From Spirochaetaceae bacterium (GTDB taxonomy: Bacteria > Spirochaetota > Spirochaetia > WTKD01): a stretch of DNA of 64,000 bases. Made by a program: the position numbers and the translations under genes. Positions 1 to 64,000 of this stretch are shown here, one piece after another; positions within the stretch are counted from its first letter, which is position 1; each line of letters starts with the position of its first letter. The DNA lies in the NCBI GenBank assembly GCA_011524535.1, contig WTKD01000001.1, forward strand, positions 1-64,000. Direction: 5' to 3'. The notes below the pieces were generated by a model. It had not been told where the DNA came from. It saw only the letters and a list, made by a program, of their open reading frames with translations, and ran no database searches.

Positions 1-110
1 GAATGAGGAATTAAACCCTACCCATGAGTAAGTTTGAGTAGGTTTTAAGGAACGGGACGTGGTCGATTCAAAATTTAAAATAACTATAAATATTAAGATA
101 ACTATAAAAT

Positions 111-143
111 GGAGTGAGATGTTTCTGAAGACTCCCTCACTCC
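111..143. other. 8-bp perfect stem-loop
   Basis: GGAGTGAG at 111-118 pairs with CTCACTCC at 136-143 around a 17-nt loop. No T-run follows on either strand, so it does not look like a terminator. It could be part of a structured RNA. Function unknown. Confidence 0.5.
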
Positions 144-216
144 AAATCAACGTAGAACTCGAAAAGTTCTAAACAAATTTCATCAAATGCCGATAAGCGC
201 AATTGACGTTTTTTTC

Positions 217-426
217 TATTTGTGATACCGTTGAATTGACAAAGTAACACCGGTCCAAAGCTATCTCGCTCCTCTTATTACGATTGTCAAAATAAATTCC
301 TTAAAAAAATAAACTAATTAAGATTATAAATAATAAAAAATTGCTGTGATTGACTAGGTGATTTTAAAAAAAGTACTATCTACTTGTGGTAGCGGTTTTA
401 TGGTCAATTCAACGGTATCACAAATA
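217..426. repeat. 210-bp element bounded by perfect 24-bp inverted repeats
   Basis: The 24 bases at 217-240 (beginning TATTTGTGATACCG) are exactly the reverse complement of 403-426. The 162-bp interior is AT-rich and codes for nothing visible. Perfect long terminal inverted repeats around a short non-coding core are typical of miniature inverted-repeat transposable elements. I see no clear target-site duplication, because the flanks (TTTTTC on the left, AAGCCC on the right) differ. The alternative is a long-range RNA stem with a terminator attached at 426-457. Confidence 0.55.
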
Positions 427-457
427 AAGCCCGCAATTAGTTTTGAGGGCTTTTTTA
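426..457 (+). terminator. rho-independent terminator
   Basis: AAAGCCC at 426-432 pairs with GGGCTTT at 447-453, followed by a T-rich tail to about 457. No plus-strand gene lies upstream in the window, so it may end a small RNA or a transcript starting before base 1. It abuts the right inverted repeat at 403-426. Confidence 0.65.
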
Positions 458-672
458 TTTATCTTGTGAGGTCGGGTCCGATTTCTTTCGCGTAAGGATT
501 CTCAGAGTGCTTTCATTATTGTTTAAAAAAATTTTGCGAGATCCTAACGATTGTTTGGTGTCTACAGCTATCCAAATGCGGGCTAAGGAGAGACCAAAAA
601 ACCTGTTGTCCTCAAAAGCATTCCATGCGATTTCACTGTGTTGACCTAGAAAGATTTTAAAAAGGCATCTGT

Positions 673-715
673 GGGGGCGGTTCAGCCCGCCCCCTACACC
701 CCCTGCAATGGGTGT
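673..715. repeat. GC-rich double hairpin
   Basis: GGGGGCGG (673-680) pairs perfectly with CCGCCCCC (687-694), and directly after it ACACCC (696-701) pairs with GGGTGT (710-715). The block is far more GC-rich than its surroundings and lies just beyond the 3' end of the minus-strand lipoprotein gene at 734. It could serve as a transcript end or be a copy of a dispersed palindromic repeat; no second copy was seen in this window. Confidence 0.5.
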
Positions 716-733
716 GCTGCGCCGTTCTCCTTA

Positions 734-1555
734 TTAATAAAGATCGTACTCACGAAGAATTTCCTCAGCATCGTAGTCATACCAATTTTGATAAGCATCG
801 TGGTCATACAAATATTCATCAGTACCGTAGTAATGCCCATCTTCATCAGCATCGTAGTCATAATAGTCATTCACATTTTCGTTAAGAATGTAGCGATACA
901 TGGGTAAATAATTCCCGTCTGCAATATCTTCATGCGTTCCTATGTAGTAAAATTTGTCATTATGTATAAAAAAATATCGAATTTGGGATCCTTTAAAGTC
1001 GTATATTTCTTCTTTTTCAGTTTCTTTAAGGGTTCTTGAGTATTTGATATTCTCCAAAACAATCTGCAGTATCGTATGCTCAGTTGTAGGTATGTTTACA
1101 AATTTTTTAGAAACTATATCGGCAATTATTCCTTGTTCAATGTCCGAATTTTGATATCCTATAATTAATACATCTTTATCCAATAAAATTGACAACAGCT
1201 GGATTCCTTTAACGTCTTCCCCTTGATACATTTCGCTTGTTTGATTGTATTGTATGTTTTTTGTAATAGCTTCATAGAATCCATGGTAGTGGCTAAAACT
1301 GCTGCCCATTTCAGAGTCCTCAATATATCCACTATATAATTTCGTCGGAAGTGGCAAACTAATGTTTGTAAGAGAAGTTATTGTGGATTGTTCCTCTGAT
1401 ATTGTGGTGGTTTCTGTGGTGGTTCCTGCAAACTCACATGATGTAGCAACAAACAGAACAAAAAGAATCAACACGTAAGCTGGTTTACGTTTTTGTGTAG
1501 TTTTTACACTTTCTTTATTTGTAATAACTTCTTTTTTTATGCATATAAACGTCAT
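734..1555 (-). CDS. lipoprotein with Tyr/Asp-rich C-terminal tail
   Basis: I do not recognise the family. The start at 1555 is chosen because AAGGAG lies 9-10 nt upstream of that ATG; the longer open frame reaching 1675 has no such site. The 273-residue product has a basic N-terminus, a hydrophobic segment and a lipobox ending TSC, so it is predicted to be lipidated and anchored to a membrane. A Thr/Ser-rich linker follows. The last 45 or so residues are strikingly rich in Tyr, Asp and Glu with the motif YDYDA seen twice, giving a strongly acidic tail that could bind cations. It stands alone, followed on its own strand by the GC-rich double hairpin. Lipoprotein call is fairly sure; function is unknown. 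Confidence 0.7.
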   Translation of the reverse strand: MTFICIKKEVITNKESVKTTQKRKPAYVLILFVLFVATSCEFAGTTTETTTISEEQSTITSLTNISLPLPTKLYSGYIEDSEMGSSFSHYHGFYEAITKNIQYNQTSEMYQGEDVKGIQLLSILLDKDVLIIGYQNSDIEQGIIADIVSKKFVNIPTTEHTILQIVLENIKYSRTLKETEKEEIYDFKGSQIRYFFIHNDKFYYIGTHEDIADGNYLPMYRYILNENVNDYYDYDADEDGHYYGTDEYLYDHDAYQNWYDYDAEEILREYDLY

Positions 1556-1842
1556 AATTATTTTCTCCTTATACATACAAATATTATTATTATTTATAAA
1601 AATAGTAAACAATATACTGTACAATATCACAGATATGTTCTCAGTATGGAAAAAGATAGTTTTTTGCGGTATCAACGTTTAAGTTGTTACTTACAAACAG
1701 TAGTTCTCTTACTTTATTTCTTGAAAATTCGTATTGTAAGTTTCAACTTAATTTTACGTTGCACGTACGATACATATATCAAATTAAGCACTATTTGATA
1801 ATCACTGGTTTGTCGTCTTCCTATCTCATTGCAGAAATATAC

Positions 1843-1880
1843 ACAGATCCTACATCGGAAGAACTTGGGATCTGTTTTTT
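1843..1880 (+). terminator. orphan rho-independent terminator
   Basis: ACAGATCC (1843-1850) pairs perfectly with GGATCTGT (1868-1875), followed by six T at 1875-1880. It faces plus, yet no credible plus-strand gene lies upstream; the flanking lipoprotein gene is on the minus strand. It may end a small RNA transcribed from about 1680-1840 or be left from a lost gene. Confidence 0.6.
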
Positions 1881-2188
1881 AAGTTTTTGCATAGTCTCAA
1901 TAAAAGCCGTTGTATTTTCTTCTTCTTAGACTCACAGTCTACTATCGATTTTCAATGATCGAAAACGGAGGACCCGAAACAAATTTACGAGTGTGATGAT
2001 CCCGGTTTGCTTTTATGATTTCTTGATACTTTTCTTTATTCAAAGAAGAAAAAACGTATGATATCCCAACAATTAATTATCCATAGGAACCTGCTTATTT
2101 TTCAATAATATGTATATTTTTTTATATAAAATGTATAAAAAAGTACTTAAATATCTATAGACTCCATAAAGTCATCAACGCCGGAAAT

Positions 2189-2202
2189 CATAACATGTTA
2201 TG
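2189..2202. promoter_or_regulatory. 14-bp perfect palindrome, candidate operator
   Basis: CATAACATGTTATG is its own reverse complement. It lies about 80 bp before the sigma-factor start codon and could bind a dimeric regulator. No -35/-10 pair of good quality could be placed beside it. Confidence 0.4.
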
Positions 2203-2281
2203 TTAAAATAAGTTAGAAGAGAAAAGCGTGTTGTCGGTTGATAGGTGAAAATGGCATGTATTTTGCATTACTGTTTTTGTG

Positions 2282-3070
2282 ATGTCTATACGAAATAAAA
2301 GACAAAAAAGAACAGTAATGTTAGAGAATGGGTCTTTTTATCATAGAGAAGCTGCAAGCGCTACGTACCTCGAAGCGGAAGAGGAACAAGAGCTTGTACG
2401 TTCTGCTAACAGAGGTTCATCCGAAGACAGAAATCGACTCATAAGTTCGCATGTTCGATTGGTTGTGAAAATCGCCAGACAATATTCTCAAAGAGTCAAT
2501 TGTTCTCTAGATGATCTCGTTCAAGAAGGAAGCCTCGGGCTGATACAGGCGGCTGATAAATACGATGTAAAGCGTAGCAATCGGTTTTCTACCTATGCTA
2601 TTTGGTGGATACGCCATTTTATACAACGATACATAGACAAAAATTATTCCATTATTCGACTTCCATACCGCAAAGTTCAGAAAATGCGCAAGGAGTGGTC
2701 ATTAGAGGGTGGAAGAGAAAACCATCAGACTGTGGAAGGAAGTGAAAAAAAGGATTCTTGGAAATTTGACCATATTGTAGTCTCAACCAGCGATGAGACC
2801 ATTTTCAATGTTTTGTGTGATGATGAAGACTGTGTCGAAGAAAAATTATTTCGACAGGAATTATGTGATCTCGAGAAAGACATGCTGGATGTTTTGAATG
2901 AGGAAGAGTTTACAGTGATCTATAGTCGTTTCTACACGGCGGAAAAAAAAGTTTCGGTTCGTCTGATTTCAGAGAAATTGCGCATACCCGAGCACAGTGT
3001 GCGAAGGCGTATAAAACGGGCATTCGAAAAAATGAAATCACGCGCCATGGATCTTGGATTTATGCAATAA
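2282..3070 (+). CDS. alternative sigma-70 family factor (RpoS/RpoH-like)
   Basis: RNA polymerase sigma factor of the group 2/3 type. Residues ~25-60 match region 1.2 (EEEQELV, then SSHVRLVVKIARQY). Region 2 is well kept, with DLVQEGSLGLIQA for core binding and RFSTYAIWWIRHFI for -10 recognition. RLPYR follows. Region 3 is poorly conserved and shortened, and region 4 (VSVRLISEKLRI to RRRIKRAFEKM) is divergent. Total length is about 262 residues, close to spirochaetal RpoS-like factors. The start is uncertain: GTG at 2279 is immediately followed by ATG at 2282, and ATG at 2318 is also possible; none has a good Shine-Dalgarno site. It stands 40 bp upstream of the YibQ-like gene. Family call is sure; which regulon it drives is not. 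Confidence 0.88.
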   Translation: MSIRNKRQKRTVMLENGSFYHREAASATYLEAEEEQELVRSANRGSSEDRNRLISSHVRLVVKIARQYSQRVNCSLDDLVQEGSLGLIQAADKYDVKRSNRFSTYAIWWIRHFIQRYIDKNYSIIRLPYRKVQKMRKEWSLEGGRENHQTVEGSEKKDSWKFDHIVVSTSDETIFNVLCDDEDCVEEKLFRQELCDLEKDMLDVLNEEEFTVIYSRFYTAEKKVSVRLISEKLRIPEHSVRRRIKRAFEKMKSRAMDLGFMQ

Positions 3071-3109
3071 GATTTGCATGTTTTCTCCGATATTTTTAGA
3101 GTGAGGAAT

Positions 3110-4024
3110 ATGAACCGTAGAAGATTTTTTATTATTCTTTTGTCCATCTTGGGATTTATTGGAATCCTGATGGGTATGGAGGTTATAACGGATTCTTCAG
3201 ATTCGAAGGTTTCAGGCGATGGCCTATCCGACAAGATATTGGATTCTGAAGAGTCTTCTGGATCGGTGGAGTCGGACGTGCTTGAAAAAGAAAAAGATTC
3301 CTTGCCACGGGTGGAAGAAAAAAAAGAATTCATCCCGCGACCTTCAGAAGAAGAACTAGTCACAGGAAATATATTCCTTGTGTTCGATGACGCGGGGGCC
3401 AGGATCGAGCAGATCGATCCTTTTTTGAACCTCGATGTGCCATTGACGATAGCGGTGCTTCCCCATTTGTCTTATAGCAGCGAAGTAGCAACCAAGGTTT
3501 TTGAAAATGGTCATTCGGTTTTTTTGCACCAGCCGATGGAACCCATTGGTAATCAAAATCCGGGTGAAGGAGCGATCTATTTTGGAGATCCCCTCGAGAG
3601 CATTTCTCAGCGCATTACGTACAATCTTGAATCGGTTCCCCACGCAATAGGGGTCAATAACCATATGGGATCGCGCGTCACAGCAGATATGACGATCATG
3701 CAAAGGGTGCTCGAAGAAGTACAAAGCCGAGATTTGCAATTTTTGGATTCACGCACAACCGATAAAAGCACGGTAAAAACCATCGCCGACTCGTTGGCAT
3801 TTCCCGTTAGTTCTCGGGATATATTCTTGGACCACCACAAAAGTGAAGAAATCATGATAGAGTCATTTGAGCGAGGACTCGATCACGCAAGCCTGCATGG
3901 GAATGTGATCATGATAGGGCATGTGACAAACCTTCTTTTGGCCGATGTTTTAGCAAAAGTGATTCCCAAGGCTCAAAAAGCCGGCTTTCGATTTTTACCC
4001 ATGGCTGCATACCATAAATCGTGA
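3110..4024 (+). CDS. divergent polysaccharide deacetylase family protein (YibQ/DUF610)
   Basis: Start at 3110 has GAGGA just upstream; a longer in-frame TTG at 3074 lacks support. The 304-residue product begins with a short basic stretch and one hydrophobic segment (signal anchor), then a Ser/Glu-rich linker of ~65 residues, then a NodB-like deacetylase fold: LVFDDAG, LTIAVLPH, VFLHQPMEP, VNNHMGSR and FLDSRT match the YibQ/DUF610 pattern. Members are predicted to be periplasmic; substrate and catalytic status are unclear because the canonical NodB metal triad is incomplete in this family. The stop overlaps the tsaD start by 4 bp (GTGA), so the two are probably co-translated. Confidence 0.82.
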   Translation: MNRRRFFIILLSILGFIGILMGMEVITDSSDSKVSGDGLSDKILDSEESSGSVESDVLEKEKDSLPRVEEKKEFIPRPSEEELVTGNIFLVFDDAGARIEQIDPFLNLDVPLTIAVLPHLSYSSEVATKVFENGHSVFLHQPMEPIGNQNPGEGAIYFGDPLESISQRITYNLESVPHAIGVNNHMGSRVTADMTIMQRVLEEVQSRDLQFLDSRTTDKSTVKTIADSLAFPVSSRDIFLDHHKSEEIMIESFERGLDHASLHGNVIMIGHVTNLLLADVLAKVIPKAQKAGFRFLPMAAYHKS

Positions 4025-4995
4025 CAATTTTAGGTATCGAAACCTCATGCGATGAAACATCCCTGGCCTTGGTCCGAGATGGAAAAGAGGTTATACATGA
4101 ATTCACTCATTCGCAATACGATACACATCGTCTTTTTGCTGGGGTTGTTCCTGAATTTGCTTCTCGTGAACACGTAAAAAACATAGGCATTTTGTATAAA
4201 GAGCTCGTAGGAGAAAAAACATATGATGCAATTGCAGTAACACAGGGCCCTGGGCTGAGTGGTTCGCTTGTAGTGGGAAATGTCTTTGCAAAAACGCTAT
4301 CTTTGCTACAAGATGTTCCAATCGTTGGGGTGCACCATGTTCTTGCGCATATGTACGCAATCCAGTTATCGATGGATATCGAATACCCATTCGGTATCAT
4401 ACTTCTTTCTGGAGGACATAGCGTTGTGACATTGTGCACAGGCCCGCTGGAATGCGCTGTACTCGGAACAAGTATCGATGATTCTTGTGGGGAATGCTTT
4501 GACAAAATCGCGCAATACCTGGGTTTAGATTTTCCTGGCGGTGCATTGCTCGAAAAACATGCAAAACGCGGTAATGCAGAGGCATTTTCTTTTCCTATTC
4601 CTCTTGTACAGGGAAAAGACTTTTCTTTTTCATTCTCAGGGATAAAAACCGCAGTTGTACATCAACGGAAGAAATTTCAGCAAATCTCTGAATGTACGAG
4701 TGAAGATATCGCAGCATCCTTCCAGGCAGCTGTTGGTAAGGCTTTGAAAGGTATAGTAGATCGGATAGTCGAACGCTATGGCTCAATACCAATCGTGTTT
4801 TGTGGAGGGGTTGCTGCAAATCAATACCTGCGCGAAGTCTTGATGGAAAGGGTATCGGTCCCGATGCCACAATATTGCACCGATAATGCAGCGATGATAG
4901 CCGGGCTTGGATATCATTATGTGAAATCCGAACGATTTATGCGCTGGGATGCTCCTATTTTTACTCGAGATGAAACATTCAAGCGGTTTGTATAG
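4021..4995 (+). CDS. tsaD: tRNA N6-adenosine threonylcarbamoyltransferase TsaD
   Basis: Transfers the threonylcarbamoyl group to A37 of ANN-reading tRNAs (t6A synthesis), acting with TsaB and TsaE, both encoded further along (24595-25741). The 324-residue sequence carries the Kae1/Qri7 hallmarks: N-terminal ILGIETSCDET, the metal-binding HHVLAH, GGHS, and the late ATP-fold motifs GGVAANQYLR and DNAAMIAGLG. Length is typical of bacterial TsaD. It starts with GTG overlapping the preceding stop codon by 4 bp, so it is coupled to the YibQ-like gene. No anomaly seen. Confidence 0.96.
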   Translation: MTILGIETSCDETSLALVRDGKEVIHEFTHSQYDTHRLFAGVVPEFASREHVKNIGILYKELVGEKTYDAIAVTQGPGLSGSLVVGNVFAKTLSLLQDVPIVGVHHVLAHMYAIQLSMDIEYPFGIILLSGGHSVVTLCTGPLECAVLGTSIDDSCGECFDKIAQYLGLDFPGGALLEKHAKRGNAEAFSFPIPLVQGKDFSFSFSGIKTAVVHQRKKFQQISECTSEDIAASFQAAVGKALKGIVDRIVERYGSIPIVFCGGVAANQYLREVLMERVSVPMPQYCTDNAAMIAGLGYHYVKSERFMRWDAPIFTRDETFKRFV

Positions 4996-5018
4996 ATGTT
5001 ACTTTTATTCATATATGG

Positions 5019-5024
5019 TATAGT
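5019..5024 (+). promoter_or_regulatory. -10 element for apt, 5 nt before the start codon
   Basis: TATAGT lies 5 nt before the GTG start of apt, so initiation would fall on or next to the start codon. No Shine-Dalgarno motif is present, and no clear -35 is seen at the right distance. This suggests a leaderless apt mRNA. Confidence 0.4.
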
Positions 5025-5029
5025 GCCCT

Positions 5030-5557
5030 GTGAAATGGGATGCAAAAATAGATAATGCGATAAAAAAGATACCAGATTTCCCAAAACAGGGAATGCTTTA
5101 CTATGATATTAGCAGCCTCTTGCTCGATGCAGATGCTTTTGGATATTGTATTGACAAACTAGTGTCTTTATACGGTGGTCGGGAATTTCAGGCTATTGCT
5201 CCTGTAGAAGCCAGAGGATTTCTATTTGCTGCCCCATTGGCGTATAAACTTGGTATTCCTGTGTTATTACTCCGTAAAGGAGGAAAATTACCCAGAAAGG
5301 TGACGTCTATGTCCTATGATTTGGAATACGGGAGTGCAACCGTGGAGGTTCACACCGAAGATGTCCCTCAAAATGGCAATGTTCTCATCATCGATGATGT
5401 ACTTGCGACGGGGGGCACAACCCGGGCCGCATGTGATTTATTGAGGCAATCTGGGGCGGTGGTAACCGATGTGTTTGCGGTCATAGCATTGGGCTTTTTG
5501 AATTTTCATAAAAAATTGGTAGACTACAAGGTAGAGTACTTTGTAGAATATACCTGA
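5030..5557 (+). CDS. apt: adenine phosphoribosyltransferase
   Basis: Cytosolic purine salvage enzyme making AMP from adenine and PRPP. The 175-residue protein starts IPDFPKQGMLYYDI, contains PVEARGFLF, the flexible-loop region LRKGGKLPRK and the PRPP-binding motif VLIIDDVLATGGTTRAA, all characteristic of Apt, and its length is normal. Translation starts at GTG with no Shine-Dalgarno site and a -10 box 5 nt upstream. The stop codon ends only one base before a tRNA-Gln gene, so apt and the two tRNAs are probably one transcript. Confidence 0.96.
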   Translation: MKWDAKIDNAIKKIPDFPKQGMLYYDISSLLLDADAFGYCIDKLVSLYGGREFQAIAPVEARGFLFAAPLAYKLGIPVLLLRKGGKLPRKVTSMSYDLEYGSATVEVHTEDVPQNGNVLIIDDVLATGGTTRAACDLLRQSGAVVTDVFAVIALGFLNFHKKLVDYKVEYFVEYT

Positions 5558-5558
5558 T

Positions 5559-5629
5559 TTCCCGGTGGTGTAATGGTAGCACAACAGGTTCTGGTTCTGT
5601 TTGTGGGGGTTCGAGTCCTCCCTGGGAAG
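5559..5629 (+). tRNA. tRNA-Gln (CTG)
   Basis: Folds as a cloverleaf by eye: acceptor TTCCCGG/CTGGGAA, anticodon stem ACAGG/TCTGT with the loop TTCTGGT giving anticodon CTG, and T-arm GGGGG-TTCGAGT-CCTCC. The discriminator base is G5629 and CCA is not encoded. It starts one base after the apt stop codon. Confidence 0.9.
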
Positions 5630-5632
5630 GAT

Positions 5633-5704
5633 GGCCCGTTCGTCTAGTGGTTAGGACACTGGGTTCTCAGTCCAGTAACAGGGGTTCGACTCCCCTACGG
5701 GCTA
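5633..5704 (+). tRNA. tRNA-Glu (CTC)
   Basis: Acceptor GGCCCGT pairs with ACGGGCT (the first pair is G-T). Anticodon stem CTGGG/TCCAG holds the loop TTCTCAG, giving anticodon CTC. T-arm is AGGGG-TTCGACT-CCCCT and the discriminator is A5704. It follows tRNA-Gln by 3 bases, and the pair is probably processed from one precursor. Confidence 0.9.
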
Positions 5705-5785
5705 ATTTCATAAAAATAGCTTCCTTAACGAGTAACAGAAAAGCTATAGTATTGTTATACAGATGTGTTTTCATGAAATTTCTAG

Positions 5786-5826
5786 CGAACAAACCTGAAA
5801 CCTTTGGCATGGATTTGTTCGTTTTT
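5786..5826 (+). terminator. rho-independent terminator of the apt-tRNA unit
   Basis: CGAACAAA (5786-5793) pairs perfectly with TTTGTTCG (5814-5821), followed by five T at 5822-5826. It lies about 80 bp after tRNA-Glu and before the next lipoprotein gene. Confidence 0.75.
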
Positions 5827-5916
5827 CGTGGGGTTCTCGAAGGATCATGAGCTGGCTATTTATTCACGCAATTGCTTCTTGTAGAGAGAATCTATCTAGG
5901 TATAGGAGGAATGTAT

Positions 5917-6453
5917 ATGAACATAAAAAAACTATGCTTTATTTTTCTACTCTGTTTTGGAGGGACGATTCTGTCTAGTTGCGTGTTGTTTGTTTCCGAT
6001 GGTACAAGTGGTTTGCTAGAGGGTGATATTTCTGGGAATTGGAGTGGTGTGCACAGCTCAAACAACCAGCTGCAAACCATCACACTGAAAATAACCGACA
6101 ACGAGACACTCGAGTTTAGGCAGAGGATCGGCAATGTCCCAAATAGAAATGTTTGGGGAAACACCTTCAAGATCGTAGATAGGAAACGACTGTACAGTTC
6201 TACTTCGTATTCGAGTCAATATCTTCTGATACTCAAAGTAACAGATGTCACAGATAATGTAAGTGAGAGCATGATTGTTGGAACTAAAGGAGAGTATCGT
6301 CCAGTGGTATTTGCCAAGGATGGCACCACAGTGAAATTCCAGTTCGTGATGGATGCGTATTCATCCGATGAACCCGATATAAACAACTATCAGTTGAACG
6401 AGCGAGCAAAGCAAACATTGGCTGACACAAAGGATCTATACACTATCAAATGA
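5917..6453 (+). CDS. small secreted lipoprotein
   Basis: Family not recognised. ATG at 5917 is chosen because GGAGGA ends 6 nt before it; ATG at 5911 touches that site directly. The 178-residue product has a Lys-rich N-terminus, a hydrophobic core and a lipobox ending LSSC. The mature part opens with a GNWSG motif followed by alternating beta-prone segments (TITLKIT, LEFRQR), which resembles small lipocalin-like or beta-barrel lipoproteins. The next gene (6579) has a similar design with GRWGS at the same position and may be a distant paralogue. Function unknown; surface or periplasmic location is inferred. Confidence 0.72.
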   Translation: MNIKKLCFIFLLCFGGTILSSCVLFVSDGTSGLLEGDISGNWSGVHSSNNQLQTITLKITDNETLEFRQRIGNVPNRNVWGNTFKIVDRKRLYSSTSYSSQYLLILKVTDVTDNVSESMIVGTKGEYRPVVFAKDGTTVKFQFVMDAYSSDEPDINNYQLNERAKQTLADTKDLYTIK

Positions 6454-6544
6454 TAGTTCTCTATGCTTCACCAAAAAAGGTATCCTAGGAAGAAAGTTGT
6501 CTTAGGAAGATAATTAACGGTTGGATTATATAAATTATATATAT

Positions 6545-6573
6545 TTGACATAATTGGGAATTTCTTGTACTGT
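6545..6573 (+). promoter_or_regulatory. sigma-70 promoter, predicted leaderless
   Basis: Perfect -35 TTGACA (6545-6550), 17-bp spacer, -10 TACTGT (6568-6573). The expected start site falls at about 6579-6580, which is the ATG of the next gene. No Shine-Dalgarno site is present. Confidence 0.6.
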
Positions 6574-6578
6574 CTGAT

Positions 6579-7223
6579 ATGAGATTTCGCAACAAAACAG
6601 AGTTGTTTGGCGCTTTTCTGCTAGTACCACTTCTGACTAGCTGTGAACCATTCGACGCCTTATTTGGATTGAAGATTCCCGATATATATGTTGGTAGATG
6701 GGGGTCTTTTCAACCTATTTTCGATGTTACTATGCAAACAAGATTGAGTGAATATATTTCTCTTGAAATCGATAAGGATGAAAAGAAATTAGAATATTCG
6801 GCAAGAAACACCATACAAACTCTGGGGCTTATTGCTACTGAGTATTTCTCTACGATTGATGTCATGTATTCCATTGAAGACATAGAACCAATCACTTGGT
6901 TGGCTAGCGATGGAAGTGACATCATAACCGATGGCCATTTACTCTCGTTGAAGGTTGTAAACTCTACAGTGACTCCAGTGTTAGAGGATTCTTCAGCCAA
7001 GAACTTGTTCGATGTAGATCGTGTTATGTATGGGGTCATTCTTCTGGAAGACAGCGGGTTGAGGTTTGGTTTACTTTCATATTCTGCTTCATTTCCTTCC
7101 ACACTGGTTATTAATGAAGGAATTCTCAAAACTCGGGTAGTTAGCAGCTATGAAACATTGAGAGATCGAGATAATACATTGGATGCAAATGGCATATTTC
7201 TTCTATCAAAAGGTGCGAAGTAA
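6579..7223 (+). CDS. small secreted lipoprotein
   Basis: Family not recognised. The 214-residue product has the signal MRFRNKTELFG, a hydrophobic run and lipobox ending LTSC, so it is a predicted lipoprotein. The mature part starts near a YVGRWGS motif, echoing GNWSG in the preceding gene, and is rich in alternating hydrophobic stretches. The gene has its own perfect -35 box (TTGACA) placed so that transcription would begin at the ATG, without a ribosome binding site. It is separated from the upstream lipoprotein gene by 125 bp and from carA by 329 bp. Confidence 0.7.
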   Translation: MRFRNKTELFGAFLLVPLLTSCEPFDALFGLKIPDIYVGRWGSFQPIFDVTMQTRLSEYISLEIDKDEKKLEYSARNTIQTLGLIATEYFSTIDVMYSIEDIEPITWLASDGSDIITDGHLLSLKVVNSTVTPVLEDSSAKNLFDVDRVMYGVILLEDSGLRFGLLSYSASFPSTLVINEGILKTRVVSSYETLRDRDNTLDANGIFLLSKGAK

Positions 7224-7552
7224 TGGGCAAAGCCTAATTCTTATGAAATTGTCCCAGAAATTACCGAGTAAGGTTTAGAAAAAAGTCGATGACGAATGTA
7301 GATACTGACATGTGCTGCTTTTTTTGTTTGTACAGGGCTTGTCTGCAAATATCATCATATCTGTGATTCAATTACCCGCCTAGAAAAAAATTGAAACCGC
7401 GATATTCCTTTCTTCACAATACACAAGTGATGAATGCATTATAAGAATGCATCCAATATTTTTTGAGATCATGGGGTGATCTTTTACTCTCCTCCTTCAG
7501 AGGTAAAATATTGAGTACGTCAAAATAATTGTGCTAGACTGATATAAAACAT
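7224..7552 (+). promoter_or_regulatory. carA leader region with repeats and hairpins
   Basis: No gene is seen in these 329 bp. GAATGCAT occurs twice as a direct repeat (7432-7439 and 7445-7452). A hairpin AGATCA/TGATCT at 7466-7482 runs into four T, and a second imperfect stem TTTACTCT/AGAGGTAAA at 7484-7507 follows. A possible promoter is TTGAGT (7511-7516) with TAGACT (7535-7540), 12 nt before the carA ATG. The repeats could bind a regulator sensing arginine or pyrimidine; no arginine-box match is clear. Confidence 0.4.
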
Positions 7553-8770
7553 ATGAAAAATGACTCATCTAGATTAGCCACATTGGTTTTGGAGGACGGA
7601 ACCCTATTTTCAGGGAAATCGTATGGATTTCACCCCCCTCACGTAAGTCAATTGTCGACGGATCAATGTATATGTGCTGAATTGGTATTTAATACCGCAA
7701 TGACGGGGTACGTTGAAATATTATCCGATCCCTCGTATATCCAGCAAATTGTTTTGCTAACAAGCGCCCATGTAGGAAACTATGGAGTAGATGCTCTGTG
7801 GAGCGAACGGTTATTTGAGCAAAACATCGATGAAATTATTACATCAGAGGCACTCATCGTACACAATCTTTACTCTGGACCTATCCCACAGGGACGTATG
7901 CCGCTCGATGAATTTATGAAAATAAACAAAAAGATGCTGATCGCAGATGTTGATACCCGTGCAGTCACGAGACATATCCGCTCTGAAGGATCGCAGCAAG
8001 CCACAGTTATTGGTGGGAGCCCAGAGGAAATTGAGGGAAAAATCGCCGATATCCTCACTATCATCAAACATTCTCAGCATATTACCGGAAGTCCAGTGGC
8101 AGAACAAGCAGGTATCAAAAGAAAAGAAACGATTACCCCGAAATATCCGGTTCAGACACCCGCAAGACAAGAAAATCCCAGTAGTAAAGACAAAAAAAAG
8201 GCTGCACCAGCTACTTCCGGAAAAAAAAAGAAACTGATACTTCTCGATCTTGGGGCAAAACGTTCGCTCTTACAGTTATTTAAAGAATTCGATTGTATTG
8301 CTCTCCCTTCAACCATGGGCGCAGAAGACATTTTGGAAGAATTGCCCGATGCTGTTTTGGTTTCAAATGGACCTGGAGACCCCGCAAGCTTGAAGAAAAG
8401 TATCGAATTGATACAGGAATTGATAGGGAAAACGGTATTGTTTGGTATTTGCTTGGGGCATCAATTGTTATCTTTGGCGCTTGGGGCAAAAACCTATAAA
8501 TTACCCTTTGGTCACCATGGGGCAAACCATGCAGTAAAGGATCTGAGAACAAATAGAGTTTTTGTGGTTAGTGAGAACCATGGATTTGCGGTTGATTCAT
8601 CTACATTACCAAAAGATGTGCACCCTTGGTTTACAAACACGAGTGACCAAACATTGGAAGGAATATACTCAGATGTTTACAAGGTATATTCGGTACAATT
8701 TCATCCCGAAGCCGGTCCTGGACCACACGATGCCCGCTCTGTGCTTTCCCATTTCAGAACAGTGATATAA
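7553..8770 (+). CDS. carA: carbamoyl-phosphate synthase small (glutaminase) subunit
   Basis: Hydrolyses glutamine and passes ammonia to CarB for carbamoyl phosphate, the precursor of arginine and pyrimidines. The N-terminal CarA domain (LVLEDGTLFSGKSYG, FNTAMTGYVEILSDPSY) spans residues ~10-165. The class I glutamine amidotransferase domain covers ~225-405 with the nucleophile in FGICLGHQL and the His-Glu pair in VQFHPEAGPGPHD. Between them is an unusual basic, low-complexity linker of ~35 residues (runs of KKK, PATSGKKKK), making the protein (405 residues) somewhat longer than common CarA. carB follows after 3 bp. No strong ribosome binding site precedes the ATG. Confidence 0.96.
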   Translation: MKNDSSRLATLVLEDGTLFSGKSYGFHPPHVSQLSTDQCICAELVFNTAMTGYVEILSDPSYIQQIVLLTSAHVGNYGVDALWSERLFEQNIDEIITSEALIVHNLYSGPIPQGRMPLDEFMKINKKMLIADVDTRAVTRHIRSEGSQQATVIGGSPEEIEGKIADILTIIKHSQHITGSPVAEQAGIKRKETITPKYPVQTPARQENPSSKDKKKAAPATSGKKKKLILLDLGAKRSLLQLFKEFDCIALPSTMGAEDILEELPDAVLVSNGPGDPASLKKSIELIQELIGKTVLFGICLGHQLLSLALGAKTYKLPFGHHGANHAVKDLRTNRVFVVSENHGFAVDSSTLPKDVHPWFTNTSDQTLEGIYSDVYKVYSVQFHPEAGPGPHDARSVLSHFRTVI

Positions 8771-8773
8771 CCT

Positions 8774-11700
8774 ATGCCAAAAAGAAAAGACCTAAAAAAA
8801 ATTGCCATTATTGGTTCGGGTCCTATCGTTATTGGACAGGCCTGTGAATTCGACTATTCTGGCTCTCAAGCTGCACAAGTGCTGAATGAAGAGGGGTATG
8901 AAGTTGTAATTATCAACCCTAATCCAGCCTCTTTTATGACCAGCGGGTGGTTACCTGCAACGGTGTATAGCGAGCCTCTCACGATGGATTTTTTGCACAC
9001 TATTTTTAAGAAAGAACGCCCCGATGCATTATTGGCAACCATGGGGGGGCAAACAGCCCTCAATGTATCTCTTGATCTACACAGACAGGAAATACTGGAG
9101 GAATTCGGTATTGAACTTATTGGGGCAAATCCTGAGGCCATCCACGTGGCAGAAGATAGAGGGGCATTTCGCCAATTGATGATCGATAGTGGATTTGAAG
9201 TGCCGCACGCATACTATGCAAAAACAGTCAAAGAAGCCCATGAGGCAGCTGAACGTATAGGATTCCCCTTGATTATTCGTCCCAGTTTCACATTGGGGGG
9301 ACTTGGCGGTAGAACTGTAAAAAAATCTAGTGAACTCCATGAATTCGTACGGGAAGCTCTGCATACCTCACCAAATCAGAGCCTTTTGATCGAAGAATCT
9401 CTAGACGGCTGGCGAGAATTTGAAATGGAGGTTATTCGCGACAGCAAAGACAATGCGGTAGTTGTCTGTTCCATCGAAAATGTCGATCCGATGGGAGTTC
9501 ACACCGGGGACAGCATAACGGTCGCTCCTGTACAGACCTTGTCTGATACCGAATACCAGCGTATGCGCAGCGCATCTATTGAAATTCTTAGAAGGGTAGG
9601 GGTCGATTGCGGAGGTTCTAATGTTCAATTTACATTCAATGATGATTGTTCTCGTATGCTTGTTATTGAAATGAATCCTCGTGTTTCTCGTTCTAGTGCG
9701 CTAGCAAGCAAGGCAACTGGATTTCCTATTGCAAGAATAGCAGCTCGAATAGCGGTCGGGTATACACTCGATGAAATACAGAATGAAATGACGAAAAAAA
9801 CCTATGCTTGCTTCGAACCAGCATTAGATTATTGCGTGGTTAAGGTCCCTCGATTCGATGTGGCAAAATTTGCTGATGATTCTTTTTCTCTGTCTACCGA
9901 AATGAAATCGGTTGGCGAATCCTTTGCTATAGGACGAAATTTTATCGAAGCCTTAAACAAGGCAATACGATCCAACGACGCAGGCTACGATGGGCTAACC
10001 CAGCTCTCGGACAAATTCGACGTTTTGTTTACAAAGATACAAAATAAACACCCGATGTACATACATGCGCTATATTCTCTGTGTTGTCGTCTGGGCATAT
10101 CGGCTCACAATGAACTCTCACAATTGAGTGGGGTGCATCCTTGGTTTTTGCACGCCATAGGAGAGCAGGCAACCTTGCTTGAAAATCTTACAAAGAAACC
10201 TTTGTCAAAAGAATTATTGTATGCAGCGAAGAGATATGGAATATCAGATGCGGTGATAGCCTCTACTTGTGAGATGGAAGAACCCGAGGTATTCCTCCAG
10301 CGTAAAAAACAGGGCTTGCACGCATCGTATTATGTGATTGACACATGTGCAGGAGAATTCGAAGCTACAACCCCGTATTATTACGGCACGATTGGTGAAC
10401 ACACCGAAAACGCCCCTTTGTCCGAACAATCGGTCGTCATACTGGGCAGTGGTCCAAACAGAATTGGTCAGGGATTGGAATTCGATACCAGTTGTTCCTT
10501 GGCTGCGCTTTCTTTAAGAAAACACAATACTCCCGTTATTCTTATTAACAACAATCCTGAAACCGTATCCACTGATTTCAACATCGCCGATAGATTGTAT
10601 ATTGCTTCGATAGACCTTGAGGAAATACGGGAAGTATTGCTTCAAGAGCCTTGTCGGGGGGTTATTGTTCAGTTGGGCGGTCAGGCCGCTTTGAATATGG
10701 CCCCGGCGATTGAATCTTTAGGCATCCCCATTCTGGGAACTTCTACTGCGGATATCGCACGTAGCGAAGACAGAGCGAGTTTTAGAGCCTTGCTGGATTC
10801 ACTGTTCTTGCATCAGCCAAAAAATAGTGTTGTGATGGACGTGGTCGATTTGGTTGATCATGCCAAAGCTATTGGATTTCCGGTCTTGCTCCGACCTTCT
10901 TTTGTACTTGGTGGGCGTGCCATGCGTATCGCATATACAGAGCTTGAACTACATTCCTATGTAAACGAAGATATTACGGTTTCTACCACATCACCTCTAT
11001 TGATCGAACAATACCTCGAACATGCGGAGGAAATAGACATTGATGTTGTCTCGGATGGTGAAAATGTATACATTGCCGGAATCTTGCAGCATATAGAGCC
11101 AGCCGGGATTCATTCTGGTGATTCTGCGTGCACGATGCCTCCCTATGATATGCCGGAAGATACGCTCAATGAATTAATTCGTGTCACCGCGTTGTTGGTG
11201 CGTTCTTTGTCGATAAAAGGGTTTTGCAATATACAATGTGCCGTACAAGACGGAAAGGTATACGTAATCGAAATAAACCCACGCGCCTCACGTACCGTTC
11301 CATATATTTCTACTGTGACAGGCGTACCCTTGGTTGAATTGGCGAGCAGGGTGTGGCTTGGTGAATCGCTTGCGGATACGCCGTATATAGGTAGTGATGG
11401 CATTGGAGTGGGGAAATCTCGTTTTGCTTCAACCGTAAAGGAAGCTGTGTTCAGTTTTTCCAGATTTCGATGGATAGACCCAGTCTTAGGGCCCGAAATG
11501 AGGTCAACGGGCGAATCGATAGGCATAGGAGATTCATTTGGAGAAGCTTTTGCAAAGGCTAGCATGTCCGCCGGAACGCATCTTCCGATTTCTGGACGGG
11601 CATTCCTCTCTATTGGTGAGGATATGTTTTCTGCGGTATTTCCTTCATTGGTAAAACTTCACCAACTCGGGTTTTCCATATCCACTGGGCGAACCTTGGC

Positions 11701-11980
11701 CCAGATGTTGTTAGAAAAGGGAATGCTTGTAGATGTTATGTTCTCATCAGAAGAAAGCAAACCAAACGTGCTAGACTACATACAGCATGATCGAATACAA
11801 CTCGTGGTAAACCTACCTATTCCCATGAAGGAGCACCGAGATTCGGTAATATCACGAGAAGCTTTGCGCCACGGAATCCCTTATATTACTACGGCAAAAG
11901 GATTTGCTGCGGCTGTGGAAGCGATCACATACCTCCAGTCAAAGGATAAATCTGTAAAAGCAATAGCTGGAGTTTCCTAA
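8774..11980 (+). CDS. carB: carbamoyl-phosphate synthase large subunit
   Basis: Makes carbamoyl phosphate from bicarbonate, ammonia and two ATP, in complex with CarA. At 1068 residues it has full length. The two homologous synthetase halves are visible: IGSGPIVIGQACEFDYSG near the N-terminus and LGSGPNRIGQGLEFD near residue 560, each followed by an ATP-grasp domain (PSFTLGGLGGR and PSFVLGGRAM; IEMNPRVSRSSALASKATG and IEINPRASRTVPY). The last ~130 residues form an MGS-like allosteric domain (STGRTLAQMLLEKG, VVNLPIP). It lies 3 bp after carA and ends facing cimA. Confidence 0.97.
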   Translation: MPKRKDLKKIAIIGSGPIVIGQACEFDYSGSQAAQVLNEEGYEVVIINPNPASFMTSGWLPATVYSEPLTMDFLHTIFKKERPDALLATMGGQTALNVSLDLHRQEILEEFGIELIGANPEAIHVAEDRGAFRQLMIDSGFEVPHAYYAKTVKEAHEAAERIGFPLIIRPSFTLGGLGGRTVKKSSELHEFVREALHTSPNQSLLIEESLDGWREFEMEVIRDSKDNAVVVCSIENVDPMGVHTGDSITVAPVQTLSDTEYQRMRSASIEILRRVGVDCGGSNVQFTFNDDCSRMLVIEMNPRVSRSSALASKATGFPIARIAARIAVGYTLDEIQNEMTKKTYACFEPALDYCVVKVPRFDVAKFADDSFSLSTEMKSVGESFAIGRNFIEALNKAIRSNDAGYDGLTQLSDKFDVLFTKIQNKHPMYIHALYSLCCRLGISAHNELSQLSGVHPWFLHAIGEQATLLENLTKKPLSKELLYAAKRYGISDAVIASTCEMEEPEVFLQRKKQGLHASYYVIDTCAGEFEATTPYYYGTIGEHTENAPLSEQSVVILGSGPNRIGQGLEFDTSCSLAALSLRKHNTPVILINNNPETVSTDFNIADRLYIASIDLEEIREVLLQEPCRGVIVQLGGQAALNMAPAIESLGIPILGTSTADIARSEDRASFRALLDSLFLHQPKNSVVMDVVDLVDHAKAIGFPVLLRPSFVLGGRAMRIAYTELELHSYVNEDITVSTTSPLLIEQYLEHAEEIDIDVVSDGENVYIAGILQHIEPAGIHSGDSACTMPPYDMPEDTLNELIRVTALLVRSLSIKGFCNIQCAVQDGKVYVIEINPRASRTVPYISTVTGVPLVELASRVWLGESLADTPYIGSDGIGVGKSRFASTVKEAVFSFSRFRWIDPVLGPEMRSTGESIGIGDSFGEAFAKASMSAGTHLPISGRAFLSIGEDMFSAVFPSLVKLHQLGFSISTGRTLAQMLLEKGMLVDVMFSSEESKPNVLDYIQHDRIQLVVNLPIPMKEHRDSVISREALRHGIPYITTAKGFAAAVEAITYLQSKDKSVKAIAGVS

Positions 11981-12019
11981 CTCTGGTAGGTGTGCAATAC
12001 ATTCAACTGACAAAAAATA

Positions 12020-13582
12020 TTACAACAGCACGTTGAAATAATAATCATATGAATCAACCAAGGCCATATACGATGCTTCAATGACGTTCTGGTGTACGCC
12101 TATCGTATTCCAGGACTGTTTATGGTCGCTTGCTGTAACAAATACCCTGACCTTTGCTTCGGTCGAGTGCTCCCCGTCTATCACACGGACACGATAATCC
12201 GTTAGTGAAATGTTTTTCAAAAAGGGAAAATGCTCCTCGAGCGCATTTCTAAAGGTTTTATCAAGAGTTTCTACCGGACCAACTCCGTTGGCTCCTCCCA
12301 TAACCTCCGAATCGGAGATATTGAGATAGATACGTGCGAATGTTTTGCCGGTGGTTCCCTTGGTTTTGAATGATTCTATATGATAATGTTTCAACTGGTG
12401 AAAGGATTTATATTTCTTCAATGTTCGTAGAATCAATAATTCAAACGAAGCCTCTGCTGCTTCGAAAGAAAACCCATCGGCCTCTTTCATGACCAATAGG
12501 TCAATAAGTTCTTTTACCTCGGGAGATTTTTTATCGAATGTTCCGTATTGTTCTAATCGAGCAATGATTGTAGATTTCCCCGCTAGTTCTGAAAGCAACA
12601 CATGTCGTTCATTGCCTACAACGGATGCATCGATATGCTCCATTCGATGGGCTGATTTTACGATGACATCGGCGTGTTGTCCTGCTTTATGACTAAACGC
12701 TGCTTCGCCTACGTAGGGTAGCCGTTTGTTATGAATTACATTCGCTTTTTCTGCAACAAATCTCGATAGACTGGTTAATTTGTTTATGTAATCACCCGAA
12801 TGGGGTACATATTCTGTCTTTAGCGAGAAACTTGGAATTAACGTACATAAATCTGCATTACCGCAGCGTTCTCCCCACCCGTTGAGGGTTCCTTGCACGT
12901 GCGAAGCTCCTGCCAAGACGGCTTCAATGCTATTTGCCTCGGCGGTTCCCGCATCATTATGGAAATGCCCTCCAAGAGGGGCCAATTCTTTCAAGGGTAG
13001 TTGGAGAATCATGTCTCGTACCATATGCGAGAGCATACCTCCATTGGTGTCACAAATGACTACACGATCTGCCCCTGCTTCAGAAGCAACAAGCAATACC
13101 TTTAGGGCATATGATTTATCATTGAGAAATCCTTCAAAGAAATGTTCCGCGTCAAAAACAACCTCTCGCCCTTCACTTTTTAGAAAACGTATAGTGTCTG
13201 CAATCATGTTTAGGTTTTCATCGAGAGAAGTATTGAGCACTTCTTCCACGTGAGCGGTCCAACTTTTTCCTACAATGGTTACAACCGGTGTCTGTGTTTC
13301 AAGCAAGCTGCGAATTTGTTCGTCCTTTTCAGCGGCTATATGTGGTTTTCTGGTGCTACCGAATGAGGCAATGCGCGCATGTTTCCAGGACATCGAGGAT
13401 GCTCTTTCAAAAAAGGCATGATCTTTTGGATTAGAGAAGGGAAATCCACCTTCTATATAATCCACATGTATTTTGTCGAGTTCGACCGCTATGTCAATCT
13501 TGTCGTCTATAGAGAAGTTTATGTCTACCCCTTGGCATCCATCCCGTAGAGTCGTATCGTATATTTCTAACCTATGTTTCAT
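12020..13582 (-). CDS. cimA: citramalate synthase
   Basis: Condenses pyruvate and acetyl-CoA to (R)-citramalate, the first step of the threonine-independent route to 2-oxobutyrate and isoleucine. The 520-residue sequence starts LEIYDTTLRDGCQGVDINFS and continues with YIEGGFPFSNPKD, which marks the CimA/LeuA2 branch rather than isopropylmalate synthase; metal-binding HFHNDAG and the C-terminal LeuA dimer/allosteric domain (MGGANGVGPVETLDKTFRNA) are present. ATG at 13582 has AAGGA about 8 nt upstream. It lies 30 bp behind leuA on the same strand, so the two probably form an operon using shared downstream enzymes encoded elsewhere. Confidence 0.93.
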   Translation of the reverse strand: MKHRLEIYDTTLRDGCQGVDINFSIDDKIDIAVELDKIHVDYIEGGFPFSNPKDHAFFERASSMSWKHARIASFGSTRKPHIAAEKDEQIRSLLETQTPVVTIVGKSWTAHVEEVLNTSLDENLNMIADTIRFLKSEGREVVFDAEHFFEGFLNDKSYALKVLLVASEAGADRVVICDTNGGMLSHMVRDMILQLPLKELAPLGGHFHNDAGTAEANSIEAVLAGASHVQGTLNGWGERCGNADLCTLIPSFSLKTEYVPHSGDYINKLTSLSRFVAEKANVIHNKRLPYVGEAAFSHKAGQHADVIVKSAHRMEHIDASVVGNERHVLLSELAGKSTIIARLEQYGTFDKKSPEVKELIDLLVMKEADGFSFEAAEASFELLILRTLKKYKSFHQLKHYHIESFKTKGTTGKTFARIYLNISDSEVMGGANGVGPVETLDKTFRNALEEHFPFLKNISLTDYRVRVIDGEHSTEAKVRVFVTASDHKQSWNTIGVHQNVIEASYMALVDSYDYYFNVLL

Positions 13583-13612
13583 ATGAGTATCCTTGTTATG
13601 GTATATTCCGAA

Positions 13613-15118
13613 TTACGATAAAAGCATACTGTGGCTGATGGCATTGAGGTAGGCAATTGCACTTGCTTCAACAATATCCGTTGATGATCCTCTTCCTGCG
13701 CTGTGTTTGTCTTCGAGTGCAATCACGACTGAAACTTCACCCACTGAATTTTTACCCGGTGTTATGGACTGTATATCAAAATCCACAAGCTTGGAACGTA
13801 TCGCCAAGGCTTCCTCTATTGCGCGCAATGCTGCATCTACTGGACCGTCACCGGTAGCTGTACCCTTATGTATCTCTGATTGTGATTTTACGCTTACAGA
13901 AGCAACCGCTAAGCTGCCCGTTTTTATGGTAAGATCGAGTGATTCAAGTTCGAACATAGCTGCATCGGCTCCAACACTTGTACTGAGCAAAGAATAGATG
14001 TCTTCATCAAAGATTTCTTTCTTTTTGTCGGCTAATTGGGTAAAATTTTCGTAGAGCACTTCAAATTTTTCATCGGCTATTTTTATTTCCAGCTGTTCCA
14101 ATCTATGTTTGAGTCCATGCCTTCCAGAATGGCGGCCAAGGACAATTTTGCTATCGCTACGACCAACCGTTTTTGGAGTCATTATTTCATATGTTTCACG
14201 GTGCTTGAGCATACCATCTTGATGAATTCCAGCTTCGTGAGCAAAAGCATTTTCGCCGACTATGGCCTTATTTCTCGCTATTGGAAACCCAATAATGCTG
14301 GAAAGTAATCTGGATGTTGGATAGAGATACTGAGTTCGTATATTGGTAGATTTTTTTAGAGTGTCTTTCCGGACATACAGAGACATGACAACCTCTTCGA
14401 GGGCGGTATTTCCGGCACGCTCTCCGATTCCATTGATGGTTACTTCTACTTGTCTTGCTCCTGCTTCGATTCCACTGAGTGAATTTGCCACGGCAAGACC
14501 TAAATCATCATGGCAATGCGTAGAGATGATGGTGTTATCCAAACCGGGTACACGTTCCTTGAGCATAGTAATAATATCTATATACTCACTGGGGACTGTG
14601 TAACCCACGGTGTCGGGTATGTTGATGATAGTGGCTCCCGCTTTTACTGCGGTGTCTACCGCGCGGCACAAGAATTCGCGATCGGTTCTCGTAGCATCCT
14701 CTGCAGAAAATTCAACTTCTGGCACCAAATTACGGGCATAAGTTACCGAATGGGTAATGCCCTCCAGCACTTCGGCTTCGGTTTTGTTCAATTTGTATTT
14801 CATGTGTATTGGAGATGTTCCAATAAACGTATGAATTCTTGGATTTTTTGCCTTTTTTATAGCCTCGTACGCTGTATCTATATCTTTTTCAACAGCTCTG
14901 GCTAGAGCAGCGATGGTTGATTGCTGTATTGTTTCTGAAATCTTTTTACATGCATCAAATTGATGTGGAGATGATATAGGAAATCCTGCTTCGATGATAT
15001 CAACGCCGAGGGTTTCAAGTTGTACAGCAATTTCGAGTTTTTGACTTAAACTCATAGAAGCGCCTGGAGATTGTTCTCCATCTCTCAAAGTTGTGTCAAA
15101 TATATGTACATGTTCCAT
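13613..15118 (-). CDS. leuA: 2-isopropylmalate synthase
   Basis: First committed enzyme of leucine synthesis: 2-oxoisovalerate plus acetyl-CoA to 2-isopropylmalate. The N-terminal HMGL-like barrel shows FDTTLRDGEQSPGASM, the metal site THCHDDLGLAVANS and GIGERAGN; HEAGIHQDG follows in the linker. The C-terminal regulatory domain is present (GDGPVDAALRAIEEA, GRGSSTDIVEASA), so leucine feedback is expected. Length of 501 is normal. No transcription attenuator or T-box is visible in the short upstream gap; the gene 15216 starts in the opposite direction nearby. Confidence 0.96.
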   Translation of the reverse strand: MEHVHIFDTTLRDGEQSPGASMSLSQKLEIAVQLETLGVDIIEAGFPISSPHQFDACKKISETIQQSTIAALARAVEKDIDTAYEAIKKAKNPRIHTFIGTSPIHMKYKLNKTEAEVLEGITHSVTYARNLVPEVEFSAEDATRTDREFLCRAVDTAVKAGATIINIPDTVGYTVPSEYIDIITMLKERVPGLDNTIISTHCHDDLGLAVANSLSGIEAGARQVEVTINGIGERAGNTALEEVVMSLYVRKDTLKKSTNIRTQYLYPTSRLLSSIIGFPIARNKAIVGENAFAHEAGIHQDGMLKHRETYEIMTPKTVGRSDSKIVLGRHSGRHGLKHRLEQLEIKIADEKFEVLYENFTQLADKKKEIFDEDIYSLLSTSVGADAAMFELESLDLTIKTGSLAVASVSVKSQSEIHKGTATGDGPVDAALRAIEEALAIRSKLVDFDIQSITPGKNSVGEVSVVIALEDKHSAGRGSSTDIVEASAIAYLNAISHSMLLS

Positions 15119-15215
15119 AACTTTTTTTCCTTTTCAGATGTATGCTTTGTTTTTAGCAGATACTCTAGTATTATATGTTGTGGAGCTTCTATTCAGCAAG
15201 GATGAACGGGTAACC

Positions 15216-16376
15216 GTGACGCGATGGGTATTGCTAGTCATCGTGCTGTGTGCCGCTGTGCTTGGGTGTTCTGGAGGACAAACCAATGAAGTACAGAAGA
15301 CAGATCTCTTTTCCTTGGGGTATGGAAAACAAGAACATCTTCTAGATTTATATTCTGACAATCCATTGGTTTTTGGGACCCAATTTTCTGTTCATTACAG
15401 AAATGGATTCTTTTATTTGGCCAATGCAGCATCGCCAAAGGTAATGGTGTTTAGTTCGTATGGGGATCTATTGCAATTATACTACAATCCAGAAACCTCT
15501 GTTCCACCCGTGTCATTACAACAGATAGATAGTTCACGTAGAACCACAAAGTTTGCGGTGCCGATTGATGCAAGCGTGGTTGGAGAACTTACGGTTCTTG
15601 AAAACAATACCTTGGTTGTAGTTGAAGGAGTTGCTCCACAGCGAGTGGTCACCGATGCTAAGAGAGGCATTAGATTGGGCTATCAACTGAAACTTTTTTC
15701 TGTAGATGGTGATATAATCCAAACACTTGGACAAGAGGGCTCTGGTGGAACTCCTTTTCCCCATATTGAGGGTATATTTTCTCTCGAAAATAATGGCATT
15801 GCGGTGATTGCGAATTTCGTGGAGGAATTCCGTATATATATTTTTGATGAATCGTTTGGTTTGGAGTATGAAATCCTTATTCCGATCGATGAGCTTCCTG
15901 TTCCATTTTCTGACAATGTTATCCCCGAATTAGCCCATATTGCACCCAACCACGAAGGAGATAAACTGTATCTACAAGTTCACTATTATCAAAAATTGCT
16001 CAATGAAAATAGAGACACGATATACGCGATAGAATATAGAGATTCATCTTTGTTAGAGATTTCACTTGCGAGCCAAACGTACACAAAGGAGATCGAAATT
16101 GATATCGATAATTCGGAACAAGGTCTCGCAGAGTTTGTTGGAATCTCAGCAGACAAAAAATTGTATTTTATTAGATATTTGGGTGCCGAAGAAATAGAAA
16201 TCATAGTCATGGACATCTCTGGGCGAGTACGAACCCGCAGCATCGAAAATATTGGAAATATAATTGGATTATATACTCATATTACGCTAGAAAATGATAT
16301 AGCTGCTCTGGTACTTCGCGATCAAGAAGCAGAGGTATTGCTATGGGGTCTCGGAGATTTATTGACAGAGGATTGA
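15216..16376 (+). CDS. lipoprotein, probable 6-bladed beta-propeller
   Basis: The frame is open from 15093, but GTG at 15216 fits best: it gives a compact lipoprotein signal (TRWVLLVIVL then a lipobox ending VLGC), and a possible promoter (TTGTTT, 16 bp, TATTAT at about 15170-15176) lies inside the longer frame. The mature ~370 residues show repeated blade-like stretches (FYLANAASPKVMVFSSYGDL, KLFSVDGDIIQTLG, IYIFDES) typical of NHL/6-bladed propellers seen in spirochaetal lipoproteins. It sits 3 bp upstream of nnr and divergent from leuA. The partner or ligand is unknown. ATG at 15138 is an alternative start. Confidence 0.72.
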   Translation: MTRWVLLVIVLCAAVLGCSGGQTNEVQKTDLFSLGYGKQEHLLDLYSDNPLVFGTQFSVHYRNGFFYLANAASPKVMVFSSYGDLLQLYYNPETSVPPVSLQQIDSSRRTTKFAVPIDASVVGELTVLENNTLVVVEGVAPQRVVTDAKRGIRLGYQLKLFSVDGDIIQTLGQEGSGGTPFPHIEGIFSLENNGIAVIANFVEEFRIYIFDESFGLEYEILIPIDELPVPFSDNVIPELAHIAPNHEGDKLYLQVHYYQKLLNENRDTIYAIEYRDSSLLEISLASQTYTKEIEIDIDNSEQGLAEFVGISADKKLYFIRYLGAEEIEIIVMDISGRVRTRSIENIGNIIGLYTHITLENDIAALVLRDQEAEVLLWGLGDLLTED

Positions 16377-16379
16377 ACT

Positions 16380-18014
16380 ATGAGCCAGAGAGTGATAACC
16401 GTTCCAGAAGCACGCGCAATTGATAACTATGTAATATCTTCTGGAATATACGATGAAGCTATGCTTATCGAGCAAGTTGCTCGAGGTGTATACCATTACC
16501 TGGTAGATGCAGATTTACTGACGAGTGATTCACGAGACATAACTTTATTAATAGGCACGGGTAATAATGGTGGCGATGGATTATCCCTTGCACGGCTATT
16601 ATATGCTCATGGCGTTCCTCTAAGACTTGTGTATACCGGGGCGCCAAAAAAAGAGAGTGTTAACCATGCGCTGAGAACCATGATCGCCGGACTCAATATA
16701 CAAAGTCTAGGGCTGGATGATTCCGATGCTCTTACCAGCTGTTTAGATCAGTCATCGTGCATCATAGATGCATGCATTGGCATTGGAAATAATCGTCCAC
16801 TCGCAGGTACATATGCCTGGCTTATAGAACAAGCAAATTCATCGAATGCTGTCAGAATTGCGATAGATGTTCCGACTGGAATTTTTGAAGGTGTAGATAG
16901 AACATCAACGGTGTTTTCCGCGCACACGACGCTTTCTATTGGTCATCGCAAAACGATTCTTTATTTACCAGAGGCCCGGACATACTGTGGTGAGATTGAA
17001 GACATTTGGACTCCTTTTTTGTCTCCTGGACGGATACGAAATATCAAGGTGGAGCCTTCAGGACTAGGATCGATTGGGCAAAAAGATACCGAAGGATATG
17101 AACAATCACGGAGCAAAAGGAAGAAGAGTTTTTTTGATACTACACAAGGGCAAGAAAAATATACCCTGTTTAGCTGTTCTGATCTTCCAGAACTCGTAAT
17201 ATCCCCAGGAAAAAAGAGTCATAAACATAGTCGAGGCTCGGTCCTGATTTGTGCTGGTTCGCAGGATATGCCGGGTGCGGCGCATTTATGTTCTGGGGCT
17301 GCAACGCTTTCTTTTGCGGGTGTAGTATACTTACTTAAGGATGAAATAGGTAGCTCTGAAGATGGTGATCTGAGAGTAGAAACTCCATGGCAACAAATAC
17401 TCCTTTCACTTCACCCTTCAATCCTTCTCACTGAAGATATAAAAAGGCCCTATTCGGCTATCGTTGTGGGTCCAGGTTGGAAAACAGAAAAAACCTCCCT
17501 ATTTTCGCGCATCATTCGGGAAGATCAACCAATTGTTCTTGATGCAGATGCTTTTTGGTATTGCAAGAATGAAATTGATACAATGTCTGCACGCTCGGCT
17601 CCAACGATACTCACGCCACATCCCAAGGAATGCGCCAGATTGCTTGATATAGGCGTTGAAGAGGTTCTCAAGAATCCGGTTAGGTCTGGGCAAGAACTAT
17701 CAGAACGCTACAATGCAATAGTTGTTGTCAAAGGTCATGTAACACATATTGTAGATCATGACCAAATTGCTATAATCGATGGATTATGTCCGGCCTTGGC
17801 CTGTGCTGGCAGCGGAGATGTGCTTGCAGGAATTATAGCTGGATGCTTAGCAACACAAGATGATGCATACCGGGCTGTTATTGCCGGAACCTTGGCTCAT
17901 TTGAAGATAGGAAAAGAATTCCAATCCCAGGGCATATTTCCATCGGCTGATTGGTTTTTGAAACGCATTCCCTTCGTTTTTTCTCCAGAAATTGTGGAAT
18001 GCTGTTCTTGTTGA
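16380..18014 (+). CDS. nnr: bifunctional NAD(P)H-hydrate epimerase/dehydratase
   Basis: Repairs damaged NAD(P)H hydrates. The N-terminal YjeF_N epimerase domain (residues ~1-215) has VPEARAID, IGTGNNGGDGLSLARLL and AIDVPTGI. The C-terminal ADP-dependent dehydratase domain (~265-535) has SRGSVLICAGS, PGAAHL, VVGPGW, LDADAFW, ILTPHPKE and the catalytic loop ACAGSGDVLAGIIAG. A charged linker of ~40 residues joins them. Length of 544 is usual for the fused form. It starts 3 bp after the lipoprotein gene, so they are likely co-transcribed. Confidence 0.94.
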   Translation: MSQRVITVPEARAIDNYVISSGIYDEAMLIEQVARGVYHYLVDADLLTSDSRDITLLIGTGNNGGDGLSLARLLYAHGVPLRLVYTGAPKKESVNHALRTMIAGLNIQSLGLDDSDALTSCLDQSSCIIDACIGIGNNRPLAGTYAWLIEQANSSNAVRIAIDVPTGIFEGVDRTSTVFSAHTTLSIGHRKTILYLPEARTYCGEIEDIWTPFLSPGRIRNIKVEPSGLGSIGQKDTEGYEQSRSKRKKSFFDTTQGQEKYTLFSCSDLPELVISPGKKSHKHSRGSVLICAGSQDMPGAAHLCSGAATLSFAGVVYLLKDEIGSSEDGDLRVETPWQQILLSLHPSILLTEDIKRPYSAIVVGPGWKTEKTSLFSRIIREDQPIVLDADAFWYCKNEIDTMSARSAPTILTPHPKECARLLDIGVEEVLKNPVRSGQELSERYNAIVVVKGHVTHIVDHDQIAIIDGLCPALACAGSGDVLAGIIAGCLATQDDAYRAVIAGTLAHLKIGKEFQSQGIFPSADWFLKRIPFVFSPEIVECCSC

Positions 18015-18056
18015 CCTAACATAAAACTTCTAGTACGCTCACGAAGGAGGACATGA

Positions 18057-18506
18057 ATGTACTTAGTGTATTTTTTTGCATGTGTGTTGAACTTGCTCTT
18101 GGGGTATTTTCTATACACCGGACAATATTCAAAAGCCGAAGAAAAGGATGAAGAAGAACAGGAATCAACCCAGAAAACCCCTGTATTAGCAACAAATATT
18201 TTTAATCGCCAGTGGTCATTGATACTCTTAGCCGCTGTTACCGCTGTTACCGCGGTCGCCAAGATTATTTTTCCAACGAGATCAGTAGGATCGGCGGGCT
18301 CGCAACCAATTATCATTGGAGACTTATTACCAGCAGCCAGCCTTGCACTCATTGCGGTGGTCCTTGTTTTGCGAATTAGTATAGTAGGGTCATCAGATCC
18401 TGAACAGAAAAACTACGAATTGCTTTCCTATCTAAAACAGATAGGGCTTGCTGCAATGATTATTGGCGCAGTACACATCGTTTTTCATGGATATATATTT
18501 CTTTAA
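18057..18506 (+). CDS. small membrane protein of unknown function
   Basis: Family not recognised. A strong AAGGAGG site precedes ATG 18057 (an ATG at 18053 is out of frame). The 149-residue protein has about four hydrophobic segments (residues ~1-20, 57-75, 88-108, 128-148) separated by an acidic cytoplasmic-type loop rich in Glu (KAEEKDEEEQES). The second segment is encoded partly by a 9-bp tandem repeat at 18232-18249 (AAVTAVTAV). It follows nnr by 42 bp and ends one base before the convergent GH3 gene. Confidence 0.7.
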   Translation: MYLVYFFACVLNLLLGYFLYTGQYSKAEEKDEEEQESTQKTPVLATNIFNRQWSLILLAAVTAVTAVAKIIFPTRSVGSAGSQPIIIGDLLPAASLALIAVVLVLRISIVGSSDPEQKNYELLSYLKQIGLAAMIIGAVHIVFHGYIFL

Positions 18507-18507
18507 T

Positions 18508-20142
18508 CTATCGAATTGGAAGCGTCCCAAAAGCTTCGATTTCTCCAGTGAGCACAGAAAATCCCCCTAGGTAATTTTCAAAATTCCAGCCGTATACGGC
18601 TATTGCATTTTTTACCCAGGGGATTTTTGAAATTGGGTATGGATTGAGCGCGACAACGACATGAAGTTGCTCACGAAATGGCTCCAAAAGTTTCAGTATT
18701 TCATAAGAAACCCCATTAATAGCCAAAAAAACCAAGGTAGATTCAGGTGTAATGCTGTTTCTTATTCTGGACACTATTTCTTGCGGAGATTCTGATGATT
18801 GATACTGAATTCTGCGTGCCTCTGGAAGTTTGCTGCCTGCTGCTCGTATAAAATCATAATCATTTCCGATGACCAACGTTGAGCTGTTATTCCTCACAGG
18901 AGGAGCGTTTGATTGTTGTAAGACGGTTACACTTCGCAGTGCATTTTGGAGAAAGAAATTGCGAGAAGTTGAGACGTCCGCTTTTGGAAGGGGGGTAGTG
19001 GTCTTGAGTGATGAATGGAATAGTTTAAGGGCGATTACCCGTGTGGCAGCTTCTATCATTCTTTTTTTTGCATATTCGTCGGTTCTATATGCATTGAGGA
19101 GGGTGGTGAAAATAGCCCCGGAAGGGGTTGGTGTTCTAGAAAGCATTACCATATCATTACCGACCAGAATTGCTTCCAATACCAATCGCGCAATGCTCCA
19201 GTCTTTTTCACGAGCGTATGAGAGAGCTCCTTCCATATAGATGTCATCCGTTATAACCAGTCCATCAAATTGAAGCTTGTCCCTCAGTATTCCCTGAACT
19301 ATTTCTGAAGAAAATGTGCTTGGAATTTCCCCATCGGTCAGTTTTGGAAAACTCAAATGCCCAGTAAGTATTGCGGGTAATCCAGATGGTATGAGAACCC
19401 TATAAGGATACAAATCGCGTTCCCAAAGCGTATCATAATCGTCTTGTATGATAGGAAGTTGCCCATGGCTATCTATTCTTGTGTTGCCGTGACCAGGAAA
19501 ATGTTTTGCGGTGGGGATGATCTTTGCATCGAGGCTTCCTTGTGTATAGGCTGTCCCCAATATAGCAACCATCCTCGGGTCAGAAGAAAAAGCTCTAGTT
19601 CCAATGATTGCATTTTCTCGATCAATGAGGACATCGACCGTGGGAGCAAAATTCATCGTCACACCTATTTCAGCGAGCTCATTGTTGATATAGAAGCCCG
19701 TGAGATAAGCGTCATTAACAAGGTTGCTTGCTCCGATAGCTAGATTTCCCGAAGTGATGGCCGTAGAATCCTTTATGTGCCTAACTAGACCTCCTTCTTG
19801 ATCTGTGGCAACGAGTAATGGAAGATCCGGAATCGTAGTCAAGGCTATGTCTTGCATACTACGAATTGATTGTTTGAGGAGCTCTATATTGGTACCATTC
19901 CATCCAAATATCTTTACTCCTCCTATAGATGTGTTGCGAAGAATACTTTCTAAATTTTCACTCGCTTCTATGCCCTGCCAGCCCACCATCAATAGCTGCG
20001 CAATAATCTGTACATCGCTCAGAGTACCTACGATTTCCCTGCTTTCTTGTGTGGCAATATCAATAGGGTTTGAGTATAGCTGGCCCAGAGCGCATAGGAT
20101 TGTCAGTAAAACAATACAGTAAGGACATTTCATCACATACAT
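18508..20142 (-). CDS. secreted GH3 beta-N-acetylhexosaminidase (NagZ-like)
   Basis: Glycoside hydrolase family 3 enzyme, likely cleaving N-acetylglucosaminides of peptidoglycan. After a signal peptide (CIVLLTILCALGQLYSNP) the barrel shows LVATDQEGG, NFAPTVDVL, the NagZ loop KHFPGHGNTRIDSH carrying the His/Asp dyad, and LVITDDIYMEGA with the nucleophile Asp. Unlike single-domain cytosolic NagZ (~340 residues), it is 544 long, with an extra C-terminal alpha/beta domain (~375-544) like the second GH3 domain. The start could be ATG 20142 or ATG 20133. Substrate is inferred from family motifs. Confidence 0.88.
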   Translation of the reverse strand: MYVMKCPYCIVLLTILCALGQLYSNPIDIATQESREIVGTLSDVQIIAQLLMVGWQGIEASENLESILRNTSIGGVKIFGWNGTNIELLKQSIRSMQDIALTTIPDLPLLVATDQEGGLVRHIKDSTAITSGNLAIGASNLVNDAYLTGFYINNELAEIGVTMNFAPTVDVLIDRENAIIGTRAFSSDPRMVAILGTAYTQGSLDAKIIPTAKHFPGHGNTRIDSHGQLPIIQDDYDTLWERDLYPYRVLIPSGLPAILTGHLSFPKLTDGEIPSTFSSEIVQGILRDKLQFDGLVITDDIYMEGALSYAREKDWSIARLVLEAILVGNDMVMLSRTPTPSGAIFTTLLNAYRTDEYAKKRMIEAATRVIALKLFHSSLKTTTPLPKADVSTSRNFFLQNALRSVTVLQQSNAPPVRNNSSTLVIGNDYDFIRAAGSKLPEARRIQYQSSESPQEIVSRIRNSITPESTLVFLAINGVSYEILKLLEPFREQLHVVVALNPYPISKIPWVKNAIAVYGWNFENYLGGFSVLTGEIEAFGTLPIR

Positions 20143-20226
20143 AGCCTAGCGAGTCGTATAAAAAATTTCAAACCGTTTTTACTAATAGAGGCAGTAATAG
20201 TTCCGATACATTTTCTGAGGGCTTTT

Positions 20227-20733
20227 ATGATTGAAAAGAAGATTTTTGAAATTGATAAGTATCTACATACCGTTGACCAGGAAATTGATGTAATCAAGGG
20301 TATTACATCAGAATTGCGTCAAACTCAGATTCAATTTCACTCACTCGAAGCCCCAGTGCTCGATAAGCGTATCCAGGATTTGGCATCGTATGCGGATAAT
20401 ATAGAACACATCGAAGATACCAGGAATTCTTTGTACAAAGATTTGCGTAATACGCTTGGTGTAAAAGAATGGGAAACTTTTTCTGATTTAGAACAATATT
20501 TAGAAAAGAAAGATTGGCAAAAAATAAATGAGCAGCGTAGAAAACTGAAGCTCACTGTATTGAATTTTCGTTCACAGCTAAATGTTCTATTCCTATTTAT
20601 ACGAGAATGTGAAAATTTAAAGAGCGAATTATTGGAACGTTTTTTTCCAAGTGAACACGATTTGCAATACAACCTGGGAGGCAGAAAAAATAGCAATGTT
20701 CACACGGGACTACTGTGTGACTGGAGTACCTAA
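20227..20733 (+). CDS. flgN: FlgN-like flagellar export chaperone
   Basis: A 168-residue, mostly helical, charged protein (EIDKYLHTVDQEIDVIKGIT at the start) with no other recognisable domain. FlgN chaperones FlgK and FlgL before export, and the gene directly precedes both: its stop overlaps the flgK ATG (TAATG). The helical pattern and position fit FlgN; sequence motifs alone would be weak evidence. A GAGGG site lies upstream of the ATG at 20227. Confidence 0.72.
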   Translation: MIEKKIFEIDKYLHTVDQEIDVIKGITSELRQTQIQFHSLEAPVLDKRIQDLASYADNIEHIEDTRNSLYKDLRNTLGVKEWETFSDLEQYLEKKDWQKINEQRRKLKLTVLNFRSQLNVLFLFIRECENLKSELLERFFPSEHDLQYNLGGRKNSNVHTGLLCDWST

Positions 20734-22607
20734 TGGATAGCACGTTTTCAGGAATAGAAATGGCAAAAAGAGGCTTGTTTGTTCATTCGAAACGAATGGG
20801 CACTGTCGGGCATAACATTGCGAATATGTCTACAGAAGGGTACTCAAGGCAGCGCGTAGAGGTAAGCGCATTTAGTCCTCTGTATAAGCCACATCTTAAT
20901 CGTGCGGAGAGACCTGGACAGATTGGACAGGGAGTTGAGTCTACGCTTGTTCGAAGAATACGAGATGCATTACTAGAAGCTCGTATTGTTAGTAACCAAA
21001 GCGAAAAAACGTATTGGGAAACGCGTAGCAATTACCTATTACAATTGGAGCAATTGCACAATGAGCCGAGTAATCAATCGATCAGAACAACCATGGATAA
21101 GTTCTGGAATGCTTGGCAAGAATTGTCGGTATACCCGGAGCAACTATCCGCTAGACACGCGGTGTTGCAGCTTGGTCAGGCCCTGACCGAATCGATACAA
21201 GCCCGAGGCAAGGGGCTTACCGATATTCGCTATGTTCTTGAGGATGATATTCAAGGAACCGTTATGCAGGCAAATGAGTATATGCGTGAAATTGCGGTAC
21301 TTAATCGTGAAATAGTGCAGGTAGAGGCGGAGGGCGATCTGCCCAATGATCTCTATGACAAACGAGATCTTGCCGTCCAGTCTTTGTCAGAACTTGTCTC
21401 TATAGAGGTGTTAAACAAAGACGAAGACGAATTTAGCGTGTATATGGGGGGTATTCGTGTGGTACAAGGGGGAATATATCGTGAATTTGCTTCAACAGGA
21501 AATGTTAACAATTACGGATTTAGCGATGTCACTTGGGCGGATACGGGCGAACGAATAAGCCATCCTGGTGGTAGGTTGGAATCGCTTTTGGTGCTTCGAG
21601 ATGGAGATGTGAGAGAAGAAATGCAAATCCTCAATGAAGGTGCGTTAACACTCATGGCGCTTGTGAATGAAACCCACAGAAATGGATTCGGGTTGAATGG
21701 GCGTTCTGATATTGATTTCTTCACTATTTATAATTCTGTTTTGAATGCGCAAGGTAATTACGACAACAATGGTGATGGAATTTTTGATGAAACACGATTG
21801 TTCAACGTGATAGGCGAGAACACACTTGATCAATCAGAACAGCTTGGTATCGCTGGAGAACTTACGTTCGAAGGAAGACGTGGTCTTATTTCTGTTTCTT
21901 ATGCGGCGACGGATACGGTAGGCTCTGTAGTCCAAAGAATAAATAACAGCGAAGCGGATGTTATTGCCCGTTTAGATAGAGATGGTCGATTAGAATTACG
22001 AGCACGTCCCAGTCGCAATACAGATTATCCTGATTTTGTACTCCGGGAAATGAGTGATTCCGGAGAATTCCTGGTTGGTTATGCGGGAATACTCAATGAC
22101 AGTGGTGAAGAGGGAGCATTCCGATGGGATCAGGCAAATGCAGTGTTTGCCCTTAGAGGCACGGTGCAAACTGGAATTGCCCCCTTGAGAAATCCATCAT
22201 CATGGATAGAAATAAATGAAGTAATACGTGGCGATGTTGCGAGCATTGCGGCTGGAGCCGTTCAGTCGAGAGGAGAACAACCGCGCGGTGATGGTTCGAT
22301 CGCATTAGAAATCGCAGGAATACGAAATAAAACGATAGTTTTGGGTGATAATGCCCGAAATTTTGATGATTATTTCGCAGATACAACAGCGCTTATTGGT
22401 CTTAAAGGAGAAGAATCAAGAATAACATATGAAACTCGCGAAGCGATACAAAAGAATCTTGAAGACACCCGACAATCTATTAGTGGAGTGAATCTTGATG
22501 AAGAATTAGCTGAGATGCTCAAATTTCAGCAAGGGTACCAGGCACTTGCCCGGTTTATAACAAACTATGACGAACTCATAGATACTATCATACATAGGAT
22601 GGGGTAG
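20733..22607 (+). CDS. flgK: flagellar hook-associated protein FlgK
   Basis: Hook-filament junction protein HAP1. The N-terminus has the rod/hook signature (GIEMAKRGLFVHSKRMGTVG then HNIANMSTEGYSRQRVEV), and the C-terminus the coiled-coil NLDEELAEMLKFQQGYQALA. The 624-residue length is normal, with a variable D2/D3-type centre. In spirochaetes the junction lies in the periplasm. It overlaps flgN by one base and is followed after 3 bp by flgL. Confidence 0.95.
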   Translation: MDSTFSGIEMAKRGLFVHSKRMGTVGHNIANMSTEGYSRQRVEVSAFSPLYKPHLNRAERPGQIGQGVESTLVRRIRDALLEARIVSNQSEKTYWETRSNYLLQLEQLHNEPSNQSIRTTMDKFWNAWQELSVYPEQLSARHAVLQLGQALTESIQARGKGLTDIRYVLEDDIQGTVMQANEYMREIAVLNREIVQVEAEGDLPNDLYDKRDLAVQSLSELVSIEVLNKDEDEFSVYMGGIRVVQGGIYREFASTGNVNNYGFSDVTWADTGERISHPGGRLESLLVLRDGDVREEMQILNEGALTLMALVNETHRNGFGLNGRSDIDFFTIYNSVLNAQGNYDNNGDGIFDETRLFNVIGENTLDQSEQLGIAGELTFEGRRGLISVSYAATDTVGSVVQRINNSEADVIARLDRDGRLELRARPSRNTDYPDFVLREMSDSGEFLVGYAGILNDSGEEGAFRWDQANAVFALRGTVQTGIAPLRNPSSWIEINEVIRGDVASIAAGAVQSRGEQPRGDGSIALEIAGIRNKTIVLGDNARNFDDYFADTTALIGLKGEESRITYETREAIQKNLEDTRQSISGVNLDEELAEMLKFQQGYQALARFITNYDELIDTIIHRMG

Positions 22608-22610
22608 CAT

Positions 22611-23852
22611 ATGGAACGAGTCAGTACAAATTTAGCAAATAATGATGCTCAGTTTTACATGAGAAAACGAGAGCGAGCACTTTTGACGGTTGAAAAGAAA
22701 ATTTCTAGTCAAAACAGGATTACAAATTTGAGAGACGAACCCCTGGCAGCTTCCCACGCTGTACGTTACCAATCTACATCGCTCAGAATCGAGAGATTTA
22801 GCACGAATGTAGAAGCCTTGCAAGGAGAAACAAGGTTAGCAGAAGGGTATGTACAGTATAGTGTGGAAATTCTGCAAAATTCGCGAGAACTTGCGGTGCG
22901 TCTAGCAAATGGAAGTTATACAACGGAAGACCGAAAAATGGCCGTTGAACAGATAGATCAATATCTGGAAGAATTGCTGAACACGGCAAACAAAAAAGAT
23001 GGAGATGGGAATTACATATTTGCGGGGACCAACACCGATAGAATCCCTTTTAGGGCGATTATGGGTAATGATGGAGCAGGAACGCCATCACGAATGGTCG
23101 GCGTGGAGTATTTAGGGAATATATCCATTCAACAGATAGAAATCCATGAGAGTAATTATGCTTTCCGCAATGCGGTAGGGAGCGATGTATTTTGGGCAAA
23201 AAACGATAGATTGATCTCCACCACTAATACGGAGAATTATGTGGTACCAAGCAATACCGAAATCAATGTTTTGGGTGAAAATATACAACTTTTGGCGGGA
23301 GATAGCGTCCTTGCTATAGTACAAAAAATAAATGACGCTCCCATACCTGTCCGGGCCAGTATCAGTGACTTGGATGGTGGCATAATGCTTGAAACAACCA
23401 CCCCTCAACAACTCTGGCTAGAAGATTCGGCAAATGGCAGTGTATTGAGAGACCTTGGATTGATCAATGACAGAACCGCACCATATAATAAGCACCCTAG
23501 TGCCTTATATTCGAGTGGTTCTGTGTTCGACATATTGATTACGTTTAGGGAATCACTGTTAGAGGGTAATGTTGCCGATATAGGCTCTCGTGTTATTGCT
23601 AATATAGATGATGCTCTAGAAACAACATTAAAAACGATGGCTTCGTATGGCGCGCTCAGCGATAGGCTTGACCTCATATACAAGCAATTATCAACCGATG
23701 GACTTAGGATGAACGAGTTAGACTCTCAGGCAACTGGGGTTGATTATGCGCGTTCTGTGACTGATTTAAACATGTTAAAATATTCGCACGAGGCTGCATT
23801 GTCTGTTTCTGCGAAAGTACTACAAAATTCACTATTAGATTATTTGAGGTAA
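22611..23852 (+). CDS. flgL: flagellar hook-associated protein FlgL
   Basis: Second junction protein (HAP3), flagellin-like at both ends: VSTNLANNDAQFYMRKRER with SQNRITNLRDEPLAA near the N-terminus, DGNYIFAGTNTDRIPF in the first third, and a C-terminal helix ending DLNMLKYSHEAALSVSAKVL. The 413 residues are typical. It sits between flgK and fliW with gaps of 3 and 2 bp, so it is in one operon. Confidence 0.94.
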   Translation: MERVSTNLANNDAQFYMRKRERALLTVEKKISSQNRITNLRDEPLAASHAVRYQSTSLRIERFSTNVEALQGETRLAEGYVQYSVEILQNSRELAVRLANGSYTTEDRKMAVEQIDQYLEELLNTANKKDGDGNYIFAGTNTDRIPFRAIMGNDGAGTPSRMVGVEYLGNISIQQIEIHESNYAFRNAVGSDVFWAKNDRLISTTNTENYVVPSNTEINVLGENIQLLAGDSVLAIVQKINDAPIPVRASISDLDGGIMLETTTPQQLWLEDSANGSVLRDLGLINDRTAPYNKHPSALYSSGSVFDILITFRESLLEGNVADIGSRVIANIDDALETTLKTMASYGALSDRLDLIYKQLSTDGLRMNELDSQATGVDYARSVTDLNMLKYSHEAALSVSAKVLQNSLLDYLR

Positions 23853-23854
23853 GG

Positions 23855-24307
23855 ATGACTATCAAAACGAAACAGTATGGTACTATTGAAGTTGCACAAG
23901 AACAGTGCATAGAATTCCCCCAGGGCATTATTGGATTTGAGCATTTCCGGGGATTTTCGCTCATTGACTCGGATGTTCCGCATTTTTATATTTTGCAGAG
24001 TTTGGACGATGTCAGTGTTTCTTTCTATGTGTTGAATCCATATCTAATCTACCCTTCATACAATTTGGAGGTGCACGATGAAGATATAGAAAGCATCAAA
24101 TGCACAGATATAAGTAAGTTACTTGTTTTTTCTATCATTACAATTCCCGAAGAAAAAGAAAATATCAGTTGCAATCTTCTTGGACCTATTTTGATAAATA
24201 AAGTAGAAAAATTGGGCCGACAATCGATAGCTTTGGGTAACTGGAGCACAAAACACTATTTCTTGAAGGATAGAGTAGAAACAAAGGTTTCGAATGCTCG
24301 TACTTAG
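23855..24307 (+). CDS. fliW: flagellar assembly factor FliW
   Basis: Binds free flagellin and, when released, CsrA, thereby relieving CsrA repression of flagellin translation. The 150-residue protein has the family pattern YGTIEVAQEQCIEFPQGIIG followed by FEHFRGFSLID and a C-terminal NLLGPILINKVEKLGRQ. The 3' end overlaps the csrA start by 14 bp, indicating translational coupling of the two interacting regulators. Confidence 0.94.
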   Translation: MTIKTKQYGTIEVAQEQCIEFPQGIIGFEHFRGFSLIDSDVPHFYILQSLDDVSVSFYVLNPYLIYPSYNLEVHDEDIESIKCTDISKLLVFSIITIPEEKENISCNLLGPILINKVEKLGRQSIALGNWSTKHYFLKDRVETKVSNART

Positions 24308-24545
24308 TAGGAGAAAAAACCAAACTATCCGCATTGGGAAAGATATACGAATAACCATACTTGATGTTCGTGGAGAGCAGGTAAGCGTTGGCATAGATGC
24401 GCCTAAAACAATCGATATTTATCGTGAAGAAGTATTCGAGGAAGTATTCTCACAAAATGTTGCCGCAATTCGAGAGAATATAAGATCTGGCAAAGAAAAA
24501 AAACCGCCTGACGGAGTCAATTTCCCGATAGATTCCGAGGAATAA
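24294..24545 (+). CDS. csrA: carbon storage/flagellin regulator CsrA
   Basis: Small RNA-binding translational repressor. The 83-residue sequence shows MLVLSRRKNQTIRIGKDIRI, then VSVGIDAPKTIDIYREEVF, including the conserved RNA-contact residues of the beta strands and the Arg in YREE. A short polar tail of ~25 residues follows the usual ~60-residue core. In FliW-containing bacteria the main target is flagellin mRNA; both flaB leaders in this window carry AGGAGG at the start codon, a possible GGA target. It overlaps fliW by 14 bp. Confidence 0.95.
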   Translation: MLVLSRRKNQTIRIGKDIRITILDVRGEQVSVGIDAPKTIDIYREEVFEEVFSQNVAAIRENIRSGKEKKPPDGVNFPIDSEE

Positions 24546-24594
24546 GGCAAATCATGATACTTTACGTTGCTTCTGCATGAAGAAAGTAAACAGA

Positions 24595-25302
24595 TTAACG
24601 TGTGTCTTTGAATTTGGGTCTTTTTTTAACCCCTTGTCGATCTGTAATAGGAGAAGCCATATAATTTGGTGTGGCATCGATAGGGAGATGGTCCCCTGAA
24701 ACAAGTTTTTTAATGCCTTTGGAAAGCAAGGCTTCTGAAATAGAAAGGCGAGTGGAGTTTTGACTAATGCGATGTATAGCGGAGTTGATCTGTTCGTCCT
24801 CTACCGCACCAAGTAGGGCTATTTGTGAATGCAACGGTATGGTGGCAGAAATTTCGGCAACAATAGTTTCAACGTTAGCACATACTGGCTGCAAAGGGTC
24901 TGTATTTTTTTGTGCAATGGTGTAGAAATAGCGCGTTTTTGTACAAGGTGCAAATATACAAGTTATATCAACATCATCCTGCGTACATTCGAACATCGAA
25001 ATTCCAATAATAGGGATGTTCTGCGTAAAGGCGTACGCTTTTGCGAAGGCAAATGACACTCGCAATCCAGTAAAACTTCCTGGCCCAACGCCGAGTATTA
25101 TCGCGTCGCATTGATGCGTTGTGATGTTCGCTGATGTACAAAGATTCCTAAATCCTTCGATCAGGGATATATCATGCTGAAGCTGGGTGGGTAACTCTGT
25201 GCCCGCAATGATCTGGGTATTCTCGCTATCGTCATCGTATTTGGCGATACAAAGAGAGATGATATTGGTAGATGTATCGATAGCAATTACATTATGATTC
25301 AT
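24595..25302 (-). CDS. tsaB: threonylcarbamoyl complex dimerization subunit TsaB
   Basis: Inactive Kae1-fold partner of TsaD in t6A synthesis. The N-terminal ASKHA fold begins VIAIDTSTNIISLCIA and has CDAIILGVGPGSFTGLRVSF, the TsaB signature (GPGSFTGLR). The 235 residues include a divergent C-terminal half. It overlaps the tsaE stop by 11 bp on the same strand, giving a tsaE-tsaB pair downstream of the fliD operon. tsaD itself is at 4021-4995. Confidence 0.92.
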   Translation of the reverse strand: MNHNVIAIDTSTNIISLCIAKYDDDSENTQIIAGTELPTQLQHDISLIEGFRNLCTSANITTHQCDAIILGVGPGSFTGLRVSFAFAKAYAFTQNIPIIGISMFECTQDDVDITCIFAPCTKTRYFYTIAQKNTDPLQPVCANVETIVAEISATIPLHSQIALLGAVEDEQINSAIHRISQNSTRLSISEALLSKGIKKLVSGDHLPIDATPNYMASPITDRQGVKKRPKFKDTR

Positions 25303-25741
25303 GATGTATTGTTATGATACGCGATGTTTCGTCTTCATAACTGAATTGGCAATGGACAGGGAAGAAATCGTTATGGGAAAGTGTTTTTGGAAATCGCGAG
25401 GCCCATTCGACGACGATCATTCCCTCCGCATTTCGAATAAGACAATCTTCTATATCGTACAGAAGGCCAGGGGAGTCTTTTTTTGATTGGAGTCTATACG
25501 CATCTATATGCACAAAACCAGGGGAACTTTCTTCATATTCTTGCATAACGAAAAAACTGGGGCTTTGCAGGAGACCGTTCACCGAACAATGATCGGCAAC
25601 CCCTTGGGCAAAGATAGTTTTTCCGCAGCCCATTTCTCCCTCAAGAAAAAATATAGTACCCGACGTACAGGATGAAGCTAATTGAGAAGCAAATTTCCTA
25701 GTCTGCTCGGGAGCATGCGAATGGTATACGGTTGGTCTCAC
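25292..25741 (-). CDS. tsaE: t6A synthesis ATPase TsaE
   Basis: P-loop ATPase of the t6A complex. The Walker A motif is FLEGEMGCGKTIFAQG, followed by SPSFFVMQEYE, FVHIDAYRL and VVEWASRFP, as in the YjeE/TsaE family. The frame is open up to ATG 25789, but GTG at 25741 overlaps the stop of the upstream gene as GTGA, a typical coupled start, and gives the usual length (149 residues). Neither start has a clear Shine-Dalgarno site. Confidence 0.92.
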   Translation of the reverse strand: MRPTVYHSHAPEQTRKFASQLASSCTSGTIFFLEGEMGCGKTIFAQGVADHCSVNGLLQSPSFFVMQEYEESSPGFVHIDAYRLQSKKDSPGLLYDIEDCLIRNAEGMIVVEWASRFPKTLSHNDFFPVHCQFSYEDETSRIITIHHES

Positions 25742-26559
25742 GCGGGCGGTAGAATTGTATCTAATTGCTGTGCTATCGTTATTATCCATTTTTCAGCAGA
25801 AGGAATTAATTCATATTCTATAATATCAGACAACAACAAGGTATCGAGTGAAGCATCGGAAAGAATATCCTGTAATTCTTGCAATCTAGTTTGTAATGCC
25901 GAAAAATCAATGGCCTCTAGCGAAAAATAGCGATGGGTACACAGGAGATATGTGCGGATAATTCCCTGCAACAGTTCACAAGTAGTAATCACATCAGAAA
26001 TAACAGGAGCGAGATCCCCAGACTGTATTTTCACTGGAATAGTCTCCATGTGTTTCAATAAATGTTCTAGGGTTTTGAGAAAACCACGGCAGGCTTCAAG
26101 AGGATCTTCTAGATGTTTTAAATTATGCTCTATTTTTTTTGTTAATGCCTCAATTGCAGGTACATTTGCTTTGTTATGGAGAATATCCATTATTATCTGG
26201 GTGTCTTCTTCCGTAAGCATTGATGATGCGATGGGAAGTATATCCTGTTCAGAGAGTTTGAGGTCCTTGTTTGTTGTTCCTTCGCGGTCCTTGCACACCA
26301 TGATTATTTCAAGCAAGAATTCGAGTTTTGCATAATATAATTCATGGATATGTGCTGTGAAAATGCGTAGTTCTTTTACAGTATTTAGCAGGGGAGGATC
26401 CTGAGTATCCAAAGATACGGGGACATTATCTGCAGTGACATTTTTTATGTACGAATAAAAGTTCTTGATTTGATCATTAACCGCATGTAATACATCAGAA
26501 ACATTCTCCTCATCCTCTAATGTATAAGACATTTTTTTTTCATCGATATACAAGGTCAT
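25738..26559 (-). CDS. hypothetical helical protein in the fliD operon
   Basis: Not recognised. The 273-residue product has no signal peptide or membrane segment and is predicted to be mostly helical and acidic (repeated Leu/Glu/Ile heptad-like stretches such as LTKKIEHNLKHLEDPL). It lies 11 bp after fliD and overlaps tsaE by 4 bp, so it is co-expressed with flagellar and tRNA-modification genes. A role as a flagellar chaperone or accessory factor is possible from its position only. Confidence 0.65.
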   Translation of the reverse strand: MTLYIDEKKMSYTLEDEENVSDVLHAVNDQIKNFYSYIKNVTADNVPVSLDTQDPPLLNTVKELRIFTAHIHELYYAKLEFLLEIIMVCKDREGTTNKDLKLSEQDILPIASSMLTEEDTQIIMDILHNKANVPAIEALTKKIEHNLKHLEDPLEACRGFLKTLEHLLKHMETIPVKIQSGDLAPVISDVITTCELLQGIIRTYLLCTHRYFSLEAIDFSALQTRLQELQDILSDASLDTLLLSDIIEYELIPSAEKWIITIAQQLDTILPPA

Positions 26560-26570
26560 CGTGGCGGTCT

Positions 26571-28325
26571 TTATTGCCCTTGTCCAAGAAATCCATTGAG
26601 GGCATTCGTGTTATTTTGTAGAGATTGCACCTGACGTTCCATTACGGCAAATTGTCGACGCAATTCAGCTTCTCTCGATTCCAGTCTATCAGAATATCGA
26701 TCTATTTGTGTATCAGATTCCCGGATTTGATTTGTAATACGTTGGGTGCGTGTGTCAATTACACCTCCATTTTGTGTGTATTGCCTTATTGCATTTGATA
26801 AACGATATGCAAACCCAGTATCAATAATTTGATCTCCATCGGAATCATTACCAAATAATTTTGAGACCCCGACGAATGATTCGGATAATGCTGAATCTAA
26901 TGCTTCCTCGTTTATTTCTAAATATCCTCGAAGCGAGTTGGTACGTATTGCCCCTAAGGACTGTTGATTGGTGGAAATACCTATTTCACTCAAAAATGTA
27001 AAAGCTTCGCGATTGGGTACATTTTCCGAAGTGGAACGGACCAATTCCGAGCGTAGTCGGGTCAAAACAGTATCACCTCGTAACGATCCCAGTTCCTCTA
27101 GGGCTTCATCTCGTTCAGAGTCTGTGTTAAATGAGACTTCGTCGACTATCGCTGGATCATCCCGCGAGAGCAAATTTATTCGTTGCATCGCGACGTTATA
27201 ATTTCCTACGAGTCGCACTATTTCTTGCTTGGTATATTCATTATCAGGATTGACGGTAAGCTCAACGGGAGTATCGCTTGCAGATTGGATCGAAAGACTG
27301 ATTCCAGGGAGTATCTCATCGAGTTCATTGGTAGAACGCTCGATGCGTATCCCTTCCACCGATATAACCGAATTTTGGGCACGACTCACTGGATTCAAGG
27401 GTACTGGTTGTGATTTGGTAAAACCTGAAATAGTTGCTTCTATCTGTGAGTCGGAATTATTGAGAAGGGTGAGTTTTGCAATATCGATGGTATCTCTACT
27501 GACATTGATTTCTGTTCCACGTTCTGTGAATACATTGCCCTGTGAGTCTTCCACCTGTAATTCTATTTCTTGGTTGCTCTGTATACGGATGCTATGAGCA
27601 GCACTCTTTGCAAAGAATTGAATACTTTCTTGTGCATTGAGGGCTGTAGAGGGAGTGTCATTTGCCATGAGAAAAGCATCTTCATGAGAAAGTAGCTCCT
27701 GAGAGGGGGCTCCTAGCACTCCAAGGGTCTCTGCCATCTCTTTCGCTGCTCCATGAAATTCCAGAGCATTTTCCGCCCCGGTTCTTCTCGAAGCAAGTAA
27801 TAAGACAGACTGGGTGTTATTCACTTGTATGACTGACGCTGTCAATATTCTATTGCCGCTGAGTGTTATGCTTTCAGCAAAATCTGCCAAAGAACCACCA
27901 GAAAAGGGGATTTCTAGATCCGTTTCCCCAACGGAGAATCGATAAGACCCTTCTGAAATATCCAGATTGGATGCCACCGGAGAAGAGGCAAATCTGTCAG
28001 ACGTTGCTTTTTGCTCTACGGTTACACTATATGTTCCGAGTAGGCTATTGTTTGTTCCGTTAGCGGTTAATACCCTACTATTGCTTGATTCTACAACCCG
28101 GGCTGAAAAAGGGTTATTGAATTGATACATAGATTGAGAACTTTCCAATAATGAGGAAAGTGTACGCTTGACGCTTGCCCAAAGGTTGTTTTCATCCTGC
28201 AAATCGCTTCGTTCTTCTTCCAAGCGTGTAAGAGGAATACGCTCGAGCTCCATGATGCGTTCTATCTGTTTATTTGAATCAAATCCGCCTCCGGAACTTA
28301 CCGAAGGAATATATATATCTGCCAT
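26571..28325 (-). CDS. fliD: flagellar filament cap protein FliD
   Basis: Caps the growing filament and promotes flagellin folding. N-terminal DIYIPSVSSGGGFDSNKQIE and MELERIPLTRLEEERSDLQD match the FliD_N region; the C-terminal FliD_C region has GFAYRLSNAIRQYTQNGGVI then QIDRYSDRLESREAELRRQF, forming the end coiled coil. The 584 residues are normal. Flanked by flaG (7 bp upstream) and an unknown gene downstream. Confidence 0.94.
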   Translation of the reverse strand: MADIYIPSVSSGGGFDSNKQIERIMELERIPLTRLEEERSDLQDENNLWASVKRTLSSLLESSQSMYQFNNPFSARVVESSNSRVLTANGTNNSLLGTYSVTVEQKATSDRFASSPVASNLDISEGSYRFSVGETDLEIPFSGGSLADFAESITLSGNRILTASVIQVNNTQSVLLLASRRTGAENALEFHGAAKEMAETLGVLGAPSQELLSHEDAFLMANDTPSTALNAQESIQFFAKSAAHSIRIQSNQEIELQVEDSQGNVFTERGTEINVSRDTIDIAKLTLLNNSDSQIEATISGFTKSQPVPLNPVSRAQNSVISVEGIRIERSTNELDEILPGISLSIQSASDTPVELTVNPDNEYTKQEIVRLVGNYNVAMQRINLLSRDDPAIVDEVSFNTDSERDEALEELGSLRGDTVLTRLRSELVRSTSENVPNREAFTFLSEIGISTNQQSLGAIRTNSLRGYLEINEEALDSALSESFVGVSKLFGNDSDGDQIIDTGFAYRLSNAIRQYTQNGGVIDTRTQRITNQIRESDTQIDRYSDRLESREAELRRQFAVMERQVQSLQNNTNALNGFLGQGQ

Positions 28326-28332
28326 TTTTTCT

Positions 28333-28668
28333 TCAGATCAAATCATCAACTATCACGCCTAGGGCTGCATGGATACGAAGAAGCATCTGCTGCACCAATT
28401 CGGACGGGATCTCCTTGATAACCCTTTCGGTGTTACTATTTACAACTTTAACAATAACTTTATTGAGGTCATCACTGAGATAGAAACGAAGGTCCTTTTC
28501 GTAGACGTTGACGAGATTCTGAAGTTTTTTTACTGAAGCGTTTAATTGATGTGATTTTGTGAAAGAATTGCCCACCTCTCTACTTGGGTGCACGGTAGTA
28601 ATCGTATGTTCATTTGAATGGACTCCTGAGTGCAATATGTCTGTAACTACATGTCGTATATCTATCAT
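28333..28668 (-). CDS. flaG: FlaG family flagellar protein
   Basis: FlaG affects filament length in other bacteria and is commonly encoded next to fliD, as here. The last ~65 residues hold the FlaG core: DLRFYLSDDLNKVIVKVVNS then RVIKEIPSELVQQM. The 111-residue length fits. The ATG at 28668 has no Shine-Dalgarno site and lies just 8 nt past the T-run of the flaB terminator, so its expression may depend on a promoter inside the flaB 3' end or on read-through. Confidence 0.88.
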   Translation of the reverse strand: MIDIRHVVTDILHSGVHSNEHTITTVHPSREVGNSFTKSHQLNASVKKLQNLVNVYEKDLRFYLSDDLNKVIVKVVNSNTERVIKEIPSELVQQMLLRIHAALGVIVDDLI

Positions 28669-28675
28669 AACACAT

Positions 28676-28705
28676 AAAAAAGTGACAGAAGCGCGATTCT
28701 GTCAC
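28676..28705 (-). terminator. strong rho-independent terminator of flaB
   Basis: GTGACAGAA (28682-28690) pairs perfectly with TTCTGTCAC (28697-28705) around a 6-nt loop. On the minus strand six T follow (28681-28676). It separates the abundant flaB transcript from flaG-fliD. Confidence 0.85.
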
Positions 28706-28733
28706 AAGAGATTTGGATTATCTCAATTGCCCC

Positions 28734-29573
28734 CTAACCCAACAATTGCAAGACAATGTCAGGTTGTGTATTCGCTTGTGCTAGCATTGCGGTAGTGGCT
28801 TGCGTGAGAATCTGATTTTTTACATATTCAGATAGCTCCTCAACCATATTTACGTCTCGTATGTACGACTCAGCAGCCTGCATGTTCTCAGCTGCTATCG
28901 CGATACTTCGCTGAGCAACTTCAAAACGATTCTGGTAGGCTCCGAGATCCGCCCGTTGTTTAATGACTATGTCTAACGCGTTATCCACCATGCCAATGGT
29001 TTCATTGGCTGCGACCACGGTAGAAATTGAAGCTCTAGAGGTCTCGCTAATGAGCCCCAATCCTTCCGCAGACATATTACCGATGAAAACTTGTACATTT
29101 TGGTTTTGATTTGCTCCAATATGAAACTGCATAACATTCTCTGTTCCACTGGCAAATCTTCCAGTTAGCATATTCAAACGGTTGTATTCCGCTTGTGAAG
29201 AAATTCTGCTTATTTCATCTACTAACATCGAAACTTCTACTTGAATTTGGGCACGATCGCTAACGGAATATATCCCATTCGCTGATTGTACCGCTAATTC
29301 GCGTATTCGCTGGAGAGAATCTTGTGTACCTTGCAGATAGGACTCCGTAGTTTGAATAAAAGAAATCGCACTTTGGATATTTCTATCGGCTTGTTTTAAT
29401 CCTCTGACCTGTGTTTGAAGTTTTTCTGCTAATGCCAGACCACTCGAGTCATCTCCCGCATTATTGATGCGGAGACCAGAGCTCAGACGTTCTATGCCCT
29501 GAGCACCTTTTTTTTGGTGAAAACGTAAAACCCTACTAGCAAATGCCGCACTCGCATTGTGATTAATAATCAT
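28734..29573 (-). CDS. flaB: flagellin FlaB (periplasmic filament core)
   Basis: The start at 29573 is set by the strong AGGAGG site; a longer open frame to 29624 adds residues unlike flagellin. The 279-residue product begins [20 protein letters not shown] and continues with [20 protein letters not shown]; the C-terminal D0 domain has [18 protein letters not shown] and ends [14 protein letters not shown]. It lacks a variable D2/D3 region, as usual for spirochaetal FlaB. It differs from its neighbour at 29712 by a longer N-terminal loop ([11 protein letters not shown]). The GGA-rich start region is a possible CsrA target. It ends at a strong terminator. Confidence 0.95.
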
Positions 29574-29711
29574 AATGACCTCCTTTACGCTGTCTTTCGT
29601 GGATAATAAAGTACGCGCCTTCATATCCGCGGTAGGGGATACCCGTGCGTTGGAGTATCACCACAGCGGTCAATAGATTTATTTTTAACTATCCATTTTG
29701 CACACTATTTC

Positions 29712-30569
29712 TTACTGAAGTAGTGACAAAACCGACTGACTCTTTATGTTCGCCTGGGCCAACATAGCGGTGCTTGCCTGCATCAGAATTTGATTCTTGG
29801 TATATTCTGATACACCTTGTGCATAATCAAGATCGCGTATACGAGATTCGGCAGCTTGTAAATTTTCTGCCCCGAGGTCTGTTCCTTTAACCGCCATTTC
29901 TAGCCTATTTTGATAAGCTCCCAGATCAGCACGTTGCTTGTTCACGACCTTTAGAGCTTGATCAACGATACCTATGGCGGTGTTTGCTCCATCTGGCGTT
30001 GATAACGAGATAAAATTTCCATCGTTAAAACGAACCCCAAGGGCAGTGGCACTCATTGTGCCAATATAGGCTCGCTCTCTCTGATCCATGTTGGCTCCAA
30101 TATGAAACCACATACTCGCTACAACTACGTTGGTGCCGGTGTCTCTGGCAAATCTACCCGTGATCACATTCATTCCATTGTATTGAGCCTGCGATGCAAC
30201 ACGGTCAATCTCATCAACAAGTTGTGAAATCTCCACTTGGATTTGCATTCTATCCTCGGCGGTGTAAATACCGTTTGCCGCTTGAATTGAAAGCTCACGA
30301 ATTCTTTGCAAGGTTTCGGTTGTTCCCTGCAAATATCCCTCTACCGTTTGAATAAAGGCAATACCATCGGAAGCATTACGCGATGCAGCTCGCAAGCCAC
30401 GAATTTGCGCTCTCATTTTTTCTGAGACAGCTAGACCAGATGCATCATCTGATGCGCGGGTAATACGTAATCCAGATGACAACTTTTCTATACTTCGTGA
30501 GACATTCGTATCGTTGATACCGTTCTGTCTTTGTGCGAACATAGCACTTAGATTGTGATTAATAATCAT
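29712..30569 (-). CDS. flaB: flagellin FlaB (periplasmic filament core)
   Basis: Second FlaB, 285 residues, starting [20 protein letters not shown] with [20 protein letters not shown] and ending [13 protein letters not shown]. Signature D0/D1 motifs ([38 protein letters not shown]) are intact and there is no D2/D3 domain. AGGAGG precedes the ATG. A sigma-28-like promoter lies ~110-140 bp upstream, leaving a ~100-nt leader. No clear terminator separates it from the next flaB, so partial co-transcription is possible. Confidence 0.95.
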
Positions 30570-31025
30570 ATATCCTCCTTGAAAAAATTTAATAGCGTCC
30601 GTGCCAAAAAAATACTAATGCCATTTCAGTATCCACCGAAGCTATGATCAGGGAGACTTTGCTGCCCCAACCTATACAAGAATTTCGGTTTTGACAGAAA
30701 TAAACTTTATGCTAGCGCCTTAAAGGGTAGGGAAATCCGCAATATTCAGCAATGAATAAAAACGCTATGTGAATTGTTGTGTAGTAATGCTTGCTTCTTC
30801 GAATCAAACAATACATATATAAAAAATGAGTCAACAGAACTTTCTTAATGTATTTGGAAGTTTTTTGTAGATGTAAACGCCGCGTCTTTAACAGTACATT
30901 ATCTTATTGCCTGAAATGCTTCTGGCGTTGTAGGGGCTCAAGTTTACAGTTTTCTTGCTTCGATATTTTTCTTTCACTAGTATTACTGTTTGATAATTAT
31001 TTTTTTCGTATTCGCCGTAGGAATA
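30570..31025. other. flaB upstream region without genes
   Basis: Beyond the flaB leader and a sigma-28-like promoter at 30681-30709 the 456 bp contain no convincing gene. The plus-strand open frame at 30848-31228 overlaps the antisense gene at 31026 and has no ribosome binding site. Confidence 0.5.
30681..30709 (-). promoter_or_regulatory. sigma-28-like flagellin promoter
   Basis: On the minus strand TAAAG (30709-30705) is followed after about 16 bases by ACCGAAAT (near 30688-30681), resembling the FliA consensus TAAA-N15-GCCGATAA. It would give a transcript start near 30673 and a leader of ~100 nt before flaB at 30569. Match is imperfect. Confidence 0.5.
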
Positions 31026-31319
31026 CTAGAGAGCTTTCGATATTTTTAGCAGCATCGAATCTGCCATATTGGTGGCTAGATCGAGCTTTTTGGAAAGTTC
31101 TTGGTACGATTGTTCTATTTGAGTGTATTTGTCAGCGAGTTGGTATAAAGCAATTATCGATTTTTGAAGGAGAACTTTTGGATCTACAGGCAGAGGGGAG
31201 CCATCCTTTCCTTCCGACAACACATTAGACACAAGATTTCTCACTTTTTCAAAATATTCACTGTCCACATCGGTGTCTATCTCAAAAAGAGTGTTTAGGT
31301 GTTTTATGGCCTTACGCAA
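31026..31319 (-). CDS. small coiled-coil hypothetical protein
   Basis: Not recognised. The 97-residue product is helical and charged, with a heptad-rich C-terminal half (YQLADKYTQIEQSYQELSKK). It starts at TTG, without a ribosome binding site, 5 nt after the stop of the upstream coiled-coil gene, which suggests translational coupling. Together they form the tail of the infC-rpmI-rplT strand. Confidence 0.6.
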   Translation of the reverse strand: MRKAIKHLNTLFEIDTDVDSEYFEKVRNLVSNVLSEGKDGSPLPVDPKVLLQKSIIALYQLADKYTQIEQSYQELSKKLDLATNMADSMLLKISKAL

Positions 31320-31324
31320 TGGTT

Positions 31325-32275
31325 TTACCGAGAAGAACCTGGAAAATCAAACAAAGAAAAATTGTTCTGAGTATTCTCGTCTTTTTTGGGTGCATTTTCA
31401 GAATTTGAAACGTTTGGCTTATTGTCAAAACTAGCACTCCAGAGAGGTGAATACTGGGAATCTGAACCATTTTCTGCTAGAGGTTCGCTCCTTGTATCGA
31501 AGTCGAGAGCAACAGCATCAACCACCACCGTTAATTCCGTTTTTTTGGCTTCGCTGCCATTTTCCGCATCTATCTGTGTAGAAGCGTTCGAGTTTATCAA
31601 TTGCTTTTCTTCGAGAGCTTCGGCCACTGTTTCAATGTTGGTTTCGAGTTCTTCTGAATCTGGTTCGCTGGATTCATGTACGTCACTGGATTGAGTTGCA
31701 TCACCCTCATCGCCGGATGGTTTGACATAATCGTCTATGAATGAGGTCGTTTCCTCTTTCAATGCAAGGGTTTCGTCTTGTTTTGGAGATTCATCAGCCG
31801 ATGAGTCTGTTTCTTTATTGGAAAAATCAAAAAAGTCATCGTTAGGTGATTGAAATTCTATTTCCGGATCATTTACCTTCAAGGCTTCACTCAAAGAGGT
31901 AGCAGAATCTGTATTAGATTGAGTTTCTGTTGAAGAAAAGTTTTCTGATTTAGGCGTTGTTGTATCTATTTCAGAAAAGGAATCTTTTTTGTTCGATTTT
32001 TTTTCAAAATACTCAGAGGCTCTTTGTATTTCTTTATCTAGTCTTTTCAATGCTGCATCAGAGTTTGACAGTACCTTTTCAACTTCCTCGGCATTGGTTC
32101 CAAATGAAGCTATTTTCTTTTTGAGCTCACCAATGTTGTCCGTTTGGCTGGTTGCCTGCAAGCTAAGAGATTCATTTTTGCTACGTAATCGAGCATTCTC
32201 TTCACGCAAGTCCGCGATGCACACTATGGCCTCATCGATTTTTTTGTTTATTTCAACTAATTTTTGTACATCCAT
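31325..32275 (-). CDS. acidic coiled-coil hypothetical protein
   Basis: Not recognised. GGGGAG lies before the ATG at 32275. Residues ~1-95 form a coiled coil with leucine-type heptads (NKKIDEAIVCIADLREENAR, DAALKRLDKEIQRASEYF); the remaining ~220 residues are a low-complexity acidic Ser/Glu/Asp-rich tail, probably disordered. The N-terminal part recalls ZapB-like division coiled coils, but I would not assign that. It lies 59 bp downstream of rplT and is coupled to the small gene at 31026. Confidence 0.65.
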   Translation of the reverse strand: MDVQKLVEINKKIDEAIVCIADLREENARLRSKNESLSLQATSQTDNIGELKKKIASFGTNAEEVEKVLSNSDAALKRLDKEIQRASEYFEKKSNKKDSFSEIDTTTPKSENFSSTETQSNTDSATSLSEALKVNDPEIEFQSPNDDFFDFSNKETDSSADESPKQDETLALKEETTSFIDDYVKPSGDEGDATQSSDVHESSEPDSEELETNIETVAEALEEKQLINSNASTQIDAENGSEAKKTELTVVVDAVALDFDTRSEPLAENGSDSQYSPLWSASFDNKPNVSNSENAPKKDENTQNNFSLFDFPGSSR

Positions 32276-32334
32276 TAATCTCCCCTTTAACTATATGCAC
32301 AAAGTACAAGAATTGGTTTGATCTTCTTAACTGG

Positions 32335-32682
32335 TTAGGATCGAACCTTATTTAGTAATTCAACAAACAGATTGGGTTCATTTACAACCATGTAAGCCAA
32401 TGTTTTCCTGTTCAATTGAATATCGTTTTGCGACAAAAGAGCAATAAATTCAGAATATCTGAGTCCATGTTCTCTGCAGGCTGCAGAAATTCTTTGTATC
32501 CAGATACTTCGAAAAAAGCGTTTTCTTTGTCTTCGATCACGGTAGGCATAGACGAGAGATCTTCTTGCGGCGTCTTTTGCCGATCTGTACAGATTACCCG
32601 CACGACCCCGGAAGCCCTTTGTGATTTTGTGTATTTTCTTTCTTTTGTTTTTTCTACTAGGACCATTTATTGATCTAGGCAT
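32335..32682 (-). CDS. rplT: 50S ribosomal protein L20
   Basis: Large-subunit assembly protein binding 23S rRNA. The 115 residues begin PRSINGPSRKNKRKKIHKIT and contain GFRGRAGNLYRSAKDA and LWIQRIS-type helices (SIWIQRISAACREHGLRYSE), typical of L20. Third gene of the infC-rpmI-rplT operon, 8 bp after rpmI. L20 often represses its own operon; no leader structure could be judged here. Confidence 0.97.
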   Translation of the reverse strand: MPRSINGPSRKNKRKKIHKITKGFRGRAGNLYRSAKDAARRSLVYAYRDRRQRKRFFRSIWIQRISAACREHGLRYSEFIALLSQNDIQLNRKTLAYMVVNEPNLFVELLNKVRS

Positions 32683-32690
32683 AATATCTC

Positions 32691-32888
32691 CTACCCATTT
32701 GGAAGCATTCTTTGAACACGTTTGGTTTCTGCTGAACTGAGTATGCCGGCCATTCTAAGATGTCTTTTCCTCTTTGTACTTTTTTTGAGGAGTATGTGGC
32801 GAAGTCCTTGCTTCTTGTACACAACTTTTTTGTTGGCGGTGAAACTAAACCGTTTTGCAGCGCTGCTTCTAGTCTTTATTTTCGGCAT
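32691..32888 (-). CDS. rpmI: 50S ribosomal protein L35
   Basis: Basic 65-residue protein starting MPKIKTRSSAAKRFSFTANK with HILLKKSTKRKRHLRMAG, the L35 signature. Its start lies inside the end of infC (20-bp overlap, different frame), so translation of the two is coupled. Confidence 0.97.
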   Translation of the reverse strand: MPKIKTRSSAAKRFSFTANKKVVYKKQGLRHILLKKSTKRKRHLRMAGILSSAETKRVQRMLPNG

Positions 32889-33420
32889 TCTCGGTAATCC
32901 TTGTGGCTTTCTTTTCGGGAGAAAGAAGCATGGTCATCATGCGCCCCTCCATTGAAGGCTCTTTTTCAATTTTAACAGGAATCGAAAGAATTTCAAGCAC
33001 TTTTTTTAGAACTTGCGTACCCAACTCGGGATGAATAAACTCTCTTCCACGAAAACGGATACTAACCTTTACTTTATTCCCTTCACTAAGAAAAGACTGA
33101 ACTGCCTTGGTCTTAAAGGTAAGATCATGTATGCTGATTTTTGGTTGCATACGGACTTCTTTTAATTTTGAAGACTTAGAGTTTTTTTTGAGTCCACGCA
33201 TGCGTTTGTTTGCATCGAATACGTATTTTCCATAGTCTAGTATTTTGCATACAGGTGGACGTGCAAGAGGAGCAACCTCTACAAGATCAAGCGATTTACT
33301 TACCGCCATTTTCAGGGCTTCTTCGGTTTTTATCACTCCTAATTGGGCTCCCGATTCGTCGATGAGTCGAATCTCTGGGACGCGAATGCGGTTATTTGTT
33401 CGTGGCTTCTGTGAGGGCAC
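32869..33420 (-). CDS. infC: translation initiation factor IF-3
   Basis: Prevents premature subunit joining and checks the start codon on the 30S subunit. The 183-residue protein has the N-domain NNRIRVPEIRLIDESGAQLG and the C-domain QPKISIHDLTFKTKAVQSFL, KVSIRFRGREF. It starts with GTG preceded by AAGGA; the rare AUU-type start known from many infC genes is not used, as an in-frame stop lies just upstream. It heads the infC-rpmI-rplT operon. Confidence 0.96.
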   Translation of the reverse strand: MPSQKPRTNNRIRVPEIRLIDESGAQLGVIKTEEALKMAVSKSLDLVEVAPLARPPVCKILDYGKYVFDANKRMRGLKKNSKSSKLKEVRMQPKISIHDLTFKTKAVQSFLSEGNKVKVSIRFRGREFIHPELGTQVLKKVLEILSIPVKIEKEPSMEGRMMTMLLSPEKKATRITENAENKD

Positions 33421-33520
33421 TAATTAATCCTTCATACATAGCCTCCAGTATATGTCTCAACAGATCAAAATGCAAGACTAGAAATCTGACCGTCAAGGTG
33501 CTACACTTCCATAGCTTATC

Positions 33521-34339
33521 ATGCGCATCATATTACTTTTTATTGCACCTTTGGTTCTTTTATTTGTTTGTTTGTACGATAGAGATAGAGTATGGGAGAA
33601 ACGATCTGCCCTGTCCTATTTCTTTATAGCACAGATGTTGCCGATTGGTATTCTTTTGCCCGTCGTTGTTGCAGCGCTAATTCCGACCAATCAGATCGGC
33701 ATCATAGGAGGGATGCTAGTACTGATTCGGGAAGTCATTGTTCCGGCTGGTACCATATATATTTGTGTTGTTAGGTCTATGAACATGTGGAATCCTTATA
33801 CGCAAGAGAATAAAAAAGAAAATCACGAGAAACTATTTCTTCATCTGCTCTATTTATTTTTGAGTGTCTATAATATTGGTCGATTCTTCGTAGCGCCCCA
33901 GCATGAGCAAGTTGGTTTTTCAGCTGTGGTATCACCAATATACTCTTTGTTTTTGCCGATTATATGCATGGTATTACTCGAAGCTATTGGATTTCTTGCA
34001 AATCGTGGAAAGCTGTATCTATATGGACACCTAAAAAAAGACGAAGTGAACAACCAAAAAACCGGAAAAGCATCCATTTTTTCTCGAAATATACTACTGA
34101 AACTTAGAAAATCAACGTTTTTTGAAAAAAATATCCGGGCGAATTCTCTGGATTATTTCATATTTATTCTTGTGCATTGTATATTTGTAATGACAACATC
34201 ACAAATATTTCATGGATATTCCTATGGACTATTTACTTTTCTCGGTCTTGGATACCTAGTTGCTGTGTATCTGTTTTGGCGAATAAGGGTGTTGTCCCAT
34301 ACGGTATTTTTGCTCACTGGCTCGGGACTTAGAGGATGA
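33521..34339 (+). CDS. polytopic membrane protein of unknown function
   Basis: Not recognised. The 272-residue protein has roughly seven hydrophobic segments (e.g. residues ~1-18, 30-50, 60-80, 105-120, 140-160, 220-240, 245-262) with a basic loop near residues 180-215. The stop overlaps the start of the next lipoprotein gene by 4 bp (ATGA), and two flaA genes follow, suggesting one transcription unit. It starts in the gap divergent from infC. Confidence 0.65.
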   Translation: MRIILLFIAPLVLLFVCLYDRDRVWEKRSALSYFFIAQMLPIGILLPVVVAALIPTNQIGIIGGMLVLIREVIVPAGTIYICVVRSMNMWNPYTQENKKENHEKLFLHLLYLFLSVYNIGRFFVAPQHEQVGFSAVVSPIYSLFLPIICMVLLEAIGFLANRGKLYLYGHLKKDEVNNQKTGKASIFSRNILLKLRKSTFFEKNIRANSLDYFIFILVHCIFVMTTSQIFHGYSYGLFTFLGLGYLVAVYLFWRIRVLSHTVFLLTGSGLRG

Positions 34340-35277
34340 TTAGACTCAAATACTTCTTGCTTCTTTTTCTGGTATTTGGAATTGTTTCCTGCGGGGGGAC
34401 AGTGATTTTATTCGATCCGGATATGGCTATTGCCTATCCTGGTAATCTGCGTCGAGATACGCGAAAAATATTGTCAGAGATAAATTCTGAGGTAGCTGAT
34501 TTCCATTATCTCACACATAGTATTGTCGTTTTGGGTGAATCTGAGTCTTTCTTTTATCCGCTACAAATCCTGCGTTTATTTCATGCAGATAATATTGTTT
34601 ATTTTTCATCTTCTTACAGAGAACTTGCAACTCAATTTAAAGCATTTCAACCTACGCAGGAACAACAGCACGTACATGTTCAATCAGTACAAATGTATGA
34701 ACAAACCGGAGGAATTCCAAACCCACAGATGGTGGCAACGCAAGATATAACAGACGGATTTCCGGAAGACCCCGATGCAACTCCTGGACAACAGGCTCTT
34801 CTTCTCGATCGGCGTGCAGCAATATCTTCAATGATAGATTACATCTTAAAGGATATTGAAAGTAGAGAAGAATTATCATCTCCGTATATTGCCTTATTCC
34901 GGATAGAAGAAGGCTTATCCGCGGATGAGTTCGCTATTATGAATGATGAATTGCTATCTAAAGGATCACTGATAATCCGGGATTACGTGTATCGTGACAA
35001 GGAGACCATAGATGTGAGGTTGAATCGGGATGTGAGTTCACACCGAGATACACCATATCTTTTGTTTTTTGTGGGCCCATATGTTAGAGATTTGGGAGTC
35101 AATATCAATGACCTCGAAGGAAAAATATTTATCGAAAGTTACTTCATTACCAATGCTGCCGCCTTAGGTGCGGACATGAGTATTGGATTTACGTTACGGG
35201 ATATAATAAGTACAGCGGTTAACAGAGAAATCGATCTAGACGTTGGTTATGTTCCTGCGATTTTTTACCGATACTAA
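34336..35277 (+). CDS. lipoprotein of unknown function upstream of flaA
   Basis: Signal MIRLKYFLLLFLVFGIV and lipobox ending VSCGG predict a lipoprotein of 313 residues. The mature part has mixed alpha/beta character with a Gln-rich, probably flexible stretch near residues 95-150. No domain is recognised. It overlaps the membrane protein gene by 4 bp and lies 43 bp before the flaA-type gene, so it may belong to the filament sheath or its export. Confidence 0.68.
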   Translation: MIRLKYFLLLFLVFGIVSCGGTVILFDPDMAIAYPGNLRRDTRKILSEINSEVADFHYLTHSIVVLGESESFFYPLQILRLFHADNIVYFSSSYRELATQFKAFQPTQEQQHVHVQSVQMYEQTGGIPNPQMVATQDITDGFPEDPDATPGQQALLLDRRAAISSMIDYILKDIESREELSSPYIALFRIEEGLSADEFAIMNDELLSKGSLIIRDYVYRDKETIDVRLNRDVSSHRDTPYLLFFVGPYVRDLGVNINDLEGKIFIESYFITNAAALGADMSIGFTLRDIISTAVNREIDLDVGYVPAIFYRY

Positions 35278-35320
35278 GCTCGAGACGTTAGGTCGAGTAT
35301 ACTCGGTACGAGGAGCAGGT

Positions 35321-36058
35321 ATGAACCGAATAATTATAATTTTGATATTTTTAGTTTCAATTGGAACGATTTTTTCTGAAGACGTGCTACGATACAGGTC
35401 TCTCACGTTGGATACTTTCGATAACCCCAATCAGTCAATAGGTTGGGAAGTACGAGGAAGTAAAAACATCGCAGAGGATTATCCAAGAGTTTCATTCATA
35501 AACACCTGGCCAGCAGCATTGCACGGATACAATAGCGATCGTGAACGCGATTTACGCGCATTAGGGGTCGAAGCTGCGTTTACACAACGTGGTTATAATT
35601 ATCTTGAAATTTTCCCCACTGAACGATTGGCTGATGGTAGCTTTATAAATCGGTCGATAGAATTGCCCGGAGATACTATAGGCTTGTCAGTATGGGCGTG
35701 GGGATCAAATTATGATTTTTCGTTAGAGGTCCACATTAGGGATTATCGTGGCGTAGTTCATCAAGTTCCTTTCGGGAAAATTAACTATTACGGGTGGAGG
35801 CAACTGACGGCGACCATTCCGACAGCGGTTCCACGCAGAAGCCCTTATCAGTTTAATTTCGCTGATTTGTACGTAGACAAAATTGTATTGTGGACAGAGC
35901 CACAGGAGCCAGTATCTGGTTTCTTTTTATATCTTGATGATCTACAAGTTCTTTCGCGCACAAACACGGAAGTTGTAGACGGTGGAGAATTGTTCATTCC
36001 AGAGATACGAGACAGTCGTTGGGAAGAATCTAGTAACGGTACAGAAGAAACCAATTAA
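35321..36058 (+). CDS. flaA: flagellar filament outer layer protein, FlaA-like
   Basis: ATG 35321 is preceded by AGGAG; the frame is open from 35243 but that part lacks a signal. The 245-residue product has a signal peptide (RIIIILIFLVSIGTIFSEDV) and FlaA-type features: TLDTFDNP, SIGWEVRGSKN, GLSVWAWGSNYDFSLEVHIR, GKINYYGWRQLTATIP and a C-terminal FFLYLDDLQVLS. FlaA forms the sheath around the FlaB core in the periplasm. A second, more canonical FlaA follows 11 bp downstream. Confidence 0.88.
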   Translation: MNRIIIILIFLVSIGTIFSEDVLRYRSLTLDTFDNPNQSIGWEVRGSKNIAEDYPRVSFINTWPAALHGYNSDRERDLRALGVEAAFTQRGYNYLEIFPTERLADGSFINRSIELPGDTIGLSVWAWGSNYDFSLEVHIRDYRGVVHQVPFGKINYYGWRQLTATIPTAVPRRSPYQFNFADLYVDKIVLWTEPQEPVSGFFLYLDDLQVLSRTNTEVVDGGELFIPEIRDSRWEESSNGTEETN

Positions 36059-36069
36059 GGGAGAAAAAA

Positions 36070-36780
36070 ATGAAAATACTAATTTCTAGTTTATTGATTA
36101 GCTGCATCGCATTTGCGAGCTTTGGTCAGGTGGACATAGATCCTGCCTTGGTTGACCAAGGAAATTTCGCTCCAAATCTTCAGGAAATATCTATCGACAA
36201 ATTCGAAGATGCTGGATTTTGGCGAACGTTGATTTCTATTGATGATGGTGTTATTCAGCATCGTTCGTTGCGAGGTACACCTGATGCAAAGGATCCTCTT
36301 ATTCTTGAGACTGCTCTTGCTCCTCAGAGTTCTGCTGATGATTATGTACTCGGTGTTAGAACCGACTTTTTCAGAAGGACATATTCTACGCTCTCATTGG
36401 TACCTGCTCGTCCTATTCCTATTCCAGGTATTGCGAGTAGTTTATCCATATGGGTTGCTGGTAGAAACATTCCATACGAATTAAAAATTTTACTGCGAGA
36501 TTCTATCGGTCAAATAAGCGTTTTGAGTTTTGGAAAACTTCAATTTTTGGGTTGGAAGAAACTTGAAACCATCATACCACCAGACATACAGGATGTTCGT
36601 TACACAGGTCTCGGGAGAGGATTGGATTCAAATACCGGATTAGAAGTGATAGGACTCCAGATTGAATCTTCTTTGATGGAAACCTATGGTAGATACTATG
36701 TCTATTTTGATGATCTTCGTGCTGTGACAGATCTTACGGTCTTGTCCCGTGATCCAGATGACATGATTGATAATTGGTAA
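36070..36780 (+). CDS. flaA: flagellar filament outer layer protein FlaA
   Basis: Sheath protein of the periplasmic flagellum. The 236 residues include a signal peptide (LISSLLISCIAFASFGQ), ISIDKFEDAGFWRTLISIDD, SLSIWVAGRNIPYELKILLR, GKLQFLGWKKLETIIP and YYVYFDDLRAVTDL, and a short acidic tail ending DDMIDNW. GGGAG lies upstream of the ATG. The pattern of Trp/Gly blocks is shared with the preceding gene, so they are paralogues in one operon. A stem-loop at 36820-36851 lies downstream. Confidence 0.92.
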   Translation: MKILISSLLISCIAFASFGQVDIDPALVDQGNFAPNLQEISIDKFEDAGFWRTLISIDDGVIQHRSLRGTPDAKDPLILETALAPQSSADDYVLGVRTDFFRRTYSTLSLVPARPIPIPGIASSLSIWVAGRNIPYELKILLRDSIGQISVLSFGKLQFLGWKKLETIIPPDIQDVRYTGLGRGLDSNTGLEVIGLQIESSLMETYGRYYVYFDDLRAVTDLTVLSRDPDDMIDNW

Positions 36781-36819
36781 TAATTTCCCATACGAATTGT
36801 GGATAATATTTCTTAATAT

Positions 36820-36851
36820 CACGGGTAGATCTGATGAAAGATTTACCCGTG
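36820..36851. terminator. stem-loop after flaA
   Basis: CACGGGTA (36820-36827) pairs perfectly with TACCCGTG (36844-36851); an inner TCT/AGA adds three pairs. No T-run follows, so it may stabilise the flaA mRNA end rather than terminate by the intrinsic mechanism. Confidence 0.5.
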
Positions 36852-36950
36852 GTGTTACTACTGCGTTCCCTCAATATTGCTTGCATTCCTTCGTGTATCG
36901 TGCTTTCCTGAACATAAAGACGGTTTTTTAAATAGTTAAAACTGTATTTC

Positions 36951-36956
36951 TATAGT
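36951..36956 (+). promoter_or_regulatory. -10 element 5 nt before the Gx transporter start
   Basis: TATAGT is followed by 5 bases and then ATG 36962, the same arrangement as at apt. No Shine-Dalgarno site and no clear -35 are present. A leaderless mRNA is inferred. Confidence 0.4.
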
Positions 36957-36961
36957 GAATA

Positions 36962-37521
36962 ATGAATAGCACAATAAAGACACACGAATCACACGAAGAC
37001 TTACAAAAATTTTTAGCATTAGTTGGTGCCTCTGCGCTCTTTTTGTCCAATATTGAATATCTCATTCCAAAACCGTACCCTTTTTTTCGGTTGGGGCTTT
37101 CCAATATACCTCTAATAATTCTGATCTCTTATGCACGCAAACGGGATTTATGGGTCGTTCTATTCTTAAAAGTGTTGGGGCAAGCGGTTATACATGGAAC
37201 ATTGTTGTCATATGTGTTTTTTTTTCTGTTGGTGGAAACGTTGCGGGGTTGTTTTCGATGGTTTTACTACGCCCCTTGTTACGAACTCGTAAGATTTCAT
37301 TTGTTGGATTGAGTCTTTTTGGCAGTTTGGCAAGCAATGCCATGCAGATGCTGCTTGCGATTGTATTCGTGTATGGCAACGGGGGGAGGTATTTGTTGTT
37401 TCCATTTTTTGTTGTTGGAACGATTGGTGGAATCTTTGTTGGATATTTAGTTGAACGACACCATAGCGTTTTTGATTGGGCTAAAAACTATTACAGAGCA
37501 GCAATATCGAATTTGTCATGA
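36962..37521 (+). pseudogene. Gx transporter family gene, frameshifted at a T9 run
   Basis: Two overlapping frames together make one protein of the Gx transporter/HepS component I type. The first half (from 36962) has LIPKPYPFFRLGLSNIPLII and LKVLGQAVIHGTLLSYVFFF. The second half, in another frame from about 37226, continues SVGGNVAGLFSMVLLRPLL and ASNAMQMLLAIVFVYG to the stop at 37521. The break coincides with nine T at 37217-37225; a tenth T would join the two frames into ~186 residues, normal for the family. The protein is hydrophobic with about five segments. It may be phase-variable, rescued by slippage, a sequencing error or a true pseudogene. The next gene overlaps its stop. Confidence 0.75.
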
Positions 37522-38156
37522 AAAAAACATCATGGGTATATCAACAATCAAAAACGCCAGCGAGTAATATTGCAGCTATTTGTCATTTGAGCTGTGGAGT
37601 TTTGTCTTTTTTGTTTTTTGTCACACAGCAATCGTTGATAGTTCGATTTTTATTCATCCTTCTTTTTTATGTATGTGCCCGATTACAGGGTAAACGAATA
37701 CGTCACATATATTTTCTGATAACATTACTCGCAGTGGCAATAAGCCATCTGTTTGTCCCCAACGGGGCTGTTTTGTTTTATGTTTTTTCCTTTCCTGTTA
37801 CTATTGGAGCACTTACGACGGGAGTATACCGGAGTCAAACATTTGTTGGGATGGTATTCTTCTCGTTAGCGAGTGTTCATAGGAGTATACATTTACCAAG
37901 CAAATTTGGAGCACTCCTCGTGCGTATGCTGGGCTATTTTGAATCGCTTTTTGTGCAGAAGAAAGATTTCACAAGAAACAGAGGCAATATTGCGCACACA
38001 ATAGGGAAAAAACTATCTGCTCTACTGTATACACCAGCAAAAGAGATTACACGCACAAGTATTCCACCATTTTCGTATATTTTTTGTATATGCTGGACGT
38101 GCATAGGTCTCCTGCTGATTGCCAGTAATAGTATAGTAATATCCTATATCTTCTGA
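37518..38156 (+). CDS. membrane protein, possible partner of the Gx transporter
   Basis: The 212-residue product has about five hydrophobic segments in residues ~20-120 and another at ~188-210, with a basic stretch between. It overlaps the stop of the Gx gene by 4 bp (ATGA), so the pair is co-translated. Position beside a small S-component-like protein suggests a CbiQ/EcfT-like role, but the sequence does not show the typical EcfT Ala-Arg-Gly motifs, so the call is inference from context. Confidence 0.6.
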   Translation: MKKTSWVYQQSKTPASNIAAICHLSCGVLSFLFFVTQQSLIVRFLFILLFYVCARLQGKRIRHIYFLITLLAVAISHLFVPNGAVLFYVFSFPVTIGALTTGVYRSQTFVGMVFFSLASVHRSIHLPSKFGALLVRMLGYFESLFVQKKDFTRNRGNIAHTIGKKLSALLYTPAKEITRTSIPPFSYIFCICWTCIGLLLIASNSIVISYIF

Positions 38157-38196
38157 TCTATAGCACGTTCGTTCCTTTCTCGCTACACTAAAGTAC

Positions 38197-39330
38197 GTGA
38201 GTGAAAATGCGGCAGAAAACAATAAAACATATACAGTAGGTGGTATCCAACAGGTCGGTATAGGTGTAGAGGTATTATCCTCTGCCATACAGTGGTATGG
38301 ACGCTTTTTTGGGTTCAATGCACTTATGTTCCACGACTTTAATGTGGCGGAATTAATGGGCCCATATACGGGAGGAGAAGTACATTTGAGAGATGCAGCT
38401 CTTCTTCTAAATCTTGCAGGCGGAGGGGGAGTAGAGGTCTGGCAATACACAAGTCGAAGACCTATATATCCTATTGAGACACCTATCCTAGGTGATCTTG
38501 GCATTTTTTCTGTCGTTTTACGTACCCCCCAAGTTCTACCAAGTTACGATTCTTATTTTGCTTCTGACATATACCTGCATAGTGAACCAAAGGAAGACCC
38601 TTTAGGATTGCAGAACTTTTTTATATCCGATATGTATGGGAATGTGTTCCTCATTAGAGAAGATTCTTCCTGGTTTCTTCAGCCAAAATATTTCCCTCCC
38701 ACAGAAAACTCAACCGCCCGCACGAAAAATGGGGGAATAAGTGGAGTCATTATCGGTGTTTCCGATATAGATGCTTCGCTTGTGGTGTATCGAGATCTTC
38801 TTGGCTATACAGATGTTGGATATGATCTCACGGGGAGTTTTGAAGATTTTGAGAACCTGCCCGGAGGTCGCAATGAATTCAGACGTGTCCTATTGCGAAA
38901 AAAAGCAGAAGGTCCCTTTAAGCATTTGTTGTGTGATTCTACCATCGAGCTCATTCAAGTGCTCGATAGAGTCCCAGAGAAGATATTTGGTGGCAGACTT
39001 TGGGGAGATATTGGATTTATCCATTTGTGTTTTGATGTATGTAACATGGATCTTCTTCGAGAACGTTCGAAGGAGCTTGGTTATTCTTTTACGGTAGACA
39101 GCAAAGAAACCTTTGCAATGAATGAAGCTTCGGGTAGATTTGCCTATATTGAGGACAATGATGGCACGCTCCTTGAGTTTGTTGAGACATTAAAAATTCC
39201 CATCACCAAGCGTTTTCATTACGATATAAAGCCCAAACATCAAGAAGAAGGGCTCTCCAGATTGTTTTTGAGAATGCTACAATTCCGCTCGCTCCAATGG
39301 AAAAACAACCGGTTGAAGTTGGATTTTTAG
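38197..39330 (+). CDS. VOC superfamily protein (two glyoxalase/dioxygenase-like domains)
   Basis: The 377-residue protein has two vicinal-oxygen-chelate repeats: residues ~13-155 (IQQVGIGVEVLSSAIQWYGR, GIFSVVLRTPQV, PLGLQNFFISDMYGNVF) and ~180-330 (GISGVIIGVSDIDASLVVYR, GDIGFIHLCFDVCN, GRFAYIEDNDGTLLEFVE). The second domain keeps the late Glu of VOC metal sites. Substrate unknown. It starts with GTG, has no ribosome binding site, and a TACACT -10-like box ends 7 nt before the start. It converges on the alpha-oxoamine synthase gene with a small hairpin between them. Confidence 0.82.
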   Translation: MSENAAENNKTYTVGGIQQVGIGVEVLSSAIQWYGRFFGFNALMFHDFNVAELMGPYTGGEVHLRDAALLLNLAGGGGVEVWQYTSRRPIYPIETPILGDLGIFSVVLRTPQVLPSYDSYFASDIYLHSEPKEDPLGLQNFFISDMYGNVFLIREDSSWFLQPKYFPPTENSTARTKNGGISGVIIGVSDIDASLVVYRDLLGYTDVGYDLTGSFEDFENLPGGRNEFRRVLLRKKAEGPFKHLLCDSTIELIQVLDRVPEKIFGGRLWGDIGFIHLCFDVCNMDLLRERSKELGYSFTVDSKETFAMNEASGRFAYIEDNDGTLLEFVETLKIPITKRFHYDIKPKHQEEGLSRLFLRMLQFRSLQWKNNRLKLDF

Positions 39331-39344
39331 AGCAAACAAAATAT

Positions 39345-39361
39345 GTGAAGGATTACTTCAC
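39345..39361. terminator. hairpin between convergent genes
   Basis: GTGAAG (39345-39350) pairs with CTTCAC (39356-39361) around a 5-nt loop in the 36-bp gap between convergent genes. The flanking T content is weak on both strands, so a bidirectional terminator is only a possibility. Confidence 0.35.
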
Positions 39362-39366
39362 TCGAT

Positions 39367-40638
39367 TTAGTCGATTATAGGTCCATACAATTGCTCTAGT
39401 TTTGTACGGTCGTCTTTTTCCAGATTTAAGTCTAGTTTTAGAGTATCGCGCATATGTGTAAATTTTCTTACAGTTTCTTCCACATCTTCAGAGGTATGCT
39501 CAGTAGTGGGTATCAGTCTGAACATACATAGACCCAGTGGAATCACCGGATACGCGACAACGGAAACAAAAATTCCTTCGTCTCGCAAGAATCTCATACA
39601 GTTTTGAGCCAATTCAACAAGATCTCTAGAATGTAGGGGGAGAAATACGCTACATATAGGAGATTCTCCTGGTCCGACAAAAAAACCGGCATTTCGCAAC
39701 CCCTTTTTTAACGTATTACTGGTCTTCCAAACTTTTTCACGTAAATCGCCACCTTCAATGATGAGTTCGAGCATCTTTCTCATGGTGGCTACATAGATCA
39801 TGGGGAGGCTCTTTGCAAATACTTGGGTTCTAGCATTGTATCCTATCCACTCGATCACATTCTTGAGAGAAGCTGCGAATCCGCCAATGCCCGCAAATGA
39901 TTTTGCAAATGTTCCAAAATATATGTCTACGTCTTCCTGTACGCCCAAATGATCTGCTGTGCCACGTCCTTGAGCTCCCATAACACCACACCCGTGCGCG
40001 TCATCCACAAATAGTCTTGCGTTGTATTGCTTCTTTAATGCTACTATGTCGCCTAGAGGGGCGAGATCCCCGGTCATGCCATATACTCCCTCGGTGACGA
40101 TGAGGGTCCCCTGCGATCCATCTTGCGGGATACGTTTTAGTATTGATTCCAAACTATTCATATTGTTGTGCCTAAAGATACGGATCGTTGCCTGTGAAAG
40201 GAATGCCCCGTCGATTATGCACGAATGGGCCAATTTATCCATGACGATGATGTCTTGTTTTGTTGCAATGGCAGCAATAACTCCCAACACGCCCATGTAT
40301 CCATAATTAAAAAGATAGGCTGATTCTTTTCTTGAAAATTCTGCGAGGGCTCTTTCAAAAGCAAGATGGTGCTCGGTGGTGCCACTCATCATACGCGAGC
40401 CCATCGGATTACTGACCCCATATTCCTGAACCGCCTGGTTCGCAACCTCCTGTACCTCGGGGTTGTTTGCAAGCCCAAGGTAGTTGTTTGCGGACCACAT
40501 AATACATGTATTGTTATTGAATACGGTAGTTCGCCCGGTGTTTGGGGAAAGTGTAGGTCTGGTAAAAAATCTATCCCCCTGTGCTCTAAGATCACCAAAA
40601 TTCCCTTCTGTTGTATTGCATTTTGAAAAAATGTCCAT
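39367..40638 (-). CDS. alpha-oxoamine synthase (serine palmitoyltransferase / cysteate acyltransferase-like)
   Basis: PLP-dependent enzyme condensing an amino acid with an acyl thioester. Seen: ANNYLGLANNPEV, GSRMMSGTTEHHLAFERALA, VDDAHGCGVMGAQG with the PLP-binding Asp-His, and GTFAKSFAGIGGF with the Schiff-base Lys. The GTFAKSF form resembles serine palmitoyltransferases more than the TLGKA form of KBL and BioF, as I recall these families. Length is 423. It lies 62 bp downstream of the cysteate-synthase-like gene on the same strand, which suggests cysteate as substrate and 3-ketocapnine as product (inference). Glycine C-acetyltransferase activity remains a fallback. Confidence 0.82.
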   Translation of the reverse strand: MDIFSKCNTTEGNFGDLRAQGDRFFTRPTLSPNTGRTTVFNNNTCIMWSANNYLGLANNPEVQEVANQAVQEYGVSNPMGSRMMSGTTEHHLAFERALAEFSRKESAYLFNYGYMGVLGVIAAIATKQDIIVMDKLAHSCIIDGAFLSQATIRIFRHNNMNSLESILKRIPQDGSQGTLIVTEGVYGMTGDLAPLGDIVALKKQYNARLFVDDAHGCGVMGAQGRGTADHLGVQEDVDIYFGTFAKSFAGIGGFAASLKNVIEWIGYNARTQVFAKSLPMIYVATMRKMLELIIEGGDLREKVWKTSNTLKKGLRNAGFFVGPGESPICSVFLPLHSRDLVELAQNCMRFLRDEGIFVSVVAYPVIPLGLCMFRLIPTTEHTSEDVEETVRKFTHMRDTLKLDLNLEKDDRTKLEQLYGPIID

Positions 40639-40700
40639 TATATCTCCGATTGTTGCACTTTTCTGTGTTAGGAATTTATTTTCATTCTAACGATTCTTGT

Positions 40701-41984
40701 CTACTCTGATAACATAGTTTCTAATATATGTCGTTCTATTTTTTCTACAGGCAGGACCCAATGGGGAGGAATTTCATGTATATCGTACGCATCGTGTGCA
40801 ATTCTGTATCCTGCTCCGGTAATGTTTACCATGCACGTGTCTGATGCTTGTATTGTTTTTTGCGATATAGCCTGCTTTAGACTTGCAAATGCCACCGCGG
40901 CTGCAGGATCTATATCATAGCCTTCTGTTTGCTCGAAGAGTTTTTTTGCTGTTACTGCCTCTGTATTGTTTATTGCGTACATGTGCCCATTGGTTTTTTG
41001 TAATACATCGAATACCCCACCTGTGATACTGTAGACGGGTTTGCGATTTGCTAAAACAGGAGCTAGGATTTCAGCGCTATGTTTTCGTTCAAGTGAATCA
41101 GAATATTGAATGAGATTTCGTTTGCGAGTGGCCCATGAATCAACCAGCAATGTGAACGGGGAATTTTGGGAAAGATGCAATGTGCAGCGTTTATCCGAGT
41201 CTTGCATATCACGGGCTATTCTTCTTTCTACAGCCTCAAACGCGGCTATCGCACCCGTGCCGCTACCAACGGCTTGGAAATAATGCTGTGGTATTGCTCC
41301 AATGTATGAGATTGCTTCGTGCATCGTGGTCCCCATACCATCACGCCTTGCTATATTCTTTGCTCCGCCTTCTGGGAAGAACCCTTCTAAAGAACAAATA
41401 ACAGTTGCTGCTCGTATAGCATCAAAGTAGTCACCCCCTTGGATATGGAGAACACGCGTAAACTGGGTGTTCTTGTGTGGGCTCCAGAGGGCAGAAGAAT
41501 TCCGCTCTGGAATAACAATAATAGTCGGTTGTTTATAGAGTTCAGAGGCGTAGGCAAACGCACGAGCGGTATTGCCAGCCGAAGCAACAACTAGTGTTTG
41601 TGTTTTCATACTGTCTGGCATGCGAGCGAGTACAGACATGGCTTCACATTCTTTAAAACTTCCTGTGATATAAGCACTACTCCTATCGGGGACATACCCA
41701 CTAACCGTTATAAAGAGGTTGGATAGCCCTAGGGCATCGCCCAATTCGATAGCGTGATAGGTAGCAGAACGAGAGCTTTTGGCCAGGGGTCTGTTTGTAG
41801 GAAGAAATTCTTCATATCTGCTGAAATCTTCTCGGTTGAGATGTATTTTTGATTTTTTCGGGTAGACAGTGCGTATGAATGCCTCGTCTGAGTGGGTTGG
41901 ATCAAGCAATAAAAATCCTTCACCGGTGAAAACATCCTTGAATGTTCTACCAGTCGTGAGACTTTCGATACGGTAGTTATGCAT
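40701..41984 (-). CDS. threonine synthase family PLP enzyme, probable cysteate synthase
   Basis: A fold-type II PLP enzyme of 427 residues. The middle part has SATYHAIELGDALGLSNLFI, then SGYVPDRSSAYITGSFKECE with the PLP Lys, VVASAGNTARAFAY and IIVIPERNSSALW. Classic threonine synthase has SFKDRG after the Lys; here it is SFKECEA, which matches what I remember of archaeal cysteate synthase (SFKELEA), an enzyme making cysteate from phosphoserine and sulfite. The phosphate-binding SAGNT loop is kept. It is followed by an alpha-oxoamine synthase gene. A -10-like TACTAT lies 5 nt before the ATG with no ribosome binding site. Threonine synthase is the alternative. Confidence 0.72.
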   Translation of the reverse strand: MHNYRIESLTTGRTFKDVFTGEGFLLLDPTHSDEAFIRTVYPKKSKIHLNREDFSRYEEFLPTNRPLAKSSRSATYHAIELGDALGLSNLFITVSGYVPDRSSAYITGSFKECEAMSVLARMPDSMKTQTLVVASAGNTARAFAYASELYKQPTIIVIPERNSSALWSPHKNTQFTRVLHIQGGDYFDAIRAATVICSLEGFFPEGGAKNIARRDGMGTTMHEAISYIGAIPQHYFQAVGSGTGAIAAFEAVERRIARDMQDSDKRCTLHLSQNSPFTLLVDSWATRKRNLIQYSDSLERKHSAEILAPVLANRKPVYSITGGVFDVLQKTNGHMYAINNTEAVTAKKLFEQTEGYDIDPAAAVAFASLKQAISQKTIQASDTCMVNITGAGYRIAHDAYDIHEIPPHWVLPVEKIERHILETMLSE

Positions 41985-42030
41985 ATTTTATAGTAGAATA
42001 ATAGTCGACAAAGTTGTTTTCAGCAATAGA

Positions 42031-42060
42031 TTGACAATATACAAGATGAGGGGCTACAAT
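42031..42060 (+). promoter_or_regulatory. sigma-70 promoter of rny
   Basis: Perfect TTGACA (42031-42036), 18-bp spacer, TACAAT (42055-42060). Transcription would start near 42067, leaving a ~40-nt leader with GGAGG before ATG 42109. It diverges from the cysteate-synthase-like gene. Confidence 0.72.
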
Positions 42061-42108
42061 TTTATTGTCTGGTGTATCGGTCGGACAAAACTAAACGGAG
42101 GAAGTAGA

Positions 42109-43647
42109 ATGGACTTTTTTATAATTGTCTATGTTTCTCTTCCTCTCCTGGGAATCTTGGCCGGTTGGTTCTTTCGTTTGTTGTACGCAAGATTCCAACT
42201 GACATCTGAAGAACAGAAGACTGAACGATTAAAACTTGATGCGGTTAAAGAAGTTGAGGCACAAAAGAAGGAGATAACACTTAGAACTCGAGAAGAACTT
42301 CAAAAGGAACGCATAGAGCAAGAGAGGGAACTGCGCGAGGTCCGTGCAGATTTAAAAAGACAGGAAAAAAGGCTCTCTGGTCGTGAAGACTCGTGCGAAG
42401 CTCTAGCACAGTCTCTTCAAAGAAAACAATCAGTACTTGATTCTCGTGAGAGAAAGTTGATTCAGGGAACAAAAAAACTTGAGCAGGACATAGAATCCCT
42501 GCGTAAGAGACTAGAACAGCTCGCTGGATATACACGTGAAGAAGCGAAAACCATGCTTGTGGACTCACTTGAACACGAAGCAAGGCGAGATGCCCAATCT
42601 TTGATAAATAAGATAGAACAAGACGCTAATCAGGAAGCAGAAAAAAAAGCTCGACGAATTTTGGTTAGTACCATGCAAAGACTTGCGCCGGAGGTATCGA
42701 ATGAAACCACTACGGTTTCGGTTCAGTTGCCAAATCAGGAAATGAAAGGTAGAATCATTGGTCGTGAAGGTAGGAATATCCGGGCATTGGAAACATTGAC
42801 TGGAGTTGATGTAATAATAGACGATGCAGCTTCGGAACTTGTTTCACTTTCTTGTTTTGATTCGGTGCGCAGAGAAATAGCTCGGCGCTCCTTGGAATAT
42901 TTGGTGACGGATGGGCGAATTCACCCGGCACGTATCGAAGATATAGTAGAAAAACAACAATCTGATATTGAGAACTATATTCTGGAGTTGGGAGAAAAGA
43001 CTTTTTTTGATCTTTCTCTACAACCGATTGCCCGAGAGGGAATGTCTGCGGTGGGGCGTTTACATTTTCGAACAAGCTATGGACAGAATATGCTCACGCA
43101 TTCTATCGATGTTGCTCGTCTGGCTGCTATGTTCGCATCTGAGCTAAACGCAGATGTCAACACAGCGAAACGTGGAGGCTTGTTGCATGATGTTGGCAAA
43201 GCGCTTACCTCAGAAAACGGAGCGAGCCACGTAGAGCTTGGTGTAGAACTTGCTAAACGTCTTAAAGAAACAGACGAGGTCATAAACTGTATCGCCGCTC
43301 ATCACGGTGATGTTCCCTACACATGTGTGGAAGCTGTTCTTGTCCAGATTGCTGACACAATTTCTGCTTCGAGACCTGGCGCCAGAAAAGAATCTCTTGA
43401 AAAATACATAAAGCGATTACGGGGTCTTGAATCGATTGCTCTTGAATTCAAAGGAGTTCGACAGGCCTATGCTATCCAGGCTGGTCGCGAACTTCGTGTT
43501 ATCCTTGATCATGATATCGTAGCCGACGGTGATTCGAGGCATTTGGCACGTGATATCACTCGAAGAATAGAAACAGAGCTAAGTTATTCTGGCAGAATAC
43601 GAATAACACTTATTCGAGAAACTCGAATAGTAGATTATGCCCGATAA
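42109..43647 (+). CDS. rny: ribonuclease Y
   Basis: Membrane-anchored endoribonuclease that starts mRNA decay. ATG 42109 is chosen for its GGAGGA site; upstream in-frame sequence is promoter. The 512 residues show an N-terminal membrane helix (FFIIVYVSLPLLGILAGWFF), a long coiled coil (~25-180), a KH domain with GRIIGREGRNIRALE and TGVDVIIDD, and an HD domain with HSIDVARLAAM and LLHDVGKAL. Length and order are standard. The stop overlaps the ymdB-like start by 11 bp, a conserved gene pair. Confidence 0.96.
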   Translation: MDFFIIVYVSLPLLGILAGWFFRLLYARFQLTSEEQKTERLKLDAVKEVEAQKKEITLRTREELQKERIEQERELREVRADLKRQEKRLSGREDSCEALAQSLQRKQSVLDSRERKLIQGTKKLEQDIESLRKRLEQLAGYTREEAKTMLVDSLEHEARRDAQSLINKIEQDANQEAEKKARRILVSTMQRLAPEVSNETTTVSVQLPNQEMKGRIIGREGRNIRALETLTGVDVIIDDAASELVSLSCFDSVRREIARRSLEYLVTDGRIHPARIEDIVEKQQSDIENYILELGEKTFFDLSLQPIAREGMSAVGRLHFRTSYGQNMLTHSIDVARLAAMFASELNADVNTAKRGGLLHDVGKALTSENGASHVELGVELAKRLKETDEVINCIAAHHGDVPYTCVEAVLVQIADTISASRPGARKESLEKYIKRLRGLESIALEFKGVRQAYAIQAGRELRVILDHDIVADGDSRHLARDITRRIETELSYSGRIRITLIRETRIVDYAR

Positions 43648-44434
43648 AGAACTTTCTTTCCTTATACTCGGGGACATCATTGGTTCCCCGGGTATGCGGG
43701 CAGTGATTTCTTCATTGGGCAAACTCAAAACACTCTATCGCCCCCATTGTATCATTGCCAATGCAGAAAACGCCCATAAAGGGTTTGGTATTACCAGTGA
43801 GGTTGTGCAATTGTTGCAGCACAATGATGTTGATGCTATCACAACCGGAAATCATGTATGGAGACAAGAGGGTGTGGCTGAACTCCTCGATCGTGAAGAG
43901 AACGTGCTTCGTCCAGTGAATTATCCTGCGATTTGTGCGGGCAAGGGCTGGTGCCTTCTAGAAGTTCAAAGGGCAAAGGTCATGATCATCAACGCCCAGG
44001 GTAGAAAATTGATGACAGCAATTGATTGTCCGTTTCGAACGATCCAAAGTACGGTCAAAAATCACGGTGGACAGGCAGATATTATTATTGTTGACTTTCA
44101 TGCTGAAGATGTAATGGAAAAACAGGCCTTGGGTCATTATCTTGATGGAAAGGTTGGATTACTGTATGGAACGCATACACATACCCAAACCCGTGATGCT
44201 CGGATTCAACCACAAGGGACAGGATTTTGTACGGACATAGGAGCCTGTATCCCAAGGAATAGCGTTATTGGATTCAATGCACAAGCGAGTATCGATGGAA
44301 TGATAACAAATGTGCCGTATCCGTTCATAGTAGAAGAAAATACTGCTATTATTCATGGATTGTTTGTGACCATCGATTCCGCGACAGGGCATTGCACTAC
44401 CATACAAACCATTCGTTACGAATCAACCGTCTAG
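43637..44434 (+). CDS. YmdB-family metallophosphoesterase (TIGR00282)
   Basis: Predicted 2',3'-cyclic-nucleotide phosphodiesterase. The 265 residues begin LSFLILGDIIGSPGMRAV and show IIANAENAHKGFGIT, DAITTGNHVW, IIIVDFHAEDVMEKQALGHY and LLYGTHTHTQT, the metal-binding pattern of the family. It overlaps rny by 11 bp, a common arrangement, and ends one base before the convergent GerMN gene. The cellular role outside Bacillus is not settled. Confidence 0.92.
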   Translation: MPDKELSFLILGDIIGSPGMRAVISSLGKLKTLYRPHCIIANAENAHKGFGITSEVVQLLQHNDVDAITTGNHVWRQEGVAELLDREENVLRPVNYPAICAGKGWCLLEVQRAKVMIINAQGRKLMTAIDCPFRTIQSTVKNHGGQADIIIVDFHAEDVMEKQALGHYLDGKVGLLYGTHTHTQTRDARIQPQGTGFCTDIGACIPRNSVIGFNAQASIDGMITNVPYPFIVEENTAIIHGLFVTIDSATGHCTTIQTIRYESTV

Positions 44435-44435
44435 T

Positions 44436-45245
44436 TTAATTCGGATACAGGGGGCTCCCGATATAGGCTCCGTCTCCAGAAAGAAATTCTAGCTGTTGGC
44501 CATCGATAAGAATTTGAACCGCATCAACCGTTGGAAACTGCGTTGCCGTATATACAATTTGGCGAATCTGCGCATAGGCTCCTTCTTTTCCGTATTGATT
44601 GAATCGGAATGGAACATTGAAATTCAAATAGGCAACCCTGTCTTGTACCCAAGCAGATATGAGCCTGCTCTCTTCTGGTATAAGACTCAAGACGCCCCGC
44701 TGTTGCTCTTCGGATGTTGGTCCAGACAGTAATCTCCGGATATTCTCTGATAGAGGGGTGGAACTTTTTGGAAACGTTCTGTCCATGCGGGCTAGTTTAA
44801 GAATTCCTTCTTCTTGCGTAACAAAATACACGTGCAACAGATTGTTGTTTTCTTCATTTGGAGCAACGGCATTCACGAGAGCTTGCCTTTCTTCTTCTGT
44901 TTCCTGAATCGCGGGTTCTTCGTCGGTTATGGGTTCCGGCTCTTGAGTTATCTGAGATTCAGGCGCTGTGCTCTCGCGTTCGACTTTATTGGGTTGAGGG
45001 CTTTGTTGTTCTTGATTTTCTGGAAGAAGGGTTGTTGTGGAAGGATTAGAATCTTGTTCTGCAGATTCCAGACTCAGAGTATCCTCGGTACTATCTTGTC
45101 TATTGCTGATTAGTTCAAATATCCGTGTGTTTTCAAGTACTGTGTCTATTGTTTTCTTGTTGACAAAGAACATAATCGTTCCTAGCGTAATTATGATCGC
45201 CCAAAATGTCCACGCTGAGGATCGTTTGTTTTTTTTTGTTCCCAT
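44436..45245 (-). CDS. GerMN domain membrane-anchored protein
   Basis: The 269 residues have one N-terminal membrane helix (AWTFWAIIITLGTIMFFVNK), a Ser/Glu/Pro/Gln-rich linker (~35-135) and a C-terminal GerMN (sporulation/spore germination) domain (~140-265) with VYFVTQEEGILKLARMDR, LLSGPTSEEQQRGVLSLIP, VAYLNFNVPF and VDAVQILIDGQ. In non-sporulating bacteria this domain is found in cell-envelope proteins of unknown role. Divergent from ptsI. Confidence 0.82.
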   Translation of the reverse strand: MGTKKNKRSSAWTFWAIIITLGTIMFFVNKKTIDTVLENTRIFELISNRQDSTEDTLSLESAEQDSNPSTTTLLPENQEQQSPQPNKVERESTAPESQITQEPEPITDEEPAIQETEEERQALVNAVAPNEENNNLLHVYFVTQEEGILKLARMDRTFPKSSTPLSENIRRLLSGPTSEEQQRGVLSLIPEESRLISAWVQDRVAYLNFNVPFRFNQYGKEGAYAQIRQIVYTATQFPTVDAVQILIDGQQLEFLSGDGAYIGSPLYPN

Positions 45246-45309
45246 ATGAGTATATCGGAATATTGTAATGCATTTGGAGACATAAAAGGCTATACGTATT
45301 TAAATGTCT

Positions 45310-45339
45310 TTGACTTTGCAAGTCTTTCTCTCGTACAAT
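45310..45339 (+). promoter_or_regulatory. sigma-70 promoter of ptsI, predicted leaderless
   Basis: TTGACT (45310-45315), 18-bp spacer, TACAAT (45334-45339). The start codon lies 7 nt after the -10 box, so the mRNA would begin at or within one base of ATG 45347. No Shine-Dalgarno site is present. Confidence 0.6.
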
Positions 45340-45346
45340 ATACGAA

Positions 45347-47056
45347 ATGGAAGTATTGAGCGGAATCGGTGTATCCAATGGCATAGCGAGAGCAAACGCT
45401 TTCGTATTACCGTATGTACCGATTCAAACCATACCAAGACACGTTATTGAAGAATCGAGCATTATTAGAGAATGCTCACGGTTGGACGTTGCGGTGCAAG
45501 CAGCTATCCAAGAAATCGAACTTATTCAATTGAGAAACACCGTGTCAAAACATGAAATTGAAATACTATCGGTGCACATTGAAATGCTGAAAGATGTGTC
45601 TCTCATAGCGAATGTAAAACAGCGGTTATCTGAGTTGAAACAAAACATAGAATCTGTTGTGTACGATTATATGGAAGAACTGGGTCGACAATTTGCAGAT
45701 TCAGGAGATCCATATCTTCGCGAACGAGATGTAGATATTTTTGATGTTTCAAAAAGAATATTGGAACAGTTACTCTATCAGAAGAGAACAGAAATTTCTC
45801 TTGATGCACCATCGATTTTGATTTGTCATATGCTAACCCCAATGGATTTTATTTCTATTGATAAACGCTATTTGAAGGGTATCGTGATCGAAACTTCAGG
45901 AAAGAATTCGCATACGATGATTCTTGCACGATCACTTGGTATCCCCTGCGTTGGTGGTATAACCGATGCCTGTGTACGTGTACGAAGAGGAGTTGAGTTA
46001 ATAGTCGATGGAAAGGCCGGAACGGCAATTGTTTCTCCAGACACCGAGACGAAGGACTATTATGCCCTGCGTCTTGAAGAGTATCTGCTTGAAAGAAAAA
46101 AGCAACGTACGAATGTGGTTCTTCCCTGTGAAACAAAGGATGGGCTACCTATTTCATTGTTGGCAAATATTGAATTTCCCGAAGAGGCAGCAATAGCGAA
46201 ACAGTTAGGAGCTCAGGGAATAGGTCTGTACAGATCAGAATATCTGTTTTTACAGAAAACATGGCCAACCGAAGAGGAGCAATATCAAGCCTATTTAGAG
46301 GCTACGAAGGCCTTCGAATCTTCCACAGTGATTATCAGAACACTTGATATCGGGGGGGATAAATTGTCTCCTGGAGTTCGTGAAGAAAACCCGATGTTAG
46401 GCTGGAGAGCTGTACGTTTTTCTTTATCTCACAGGAGAAAATTCACGACCCAAATTCATGCGTTGCTGAGAGTAGCTTGTATCAGGAAAGTCGATATACT
46501 CATTCCTATGATTTCGAGTTTGGAAGAGATCTTGTTGGTGAAAGAAATCATAAACGATCAAGTTGCGGCGCTCAACGAAGAAGGCCATTCTCCCGAATTT
46601 AGTCTTGGGATTATGGTTGAAGTGCCTTCTACGGTATACATATTGCCAACATTGGCTTCTCATGTAGACTTTCTTTCACTGGGAACCAATGATCTTATTC
46701 AATATATTATGGCCGCCGATCGGGGCAATGAATTTGTTTCGAATTTGTACTCTCCGTTTTATCCTGGTGTTTTATTGGCTATAAAGCAGGTTTTTAATGT
46801 CGCTCAGGAGTATACAATTCCTATATCTTTATGCGGTGAAATGGCAGGGGATCCTATGGCAATCCCATTGCTCATTGGCATGGGATTGCGCAAATTTAGT
46901 GTCTCATTGGATCAGTTGCCACAGACGAGGGCGATTATCCGAAACACAATGGCACGTGATACTATCGCACTGAGAGGTGAACTGTTTGGGCTAACTATGA
47001 AAGAAGATATTGAAGATTTGCTTAGGGGATTTATTTCAGAATATAAGTTAATCTAG
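45347..47056 (+). CDS. ptsI: phosphoenolpyruvate-protein phosphotransferase (enzyme I)
   Basis: Transfers phosphate from PEP to HPr. The N-terminal domain has GIGVSNGIARANAF; the phospho-His domain has SGKNSHTMILARSLGIPCVG with the active His; the PEP-binding barrel has GIGLYRSEYLFL, RTLDIGGDKLSP, EENPMLGWRAVRFSL, MVEVPST, LGTNDLIQYIMAADR and SLCGEMAGDP with the catalytic Cys. Length of 569 is standard. No HPr or sugar EII gene lies next to it, so it may serve a regulatory or nitrogen-type phosphotransfer system. Confidence 0.95.
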   Translation: MEVLSGIGVSNGIARANAFVLPYVPIQTIPRHVIEESSIIRECSRLDVAVQAAIQEIELIQLRNTVSKHEIEILSVHIEMLKDVSLIANVKQRLSELKQNIESVVYDYMEELGRQFADSGDPYLRERDVDIFDVSKRILEQLLYQKRTEISLDAPSILICHMLTPMDFISIDKRYLKGIVIETSGKNSHTMILARSLGIPCVGGITDACVRVRRGVELIVDGKAGTAIVSPDTETKDYYALRLEEYLLERKKQRTNVVLPCETKDGLPISLLANIEFPEEAAIAKQLGAQGIGLYRSEYLFLQKTWPTEEEQYQAYLEATKAFESSTVIIRTLDIGGDKLSPGVREENPMLGWRAVRFSLSHRRKFTTQIHALLRVACIRKVDILIPMISSLEEILLVKEIINDQVAALNEEGHSPEFSLGIMVEVPSTVYILPTLASHVDFLSLGTNDLIQYIMAADRGNEFVSNLYSPFYPGVLLAIKQVFNVAQEYTIPISLCGEMAGDPMAIPLLIGMGLRKFSVSLDQLPQTRAIIRNTMARDTIALRGELFGLTMKEDIEDLLRGFISEYKLI

Positions 47057-47059
47057 AGC

Positions 47060-48478
47060 ATGCATAAAATTCTTGTCATTGGCAAGCAAAATGTAGGCAA
47101 ATCTACTTTTATAAATAGATTGCTTCGTAAGAGGAAGAGCATACAGGCTTCCGTAGCTGGTGTTACTCGAGACTATATTTCTTATCCGTGGCAGGTTGGT
47201 TCTCATCATGTCTCCTTAATCGATAGTGCGGGTATCACCACCGATGCTGCTGACAGCATTACAAAAGATGCCATTGCTCGCACCTTTGCTCTCTTGGATT
47301 CGGCTCATCTTATTTTATTCGTACTCTCTGTTGTAGATGTAACGGGGGAAGACATAGAACTTTCTTTGCAATTACAGCCATATCGTGAAAAAGTAGTTAT
47401 CATTGCAAATAAAATAGATTTGTCCGGGGATCTTTCAGATGTATATTCACTTGGATTTCCAACGATTCTTTCGATTTCTGCTGAACACAATACCGGTATA
47501 TCCAAGCTGATGGATTTTCTAGAGCTTCGCATTGGTGATATACACGATGATTCCCTTGAACAATCCCAGCCGGAGAGTGCGGCAAGTAGTGAAGAAGCAT
47601 CAAATGCCGGTTTTGCTGACAATGCCGAGCCTACTGATATTGCAGTTCCGGAACAAAAATCGGATCAGAAAGTAACCCCTCGTGTCTGTGTGGTGGGACG
47701 CCCAAATGTCGGGAAATCAAGTTTGTTGAATGCTTTGGTTGGATTCGATCGGGCCATTGTTTCTGATATTCCAGGTACTACTAGGGACAGTGTTGCACAC
47801 GCTGCGGTCTTGGCGGGGACCGAGCATACTATCGTTGATACTGCGGGCATTCGTAGAAAAAGAAGACATAAGAGTGCTATTGAGTTTTATTCACAGGTTC
47901 GTTCCGAGCAATCATACAGCGATGCTGATTGTTGCATGGTGCTTATAGACAGTTCGGAAGGTGTTACCGAACAAGATATGACAATCGTGCGGAATTTGGA
48001 ACTTCTCGGTAGACCGTATGTTGTTTTGTGCAATAAATGGGATTTGATACAAGAAAAAGAAGGGTATGCAATGATTCGCAAGGTTAAAGATAGGCATGGA
48101 TTATTCCGGTATGCGATGATTTTTCCTTGTAGTGTAAAGAATAGGGTGGGGCTAGAGTATATCCCTAGCTATATACGCGACCTATTAAGCGAAGCAAAAC
48201 GAACGGTCACAACGGGGACCCTCAATTCTTATCTACAACGATGGATTAGGCAGAGTCCCCCAAAGAGTTCAAAGACAAAAAATATTACCATACGTTATGG
48301 GACGCAGACCGGAGTTAATCCACCGCAATTCGTATTTTTTGCAAATAAATACGCTAAGGAATTTAAAACCTATGCGCGGTATATCGAGTCATGCCTACGT
48401 AGAACCTTTGGATTCTTACATGTGCCAATACGAATCGAAATACGAACGCCATCAAACGTGCGCCGTCGACGAACGTAA
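47060..48478 (+). CDS. der: ribosome biogenesis GTPase Der
   Basis: Double GTPase needed for 50S maturation. First G domain: GKQNVGKSTF, DSAGIT, NKIDLSG (residues ~4-160). Second: GRPNVGKSSL, DTAGIR, NKWDLI (~210-375), followed by the KH-like C-terminal domain. A ~50-residue acidic Ser/Ala/Glu linker separates the G domains. The first P-loop reads GKQNVGKS rather than the usual GRPNVGKS, a mild divergence. Length 472. It follows ptsI by 3 bp. Confidence 0.94.
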   Translation: MHKILVIGKQNVGKSTFINRLLRKRKSIQASVAGVTRDYISYPWQVGSHHVSLIDSAGITTDAADSITKDAIARTFALLDSAHLILFVLSVVDVTGEDIELSLQLQPYREKVVIIANKIDLSGDLSDVYSLGFPTILSISAEHNTGISKLMDFLELRIGDIHDDSLEQSQPESAASSEEASNAGFADNAEPTDIAVPEQKSDQKVTPRVCVVGRPNVGKSSLLNALVGFDRAIVSDIPGTTRDSVAHAAVLAGTEHTIVDTAGIRRKRRHKSAIEFYSQVRSEQSYSDADCCMVLIDSSEGVTEQDMTIVRNLELLGRPYVVLCNKWDLIQEKEGYAMIRKVKDRHGLFRYAMIFPCSVKNRVGLEYIPSYIRDLLSEAKRTVTTGTLNSYLQRWIRQSPPKSSKTKNITIRYGTQTGVNPPQFVFFANKYAKEFKTYARYIESCLRRTFGFLHVPIRIEIRTPSNVRRRRT

Positions 48479-48511
48479 ACAAGAATACTTTTTTATCCGA
48501 CAATAGGTCTG

Positions 48512-49783
48512 ATGATGAAATACTTTACATTTATTCTTTTGATTACCATTCTGTCTCAAGCCCTAGGATTTGAAAATGAGGCAATAGACTCCACCCTTTC
48601 ATTACGGAGACAGGCTTTTTCTGCGATGTTCCCTGCTGCATATCCGGGAGCGCCCCAAGAAATGGAAATCGAACGTACGACGGAATTATTGAAAAATCAA
48701 AAACAAATAAGCATCAGGCATGAAACAAACAAAATGCTTATTGATGTTGCTGCTTCTAATAAAATTGGCGCAGAAGATCTTGTTTCTGCGAGTTACACGC
48801 TTGAGTACGACCCTTCGGAGCATAGATTCACGCAATTACACATCTATCTTATGGATTCTCCGGATTGGGGACTGGTTATTCACATATTTTCTGAAAATTC
48901 TAAGCAATATATGAACGTACTCTTCGATAGCAAACAATGGTTTTATCGAATTCCGCTGGGGTTGAGTGTTGAACAAGTGTTTCTTTCTCCATTTACACAT
49001 CTGATGGAGAGAACTTCGATGTATGTAAACTGGGACCATGTATTGCCAACGGGCAATTATAATGCCTACGAAAATATAATTGCATTGAGTAAGAATATTC
49101 GATCAAATTTGCATCATCTGCCGGACGCAGAAGATGGAGCAATAGACGAGTATGGAAATCTTGTTTTTATAGAAACCAGCGATATTATGGAGGATTTACC
49201 TGGATTCAATTGTTCAGGTTTTTGCAAATGGGTTATTGATGGAATGTTGTATCCAAGTACAGGGGAATATCTTGCTATTGAGCCGCTGAAGGAATCAACG
49301 TATACAGGAACGCAATTGAGTCAGCCGCTTGCTGAGATGCGTGATCCTTATTTTGGTTTAGATTGGACCAGAAATCTTGGAAAGTCCTTGTATGAAATCT
49401 ATGATGAGCTGCCTTCATCTGCTTCGATTGATGTTTCTGACGCTAGTATAGGGGATTACCAAGCACATATAGGATATTCAATTAACACGTTGTCGCGCGT
49501 CTTATACCAGCTTGCTTTGAAGGAGCCTGGGAATTTGTATCTGGGTAGCGTTAACAAGCCCTTCGGCACGGGGCCAACGTTGAGACAACATGTGCACGTG
49601 GTCGTTTTGATGCCTTATTTTGATGAACAGGGCTTGTTTCATATCAATGTGTTCGAACGTAATGTTGAGTCATCGATGCAGTCCTTGAAAAATCGTTATT
49701 CTTCAGAATTCATGCACCTTGTTCGCATTCCTGCAAGGGAGGCCTTTAGTCCATGGTTGCCTACCAGTAATAATCTACAATAG
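48512..49783 (+). CDS. secreted protein with NlpC/P60-like Cys motif
   Basis: Family not firmly recognised. The 423 residues start with a signal peptide (MKYFTFILLITILSQALG). Near residue 232 the motif LPGFNCSGFCKWVIDG resembles the DCSGF nucleophile motif of NlpC/P60 and related papain-fold peptidases, and a late HVHVVVLMPYFD could supply the His. A role in peptidoglycan or protein cleavage in the periplasm is inference. It follows der by 33 bp. If the motif is chance, it is simply an exported hypothetical protein. Confidence 0.62.
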   Translation: MMKYFTFILLITILSQALGFENEAIDSTLSLRRQAFSAMFPAAYPGAPQEMEIERTTELLKNQKQISIRHETNKMLIDVAASNKIGAEDLVSASYTLEYDPSEHRFTQLHIYLMDSPDWGLVIHIFSENSKQYMNVLFDSKQWFYRIPLGLSVEQVFLSPFTHLMERTSMYVNWDHVLPTGNYNAYENIIALSKNIRSNLHHLPDAEDGAIDEYGNLVFIETSDIMEDLPGFNCSGFCKWVIDGMLYPSTGEYLAIEPLKESTYTGTQLSQPLAEMRDPYFGLDWTRNLGKSLYEIYDELPSSASIDVSDASIGDYQAHIGYSINTLSRVLYQLALKEPGNLYLGSVNKPFGTGPTLRQHVHVVVLMPYFDEQGLFHINVFERNVESSMQSLKNRYSSEFMHLVRIPAREAFSPWLPTSNNLQ

Positions 49784-49809
49784 ATAACAGCGAACTGTTC
49801 TTGCTCTGC

Positions 49810-49838
49810 TTACAATTTGACGGAATATATTGTAAACT
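49810..49838 (+). promoter_or_regulatory. promoter of the HAD gene, predicted leaderless
   Basis: TTACAA (49810-49815), 17-bp spacer, TAAACT (49833-49838). The GTG start codon at 49847 is 8 nt beyond the -10 box, and there is no Shine-Dalgarno site. Confidence 0.5.
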
Positions 49839-49846
49839 AGGGCTCA

Positions 49847-50521
49847 GTGAAAAAAATGTGTATCAAGGCCGTTGGATTTGATATAGACGGAACGCTATAT
49901 CCATTTACCATGGCGAAAATTCTTTCTATTCCGCTTGTGGTCTGCAATCTTAAATTTTATGTTGCATTTAGAAATGTCCGACATAAACTTCGAGAGGTCC
50001 GACACATAAAAGATTTTGCTTCCTTGCAAATCTCAATGCTAGCTAAAGAGCTCTCTGTCAGTGAAACAAAGACCCAGTCATTGTTAGAAAAGGTGGTATA
50101 TTCGCAATGGTTTGCTCTATTCAAGTATTTGCGTGTTTTTCCTCATCTGAGGGCCTTTTTGGTTTGGCTAAAATCAAAGGGGGTGAAAATAGGGGTCTTG
50201 AGCGATTTCATAATCGGCTCACGATTAGAAAACCTGAAATTGGGGAATGTTTGGGATGTTTCATTATCTTCTGAAGAATCAAACTATTTAAAGCCTCATG
50301 CAAAGCCATTTTTACATATGTGTGAGCAATTTGGCACTGAGCCAGGTGAAACATTGTATGTTGGTAATAGTGAGAAATACGATATTGTGGGAGCTTCACA
50401 AGCAGGATTGCTCTCAGCTCTCTATACTCGATGGAATTTGAGCACAAGTAAAAGCAATGTGCAGTTTTCATCGTATAAAATGTTGCAAAAATGGTTCGAA
50501 ATGCGTTGCACCTTTGACTAA
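49847..50521 (+). CDS. HAD superfamily hydrolase
   Basis: The 224-residue protein has HAD motif I in VGFDIDGTLYPFT (DxDGT), motif II near IGVLSDF, Lys of motif III near SNYLKPHAK, and motif IV in LYVGNSEKYDIVGASQAG. The helical cap (residues ~18-100) is of the phosphoglycolate-phosphatase/haloacid type; motif IV has Asn-Ser-Glu instead of GDS, so the metal site is slightly unusual. Substrate unknown. The start is GTG; the frame agrees with motif I lying near the N-terminus. Confidence 0.85.
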   Translation: MKKMCIKAVGFDIDGTLYPFTMAKILSIPLVVCNLKFYVAFRNVRHKLREVRHIKDFASLQISMLAKELSVSETKTQSLLEKVVYSQWFALFKYLRVFPHLRAFLVWLKSKGVKIGVLSDFIIGSRLENLKLGNVWDVSLSSEESNYLKPHAKPFLHMCEQFGTEPGETLYVGNSEKYDIVGASQAGLLSALYTRWNLSTSKSNVQFSSYKMLQKWFEMRCTFD

Positions 50522-50535
50522 TCTATCGGTACAAT
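50506..50535 (+). promoter_or_regulatory. sigma-70 promoter of the giant coiled-coil gene
   Basis: TTGCAC (50506-50511), 18-bp spacer, TACAAT (50530-50535). Start would be near 50542, with GGGAGG 6-7 nt before the GTG at 50565. Confidence 0.6.
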
Positions 50536-50564
50536 GACCTAACAAAGTTGGTTGGGAGGCCACA

Positions 50565-53500
50565 GTGTTTAGTGTTGGAAATTTAGTAGTATTTTCTGTT
50601 GTCCTTATTATCGTTTTTATTTTTCGCAGGTTGGATAATGCGAAAACAAATCCCGAAGTTGTAAAAAAGCGTTTCAATGAGTTGGTGGGTCAGTTAGATG
50701 AAATAGCAGCCCAACAGCGGGAAAAACTCAGAAATCTCAAATTAGAAATCTCTTCTGAACAAAAGACCACGGTCTCATTACTCGAACGTTCAAAAAAACT
50801 GAGTCAAACGGTACTGGACCAAGAACCAAAAATTGTTTCTTTACAAGAAAGACTAAATGAATTTGATTCTCTGCTTCCTCAGCTCATGTCCATGACCGAG
50901 ATTGCTCAAAAGAATATCGTAAATATTCAAAAGGAATCGGAATACATTGATTCGGTAGGCAAAAGGATAAAAATGGCACAGACATCTCTCGGAGCAGTGG
51001 AGACAGAGCTGGAACAGATACATACGCATTTTGATCAGAAAAATCAAAAGCACCTGCAAGAAACAGAAAATCGTGTATTGGCCGCCTCCGAAGCACGGGG
51101 CTCTACATTGCTCTCCTCGATTCAAGATTCTACAGATCAGGCTAGCACCATTTTGGATGATGTTGAAATGACGATGCAGTCTATAGAAGAAAAGGAAGGG
51201 GCTTTGCGGGAATATATTGATGATATTCTTGAAAAAACCGCTGAAAAAATTAGAGAAGAAGCAACAAAGAGTTTCGATGAATCTAGCAAGAGAATGGATG
51301 AGTATGGACAGACCATTGTCGAAAAACACAAAGACACACTTGAAGATGTGGAAAAGAATGTTGCGGTCAATGTCGGAATTATAGAGAATTTGAGCACTGT
51401 CTGTGAAAATAAATTGGTTGAAAGCGAAGAACGTTTCCAGACACTGAAAGAAGCATTAAGTGAGCAATCAGAAAATCTTGGAAAGATATACGAGAAACAG
51501 GCTATGGACCTTTCGGATATGGCAGCCGACAAAGAAAGGGCATTCATACAGTCCATGAAAACGGTTCAGGCAGAATACGAGGAACTTGTGTCCAACACTA
51601 AGGCTTCTTTGTACAATGAAGAAAGAGAAGCACAGTTGGGGTTGCAGGGGGTTGCCAAGGAAATGGAAGAAAATCTCGTTGGTTTGTTGGGTTCCATGCG
51701 CGACACATCGGATGACATAGAGGAAAAGTTCACAGGATTAGTGCAGGGTGCAGAGCAAGACTTGAGTGATCTTCATGAAAAAGTAAAAACTATCGAACAC
51801 GATGCCTTACAAGAACTCGAACATGAATTTCAGGAAAAGCTGAATGTCGTTCAAAAAGATAGAAATAAGGTTATGGCAGATTTTCAGGCGATTCTGGATA
51901 ATCTTCATATCGAAAAGAGCACCATTTCGGATACCGTGGTTACGGAAATGGAAGAATTACGTAAGGTATTGTATGATCGTCAATCTCTGATACAGCGACA
52001 GCTGCTCGAAGACTTTGAAAATTCAAAGCGCAAGGCTGTTCAGGAGGTTCGTGATAAATCTCTAGAAGTATCTGAGGCATTACACAATGTTATTTCTGAG
52101 CAGCAATCCGAGATAGATAAGCAAAACAGAGAAATTCGGAAAGGGTTAGAGCAGTCGCAAGAAAGGTTGCAGGGTTGGAGAGAGGAAGTTAGCACTGAGA
52201 TCGGAAAACAAAGAATCGAAATAGTGAAAGAGATGGAGCAATCGCATGAACGCTTGCAGGATTGGCACAAACAGGTTAATTCCGAGATAGACAAGCGGAA
52301 CGTGGACATCAAGAAAGAGATAGAAGAATCTCAAGAGCAATTGCAGAACTGGCGAGAGCAGGTGAACGCCGAGATGGGAAAGCAGAAAGCCGAGATTTGG
52401 AAGGAGATGGAGCAATCGCAAGAAAAATTGCATCAATGGCAAGAAGAATTCACATCTAATATCACCATGATGGATCAGGTGATTTCTGAAGCAAAACAAA
52501 ATTCTCATCTCCAAGAAGAGGCAATGAAAAAAAATATTGCCACATTTGATGAAAAAATGGATGCGATGCAAAAAGACCTTGAAAAAGCCGGCAGCGATTT
52601 GTCTGAATCCCAAAAAACTCTCTTGATGTTTTCAAAGAGAACCATAGACGAACATATACTCTCCTTAAGTGAAGAAGTGCAGGGGAGGATTCTCTCTTCA
52701 GAACAGGTCTTGAGCGATCAACTAAAAACAAACATGGCTTCGCTGGAAGAAACTCTGTCTTATCGCGTTAAACGTCTTGAGGCTATTCCAGATCAACTCA
52801 ATGAATTCGAAGGGTCATTGAAAGAAGCAGTCAAAAGGACCCATGACGAAGTGAGTGAAAGACTGGTTGAAACGCGATCAAGCATCGAAGAAAAACAGGC
52901 TCAGGTATTAGGTGAACTGGATAGGGTAAAAGAAGCAATGTCGAATGCTGTTGAAGCCCAGCGTCTAGCAATACGAACAAAAGAAGAGGACTTGGCAGGT
53001 GAATTGAGTCAAATTAATGCCAATATTCATGCTAACATCACTACCTTGGACACTCGTTGTGAAGATGCACTGAAAGAACGAGAGTCGGTGTTAAAGGATT
53101 TTGTCACCGATTTAGCAACTCAATTACAGAAATCTCTCGAAGGACAGATAGAAGAGCTAGACAAGACGTTGAAGAATAATACTCAGGAAAGATATCAATC
53201 TACCAAAGCAGAGGTATTCGATACATTGACGGATCTGAGAAACGAAGTAATGGAGTTGCGTAGGAGGAATGACCATTTGATCAGTGAATCCAATGATCAA
53301 ATTCAGCAATACAAAGAACAATTTCACGAACTCATGTCAAAAACAACCATTGATTTTCAGAACTTTTTAAACGAAGGGTTTACGCATAAGGAAACAGAAT
53401 GGAAAAAGAAATTTGCTGAAAGATTCCAGAGTATTACAGATACATTTACGGGACAGGAAGAGCAATTTCTTGAGCGTATCACCAAATTACAAAACGAATT

Positions 53501-54632
53501 GATAACCATTGAGCACCATGTTGAATCACAATTGAATGAATCATCTCGAAAACAGACAGAGTTTTTTGGTGAAATGGAAACAAAAAAGTCGGCGTATTCC
53601 GAAGAATTGCTTACTATAATGCAGGGTATGCGAGATCAATTTGTAGATATACGCACCAGATTTATTGAGCAGTTTACTGCTGAAAGCCAAATGCTTGAAC
53701 GTCAAATAGAAAAACTCGAAAAAAAGCACGATGGTTTTGTCGAACAAACCAAGATTTTTGACAGGGTCGAACAGAGAACCAATGAATTAAAGCGCTTGGT
53801 GGTTGATATACAAAGTGAAATAGAAAATTTGAAGCAAGAACGAAAATGGTTGCTTGATTTGGAAAATCGTCTACAAAAGACAAAGAAAAGTGTACGGGAT
53901 ACCGAACAGCAGATAGGGAAATTCTTGAACGAGAAGCGAAGGGTTGAGCATTTAGAAAAATCGTTTGCAGCATTGATGCAACAGTCTCAGAATATAGATA
54001 TCCGAACACGCGAAGTTGTCGCAAAAAGCGACGATATTGACCGAATTCAATTGTTATTGCGAGACTTGAAAAGTATAGAGACAGAAGTTGATGAGCGCAG
54101 CACGCGCCTTCTTGAAAAGAAAGAACTCATCGACACAACGATAGAAAGTGCCCAGGTAGGATTTAGCAATCTACAGAAATTGGAGAAAGACCTTGAGGCT
54201 TATGGAGAAAAACTTATCGCTGTACCAATGCAGATTGATGATATGCAAAGAGTTCTCGATCGGGTTGAAGACCGTCAAACTACGTTGGAAGAATTGGCAA
54301 AACGTACCGACAAGATGAACGAAGTTTTGCAGGATTCAGAAGATCGAATAAAGAAATTAGAAACAGCAAGAGAATGGCTCGCTCAGGAAGAAACGCGATA
54401 CAGCAACATGAAACGTCAAATTCAAGATCAATTGCAATCATTGAATCATCTAATACAGACAGAGTTGACGGAAGTACACAAAGAAGCGGGGGCGCCCAAT
54501 AATAGCTCTCGAAAAACGGTTATGCAGCTTTCGAAACAGGGATGGAATTCTGATGAAATATCGCGGGTCACAAAGTTGAGCAAGGGTGAAGTCGAGCTCA
54601 TACTCGAAATGACAACAGAATCGATTGGATAA
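50565..54632 (+). CDS. giant membrane-anchored coiled-coil protein (SpiroCoCo type)
   Basis: A 1355-residue protein with one N-terminal membrane helix (VVFSVVLIIVFIFR) followed by almost uninterrupted coiled coil, rich in Glu, Lys, Gln and Leu. NCBI annotates such proteins in spirochaetes as SpiroCoCo family (from memory). Residues ~516-631 hold four tandem 29-residue repeats with a QSQERLQ-W core. The last ~40 residues change character: KTVMQLSKQGWNSDEISRVT ending in LSKGEVELILEM looks like a small helix-turn-helix. Likely a cytoplasmic structural filament linked to the inner membrane; role unproven. GTG start with GGGAGG upstream. grpE follows from its own promoter. Confidence 0.85.
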   Translation: MFSVGNLVVFSVVLIIVFIFRRLDNAKTNPEVVKKRFNELVGQLDEIAAQQREKLRNLKLEISSEQKTTVSLLERSKKLSQTVLDQEPKIVSLQERLNEFDSLLPQLMSMTEIAQKNIVNIQKESEYIDSVGKRIKMAQTSLGAVETELEQIHTHFDQKNQKHLQETENRVLAASEARGSTLLSSIQDSTDQASTILDDVEMTMQSIEEKEGALREYIDDILEKTAEKIREEATKSFDESSKRMDEYGQTIVEKHKDTLEDVEKNVAVNVGIIENLSTVCENKLVESEERFQTLKEALSEQSENLGKIYEKQAMDLSDMAADKERAFIQSMKTVQAEYEELVSNTKASLYNEEREAQLGLQGVAKEMEENLVGLLGSMRDTSDDIEEKFTGLVQGAEQDLSDLHEKVKTIEHDALQELEHEFQEKLNVVQKDRNKVMADFQAILDNLHIEKSTISDTVVTEMEELRKVLYDRQSLIQRQLLEDFENSKRKAVQEVRDKSLEVSEALHNVISEQQSEIDKQNREIRKGLEQSQERLQGWREEVSTEIGKQRIEIVKEMEQSHERLQDWHKQVNSEIDKRNVDIKKEIEESQEQLQNWREQVNAEMGKQKAEIWKEMEQSQEKLHQWQEEFTSNITMMDQVISEAKQNSHLQEEAMKKNIATFDEKMDAMQKDLEKAGSDLSESQKTLLMFSKRTIDEHILSLSEEVQGRILSSEQVLSDQLKTNMASLEETLSYRVKRLEAIPDQLNEFEGSLKEAVKRTHDEVSERLVETRSSIEEKQAQVLGELDRVKEAMSNAVEAQRLAIRTKEEDLAGELSQINANIHANITTLDTRCEDALKERESVLKDFVTDLATQLQKSLEGQIEELDKTLKNNTQERYQSTKAEVFDTLTDLRNEVMELRRRNDHLISESNDQIQQYKEQFHELMSKTTIDFQNFLNEGFTHKETEWKKKFAERFQSITDTFTGQEEQFLERITKLQNELITIEHHVESQLNESSRKQTEFFGEMETKKSAYSEELLTIMQGMRDQFVDIRTRFIEQFTAESQMLERQIEKLEKKHDGFVEQTKIFDRVEQRTNELKRLVVDIQSEIENLKQERKWLLDLENRLQKTKKSVRDTEQQIGKFLNEKRRVEHLEKSFAALMQQSQNIDIRTREVVAKSDDIDRIQLLLRDLKSIETEVDERSTRLLEKKELIDTTIESAQVGFSNLQKLEKDLEAYGEKLIAVPMQIDDMQRVLDRVEDRQTTLEELAKRTDKMNEVLQDSEDRIKKLETAREWLAQEETRYSNMKRQIQDQLQSLNHLIQTELTEVHKEAGAPNNSSRKTVMQLSKQGWNSDEISRVTKLSKGEVELILEMTTESIG

Positions 54633-54635
54633 GCG

Positions 54636-54664
54636 TTGACAATTGTATTAGTATGCGTCACAAT
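54636..54664 (+). promoter_or_regulatory. promoter of grpE-dnaK-dnaJ
   Basis: Perfect TTGACA (54636-54641), 17-bp spacer, CACAAT (54659-54664). No CIRCE inverted repeat (TTAGCACTC-type) or sigma-32-like -10 was seen in the 102-bp gap, so heat control by HrcA at this site is not supported by eye. Confidence 0.55.
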
Positions 54665-54734
54665 ACTATGACTGTTTCGTTGTCAAGGTTTACACAAAAA
54701 CAAAAAATAATATTTATCGAGGAGCAGACCAGTT

Positions 54735-55319
54735 ATGTCTGATGATAAGCAGAGCGGTGTTGAAGAGGAACAGCAAAACGATGCTTCTGTAGAAGAAGAA
54801 GTAGAGCAAATTCAACCCGAAAAGAATGATGTAAATCAAAAATACAGTGAATTACAAGAAAAGTATGTACGTCTGTATGCAGATTTTGAGAACTTCAAGA
54901 AGAGATATGCGACAGAAAGAGAACAAACAATTAAACAGGTGAAGGTAGATTTAGTAATTAGTTTTTTGCCTTGCATTGATGATATTGAGTTAGCGATCGA
55001 TTCAGCAAAATCGCATAAATTGGATTCAGCCCAAATGAGTGAAGGCCTTTCAATGATGCACAAAAAAATGATTTCTATCCTAGAGAATTCTTGGAATATT
55101 CAGCTATTAGGTACCGAGGGGCAAGAATTTGACCCTGTTTATCATGAAGCAATCGGGACAGCAGAAAGCACGGAACATGCAAGTAATTCGGTGCTTCAAG
55201 TCTATCAAAAAGGATATCAACTTCATGATAGAGTCATTAGACCTGCCAAGGTTTTAGTTTCAAAGAAACCAGAAAATGAAAAAAAACAAAAAAGCAGTAT
55301 AGAGGACGTGAAGGAGTAA
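54735..55319 (+). CDS. grpE: nucleotide exchange factor GrpE
   Basis: Co-chaperone releasing ADP from DnaK. The 194 residues include an acidic N-terminal tail, a long helix (YSELQEKYVRLYADFENFKK RYA region, ~32-60) and a C-terminal beta domain with EGQEFDPVYHEAIG and VLQVYQKGYQLHDRVIRPAK, the GrpE signature. AGGAG lies upstream of the ATG. It is 3 bp from dnaK. Confidence 0.95.
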   Translation: MSDDKQSGVEEEQQNDASVEEEVEQIQPEKNDVNQKYSELQEKYVRLYADFENFKKRYATEREQTIKQVKVDLVISFLPCIDDIELAIDSAKSHKLDSAQMSEGLSMMHKKMISILENSWNIQLLGTEGQEFDPVYHEAIGTAESTEHASNSVLQVYQKGYQLHDRVIRPAKVLVSKKPENEKKQKSSIEDVKE

Positions 55320-55322
55320 AAT

Positions 55323-57242
55323 ATGGGAAAGATAATTGGAATAGATTTAGGAACAACAAATAGCTGTATAGCCGTAATGGAAGGTGGTGAGCCAGCTGTA
55401 TTACAAAATGCAGAAGGGCAACGAACGACTCCATCGGTTGTTGCATTTGTAGATAAAAATGATAAGAGAGAGCGATTGGTTGGACAACCTGCGAAAAACC
55501 AAATAGTTACAAACCCTGAAAAAACGGTATATTCGATAAAGCGATTTATGGGGCGCAAGTTTGAAGAGAGTCCAGAAGAGACTCGACTGGTTCCCTATAC
55601 GATTGAGAAGAGTTCACAGGGCTTATCTTCGATCAAAATAGGGTCTGAGTCTTTTTCGCCACCCGAAATTTCTGCCATTATACTTCGCAAAATGAAGCAG
55701 ACAGCGGAAGATTATCTCGGAACAACCGTTAGCGAGGCGGTGATTACGGTTCCAGCATATTTTAATGATGCACAGCGGCAAGCAACCAAGGACGCGGGAA
55801 AAATTGCCGGACTTGAAGTAAAGAGAATTGTAAATGAACCGACGGCTGCGGCCTTGGCCTATGGATTTGGTAAAGATAGTAAAGATGAAAAAATAGCGGT
55901 CTTCGACCTTGGTGGAGGAACATTCGATATATCTATTCTCGAATTGGGTGACGGAGTATTCGAAGTGAAATCTACAAATGGGGATACGCATCTTGGCGGT
56001 GACAACTTTGACCAAGCGCTTATTGATTGGTTAATCGCTGAGTTCAAAAAGGATAGTGCTGTCGACCTCGGTCAAGATCGTATGGCTTTGCAGCGCCTCA
56101 GAGAAGCCGCAGAGAAAGCAAAAAAGGAACTTTCAACGGCTCAATCGACCGACATAAATTTGCCTTTTATTTCTGCAGATTCCTCGGGTCCGAAACATTT
56201 GCAATACACGATTACCCGGGCACGATTCGAACAAATGATTGCTGACCTTGTTGAAAAAACGCGTAAACCCTGCGTGAACGCTTTGAAGGATGCAGGGTTA
56301 TCTGCTAGTGATATTGATCAAGTTATATTGGTAGGGGGTTCAACTCGTATTCCAGCTGTTCAAAGTATTGTTAAAGAAATATTCAAGCGAGATCCGCACA
56401 AAGGTGTGAATCCTGATGAGGTTGTTGCTGTCGGAGCAGCCATCCAAGGTGGTATTCTTGGGGGTGATGTGAAAGACATTTTATTGTTGGATGTAACCCC
56501 CTTGTCCTTGGGTATTGAAACGCTCGGAGGAGTATTCACCAAGCTCATTGGGCGAAATACGACAATCCCAACAAGGAAGAGCCAAATCTTTTCGACCGCT
56601 GCAGATAGCCAAACATCGGTGACGATTCATGTTTTACAAGGAGAAAGAGAAATGGCCACTCAGAACAGGACGCTTGGTCGATTTGAACTGGTTGGTATCC
56701 CGCCCGCCCCGCGAGGAGTTCCGCAGATTGAGGTTGCTTTTGATATCGATGCAAATGGTATTGTTCATGTTTCAGCGAAGGACATGGGGACCGGAAAGGA
56801 ACAAAAAATTAGGATTGAAAGCTCCTCTGGATTGAGCGAAGAAGAAGTAAACCGCATGGTGCGAGATGCTGAGGCACACGCTTCTGAAGATAAAGAACTA
56901 CGTGAAAAAGTAGAAAAGAGAAACGAGGCCGAGACATTAATTTTTAGTGCTGAAAAAACATTAAACGAAAACAAGGAAAAAATTCCTGAAGACGCACGAA
57001 CAAAGTTACAATCAGCGGTTGATGCGACAAAGGAAGCCCTGAAAACAGAAAATTCTGACGAGATACAGAGTAAATCGGAGAGTTTAAAGCAGGTCATATA
57101 CGAGGTTTCAGAGAGTTTGTATAAAGATGCCTCAGCCAATGCAAAACAAGACGCTTCTGGGACCGAGGAACAGGCTAAAACCGATGCAAAAAAACCTCAG
57201 GCAGAAGATGCTGATTATGAAGTTGTTGACGAGGACAAATAG
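55323..57242 (+). CDS. dnaK: chaperone DnaK (Hsp70)
   Basis: ATP-dependent folding chaperone. The nucleotide-binding domain shows [56 protein letters not shown] and [11 protein letters not shown]; the substrate domain shows [20 protein letters not shown] and [20 protein letters not shown]. The lid ends in an Ala/Lys/Glu-rich tail ending with YEVVDEDK. Length of 639 is standard. Flanked by grpE (3 bp) and dnaJ (8 bp). Confidence 0.98.
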
Positions 57243-57250
57243 CTAGTTTC

Positions 57251-58351
57251 GTGGCAAAACGTAATTATTATGAAGTACTCGGTGTTTCAGAGAGTTCTTC
57301 TCTCGACGAGATAAAAAAGGCGTATAGAAAGGTTGCGGTTGCAAATCATCCAGACCGCAACCCTGGTAACAAAGAAGCTGAAGATCGCTTTAAAGAAGCA
57401 ACCGAGGCCTATGATGTGCTTTCAGATTCCGAAAAAAGACAGCGCTATGATCGGTTTGGATTTGCGGGTGTTGATTCCTCTGGTGGGGGCAGAGCAAGTT
57501 CTGGTTTTGATTTTTCGCATATTTTCAGAGAATTCGGTGATATTTTTGGTAGTGAGAGCATTTTTGAAAGTTTCACTGGTGGTCGTTCCTCTAGAGGGGG
57601 AGACATACAGCGAGAATTGCGACTTGATTTTGTGGTGGCGGTTTTTGGTGGCTCACAGGAAATTCGTTATCAACGTTTGATCACCTGTAGAACATGCAAG
57701 GGCACATGTTCGATGCCTGGATATTCAACAAAGACCTGTAGGACTTGTGCTGGCAGTGGACAAGTTCGCCAGAATTCTGGTTTCTTTTCAATCGCAACGG
57801 TCTGTCCCACCTGCAGAGGAGACGGAGTTGAATTGGAACGCGCTTGTAATGCCTGCGCAGGAAGAGGATCAGAAGAGCAAACTCGTAAGTTGAGAATCAC
57901 CATACCAAAGGGAGTAGAATCAGGGAAAACAATTGTGTTGGCGGAGGAAGGTAATCAGATAGGGAATAATGCTGCGGGAGATCTTTACCTCGTAGTTCGT
58001 GTTAGCCAGCACAAGTATTTTTTTCGAAAAGGCTACGATCTGTACTCTGTGATAGCTATTTCGGTGACTCAGGCGGTTTTGGGTTCAGAAGTGACCGTTG
58101 ATGCTTTAGATGGTGAAACGATGCGACTGAAAGTTCCTGCTGGAACGTATCAAGGAAAGGTATTACGCGTTAGGAGTAAAGGTGTTCCGACGGCTTCGTT
58201 TGCGAACAACCGTGGGAATTGGTACATCACTATACAGATTCGATTGCCAAAAAAACTAAGCAAACAAGCACAGCAGCATTGGCAAGAGCTATCAAAGCTA
58301 CCAGAATACAATGAAACCATCGAGTCAATTCCCCTTTCAGACCTCGAATAA
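57251..58351 (+). CDS. dnaJ: chaperone DnaJ (Hsp40)
   Basis: Stimulates DnaK ATPase and delivers clients. J domain (residues 1-70) with [20 protein letters not shown] and the HPD tripeptide in [10 protein letters not shown]; Gly/Phe-rich region (~75-120); four zinc-binding repeats [24 protein letters not shown] and CNACAGRG; C-terminal substrate domain with [15 protein letters not shown]. The first zinc repeat ends in Cys rather than Gly. Starts with GTG and lacks a strong ribosome binding site, so coupling to dnaK is likely. Its 3' end overlaps the next gene by 41 bp. Confidence 0.96.
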
Positions 58352-59045
58352 ATCTCGAATATTTGTAGGGCAGGTACATCCTGCCTGCCTAGCAATTCAT
58401 ATGGGGCATGCTCGCTGTTTGTTTCACATGAGTAGCGTTCCTTCGGTCGTGTTTTCTCTTGCAAAAGAAAAAGACATCAGATTGGTTCCAACCGATTCAG
58501 AGACCCTCTACAAAATGGACAACAAATCCAGGCATTTCTTATTGGAATGTACTGTACCCACCGGGCTTCCTCTACAACAAGTAGATTTGCGTCGCACGAA
58601 GAGAATCGTTTTACTGGATCATATTGTGGACCCTCACAATATTGGAGCAATTTTCAGGACTGCGGCTGAATTTTCCATTGACCTCTTGCTTATACCAAAA
58701 AAACGTTCTGGAGGCATCACGCAAACTGTTTGTACGGTCTCAACGGGAGCGGTGTTTGTGCAACCATTTTCTTATGTGCAAGGTTCTATACAATTGTTGA
58801 AATGGTTGGGAAAAGAGGGATTTACCATTGTTGGTACTGCGATGTCTGGACATAATATGCGTTCATATGCCTTCGATGAGCGAACGGTTCTTGTTTTGGG
58901 AAATGAAGGGAAGGGGATATCAGATTCAGTTTTGAAATACTGTCATCATACGGTGTCTATTCCAACCACCAACAAGGTTGATTCTTTGAACGTCTCGGTG
59001 GCCGCAGGAATATTCATGTATGGAATGTCAGCAAGCAGGGATTAA
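58311..59045 (+). CDS. TrmH/SpoU family RNA 2'-O-methyltransferase
   Basis: Knotted SPOUT methyltransferase of 244 residues. Motif 1 is [20 protein letters not shown], motif 2 is [16 protein letters not shown], and motif 3 [15 protein letters not shown] with the AdoMet-knot Asn. The N-terminal ~70 residues form an L7Ae-like substrate-binding domain, as in RlmB (23S G2251). The target RNA cannot be set by eye. It starts within dnaJ (41-bp overlap), so it belongs to the chaperone operon. Confidence 0.9.
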
Positions 59046-59234
59046 ATCTTGGTTTTGCGAAGCCAGATTTTGACAATGTTTCTGCTTTCTTGTTTTCAAA
59101 GATAGAGTCAAAAGTCTCGATATATTTGGATGAAAGGTAATTGCGCAACTAGAAACGCAAGGATTGCATGGTTGGTTTTAACTGGTCCGCGGGATGTCTC
59201 TTTTTCTATAAGAGGGCGTTACTCAAAGCTGTTC

Positions 59235-60008
59235 TCACACGGACACGTCAAAGAATTTTTCGCTGTTTAAGAAAACCTGCTCTGTGAATTCCTCGAGGTC
59301 TTCGTTTCTTAACTTAGCGATGCTCTCTGCGGTGTCGATAAGGTATGCAGGACGGTTTCTCTTTCCATGCCTCTTAGATGGCGGTATGAATGGAGTTTCA
59401 CTCTCAATAAGAATCCTTTCGATAGGCAAATTAGTCGCGGTTTCGTGGAGGTGGCGAGCATTTCTGTATGTGACGCTTCCAGCAAAAGAATACATAACAT
59501 TTAAATCAAGAGTTTTTTTTGCGAACTCCCAGTTTTCTGAATAGCAATGAAAAACGACCCCGCGAGGAGGAATACGTTCTAGTAAAATTTTTAGAATATC
59601 TTCACCTGCTTCGCGATTGTGTAAGACGACGGGAAGATCGAGTTCTCTCGCTATATCGAGTTGTTGCATGAATAGTTCAATTTGTTCACGCTTGTTGCCG
59701 TATTTTCTGTAATAATCTAAGCCCGTTTCACCAATTGCGACAACACCTTTGCGGTTTGCGATATGCGCAAGTCTCTCTTGCCAATTTGGAGGCAGTTCTT
59801 CAACAGCTGAAGGAGAAATACCTACAGAATAGAATACCGATTTTTCAGATTGTAAGTCTTCAAAAGTTTTTTCAAAGGTATCAATGTTGCTGCATATAGT
59901 AACTATTGCATGAACATTGCTCTTTTTTGCCTCGCGAATAGCAATAAGCTGTTCTATTGGATCGTCGTCAATCAAACTTATATGTGCGTGTGTGTCAAAT
60001 AGTCTCAT
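59235..60008 (-). CDS. tatD: TatD family metal-dependent deoxyribonuclease/hydrolase
   Basis: The 257-residue TIM-barrel hydrolase shows LFDTHAHISL (metal-binding HxH), VAIGETGLDYYRKYGNKREQ, PVVLHNREA, GVVFHCYSENWEFAK and ILIESETPFIPP, the TatD signature set. Motif 3 reads ESETPFIPP where most TatD proteins have ETDAPYLAP; the usual Asp is replaced by Glu. Likely a 3'-5' DNA exonuclease or quality-control enzyme. Stands alone on the minus strand. Confidence 0.92.
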   Translation of the reverse strand: MRLFDTHAHISLIDDDPIEQLIAIREAKKSNVHAIVTICSNIDTFEKTFEDLQSEKSVFYSVGISPSAVEELPPNWQERLAHIANRKGVVAIGETGLDYYRKYGNKREQIELFMQQLDIARELDLPVVLHNREAGEDILKILLERIPPRGVVFHCYSENWEFAKKTLDLNVMYSFAGSVTYRNARHLHETATNLPIERILIESETPFIPPSKRHGKRNRPAYLIDTAESIAKLRNEDLEEFTEQVFLNSEKFFDVSV

Positions 60009-60328
60009 AACATTGTTATTCCATGTGTATGGCGTTTACTATGTTGTAAAGTATTCACTTTTTGCTATCGTTAGTAAAGAACATTTGCCAAGAAGAATGG
60101 CTAAAAATGTAAGAAAAAGCAAAATCCAGTATTATCTTGTACTGGTACGTATGAATATAGATTTACAAATTACAATAAACATTATTTTTAAAAAAGAAAA
60201 AGTGAATAATGAGAGAGGGTGATGACCATTCGATAAGAGAGAACAGGTGTTATGTGTAATTCTTGTCCGGCTTGATTTATTGACATAGAAATCTAATCGA
60301 TGATATCCTTAATAGGAGCTGTAAGACG
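60009..60328. other. intergenic region with one doubtful small ORF
   Basis: The 320-bp gap holds a promoter for the M23 gene (60280-60309) and a 41-codon plus-strand frame at 60097-60222 (starting MAKNVRKSKIQYYL), preceded by an AAGAAG-like site. The peptide is basic and hydrophobic but unrecognised, and could be chance. Nothing else was seen. Confidence 0.4.
60280..60309 (+). promoter_or_regulatory. sigma-70 promoter of the M23-bactofilin operon
   Basis: Perfect TTGACA (60280-60285), 18-bp spacer, TATCCT (60304-60309). AGGAG lies about 10 nt before the GTG start at 60329, so the leader is very short. Confidence 0.65.
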
Positions 60329-61312
60329 GTGCTTGAATCTAACAGAAATATCTTTCAAAAATTGAAATTTTGGTTCAAAGACCGCATTCTACTTAGATAC
60401 ACTATTATCCTTGTCCCCCACAGTGAACGCTCTCCATTCAAGTTCCAGCTCAGCGTCTTTTTTCTTCTATTACTACTTGCGCTGGTTGTTGGTGCTGGAA
60501 TCGCGTTTTATGTAAGCTCGGCAAGATACGTAACCGTCTCTCAAGAGGCTAGCGTAGCGAAAGAGGACTTAGAACAGGTTGAAGCAAGTTTTTCTCAGTC
60601 TTTGGAGGGAATGAGTGATTTCGTGCAAAGTTCTGATTTGTTTTTCTCTACATTGTCTAGTATGTTGGACGAGGTGGGGGTGGAAAACGAAGCTTCTTCA
60701 TCACAGTTCTATGTTCCCCAGGTAAACGACTTTAATACGATAACACAGTTGCAGGAGGTGACAGCCAATGAGCCAATAGAGTTACTTACCTTACGCTCTG
60801 TTGGTACAAAACTCCAAAAATCAATAACTCCTCTTGAGGAGCTAGGTCAACGCCTTGCTTCGCAGCAAGGATTACTCCAAACAATTCCAAATCATTGGCC
60901 CGTTGCGAACAATCATGGTCGAGTTACTATGGAGTTCGGACCGAATATCCATCCTATAACTGGACAATGGTACCTTCACAAAGGTTTTGACATTGCAGGG
61001 GTTCCAGGAGCGCGAATAGTGTCTTCTGCGGCCGGGAAAGTAGTGGAAATAGGTTATGATCCGGGTTATGGATTGAATATCTGGATCAAGCACAAGTATG
61101 GATTTAAAACACATTATTCCCATCTTTCGCGAATATTGGTAAAAGAAGGCGATGAAGTAGAACAAAATGAGGTCATTGGTCATTTGGGGAATACGGGAGT
61201 TTCTACTGGTCCACACTTAGATTTCCAAATCGTTATAGGAACAGATGTCGTTGACCCTGCTATGTTTCTACAAGTTTCCAACACGTTTCAACGCTGGTCT
61301 AGCAGTCAATAA
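60329..61312 (+). CDS. M23 family peptidase-like protein, membrane-anchored
   Basis: The 327 residues have an N-terminal membrane helix (residues ~36-60), a coiled-coil stretch (~65-180) and a C-terminal M23/LytM domain (~200-315): HPITGQWYLHKGFDIA holds the first HxxxD zinc ligands, THYSHLS is kept, but the final motif is GPHLDFQI where active members have GPHLHFE. The second His of HxH, a zinc ligand, is thus Asp, which may weaken or abolish hydrolysis. It overlaps the bactofilin ATG by one base. Such M23-bactofilin pairs shape the cell wall in other bacteria. Confidence 0.88.
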   Translation: MLESNRNIFQKLKFWFKDRILLRYTIILVPHSERSPFKFQLSVFFLLLLLALVVGAGIAFYVSSARYVTVSQEASVAKEDLEQVEASFSQSLEGMSDFVQSSDLFFSTLSSMLDEVGVENEASSSQFYVPQVNDFNTITQLQEVTANEPIELLTLRSVGTKLQKSITPLEELGQRLASQQGLLQTIPNHWPVANNHGRVTMEFGPNIHPITGQWYLHKGFDIAGVPGARIVSSAAGKVVEIGYDPGYGLNIWIKHKYGFKTHYSHLSRILVKEGDEVEQNEVIGHLGNTGVSTGPHLDFQIVIGTDVVDPAMFLQVSNTFQRWSSSQ

Positions 61313-61737
61313 TGTACACAGAACGAGAAGGAATAATTACTTCCTTGGTCGGAGCTGGCTCTCATTTTAAAGGGACGTTGGTTCTTTCGGGGATACTCCA
61401 TGTAGATGGTTATTACACGGGGAACATCGAATCGGACGGACAGGTTATTATTGGACGATCTGCAAAAGTCGTCTGTGATGTAGTGGCAGCACGTGTTGTT
61501 GTGGGGGGGGAATTCCTTGGAACAATAACTGCAACCGAGAAGGTATTCATACTTGAGCACGCTGAAGTGAATGGGAGAATACATGCGCCTCGTTGTGTTG
61601 TTGAGTCGGGTGGGAAAATAAATGGCGAACTTTCAATCATGTCTATCAAACACCGTAAGACAAGCAATTATGTAGAATTTTTCATGAAATCTAAGGATAT
61701 AACCGATGCCAGTGGGGAAAGTACGAGCAAAATCTAG
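61312..61737 (+). CDS. bactofilin
   Basis: Polymer-forming cytoskeletal protein of 141 residues with the DUF583 beta-helix: SLVGAGSHFKGTLVLSGILH, DGYYTGNIESDGQVIIGRSA, VEVNGRIHAP-type repeats (AEVNGRIHAPRCVVES) and GGKINGELSI. Bactofilins assemble filaments at the membrane and recruit M23 peptidases, here encoded immediately upstream (TAATG overlap). Its 3' end overlaps the YaaR-like gene by 32 bp. In Leptospira, bactofilin affects helical shape; a similar role here is inference. Confidence 0.93.
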   Translation: MYTEREGIITSLVGAGSHFKGTLVLSGILHVDGYYTGNIESDGQVIIGRSAKVVCDVVAARVVVGGEFLGTITATEKVFILEHAEVNGRIHAPRCVVESGGKINGELSIMSIKHRKTSNYVEFFMKSKDITDASGESTSKI

Positions 61738-62179
61738 CCAAACAACTTTCATTCACAAGGATTCTTCAAAAAAACAAGCTCCATTCCCGTTTGAGAAAAT
61801 TGTGAACGATGGAAAATTGAATTCTATCTCTTCGAAAGGAGTGATCCAAGAAAAAGAATGGCCTGAGGGAGCATATACTCTTGAAGGTATAGATCGTATA
61901 GCATCCCAGTTAAGGGCCTCTCCAACGCTATCAAATGCGCTTTCATTTCGAGAAGCTATCAGCGGTTTTTTACGGAATTTCTTGGCCGATGCTATTACTA
62001 TTGAACACCATTTATCTTCCAAACAAATGCATAAGAGAAAGAAATTCTCACTTATCGTGGAAATTCGGCAAGATACAGACTTGTTAGTGGCAGAAATGGA
62101 ACAAAATCTTCGCTCTGAGTTCTCTTTTTTGGAGCGTTTAAATAAGATTAAGGGAATGTTGGTAGACCTTTTACGCTAG
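61706..62179 (+). CDS. YaaR/DUF327 family protein
   Basis: The 157-residue protein has a basic, flexible N-terminus (~50 residues) and a helical C-terminal domain with FREAISGFLRNFLADAITIE and ending LNKIKGMLVDLLR, the pattern of YaaR (DUF327). Function of the family is not known to me with certainty. It starts inside the bactofilin gene and its 3' end overlaps the convergent plsC gene by 9 bp. Confidence 0.8.
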   Translation: MPVGKVRAKSSQTTFIHKDSSKKQAPFPFEKIVNDGKLNSISSKGVIQEKEWPEGAYTLEGIDRIASQLRASPTLSNALSFREAISGFLRNFLADAITIEHHLSSKQMHKRKKFSLIVEIRQDTDLLVAEMEQNLRSEFSFLERLNKIKGMLVDLLR

Positions 62180-62956
62180 TCTTTTTGTTTTCGTTTCGGA
62201 GTCTAGCTTTTGTTTTGCTTGGTTGATTTCTTTTTCTAATTCTTCCAAAAATATGTTACATTCTTTCTTTTTTGTAGGTACGGTATGTAAGTCTATTGCT
62301 TGTGCGGTGTAATGGTTATCTGGATTTCTTTTGAGCAACCCTTTCAATTTTCCGATTGAACTTCCTCCAGTGATTGCGACCGACACGATGGGAATACCAG
62401 GAAGGTGATTGATGAGCATTCTTATTGCACCTGTTTTAAAGGGAAGGATATTTTCTGTTCGAGATCTCGTGCCTTCTGGAAATACGATAAAGCATGTTTT
62501 TTGAGAGAAGTTTGTCTTATTGGTCATACGCTGGATTTTTTTCTGAATGATTCTCATGTCTTCTCTGGAAGTTACTTCTCGATCTATTCCTGCCGATCGC
62601 TGTGAAGTGAGATAGGCTCGAGTAACTGGTGTTCTTGTTTTTAACGTGTTTTTTGCAATAAATCGTGGTCTGTGTGGCCAGAGTAGGATCGTAAGCGCCA
62701 CTATGTCGAGAAATGTTTGGTGGTTGGCAACCGCTATGAATGTATCGGGGAGTTTTTCTCTGTCGACCGAGAAGATGAGTTGTCCTTTCATGACCCCCAA
62801 GGCTTTGTATATCTCGAAATGAAGTTTTGCGTGCATGCACATCACTCTGTCACAAAAGGCGCGAGCAGCTCTGTTTGAAAATAAAAATATTGTTCCAATG
62901 ATTAGATCTGTAAGAAGGTCAAAAGCACCTATGATAAAAAATACAATTAGGAGCAT
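62171..62956 (-). CDS. plsC: 1-acyl-sn-glycerol-3-phosphate acyltransferase (PlsC family)
   Basis: Acylates lysophosphatidate to phosphatidate at the inner membrane. The 261 residues show an N-terminal hydrophobic segment (LLIVFFIIGAFDLLTDLIIG), the catalytic NHQTFLD (HX4D), CFIVFPEGTRSR (phosphate-binding), and IPIVSVAITGGSSIGK. Standard length. The last ~40 residues are Lys-rich. It is convergent with the YaaR-like gene and divergent from the phosphohexomutase gene. Confidence 0.9.
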   Translation of the reverse strand: MLLIVFFIIGAFDLLTDLIIGTIFLFSNRAARAFCDRVMCMHAKLHFEIYKALGVMKGQLIFSVDREKLPDTFIAVANHQTFLDIVALTILLWPHRPRFIAKNTLKTRTPVTRAYLTSQRSAGIDREVTSREDMRIIQKKIQRMTNKTNFSQKTCFIVFPEGTRSRTENILPFKTGAIRMLINHLPGIPIVSVAITGGSSIGKLKGLLKRNPDNHYTAQAIDLHTVPTKKKECNIFLEELEKEINQAKQKLDSETKTKRLA

Positions 62957-62995
62957 GATGTATTGTATCCTGTAGTAGATAGAGCAGGTAGTGGG

Positions 62996-63024
62996 TTACG
63001 ATTTTTTTGTATTCTCGATATAAT
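62996..63024 (+). promoter_or_regulatory. promoter of the phosphohexomutase gene
   Basis: TTACGA (62996-63001), 17-bp spacer, perfect TATAAT (63019-63024). ATG 63036 lies 11 nt after the -10 box, leaving a leader of about 4 nt without a Shine-Dalgarno site. Confidence 0.6.
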
Positions 63025-63035
63025 TCGATAAGCCT

Positions 63036-64000
63036 ATGGACATGGTATCTGCAATTGAAGCAGCAGAAAAGTATGTAAGTGATGAACATGAATTGACGTT
63101 TGCTGCAGAGGTATCTAGATTAATAGCGGAACGTTCTCCTGAATTAGCTGATCGATTTTACCAACCGCTGTCTTTTGGGACGGGTGGTCTTCGGGGAAAA
63201 ATAGGTGGAGGAACCAACAGGATGAACCCTCTTGTGGTTGCTCGCACGACGCAGGCTATTGGAGAGTATCTTCAGAATTTTTATTCTATTTTGCGTGTGA
63301 AGATTGCTATCTGTTACGATTATAGGCGGCATTCTCGTTATTTTTCAAAACTTGCATCATTCGTTTTGGCACGCATGGGTATAGAAGTATTCCTGTTTTC
63401 ATTTGCAAGGCCAACTCCTATGCTCTCTTTTGCGGTGCGTGAGAAAGAATGTCATGCCGGAATAATGATTACAGCCAGTCACAATCCCCCTGAATACAAT
63501 GGATACAAGGTTTATTGGTCCGATGGGGCCCAGATTGTTTCGCCCCATGATTCGAATATTGAGAATATCATTACTTCTCTGCACGGACCAATATTCAAAA
63601 AATCGGAAGTTTCTCTCAATCTTGATTATTTGTACAACGAAGTAGCAAGATATCACCGCTCTGGTCTTATCTCTTATTCAGATGACTCACTAGACAAGCA
63701 ATTTCTGGAATCTGTATTGTCTCAGCGGAGGCATAAGGATTTGTCTTTGTCTGAGGTTTCTATTGCTTATACTCCTTTGCATGGGGTTGGGATCACCGTA
63801 ATTGATGATTTGGCAAAACAACTGAATATTGTTCTTGCAGTAGAGCCCCTTCAAGGTATCCCTGACGGTGAGTTTTCACACACAAAAAGCCCCAATCCAG
63901 AAGATCCCGTTTCTCTTGATCGAGTAACTGCTTTATGCAAAGAAAAGAGTTGTGATGTTTTGGTTGCAACCGATCCCGATGCCGACAGACTTGGTACCGG
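63036..64000 (+). CDS. phosphoglucomutase/phosphomannomutase, 5' part
   Basis: The frame runs off the window end (about 321 codons present). Seen: FGTGGLRGKIGGGTNRMN (substrate/early motif), RTTQAIGEYL, ICYDYRRHSRYF, the active-site serine loop MITASHNPPEYNGYKVYWSD, and the metal-binding DPDADR in the last codons (VATDPDADRLGTG). The N-terminal length before TASHNPP (~135 residues) fits the long PgcA-type phosphoglucomutase/phosphomannomutase. It converts glucose-6- and glucose-1-phosphate or the mannose pair. Probably leaderless or with a 4-nt leader. Confidence 0.93.
   Translation, partial: MDMVSAIEAAEKYVSDEHELTFAAEVSRLIAERSPELADRFYQPLSFGTGGLRGKIGGGTNRMNPLVVARTTQAIGEYLQNFYSILRVKIAICYDYRRHSRYFSKLASFVLARMGIEVFLFSFARPTPMLSFAVREKECHAGIMITASHNPPEYNGYKVYWSDGAQIVSPHDSNIENIITSLHGPIFKKSEVSLNLDYLYNEVARYHRSGLISYSDDSLDKQFLESVLSQRRHKDLSLSEVSIAYTPLHGVGITVIDDLAKQLNIVLAVEPLQGIPDGEFSHTKSPNPEDPVSLDRVTALCKEKSCDVLVATDPDADRLGT

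Follow-up and report, generated by a model that had tools for sequence, protein, structure and literature searches.

A putative FAD-exporter gene split in two frames at a nine-T tract in a spirochaete, with slippage as its possible rescue

The split gene and its neighbours

Analysis of a 64,000-nucleotide window (the whole stretch of Spirochaetaceae DNA that was analysed) identified a gene of the PF07456 family interrupted at a run of nine T, hereafter T9, where the reading frame switches by −1 (Table 1). According to the Pfam profile search, the upstream ORF matched PF07456 at positions 3–70 (57.4 bits; E value, 2.3e-15). The −1 frame is open back to 37057, and its portion from an ATG at 37150 to 37521 (123 aa) matched positions 52–145 (43.1 bits; E value, 5.7e-11). 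Each half scores above the family cut-off of 30 bits, and the two together match the profile over its full length, in two frames. PF07456 is the EetB family, and EetB of Listeria was shown to export FAD, as an ECF-type substrate subunit, for flavinylation by ApbE (PMC9973259). The split gene is thus designated eetB here and is, from its profile matches, a putative FAD-exporter substrate subunit. No second PF07456 gene was found in the same genome.

The junction was set with 90 homologues (30, then 60 more) from 148 genomes of the same class, all outside the order to which the window belongs. The last F of a VFFF motif ends the upstream homology, and the downstream homology begins one column further on with an S that 89 of the 90 homologues share; the alignment showed no column lost or gained between them. 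The last 28 residues of the upstream ORF are an out-of-frame reading, and the two pieces that belong to the family, of 88 and 98 residues, add up to the family length of 186. A sequence-only reading of the window had described a Gx-type transporter gene broken across T37217–37225, in which one more T would restore a protein of about 186 residues. These results agree with it on the structure of the gene: the Gx transporter it named is PF07456, the frame switch falls between adjacent columns F and S, and the joined protein has the proposed length. The reading had also allowed for homologues without one of the halves, a case that did not arise, as the homologues span both. The layout resembles that of genes expressed by transcriptional slippage: two frames overlap, both are needed for the family protein, and an A/T run of nine or more lies where they join.

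Table 1. Positions of the features in and around the split gene, and of the second split gene of the assembly.
Feature	Position	Strand	Basis
Two tandem FlaA-family genes	35243..36780		
Stem with loop, between FlaA-like gene and eetB start	36820..36851		
Upstream ORF, 116 aa; residues 1–88 = N-terminal half of EetB	36962..37312	+	PF07456 match
T9 tract, eetB frame switches by −1	37217..37225	+	Sequence; junction F|S set by 90 homologues
EetB C-terminal half, −1 frame, 98 codons + stop	37225..37521	+	PF07456 match
Partner membrane subunit (putative ECF-T / FmnA-like), 212 aa	37518..38156	+	BLASTP; one CbiQ match
Split Dsr1-type gene	G000:C7 around 92.6–95.7 kb; L072:3–1601 + 1552–3099; tract L072:1577–1586		Profile matches

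The ATG of the next gene, referred to as the partner, overlaps the stop of the −1 frame as ATGA, in line with the earlier proposal that the downstream membrane gene is coupled to the stop of the restored frame. In BLASTP comparisons, the partner resembled the C-terminal domain of the homologues in which the two proteins are fused (32/90) and the adjacent next gene in most of the unfused ones, where an overlap of the ATGA type is also frequent. Judged from these comparisons, fusion or adjacency of the partner is deeply conserved, and the partner is intact here. CbiQ, an ECF-T family, was matched weakly by one of the 18 aligned partner members, and no solved structure matching the partner profile was found. 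Its position, its fusions and the one weak CbiQ match suggest that the partner is a putative ECF-T subunit. A recognisable Shine-Dalgarno motif was absent before 37518, but this is not evidence of translational coupling, because such motifs precede only 21 of the 54 ORFs in the window.

Two tandem genes of the FlaA family (flagellar filament outer layer) lie immediately upstream of eetB. Between the FlaA-like gene and the eetB start, a 12-bp stem with an 8-base loop was observed (CACGGGTAGATC...GATTTACCCGTG, including one G-T pair), with no T run after it and no match in Rfam.

Homologues, flavin pathway and the second half of the gene

In all 90 class relatives, unlike here, the PF07456 gene runs in a single open reading frame across the matching point. 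Six more regions with partial, two-piece or no match were checked and revealed no frame switch: three were contig ends, one carried an in-frame insertion, one had an in-frame shortened C-terminal part, and one had no match. The longest tract at the same spot was T8 in one homologue and T7 in another, with at most six in the others. The split arrangement, which would be expected in relatives if it were programmed, was found in 0 of the 90 homologues in the class, a sample with none from the order of the window.

These data bear on programmed −1 ribosomal frameshifting at T_TTT_TTT, which would yield the full-length protein. The zero-frame TTT TTT TTT gives a perfect X XXY YYZ heptamer, and a −1 shift is indeed what would be required, but the arrangement is not conserved in the 90 relatives, and inspection by eye detected no Shine-Dalgarno-like stimulator upstream of the tract. 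No downstream stem-loop was better than shuffles (z 0.94 and −0.07 for RNA structure beside the tract, of which slippage needs none). Programmed frameshifting is considered highly improbable.

The rest of the flavin pathway appears complete. The genome encodes one ApbE (374 aa; E value, 6e-81) with an N-terminus that looks lipoprotein-like by eye, and an operon of RnfD/NqrB-, RnfG/NqrC-, NqrD-, NqrE-, and NqrF-like genes, all of them open. An FMN_bind match (E value, 2.9e-15) lies inside this Rnf/Nqr-type operon, and two of its genes contain, by eye, DALTAAT and DAITGAT, which we take to be the usual flavin-attachment motifs. ApbE and the Rnf/Nqr-type operon are candidate customers for exported FAD. 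In the class sample, a PF07456 gene was present in 121 of the 126 genomes with ApbE, compared with 6 of the 22 without it, and this class-wide co-occurrence supports the role of EetB as an exporter in spirochaetes. The definition of EetB-type FAD exporters dates from as recently as 2023. Loss of eetB would be unusual in this genome, because the customers are kept and nearly every ApbE genome sampled has the gene; three of the five ApbE genomes without PF07456 are incomplete or contaminated assemblies.

The second half of the gene was also compared with the homologues. It scored 67 bits against the homologue profile and contained no stop or second indel in its 98 codons. The ratio of downstream to upstream bits was 0.70, a value as low in 5 of the 90 homologues, and the corresponding identity ratio was 0.66, as low in 2 of the 90. 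A P kept in 87/90 homologues and an S kept in 83/90 have been lost. When compared with the 30 best-scoring homologues, the downstream half ranked lowest of 31 and was taken as a candidate conservation outlier, which was rejected with 90 homologues. Decay is not claimed, because the downstream half falls within the range of the 90; its low family likeness could reflect relaxed selection. Our reading is that the second half either still functions or lost its function recently, with a slight sign of relaxed selection.

Recent loss is a further reading: a slip in replication would have turned eetB into a young pseudogene, perhaps because extracellular FAD comes from the host, with decay still ahead. 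The genome is small (1.42 Mb), a reduced-genome family of the same class (f19) is without both PF07456 and ApbE, and the downstream half of eetB resembles the family slightly less than the upstream half does and lacks the conserved P and S. However, eetB is otherwise undamaged, the partner gene is still open, as are ApbE and the Rnf/Nqr operon, and the scarcity of ApbE genomes without PF07456 in the class also argues against loss. Recent loss is thus regarded as unlikely, though it retains some weight.

Long A/T tracts in the window and the genome

The genome (G000, in which the window is C9:1–64000) consists of 14 contigs with a G + C content of about 41%. Four A/T runs of nine were observed in the window, compared with 5.5–10 expected from low- and high-order Markov models. 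A T9 run by itself is not unusual; what counts is that the frame switches exactly there. Genome-wide, 50 distinct A/T tracts of nine or more were identified, of which 40 lie inside one open frame and 7 match no long frame. Two of the remainder split genes, namely eetB and a second gene described below, and one (L082) is a normal gene border. The latter was examined as a third split gene and rejected, as its two ORFs are separate genes, the first recombinase-like and the second deoC by eye. Most long tracts in this assembly are in frame, and the eetB tract is therefore an exception.

The frequencies of A/T runs were also determined. Runs of length 7, 8, and 9 gave 1947, 459, and 54 matches genome-wide, with successive ratios of 0.24 and 0.12, and the 54 matches of length nine compare with about 120 expected from a first-order model of one window scaled to the genome. 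In codon resampling within the window alone, the length-nine runs were not significant. A/T runs of eight and of nine are progressively scarcer than the shorter runs predict, which fits avoidance. Avoidance of runs of nine has been taken to indicate that runs of this length are prone to slippage in the genome concerned; some AT-rich genomes, such as that of Borrelia burgdorferi, do not have it (Baranov et al., 2005; PMC1088944). Replication slippage can also produce tract avoidance.

The other gene split at a long tract encodes a defence sirtuin of the Dsr1 type and is divided into two frames at an A10 tract (Table 1). Its N-terminal part matched positions 59–444 of a Dsr1 profile, and the C-terminal part, in the other frame, matched positions 652–1156 of the second Dsr1 profile and 954–1124 of the first.

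A sequencing or assembly error would mean that the real tract has another length and that eetB is intact like any ordinary gene. Errors of this kind classically arise in homopolymers, the same assembly splits the Dsr1 gene at A10, and an intact pathway with a partner gene overlapping the shifted frame is what would be expected for a whole gene. Against this, 40 of the 50 A/T tracts of at least nine in the same assembly lie in one open frame. A listing of frame switches in the 64-kb window, read without a gene-by-gene homology test, yielded numerous overlaps, natural or spurious, among which no other split was recognised. An error is accordingly a real but rather unlikely explanation, to which we give somewhat more weight than to recent loss.

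The sequence-only reading had named phase variation or transcriptional slippage as the mechanism, and either is plausible at T9. In phase variation, changes in tract length would switch FAD export and the coupled translation of the subunit, and the sequenced clone would have been caught in the off state. A mononucleotide tract within a coding frame is consistent with this, and the other gene split at a tract, Dsr1, is a defence gene for which on and off states are plausible. Nine T's, however, are short for a contingency locus, long tracts are absent at this spot from the 90 homologues (T8 being the maximum), and core metabolic functions are not the usual targets. We consider phase variation improbable.

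Slippage at T9 and comparison with known systems

The explanation to which we give the most weight, tentatively and at somewhat less than an even chance, is a real T9 frameshift in the only eetB gene that is leaky through slippage. The only eetB gene is split while the rest of its pathway looks intact, so some protein may still be made by copying slips. A real −1 phase error in T9 would interrupt eetB, and the gene would still work at a reduced level. RNA polymerase would slip on the nine T's, and possibly the ribosome would as well at T_TTT_TTT. Most products would be the 116-aa truncated form and a minority full-length EetB, and the same minority of ribosomes would reach the ATGA junction and feed translation of the partner ECF-T. 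Some full-length protein, obtained through slippage at T9, would thus make the frameshift tolerable. That bacterial transcription slips efficiently on nine A or T in vivo is established (reviewed in PMC5009743). For eetB, we infer that slippage occurs at the tract, how efficient it would be and whether the partner is affected.

A stronger form of leaky slippage would make T9 a maintained control device that sets the amounts of full-length EetB and, through ATGA, of the partner ECF-T; this is doubtful, on a par with phase variation. If true, such a device would throttle FAD export and flavinylation of the Rnf/Nqr pump in a spirochaete. With this locus, one can ask in a natural setting whether a needed gene of a reduced genome is kept alive by slippage. 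The locus also serves as a warning that annotation alone is insufficient to call such genes pseudogenes or absent.

In gene content, the locus resembles the Listeria EetB–FmnA system (PMC9973259) in its PF07456 match and the adjoining ECF-T-like gene, and EetB/PF07456 systems in general in that ApbE and Rnf/Nqr-type flavoprotein subunits occur in the genome. It differs in that eetB is split at T9 in two frames, whereas the 90 relatives have one. As for the arrangement, mxiE of Shigella likewise consists of two overlapping ORFs, which slippage at a U run joins (PMC1088944; PMC5009743). In Shigella spa13–spa32, the extended frame runs into the start of the next gene, which depends on slippage for its expression (PMC5009743), and the ATGA overlap described here is alike. 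The extended form of spa13 accounts for 25–30% of the product (PMC5009743). Slippage was measured for the Shigella genes, which belong to secretion systems, whereas we infer it here for a transporter subunit.

Homopolymer frameshifts in otherwise intact genes have been reported in Blochmannia, with rescue by slippage proposed (PMC3017870). The present case is similar to Blochmannia and Buchnera in that a single indel lies in a long A/T tract of a reduced genome, with the rest of the gene in frame. In contrast, the G + C content here is about 41%, and the 50 tracts of at least nine found genome-wide compare with 114–153 in the coding regions alone of Blochmannia, which has a smaller genome (PMC3017870). 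Citrobacter rodentium tssM1 is, like eetB, a gene interrupted beside a homopolymer, in that case A11 (PMC4256274). Transcriptional frameshifting rescues tssM1 and gives two products, while rescue of eetB is presumed; the A tract of tssM1 is longer than T9, and both of its products were demonstrated to be needed (PMC4256274).

Follow-up and report, generated by a model that had tools for sequence, protein, structure and literature searches.

Sulfonolipids are sulfur-bearing lipids of the outer membrane, known mainly from Bacteroidota and linked to gliding. They signal to hosts and choanoflagellates, and serve as gut markers attributed to Bacteroidota. In the capnine pathway of this phylum, the enzymes CapA, CapB and CapC correspond to Cys, CFAT and KCR. 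Homologues of Cys, cfat and kcr have been listed in 13 phyla at E 1e-20, a loose threshold which would admit related enzymes (PMC11211663). No report of spirochaete sulfonolipids was found in the open-access literature. The passages on capnine found in PMC11129491, which mentions both topics, concern Bacteroidota strains. In a lipidomic study that included Treponema denticola, ceramide sulfonates were named only in P. gingivalis, P. brevis and C. albicans (PMC11052126).

The window analysed here is a stretch of 64,000 nucleotides from a Spirochaetaceae bacterium of the class Spirochaetia (GCA_011524535.1, contig WTKD01000001.1, positions 1 to 64,000). It lies on contig C9 of a genome of 1.42 Mb, with 96% completeness and 0.1% contamination, which was analysed by targeted searches and in a few stretches. 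Two neighbouring genes of this window very probably code for the enzymes of the first two committed steps in the synthesis of sulfonolipids. Family membership, conserved adjacency and the presence of supply genes are established from the sequences themselves. A spirochaete origin is indicated by two tandem genes of the FlaA family (flagellar filament outer layer) at 35243-36780, together with the grouping of the window's acyltransferase with those of Spirochaetota. Two tandem tRNA genes are found at 5559-5704.

The gene pair in the window

Both genes are located on the minus strand. The cysteate synthase gene (40701-41984, 427 aa, ATG start) is followed, after an intergenic gap of 62 bp (40639-40700), by the gene of a CFAT/SulA/CapB-type acyltransferase (39367-40638, 423 aa, ATG start). 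An earlier note, made from the sequence alone, had described these two reading frames, and their coordinates, shared strand and spacing were all borne out. So were the SFKECEA motif, which occupies residues 109-115 of the first protein, and the GTFAKSF loop around Lys246 of the second. Convergent with the CFAT gene lies a plus-strand gene (38197-39330, 377 aa) for a tandem VOC protein of glyoxalase fold, a predicted metalloenzyme. On the other flank, rny (42031-43647, plus strand) encodes RNase Y and stands outside the pathway; it is also present near the cluster in spirochaete loci L064-L068, L182, L183, L185, L187, L188 and L190. A TetR-family regulator adjoins the cluster in L044, L066, L067, L080-L084 and L185-L190, and none was seen beside the copy in the window. 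The same strand, the 62-bp gap and the conserved adjacency suggest that the two genes are probably expressed as one transcript.

The 40701-41984 protein scored 395.2 bits against TIGR03844 (E = 2.7e-118), above the curated equivalog cut-off of 324.9, and its best solved relative was the cysteate synthase PDB 9k3c (299 bits). In a tree built without archaeal sequences, with 9k3c as the characterised reference, the protein, 9k3c and 25 spirochaete sequences formed one clade (support 98/98), set off by a long branch (1.52) and with largely unresolved branching inside it. The genome's own ThrC, the ThrC of E. coli and ThrC-like spirochaete rows were all excluded from this clade. The alignment revealed FKE-E, EGGAKN-ARRDGM and Lys111 as common to its members, as well as 23 invariant positions that are missing from every ThrC-type row. 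Lys111, located within SFKECEA (codon 41654-41652), is the predicted PLP lysine. The earlier note's assignment as cysteate synthase is thus supported by the model, the structural match and the clade, and the enzyme is expected to form L-cysteate from O-phospho-L-serine and sulfite.

Among solved structures, the 39367-40638 protein matched 28eh, a CFAT of CapB type (358 bits, E 5e-106), and 7u7h, which is SulA (344 bits). In a 47-row tree, it was taken in by a CFAT clade (100/99) that excludes SPT, KBL and BioF, the long branch of E. coli BioF being used in the outgroup only. Within this clade it was placed among the CFATs of Spirochaetota (98/89). Lys246 (codon 39903-39901) is the predicted PLP lysine, and Lys276 (codon 39813-39811) aligns with SulA Lys281, a position occupied by Lys in 41 out of 41 CFAT rows, by Asn in KBL and by Thr in BioF. 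In SulA, this lysine sets the active site apart from that of SPT, and its loss leads to a thousandfold drop in activity (PMC9304779). The KBL models gave 315.8 and 262 bits, below their cut-offs of 460 and 493, and the curated cut-offs for BioF were likewise not reached. The tree, the structure scores and the SulA-specific lysine support the assignment as a cysteate C-fatty acyltransferase of CFAT/SulA/CapB type, which is how the earlier note had read the gene. That note had taken a position within KBL, next to threonine dehydrogenase, as the result that would speak against its reading. The tree places the protein outside KBL, and its neighbours are the cysteate synthase and VOC genes, with no threonine dehydrogenase. 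A second alpha-oxoamine synthase, found beside the VOC gene in spirochaete locus L064, was rejected as a second condensing enzyme because it is an ordinary KBL (654 bits against a cut-off of 460).

Distribution in the class and competing readings

The contigs of relatives were scanned with a CFAT alignment; a single cysteate synthase sequence used as query gave no match. CFAT was detected in 57 of 395 genomes of the class, across 17 families, with a bimodal distribution of scores: all 57 reached at least 430 bits, and the match that came next scored 338. Cysteate synthase was detected in 59 of these 395 genomes and both genes in 49. Wherever both were located on one contig they were neighbours (43 of 43 genomes), the matched ends being spaced by 72 to 355 bp. 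The Fisher p values of about 1e-43 ignore relatedness; sounder evidence comes from the adjacency and from the number of families involved. Outside the phylum, the CFAT genes of Bacillus salacetis (L078:1353-2627), a Gram-positive isolate and named strain, and of an alphaproteobacterial MAG (L076:7878-9293) pair up beside the spirochaete CFATs in the tree.

The 40701-41984 protein shares the PALP superfamily with threonine synthases and weakly matches thrC models, so that its gene could be taken for that of a divergent threonine synthase serving threonine. The thrC model, however, gave only 44 bits against the 395 of TIGR03844, the best solved threonine synthase only 40, and the protein belongs to a separate clade. 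The source genome contains only three PALP genes, namely trpB, the cysteate synthase gene and a canonical thrC that comes after an aspartokinase gene, so that the 40701-41984 gene is dispensable for threonine. A place inside true threonine synthases, together with the absence of another thrC, had been named by the earlier note as a reason to abandon its reading. The second, canonical gene, the scores and the separate clade leave a role in threonine synthesis with a negligible probability. A serine palmitoyltransferase acting in ordinary sphingolipid synthesis, with an unrelated gene as neighbour, is a less remote but still very improbable identity for the acyltransferase. SPT is the nearest other family (best structure match 247 bits) and its models do score, although below their cut-offs (317.5 against 500, 306.9 against 640 and 255.4 against 670 bits). 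The window protein falls, nevertheless, within the CFAT clade, from which SPT is set apart by a branch of 1.51; it carries Lys276 where SPT has Ala, and its gene is fixed beside that of cysteate synthase. Trees, cut-offs and residues led to the rejection of the SPT, KBL and ThrC identities.

A further reading accepts the cysteate and places the lipid in doubt: cysteate might be a precursor of coenzyme M, sulfolactate or taurine, with a small sulfonated amino ketone, and not a membrane lipid, as the product of the acyltransferase. The cysteate synthase of Methanosarcina serves coenzyme M, and Methanosarcina acetivorans was the only control genome to match TIGR03844. The length of the acyl chain is not readable from the sequence, and ten genomes of the class have a cysteate synthase with no CFAT detected. 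On the other hand, the two genes are neighbours wherever their arrangement is visible, and the closest characterised relative of the window CFAT takes long-chain acyl-ACP (PMC9304779). A non-lipid product is therefore improbable, if slightly less so than the SPT identity, and sulfonolipid synthesis is the reading retained in the following sections.

Sulfite supply, later steps and the VOC neighbour

For the substrates, the product and the role in the membrane, we infer the following scheme. SerC would supply O-phosphoserine and CysD-CysN-CysH would supply sulfite, both of which would be joined by cysteate synthase to form L-cysteate. CFAT would then form 3-ketocapnine, with loss of CO2, from cysteate and the thioester of a fatty acid, probably an acyl-ACP. 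An SDR reductase, for which C5:46629-47426 is the best candidate, could convert 3-ketocapnine into capnine, and an N-acyltransferase may turn capnine into an N-acyl sulfonolipid. The condensation of cysteate with an acyl thioester had been proposed in the earlier note; at the gene level it is supported by models, structures, trees, the lysine, adjacency and the linkage with sulfite genes.

In seven loci (L064, L065, L068, L182, L183, L184 and L191), the gene order is cysD-cysN-cysteate synthase-CFAT-cysH, and partial linkage to the cluster was observed in L048 (cysD-cysN) and L052 (cysH). Such a cluster would lead from sulfate through sulfite and cysteate to 3-ketocapnine, and the linked cysHDN genes would explain the source of sulfite. 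In the source genome, serC is present and a cysH-cysD-cysN run is located on contig C10, apart from the contig of the cluster. The search for a sulfite reductase (NIR_SIR) gave no match in this genome and matched 11 of 14 control genomes; among the 57 CFAT genomes, NIR_SIR is lacking in 45 and present in 12. A cysK-type PALP gene is also absent from the source genome, since its three PALP genes have the other identities given above. With neither sulfite reductase nor cysK, cysteate is the only sulfite sink found, which suggests that sulfate reduction stops at sulfite in this organism and feeds cysteate synthesis. The two missing genes could also reflect a gap in the assembly, as the genome is 96% complete.

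No ketoreductase gene adjoins the pair, and the earlier note had expected one elsewhere. Nine SDR matches are found in the source genome, and C5:46629-47426 is closest to the CFAT- and VOC-linked SDRs of L077, L079 and L134. A candidate is thus at hand, assigned by similarity only: it is 34-36% identical to the CFAT-linked SDRs, has no pathway neighbours, and SDRs are common in general. In a Candidatus Aminicenantes locus (L070:8001-13910), CFAT, an Rce1-like protein, epimerase-type and SDR genes and a GNAT form one run. Zobellia, Arenibacter and Maribacter also have relatives of this GNAT beside CFAT, and a GNAT was seen near CFAT in flavobacterial loci including L095, L100 and L102. As a guess, the CFAT-linked GNAT could be a candidate N-acyltransferase. 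A query with three such sequences gave no relative in the source genome, so the GNAT was dropped for this organism, in which no N-acyltransferase candidate was found.

The 38197-39330 protein consists of two fused VOC modules, and no family model fits it well. Its relatives adjoin CFAT in most spirochaete loci, as well as in loci of Bacteroidota, Rhodothermota and Chlorobiota. A strong match was present in 49 genomes of the class, 45 of which also have CFAT, and the two genes are at most 3 kb apart in 35 of the 38 genomes where they share a contig. The predicted structure (pLDDT 89) matched glyoxalase-family proteins and GLOD4 in Foldseek. Gln18, Glu79 and Glu326 do not vary across 18 homologues, and His or Gln occupies position 275; these four positions presumably correspond to the metal ligands Gln33, Glu99, His126 and Glu172 of human glyoxalase I. 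In profile alignments with PDB entries, Gln18 and Glu326 fall on a VOC His and Glu, the others not being firmly placed.

These genes also occur together in operons of other genomes. In a Bacteroidota MAG (L077, 5610-9227) and a Rhodothermota MAG (L079, 2510-5908), a fatty acyl-AMP ligase-ACP-CFAT fusion, whose domains were scanned in L079, is followed by VOC and SDR genes, a likely one-operon route to capnine. The order in L134 is SDR, VOC, CFAT. The tandem VOC protein probably belongs to the same pathway as CFAT. It might be speculated that it catalyses an enolising metalloenzyme step on 3-ketocapnine, e.g., an epimerisation. No published description of a CFAT-linked tandem VOC protein was found in the open-access literature, and the protein represents a new candidate enzyme.

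Comparison with known pathways

At the gene level, the evidence supports reading cysteate synthase and CFAT as a unit that is conserved in spirochaetes and is coupled both to the production of sulfite and to a new family of VOC proteins. The same pair occurs in many uncultured spirochaetes, next to sulfite-making genes and the glyoxalase-like protein. If spirochaetes make sulfonolipids, the attribution of the gut markers to Bacteroidota needs to be revisited. The same would hold for how the pathway evolved and for the chemistry of the cell envelope in this phylum, whose membranes and motility are unusual. The balance tips modestly towards spirochaetes having their own version of the pathway, in which a dedicated cluster leads from sulfate to 3-ketocapnine for lipid and not for cysteine, together with an undescribed tandem VOC metalloenzyme that belongs to the pathway generally, in several phyla.

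Compared with 9k3c and TIGR03844, the latter found in Methanosarcina, the window's cysteate synthase passes the curated cut-off and has the same motifs, but is placed on a long branch (1.52). Its CFAT shares the family, the PLP lysine and the SulA-specific lysine with 28eh and with SulA of Alistipes finegoldii, a cysteate acyl-ACP transferase (7u7h). It falls, however, outside the Bacteroidota/Chlorobiota clade (100/100), to whose members it is 43-48% identical, and stands beside CFATs from Spirochaetota, Aminicenantes and a small number of other groups. The VOC neighbour resembles glyoxalase I, GLOD4 and two-module VOC proteins in its predicted fold, with the differences that the identity is only 12-15% and that its gene is CFAT-linked.

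The first two reactions predicted for the window pair are the same as those of the Bacteroidota capnine pathway. The verified 3-ketocapnine reductases of Bacteroidota are unlinked to CFAT (PMC11211663), as is the SDR candidate of the source genome. The two systems differ in gene arrangement: in spirochaetes, the cysteate synthase and CFAT genes are adjacent, frequently accompanied by cysD-cysN-cysH, the tandem VOC gene and a TetR regulator, whereas no such adjacency appeared in the Bacteroidota loci examined. In some flavobacteria (L095, L100, L113 and others), the PALP gene upstream of CFAT is, judged by eye, CysK/CBS-like and not ThrC-like, and perhaps encodes a different kind of cysteate synthase.
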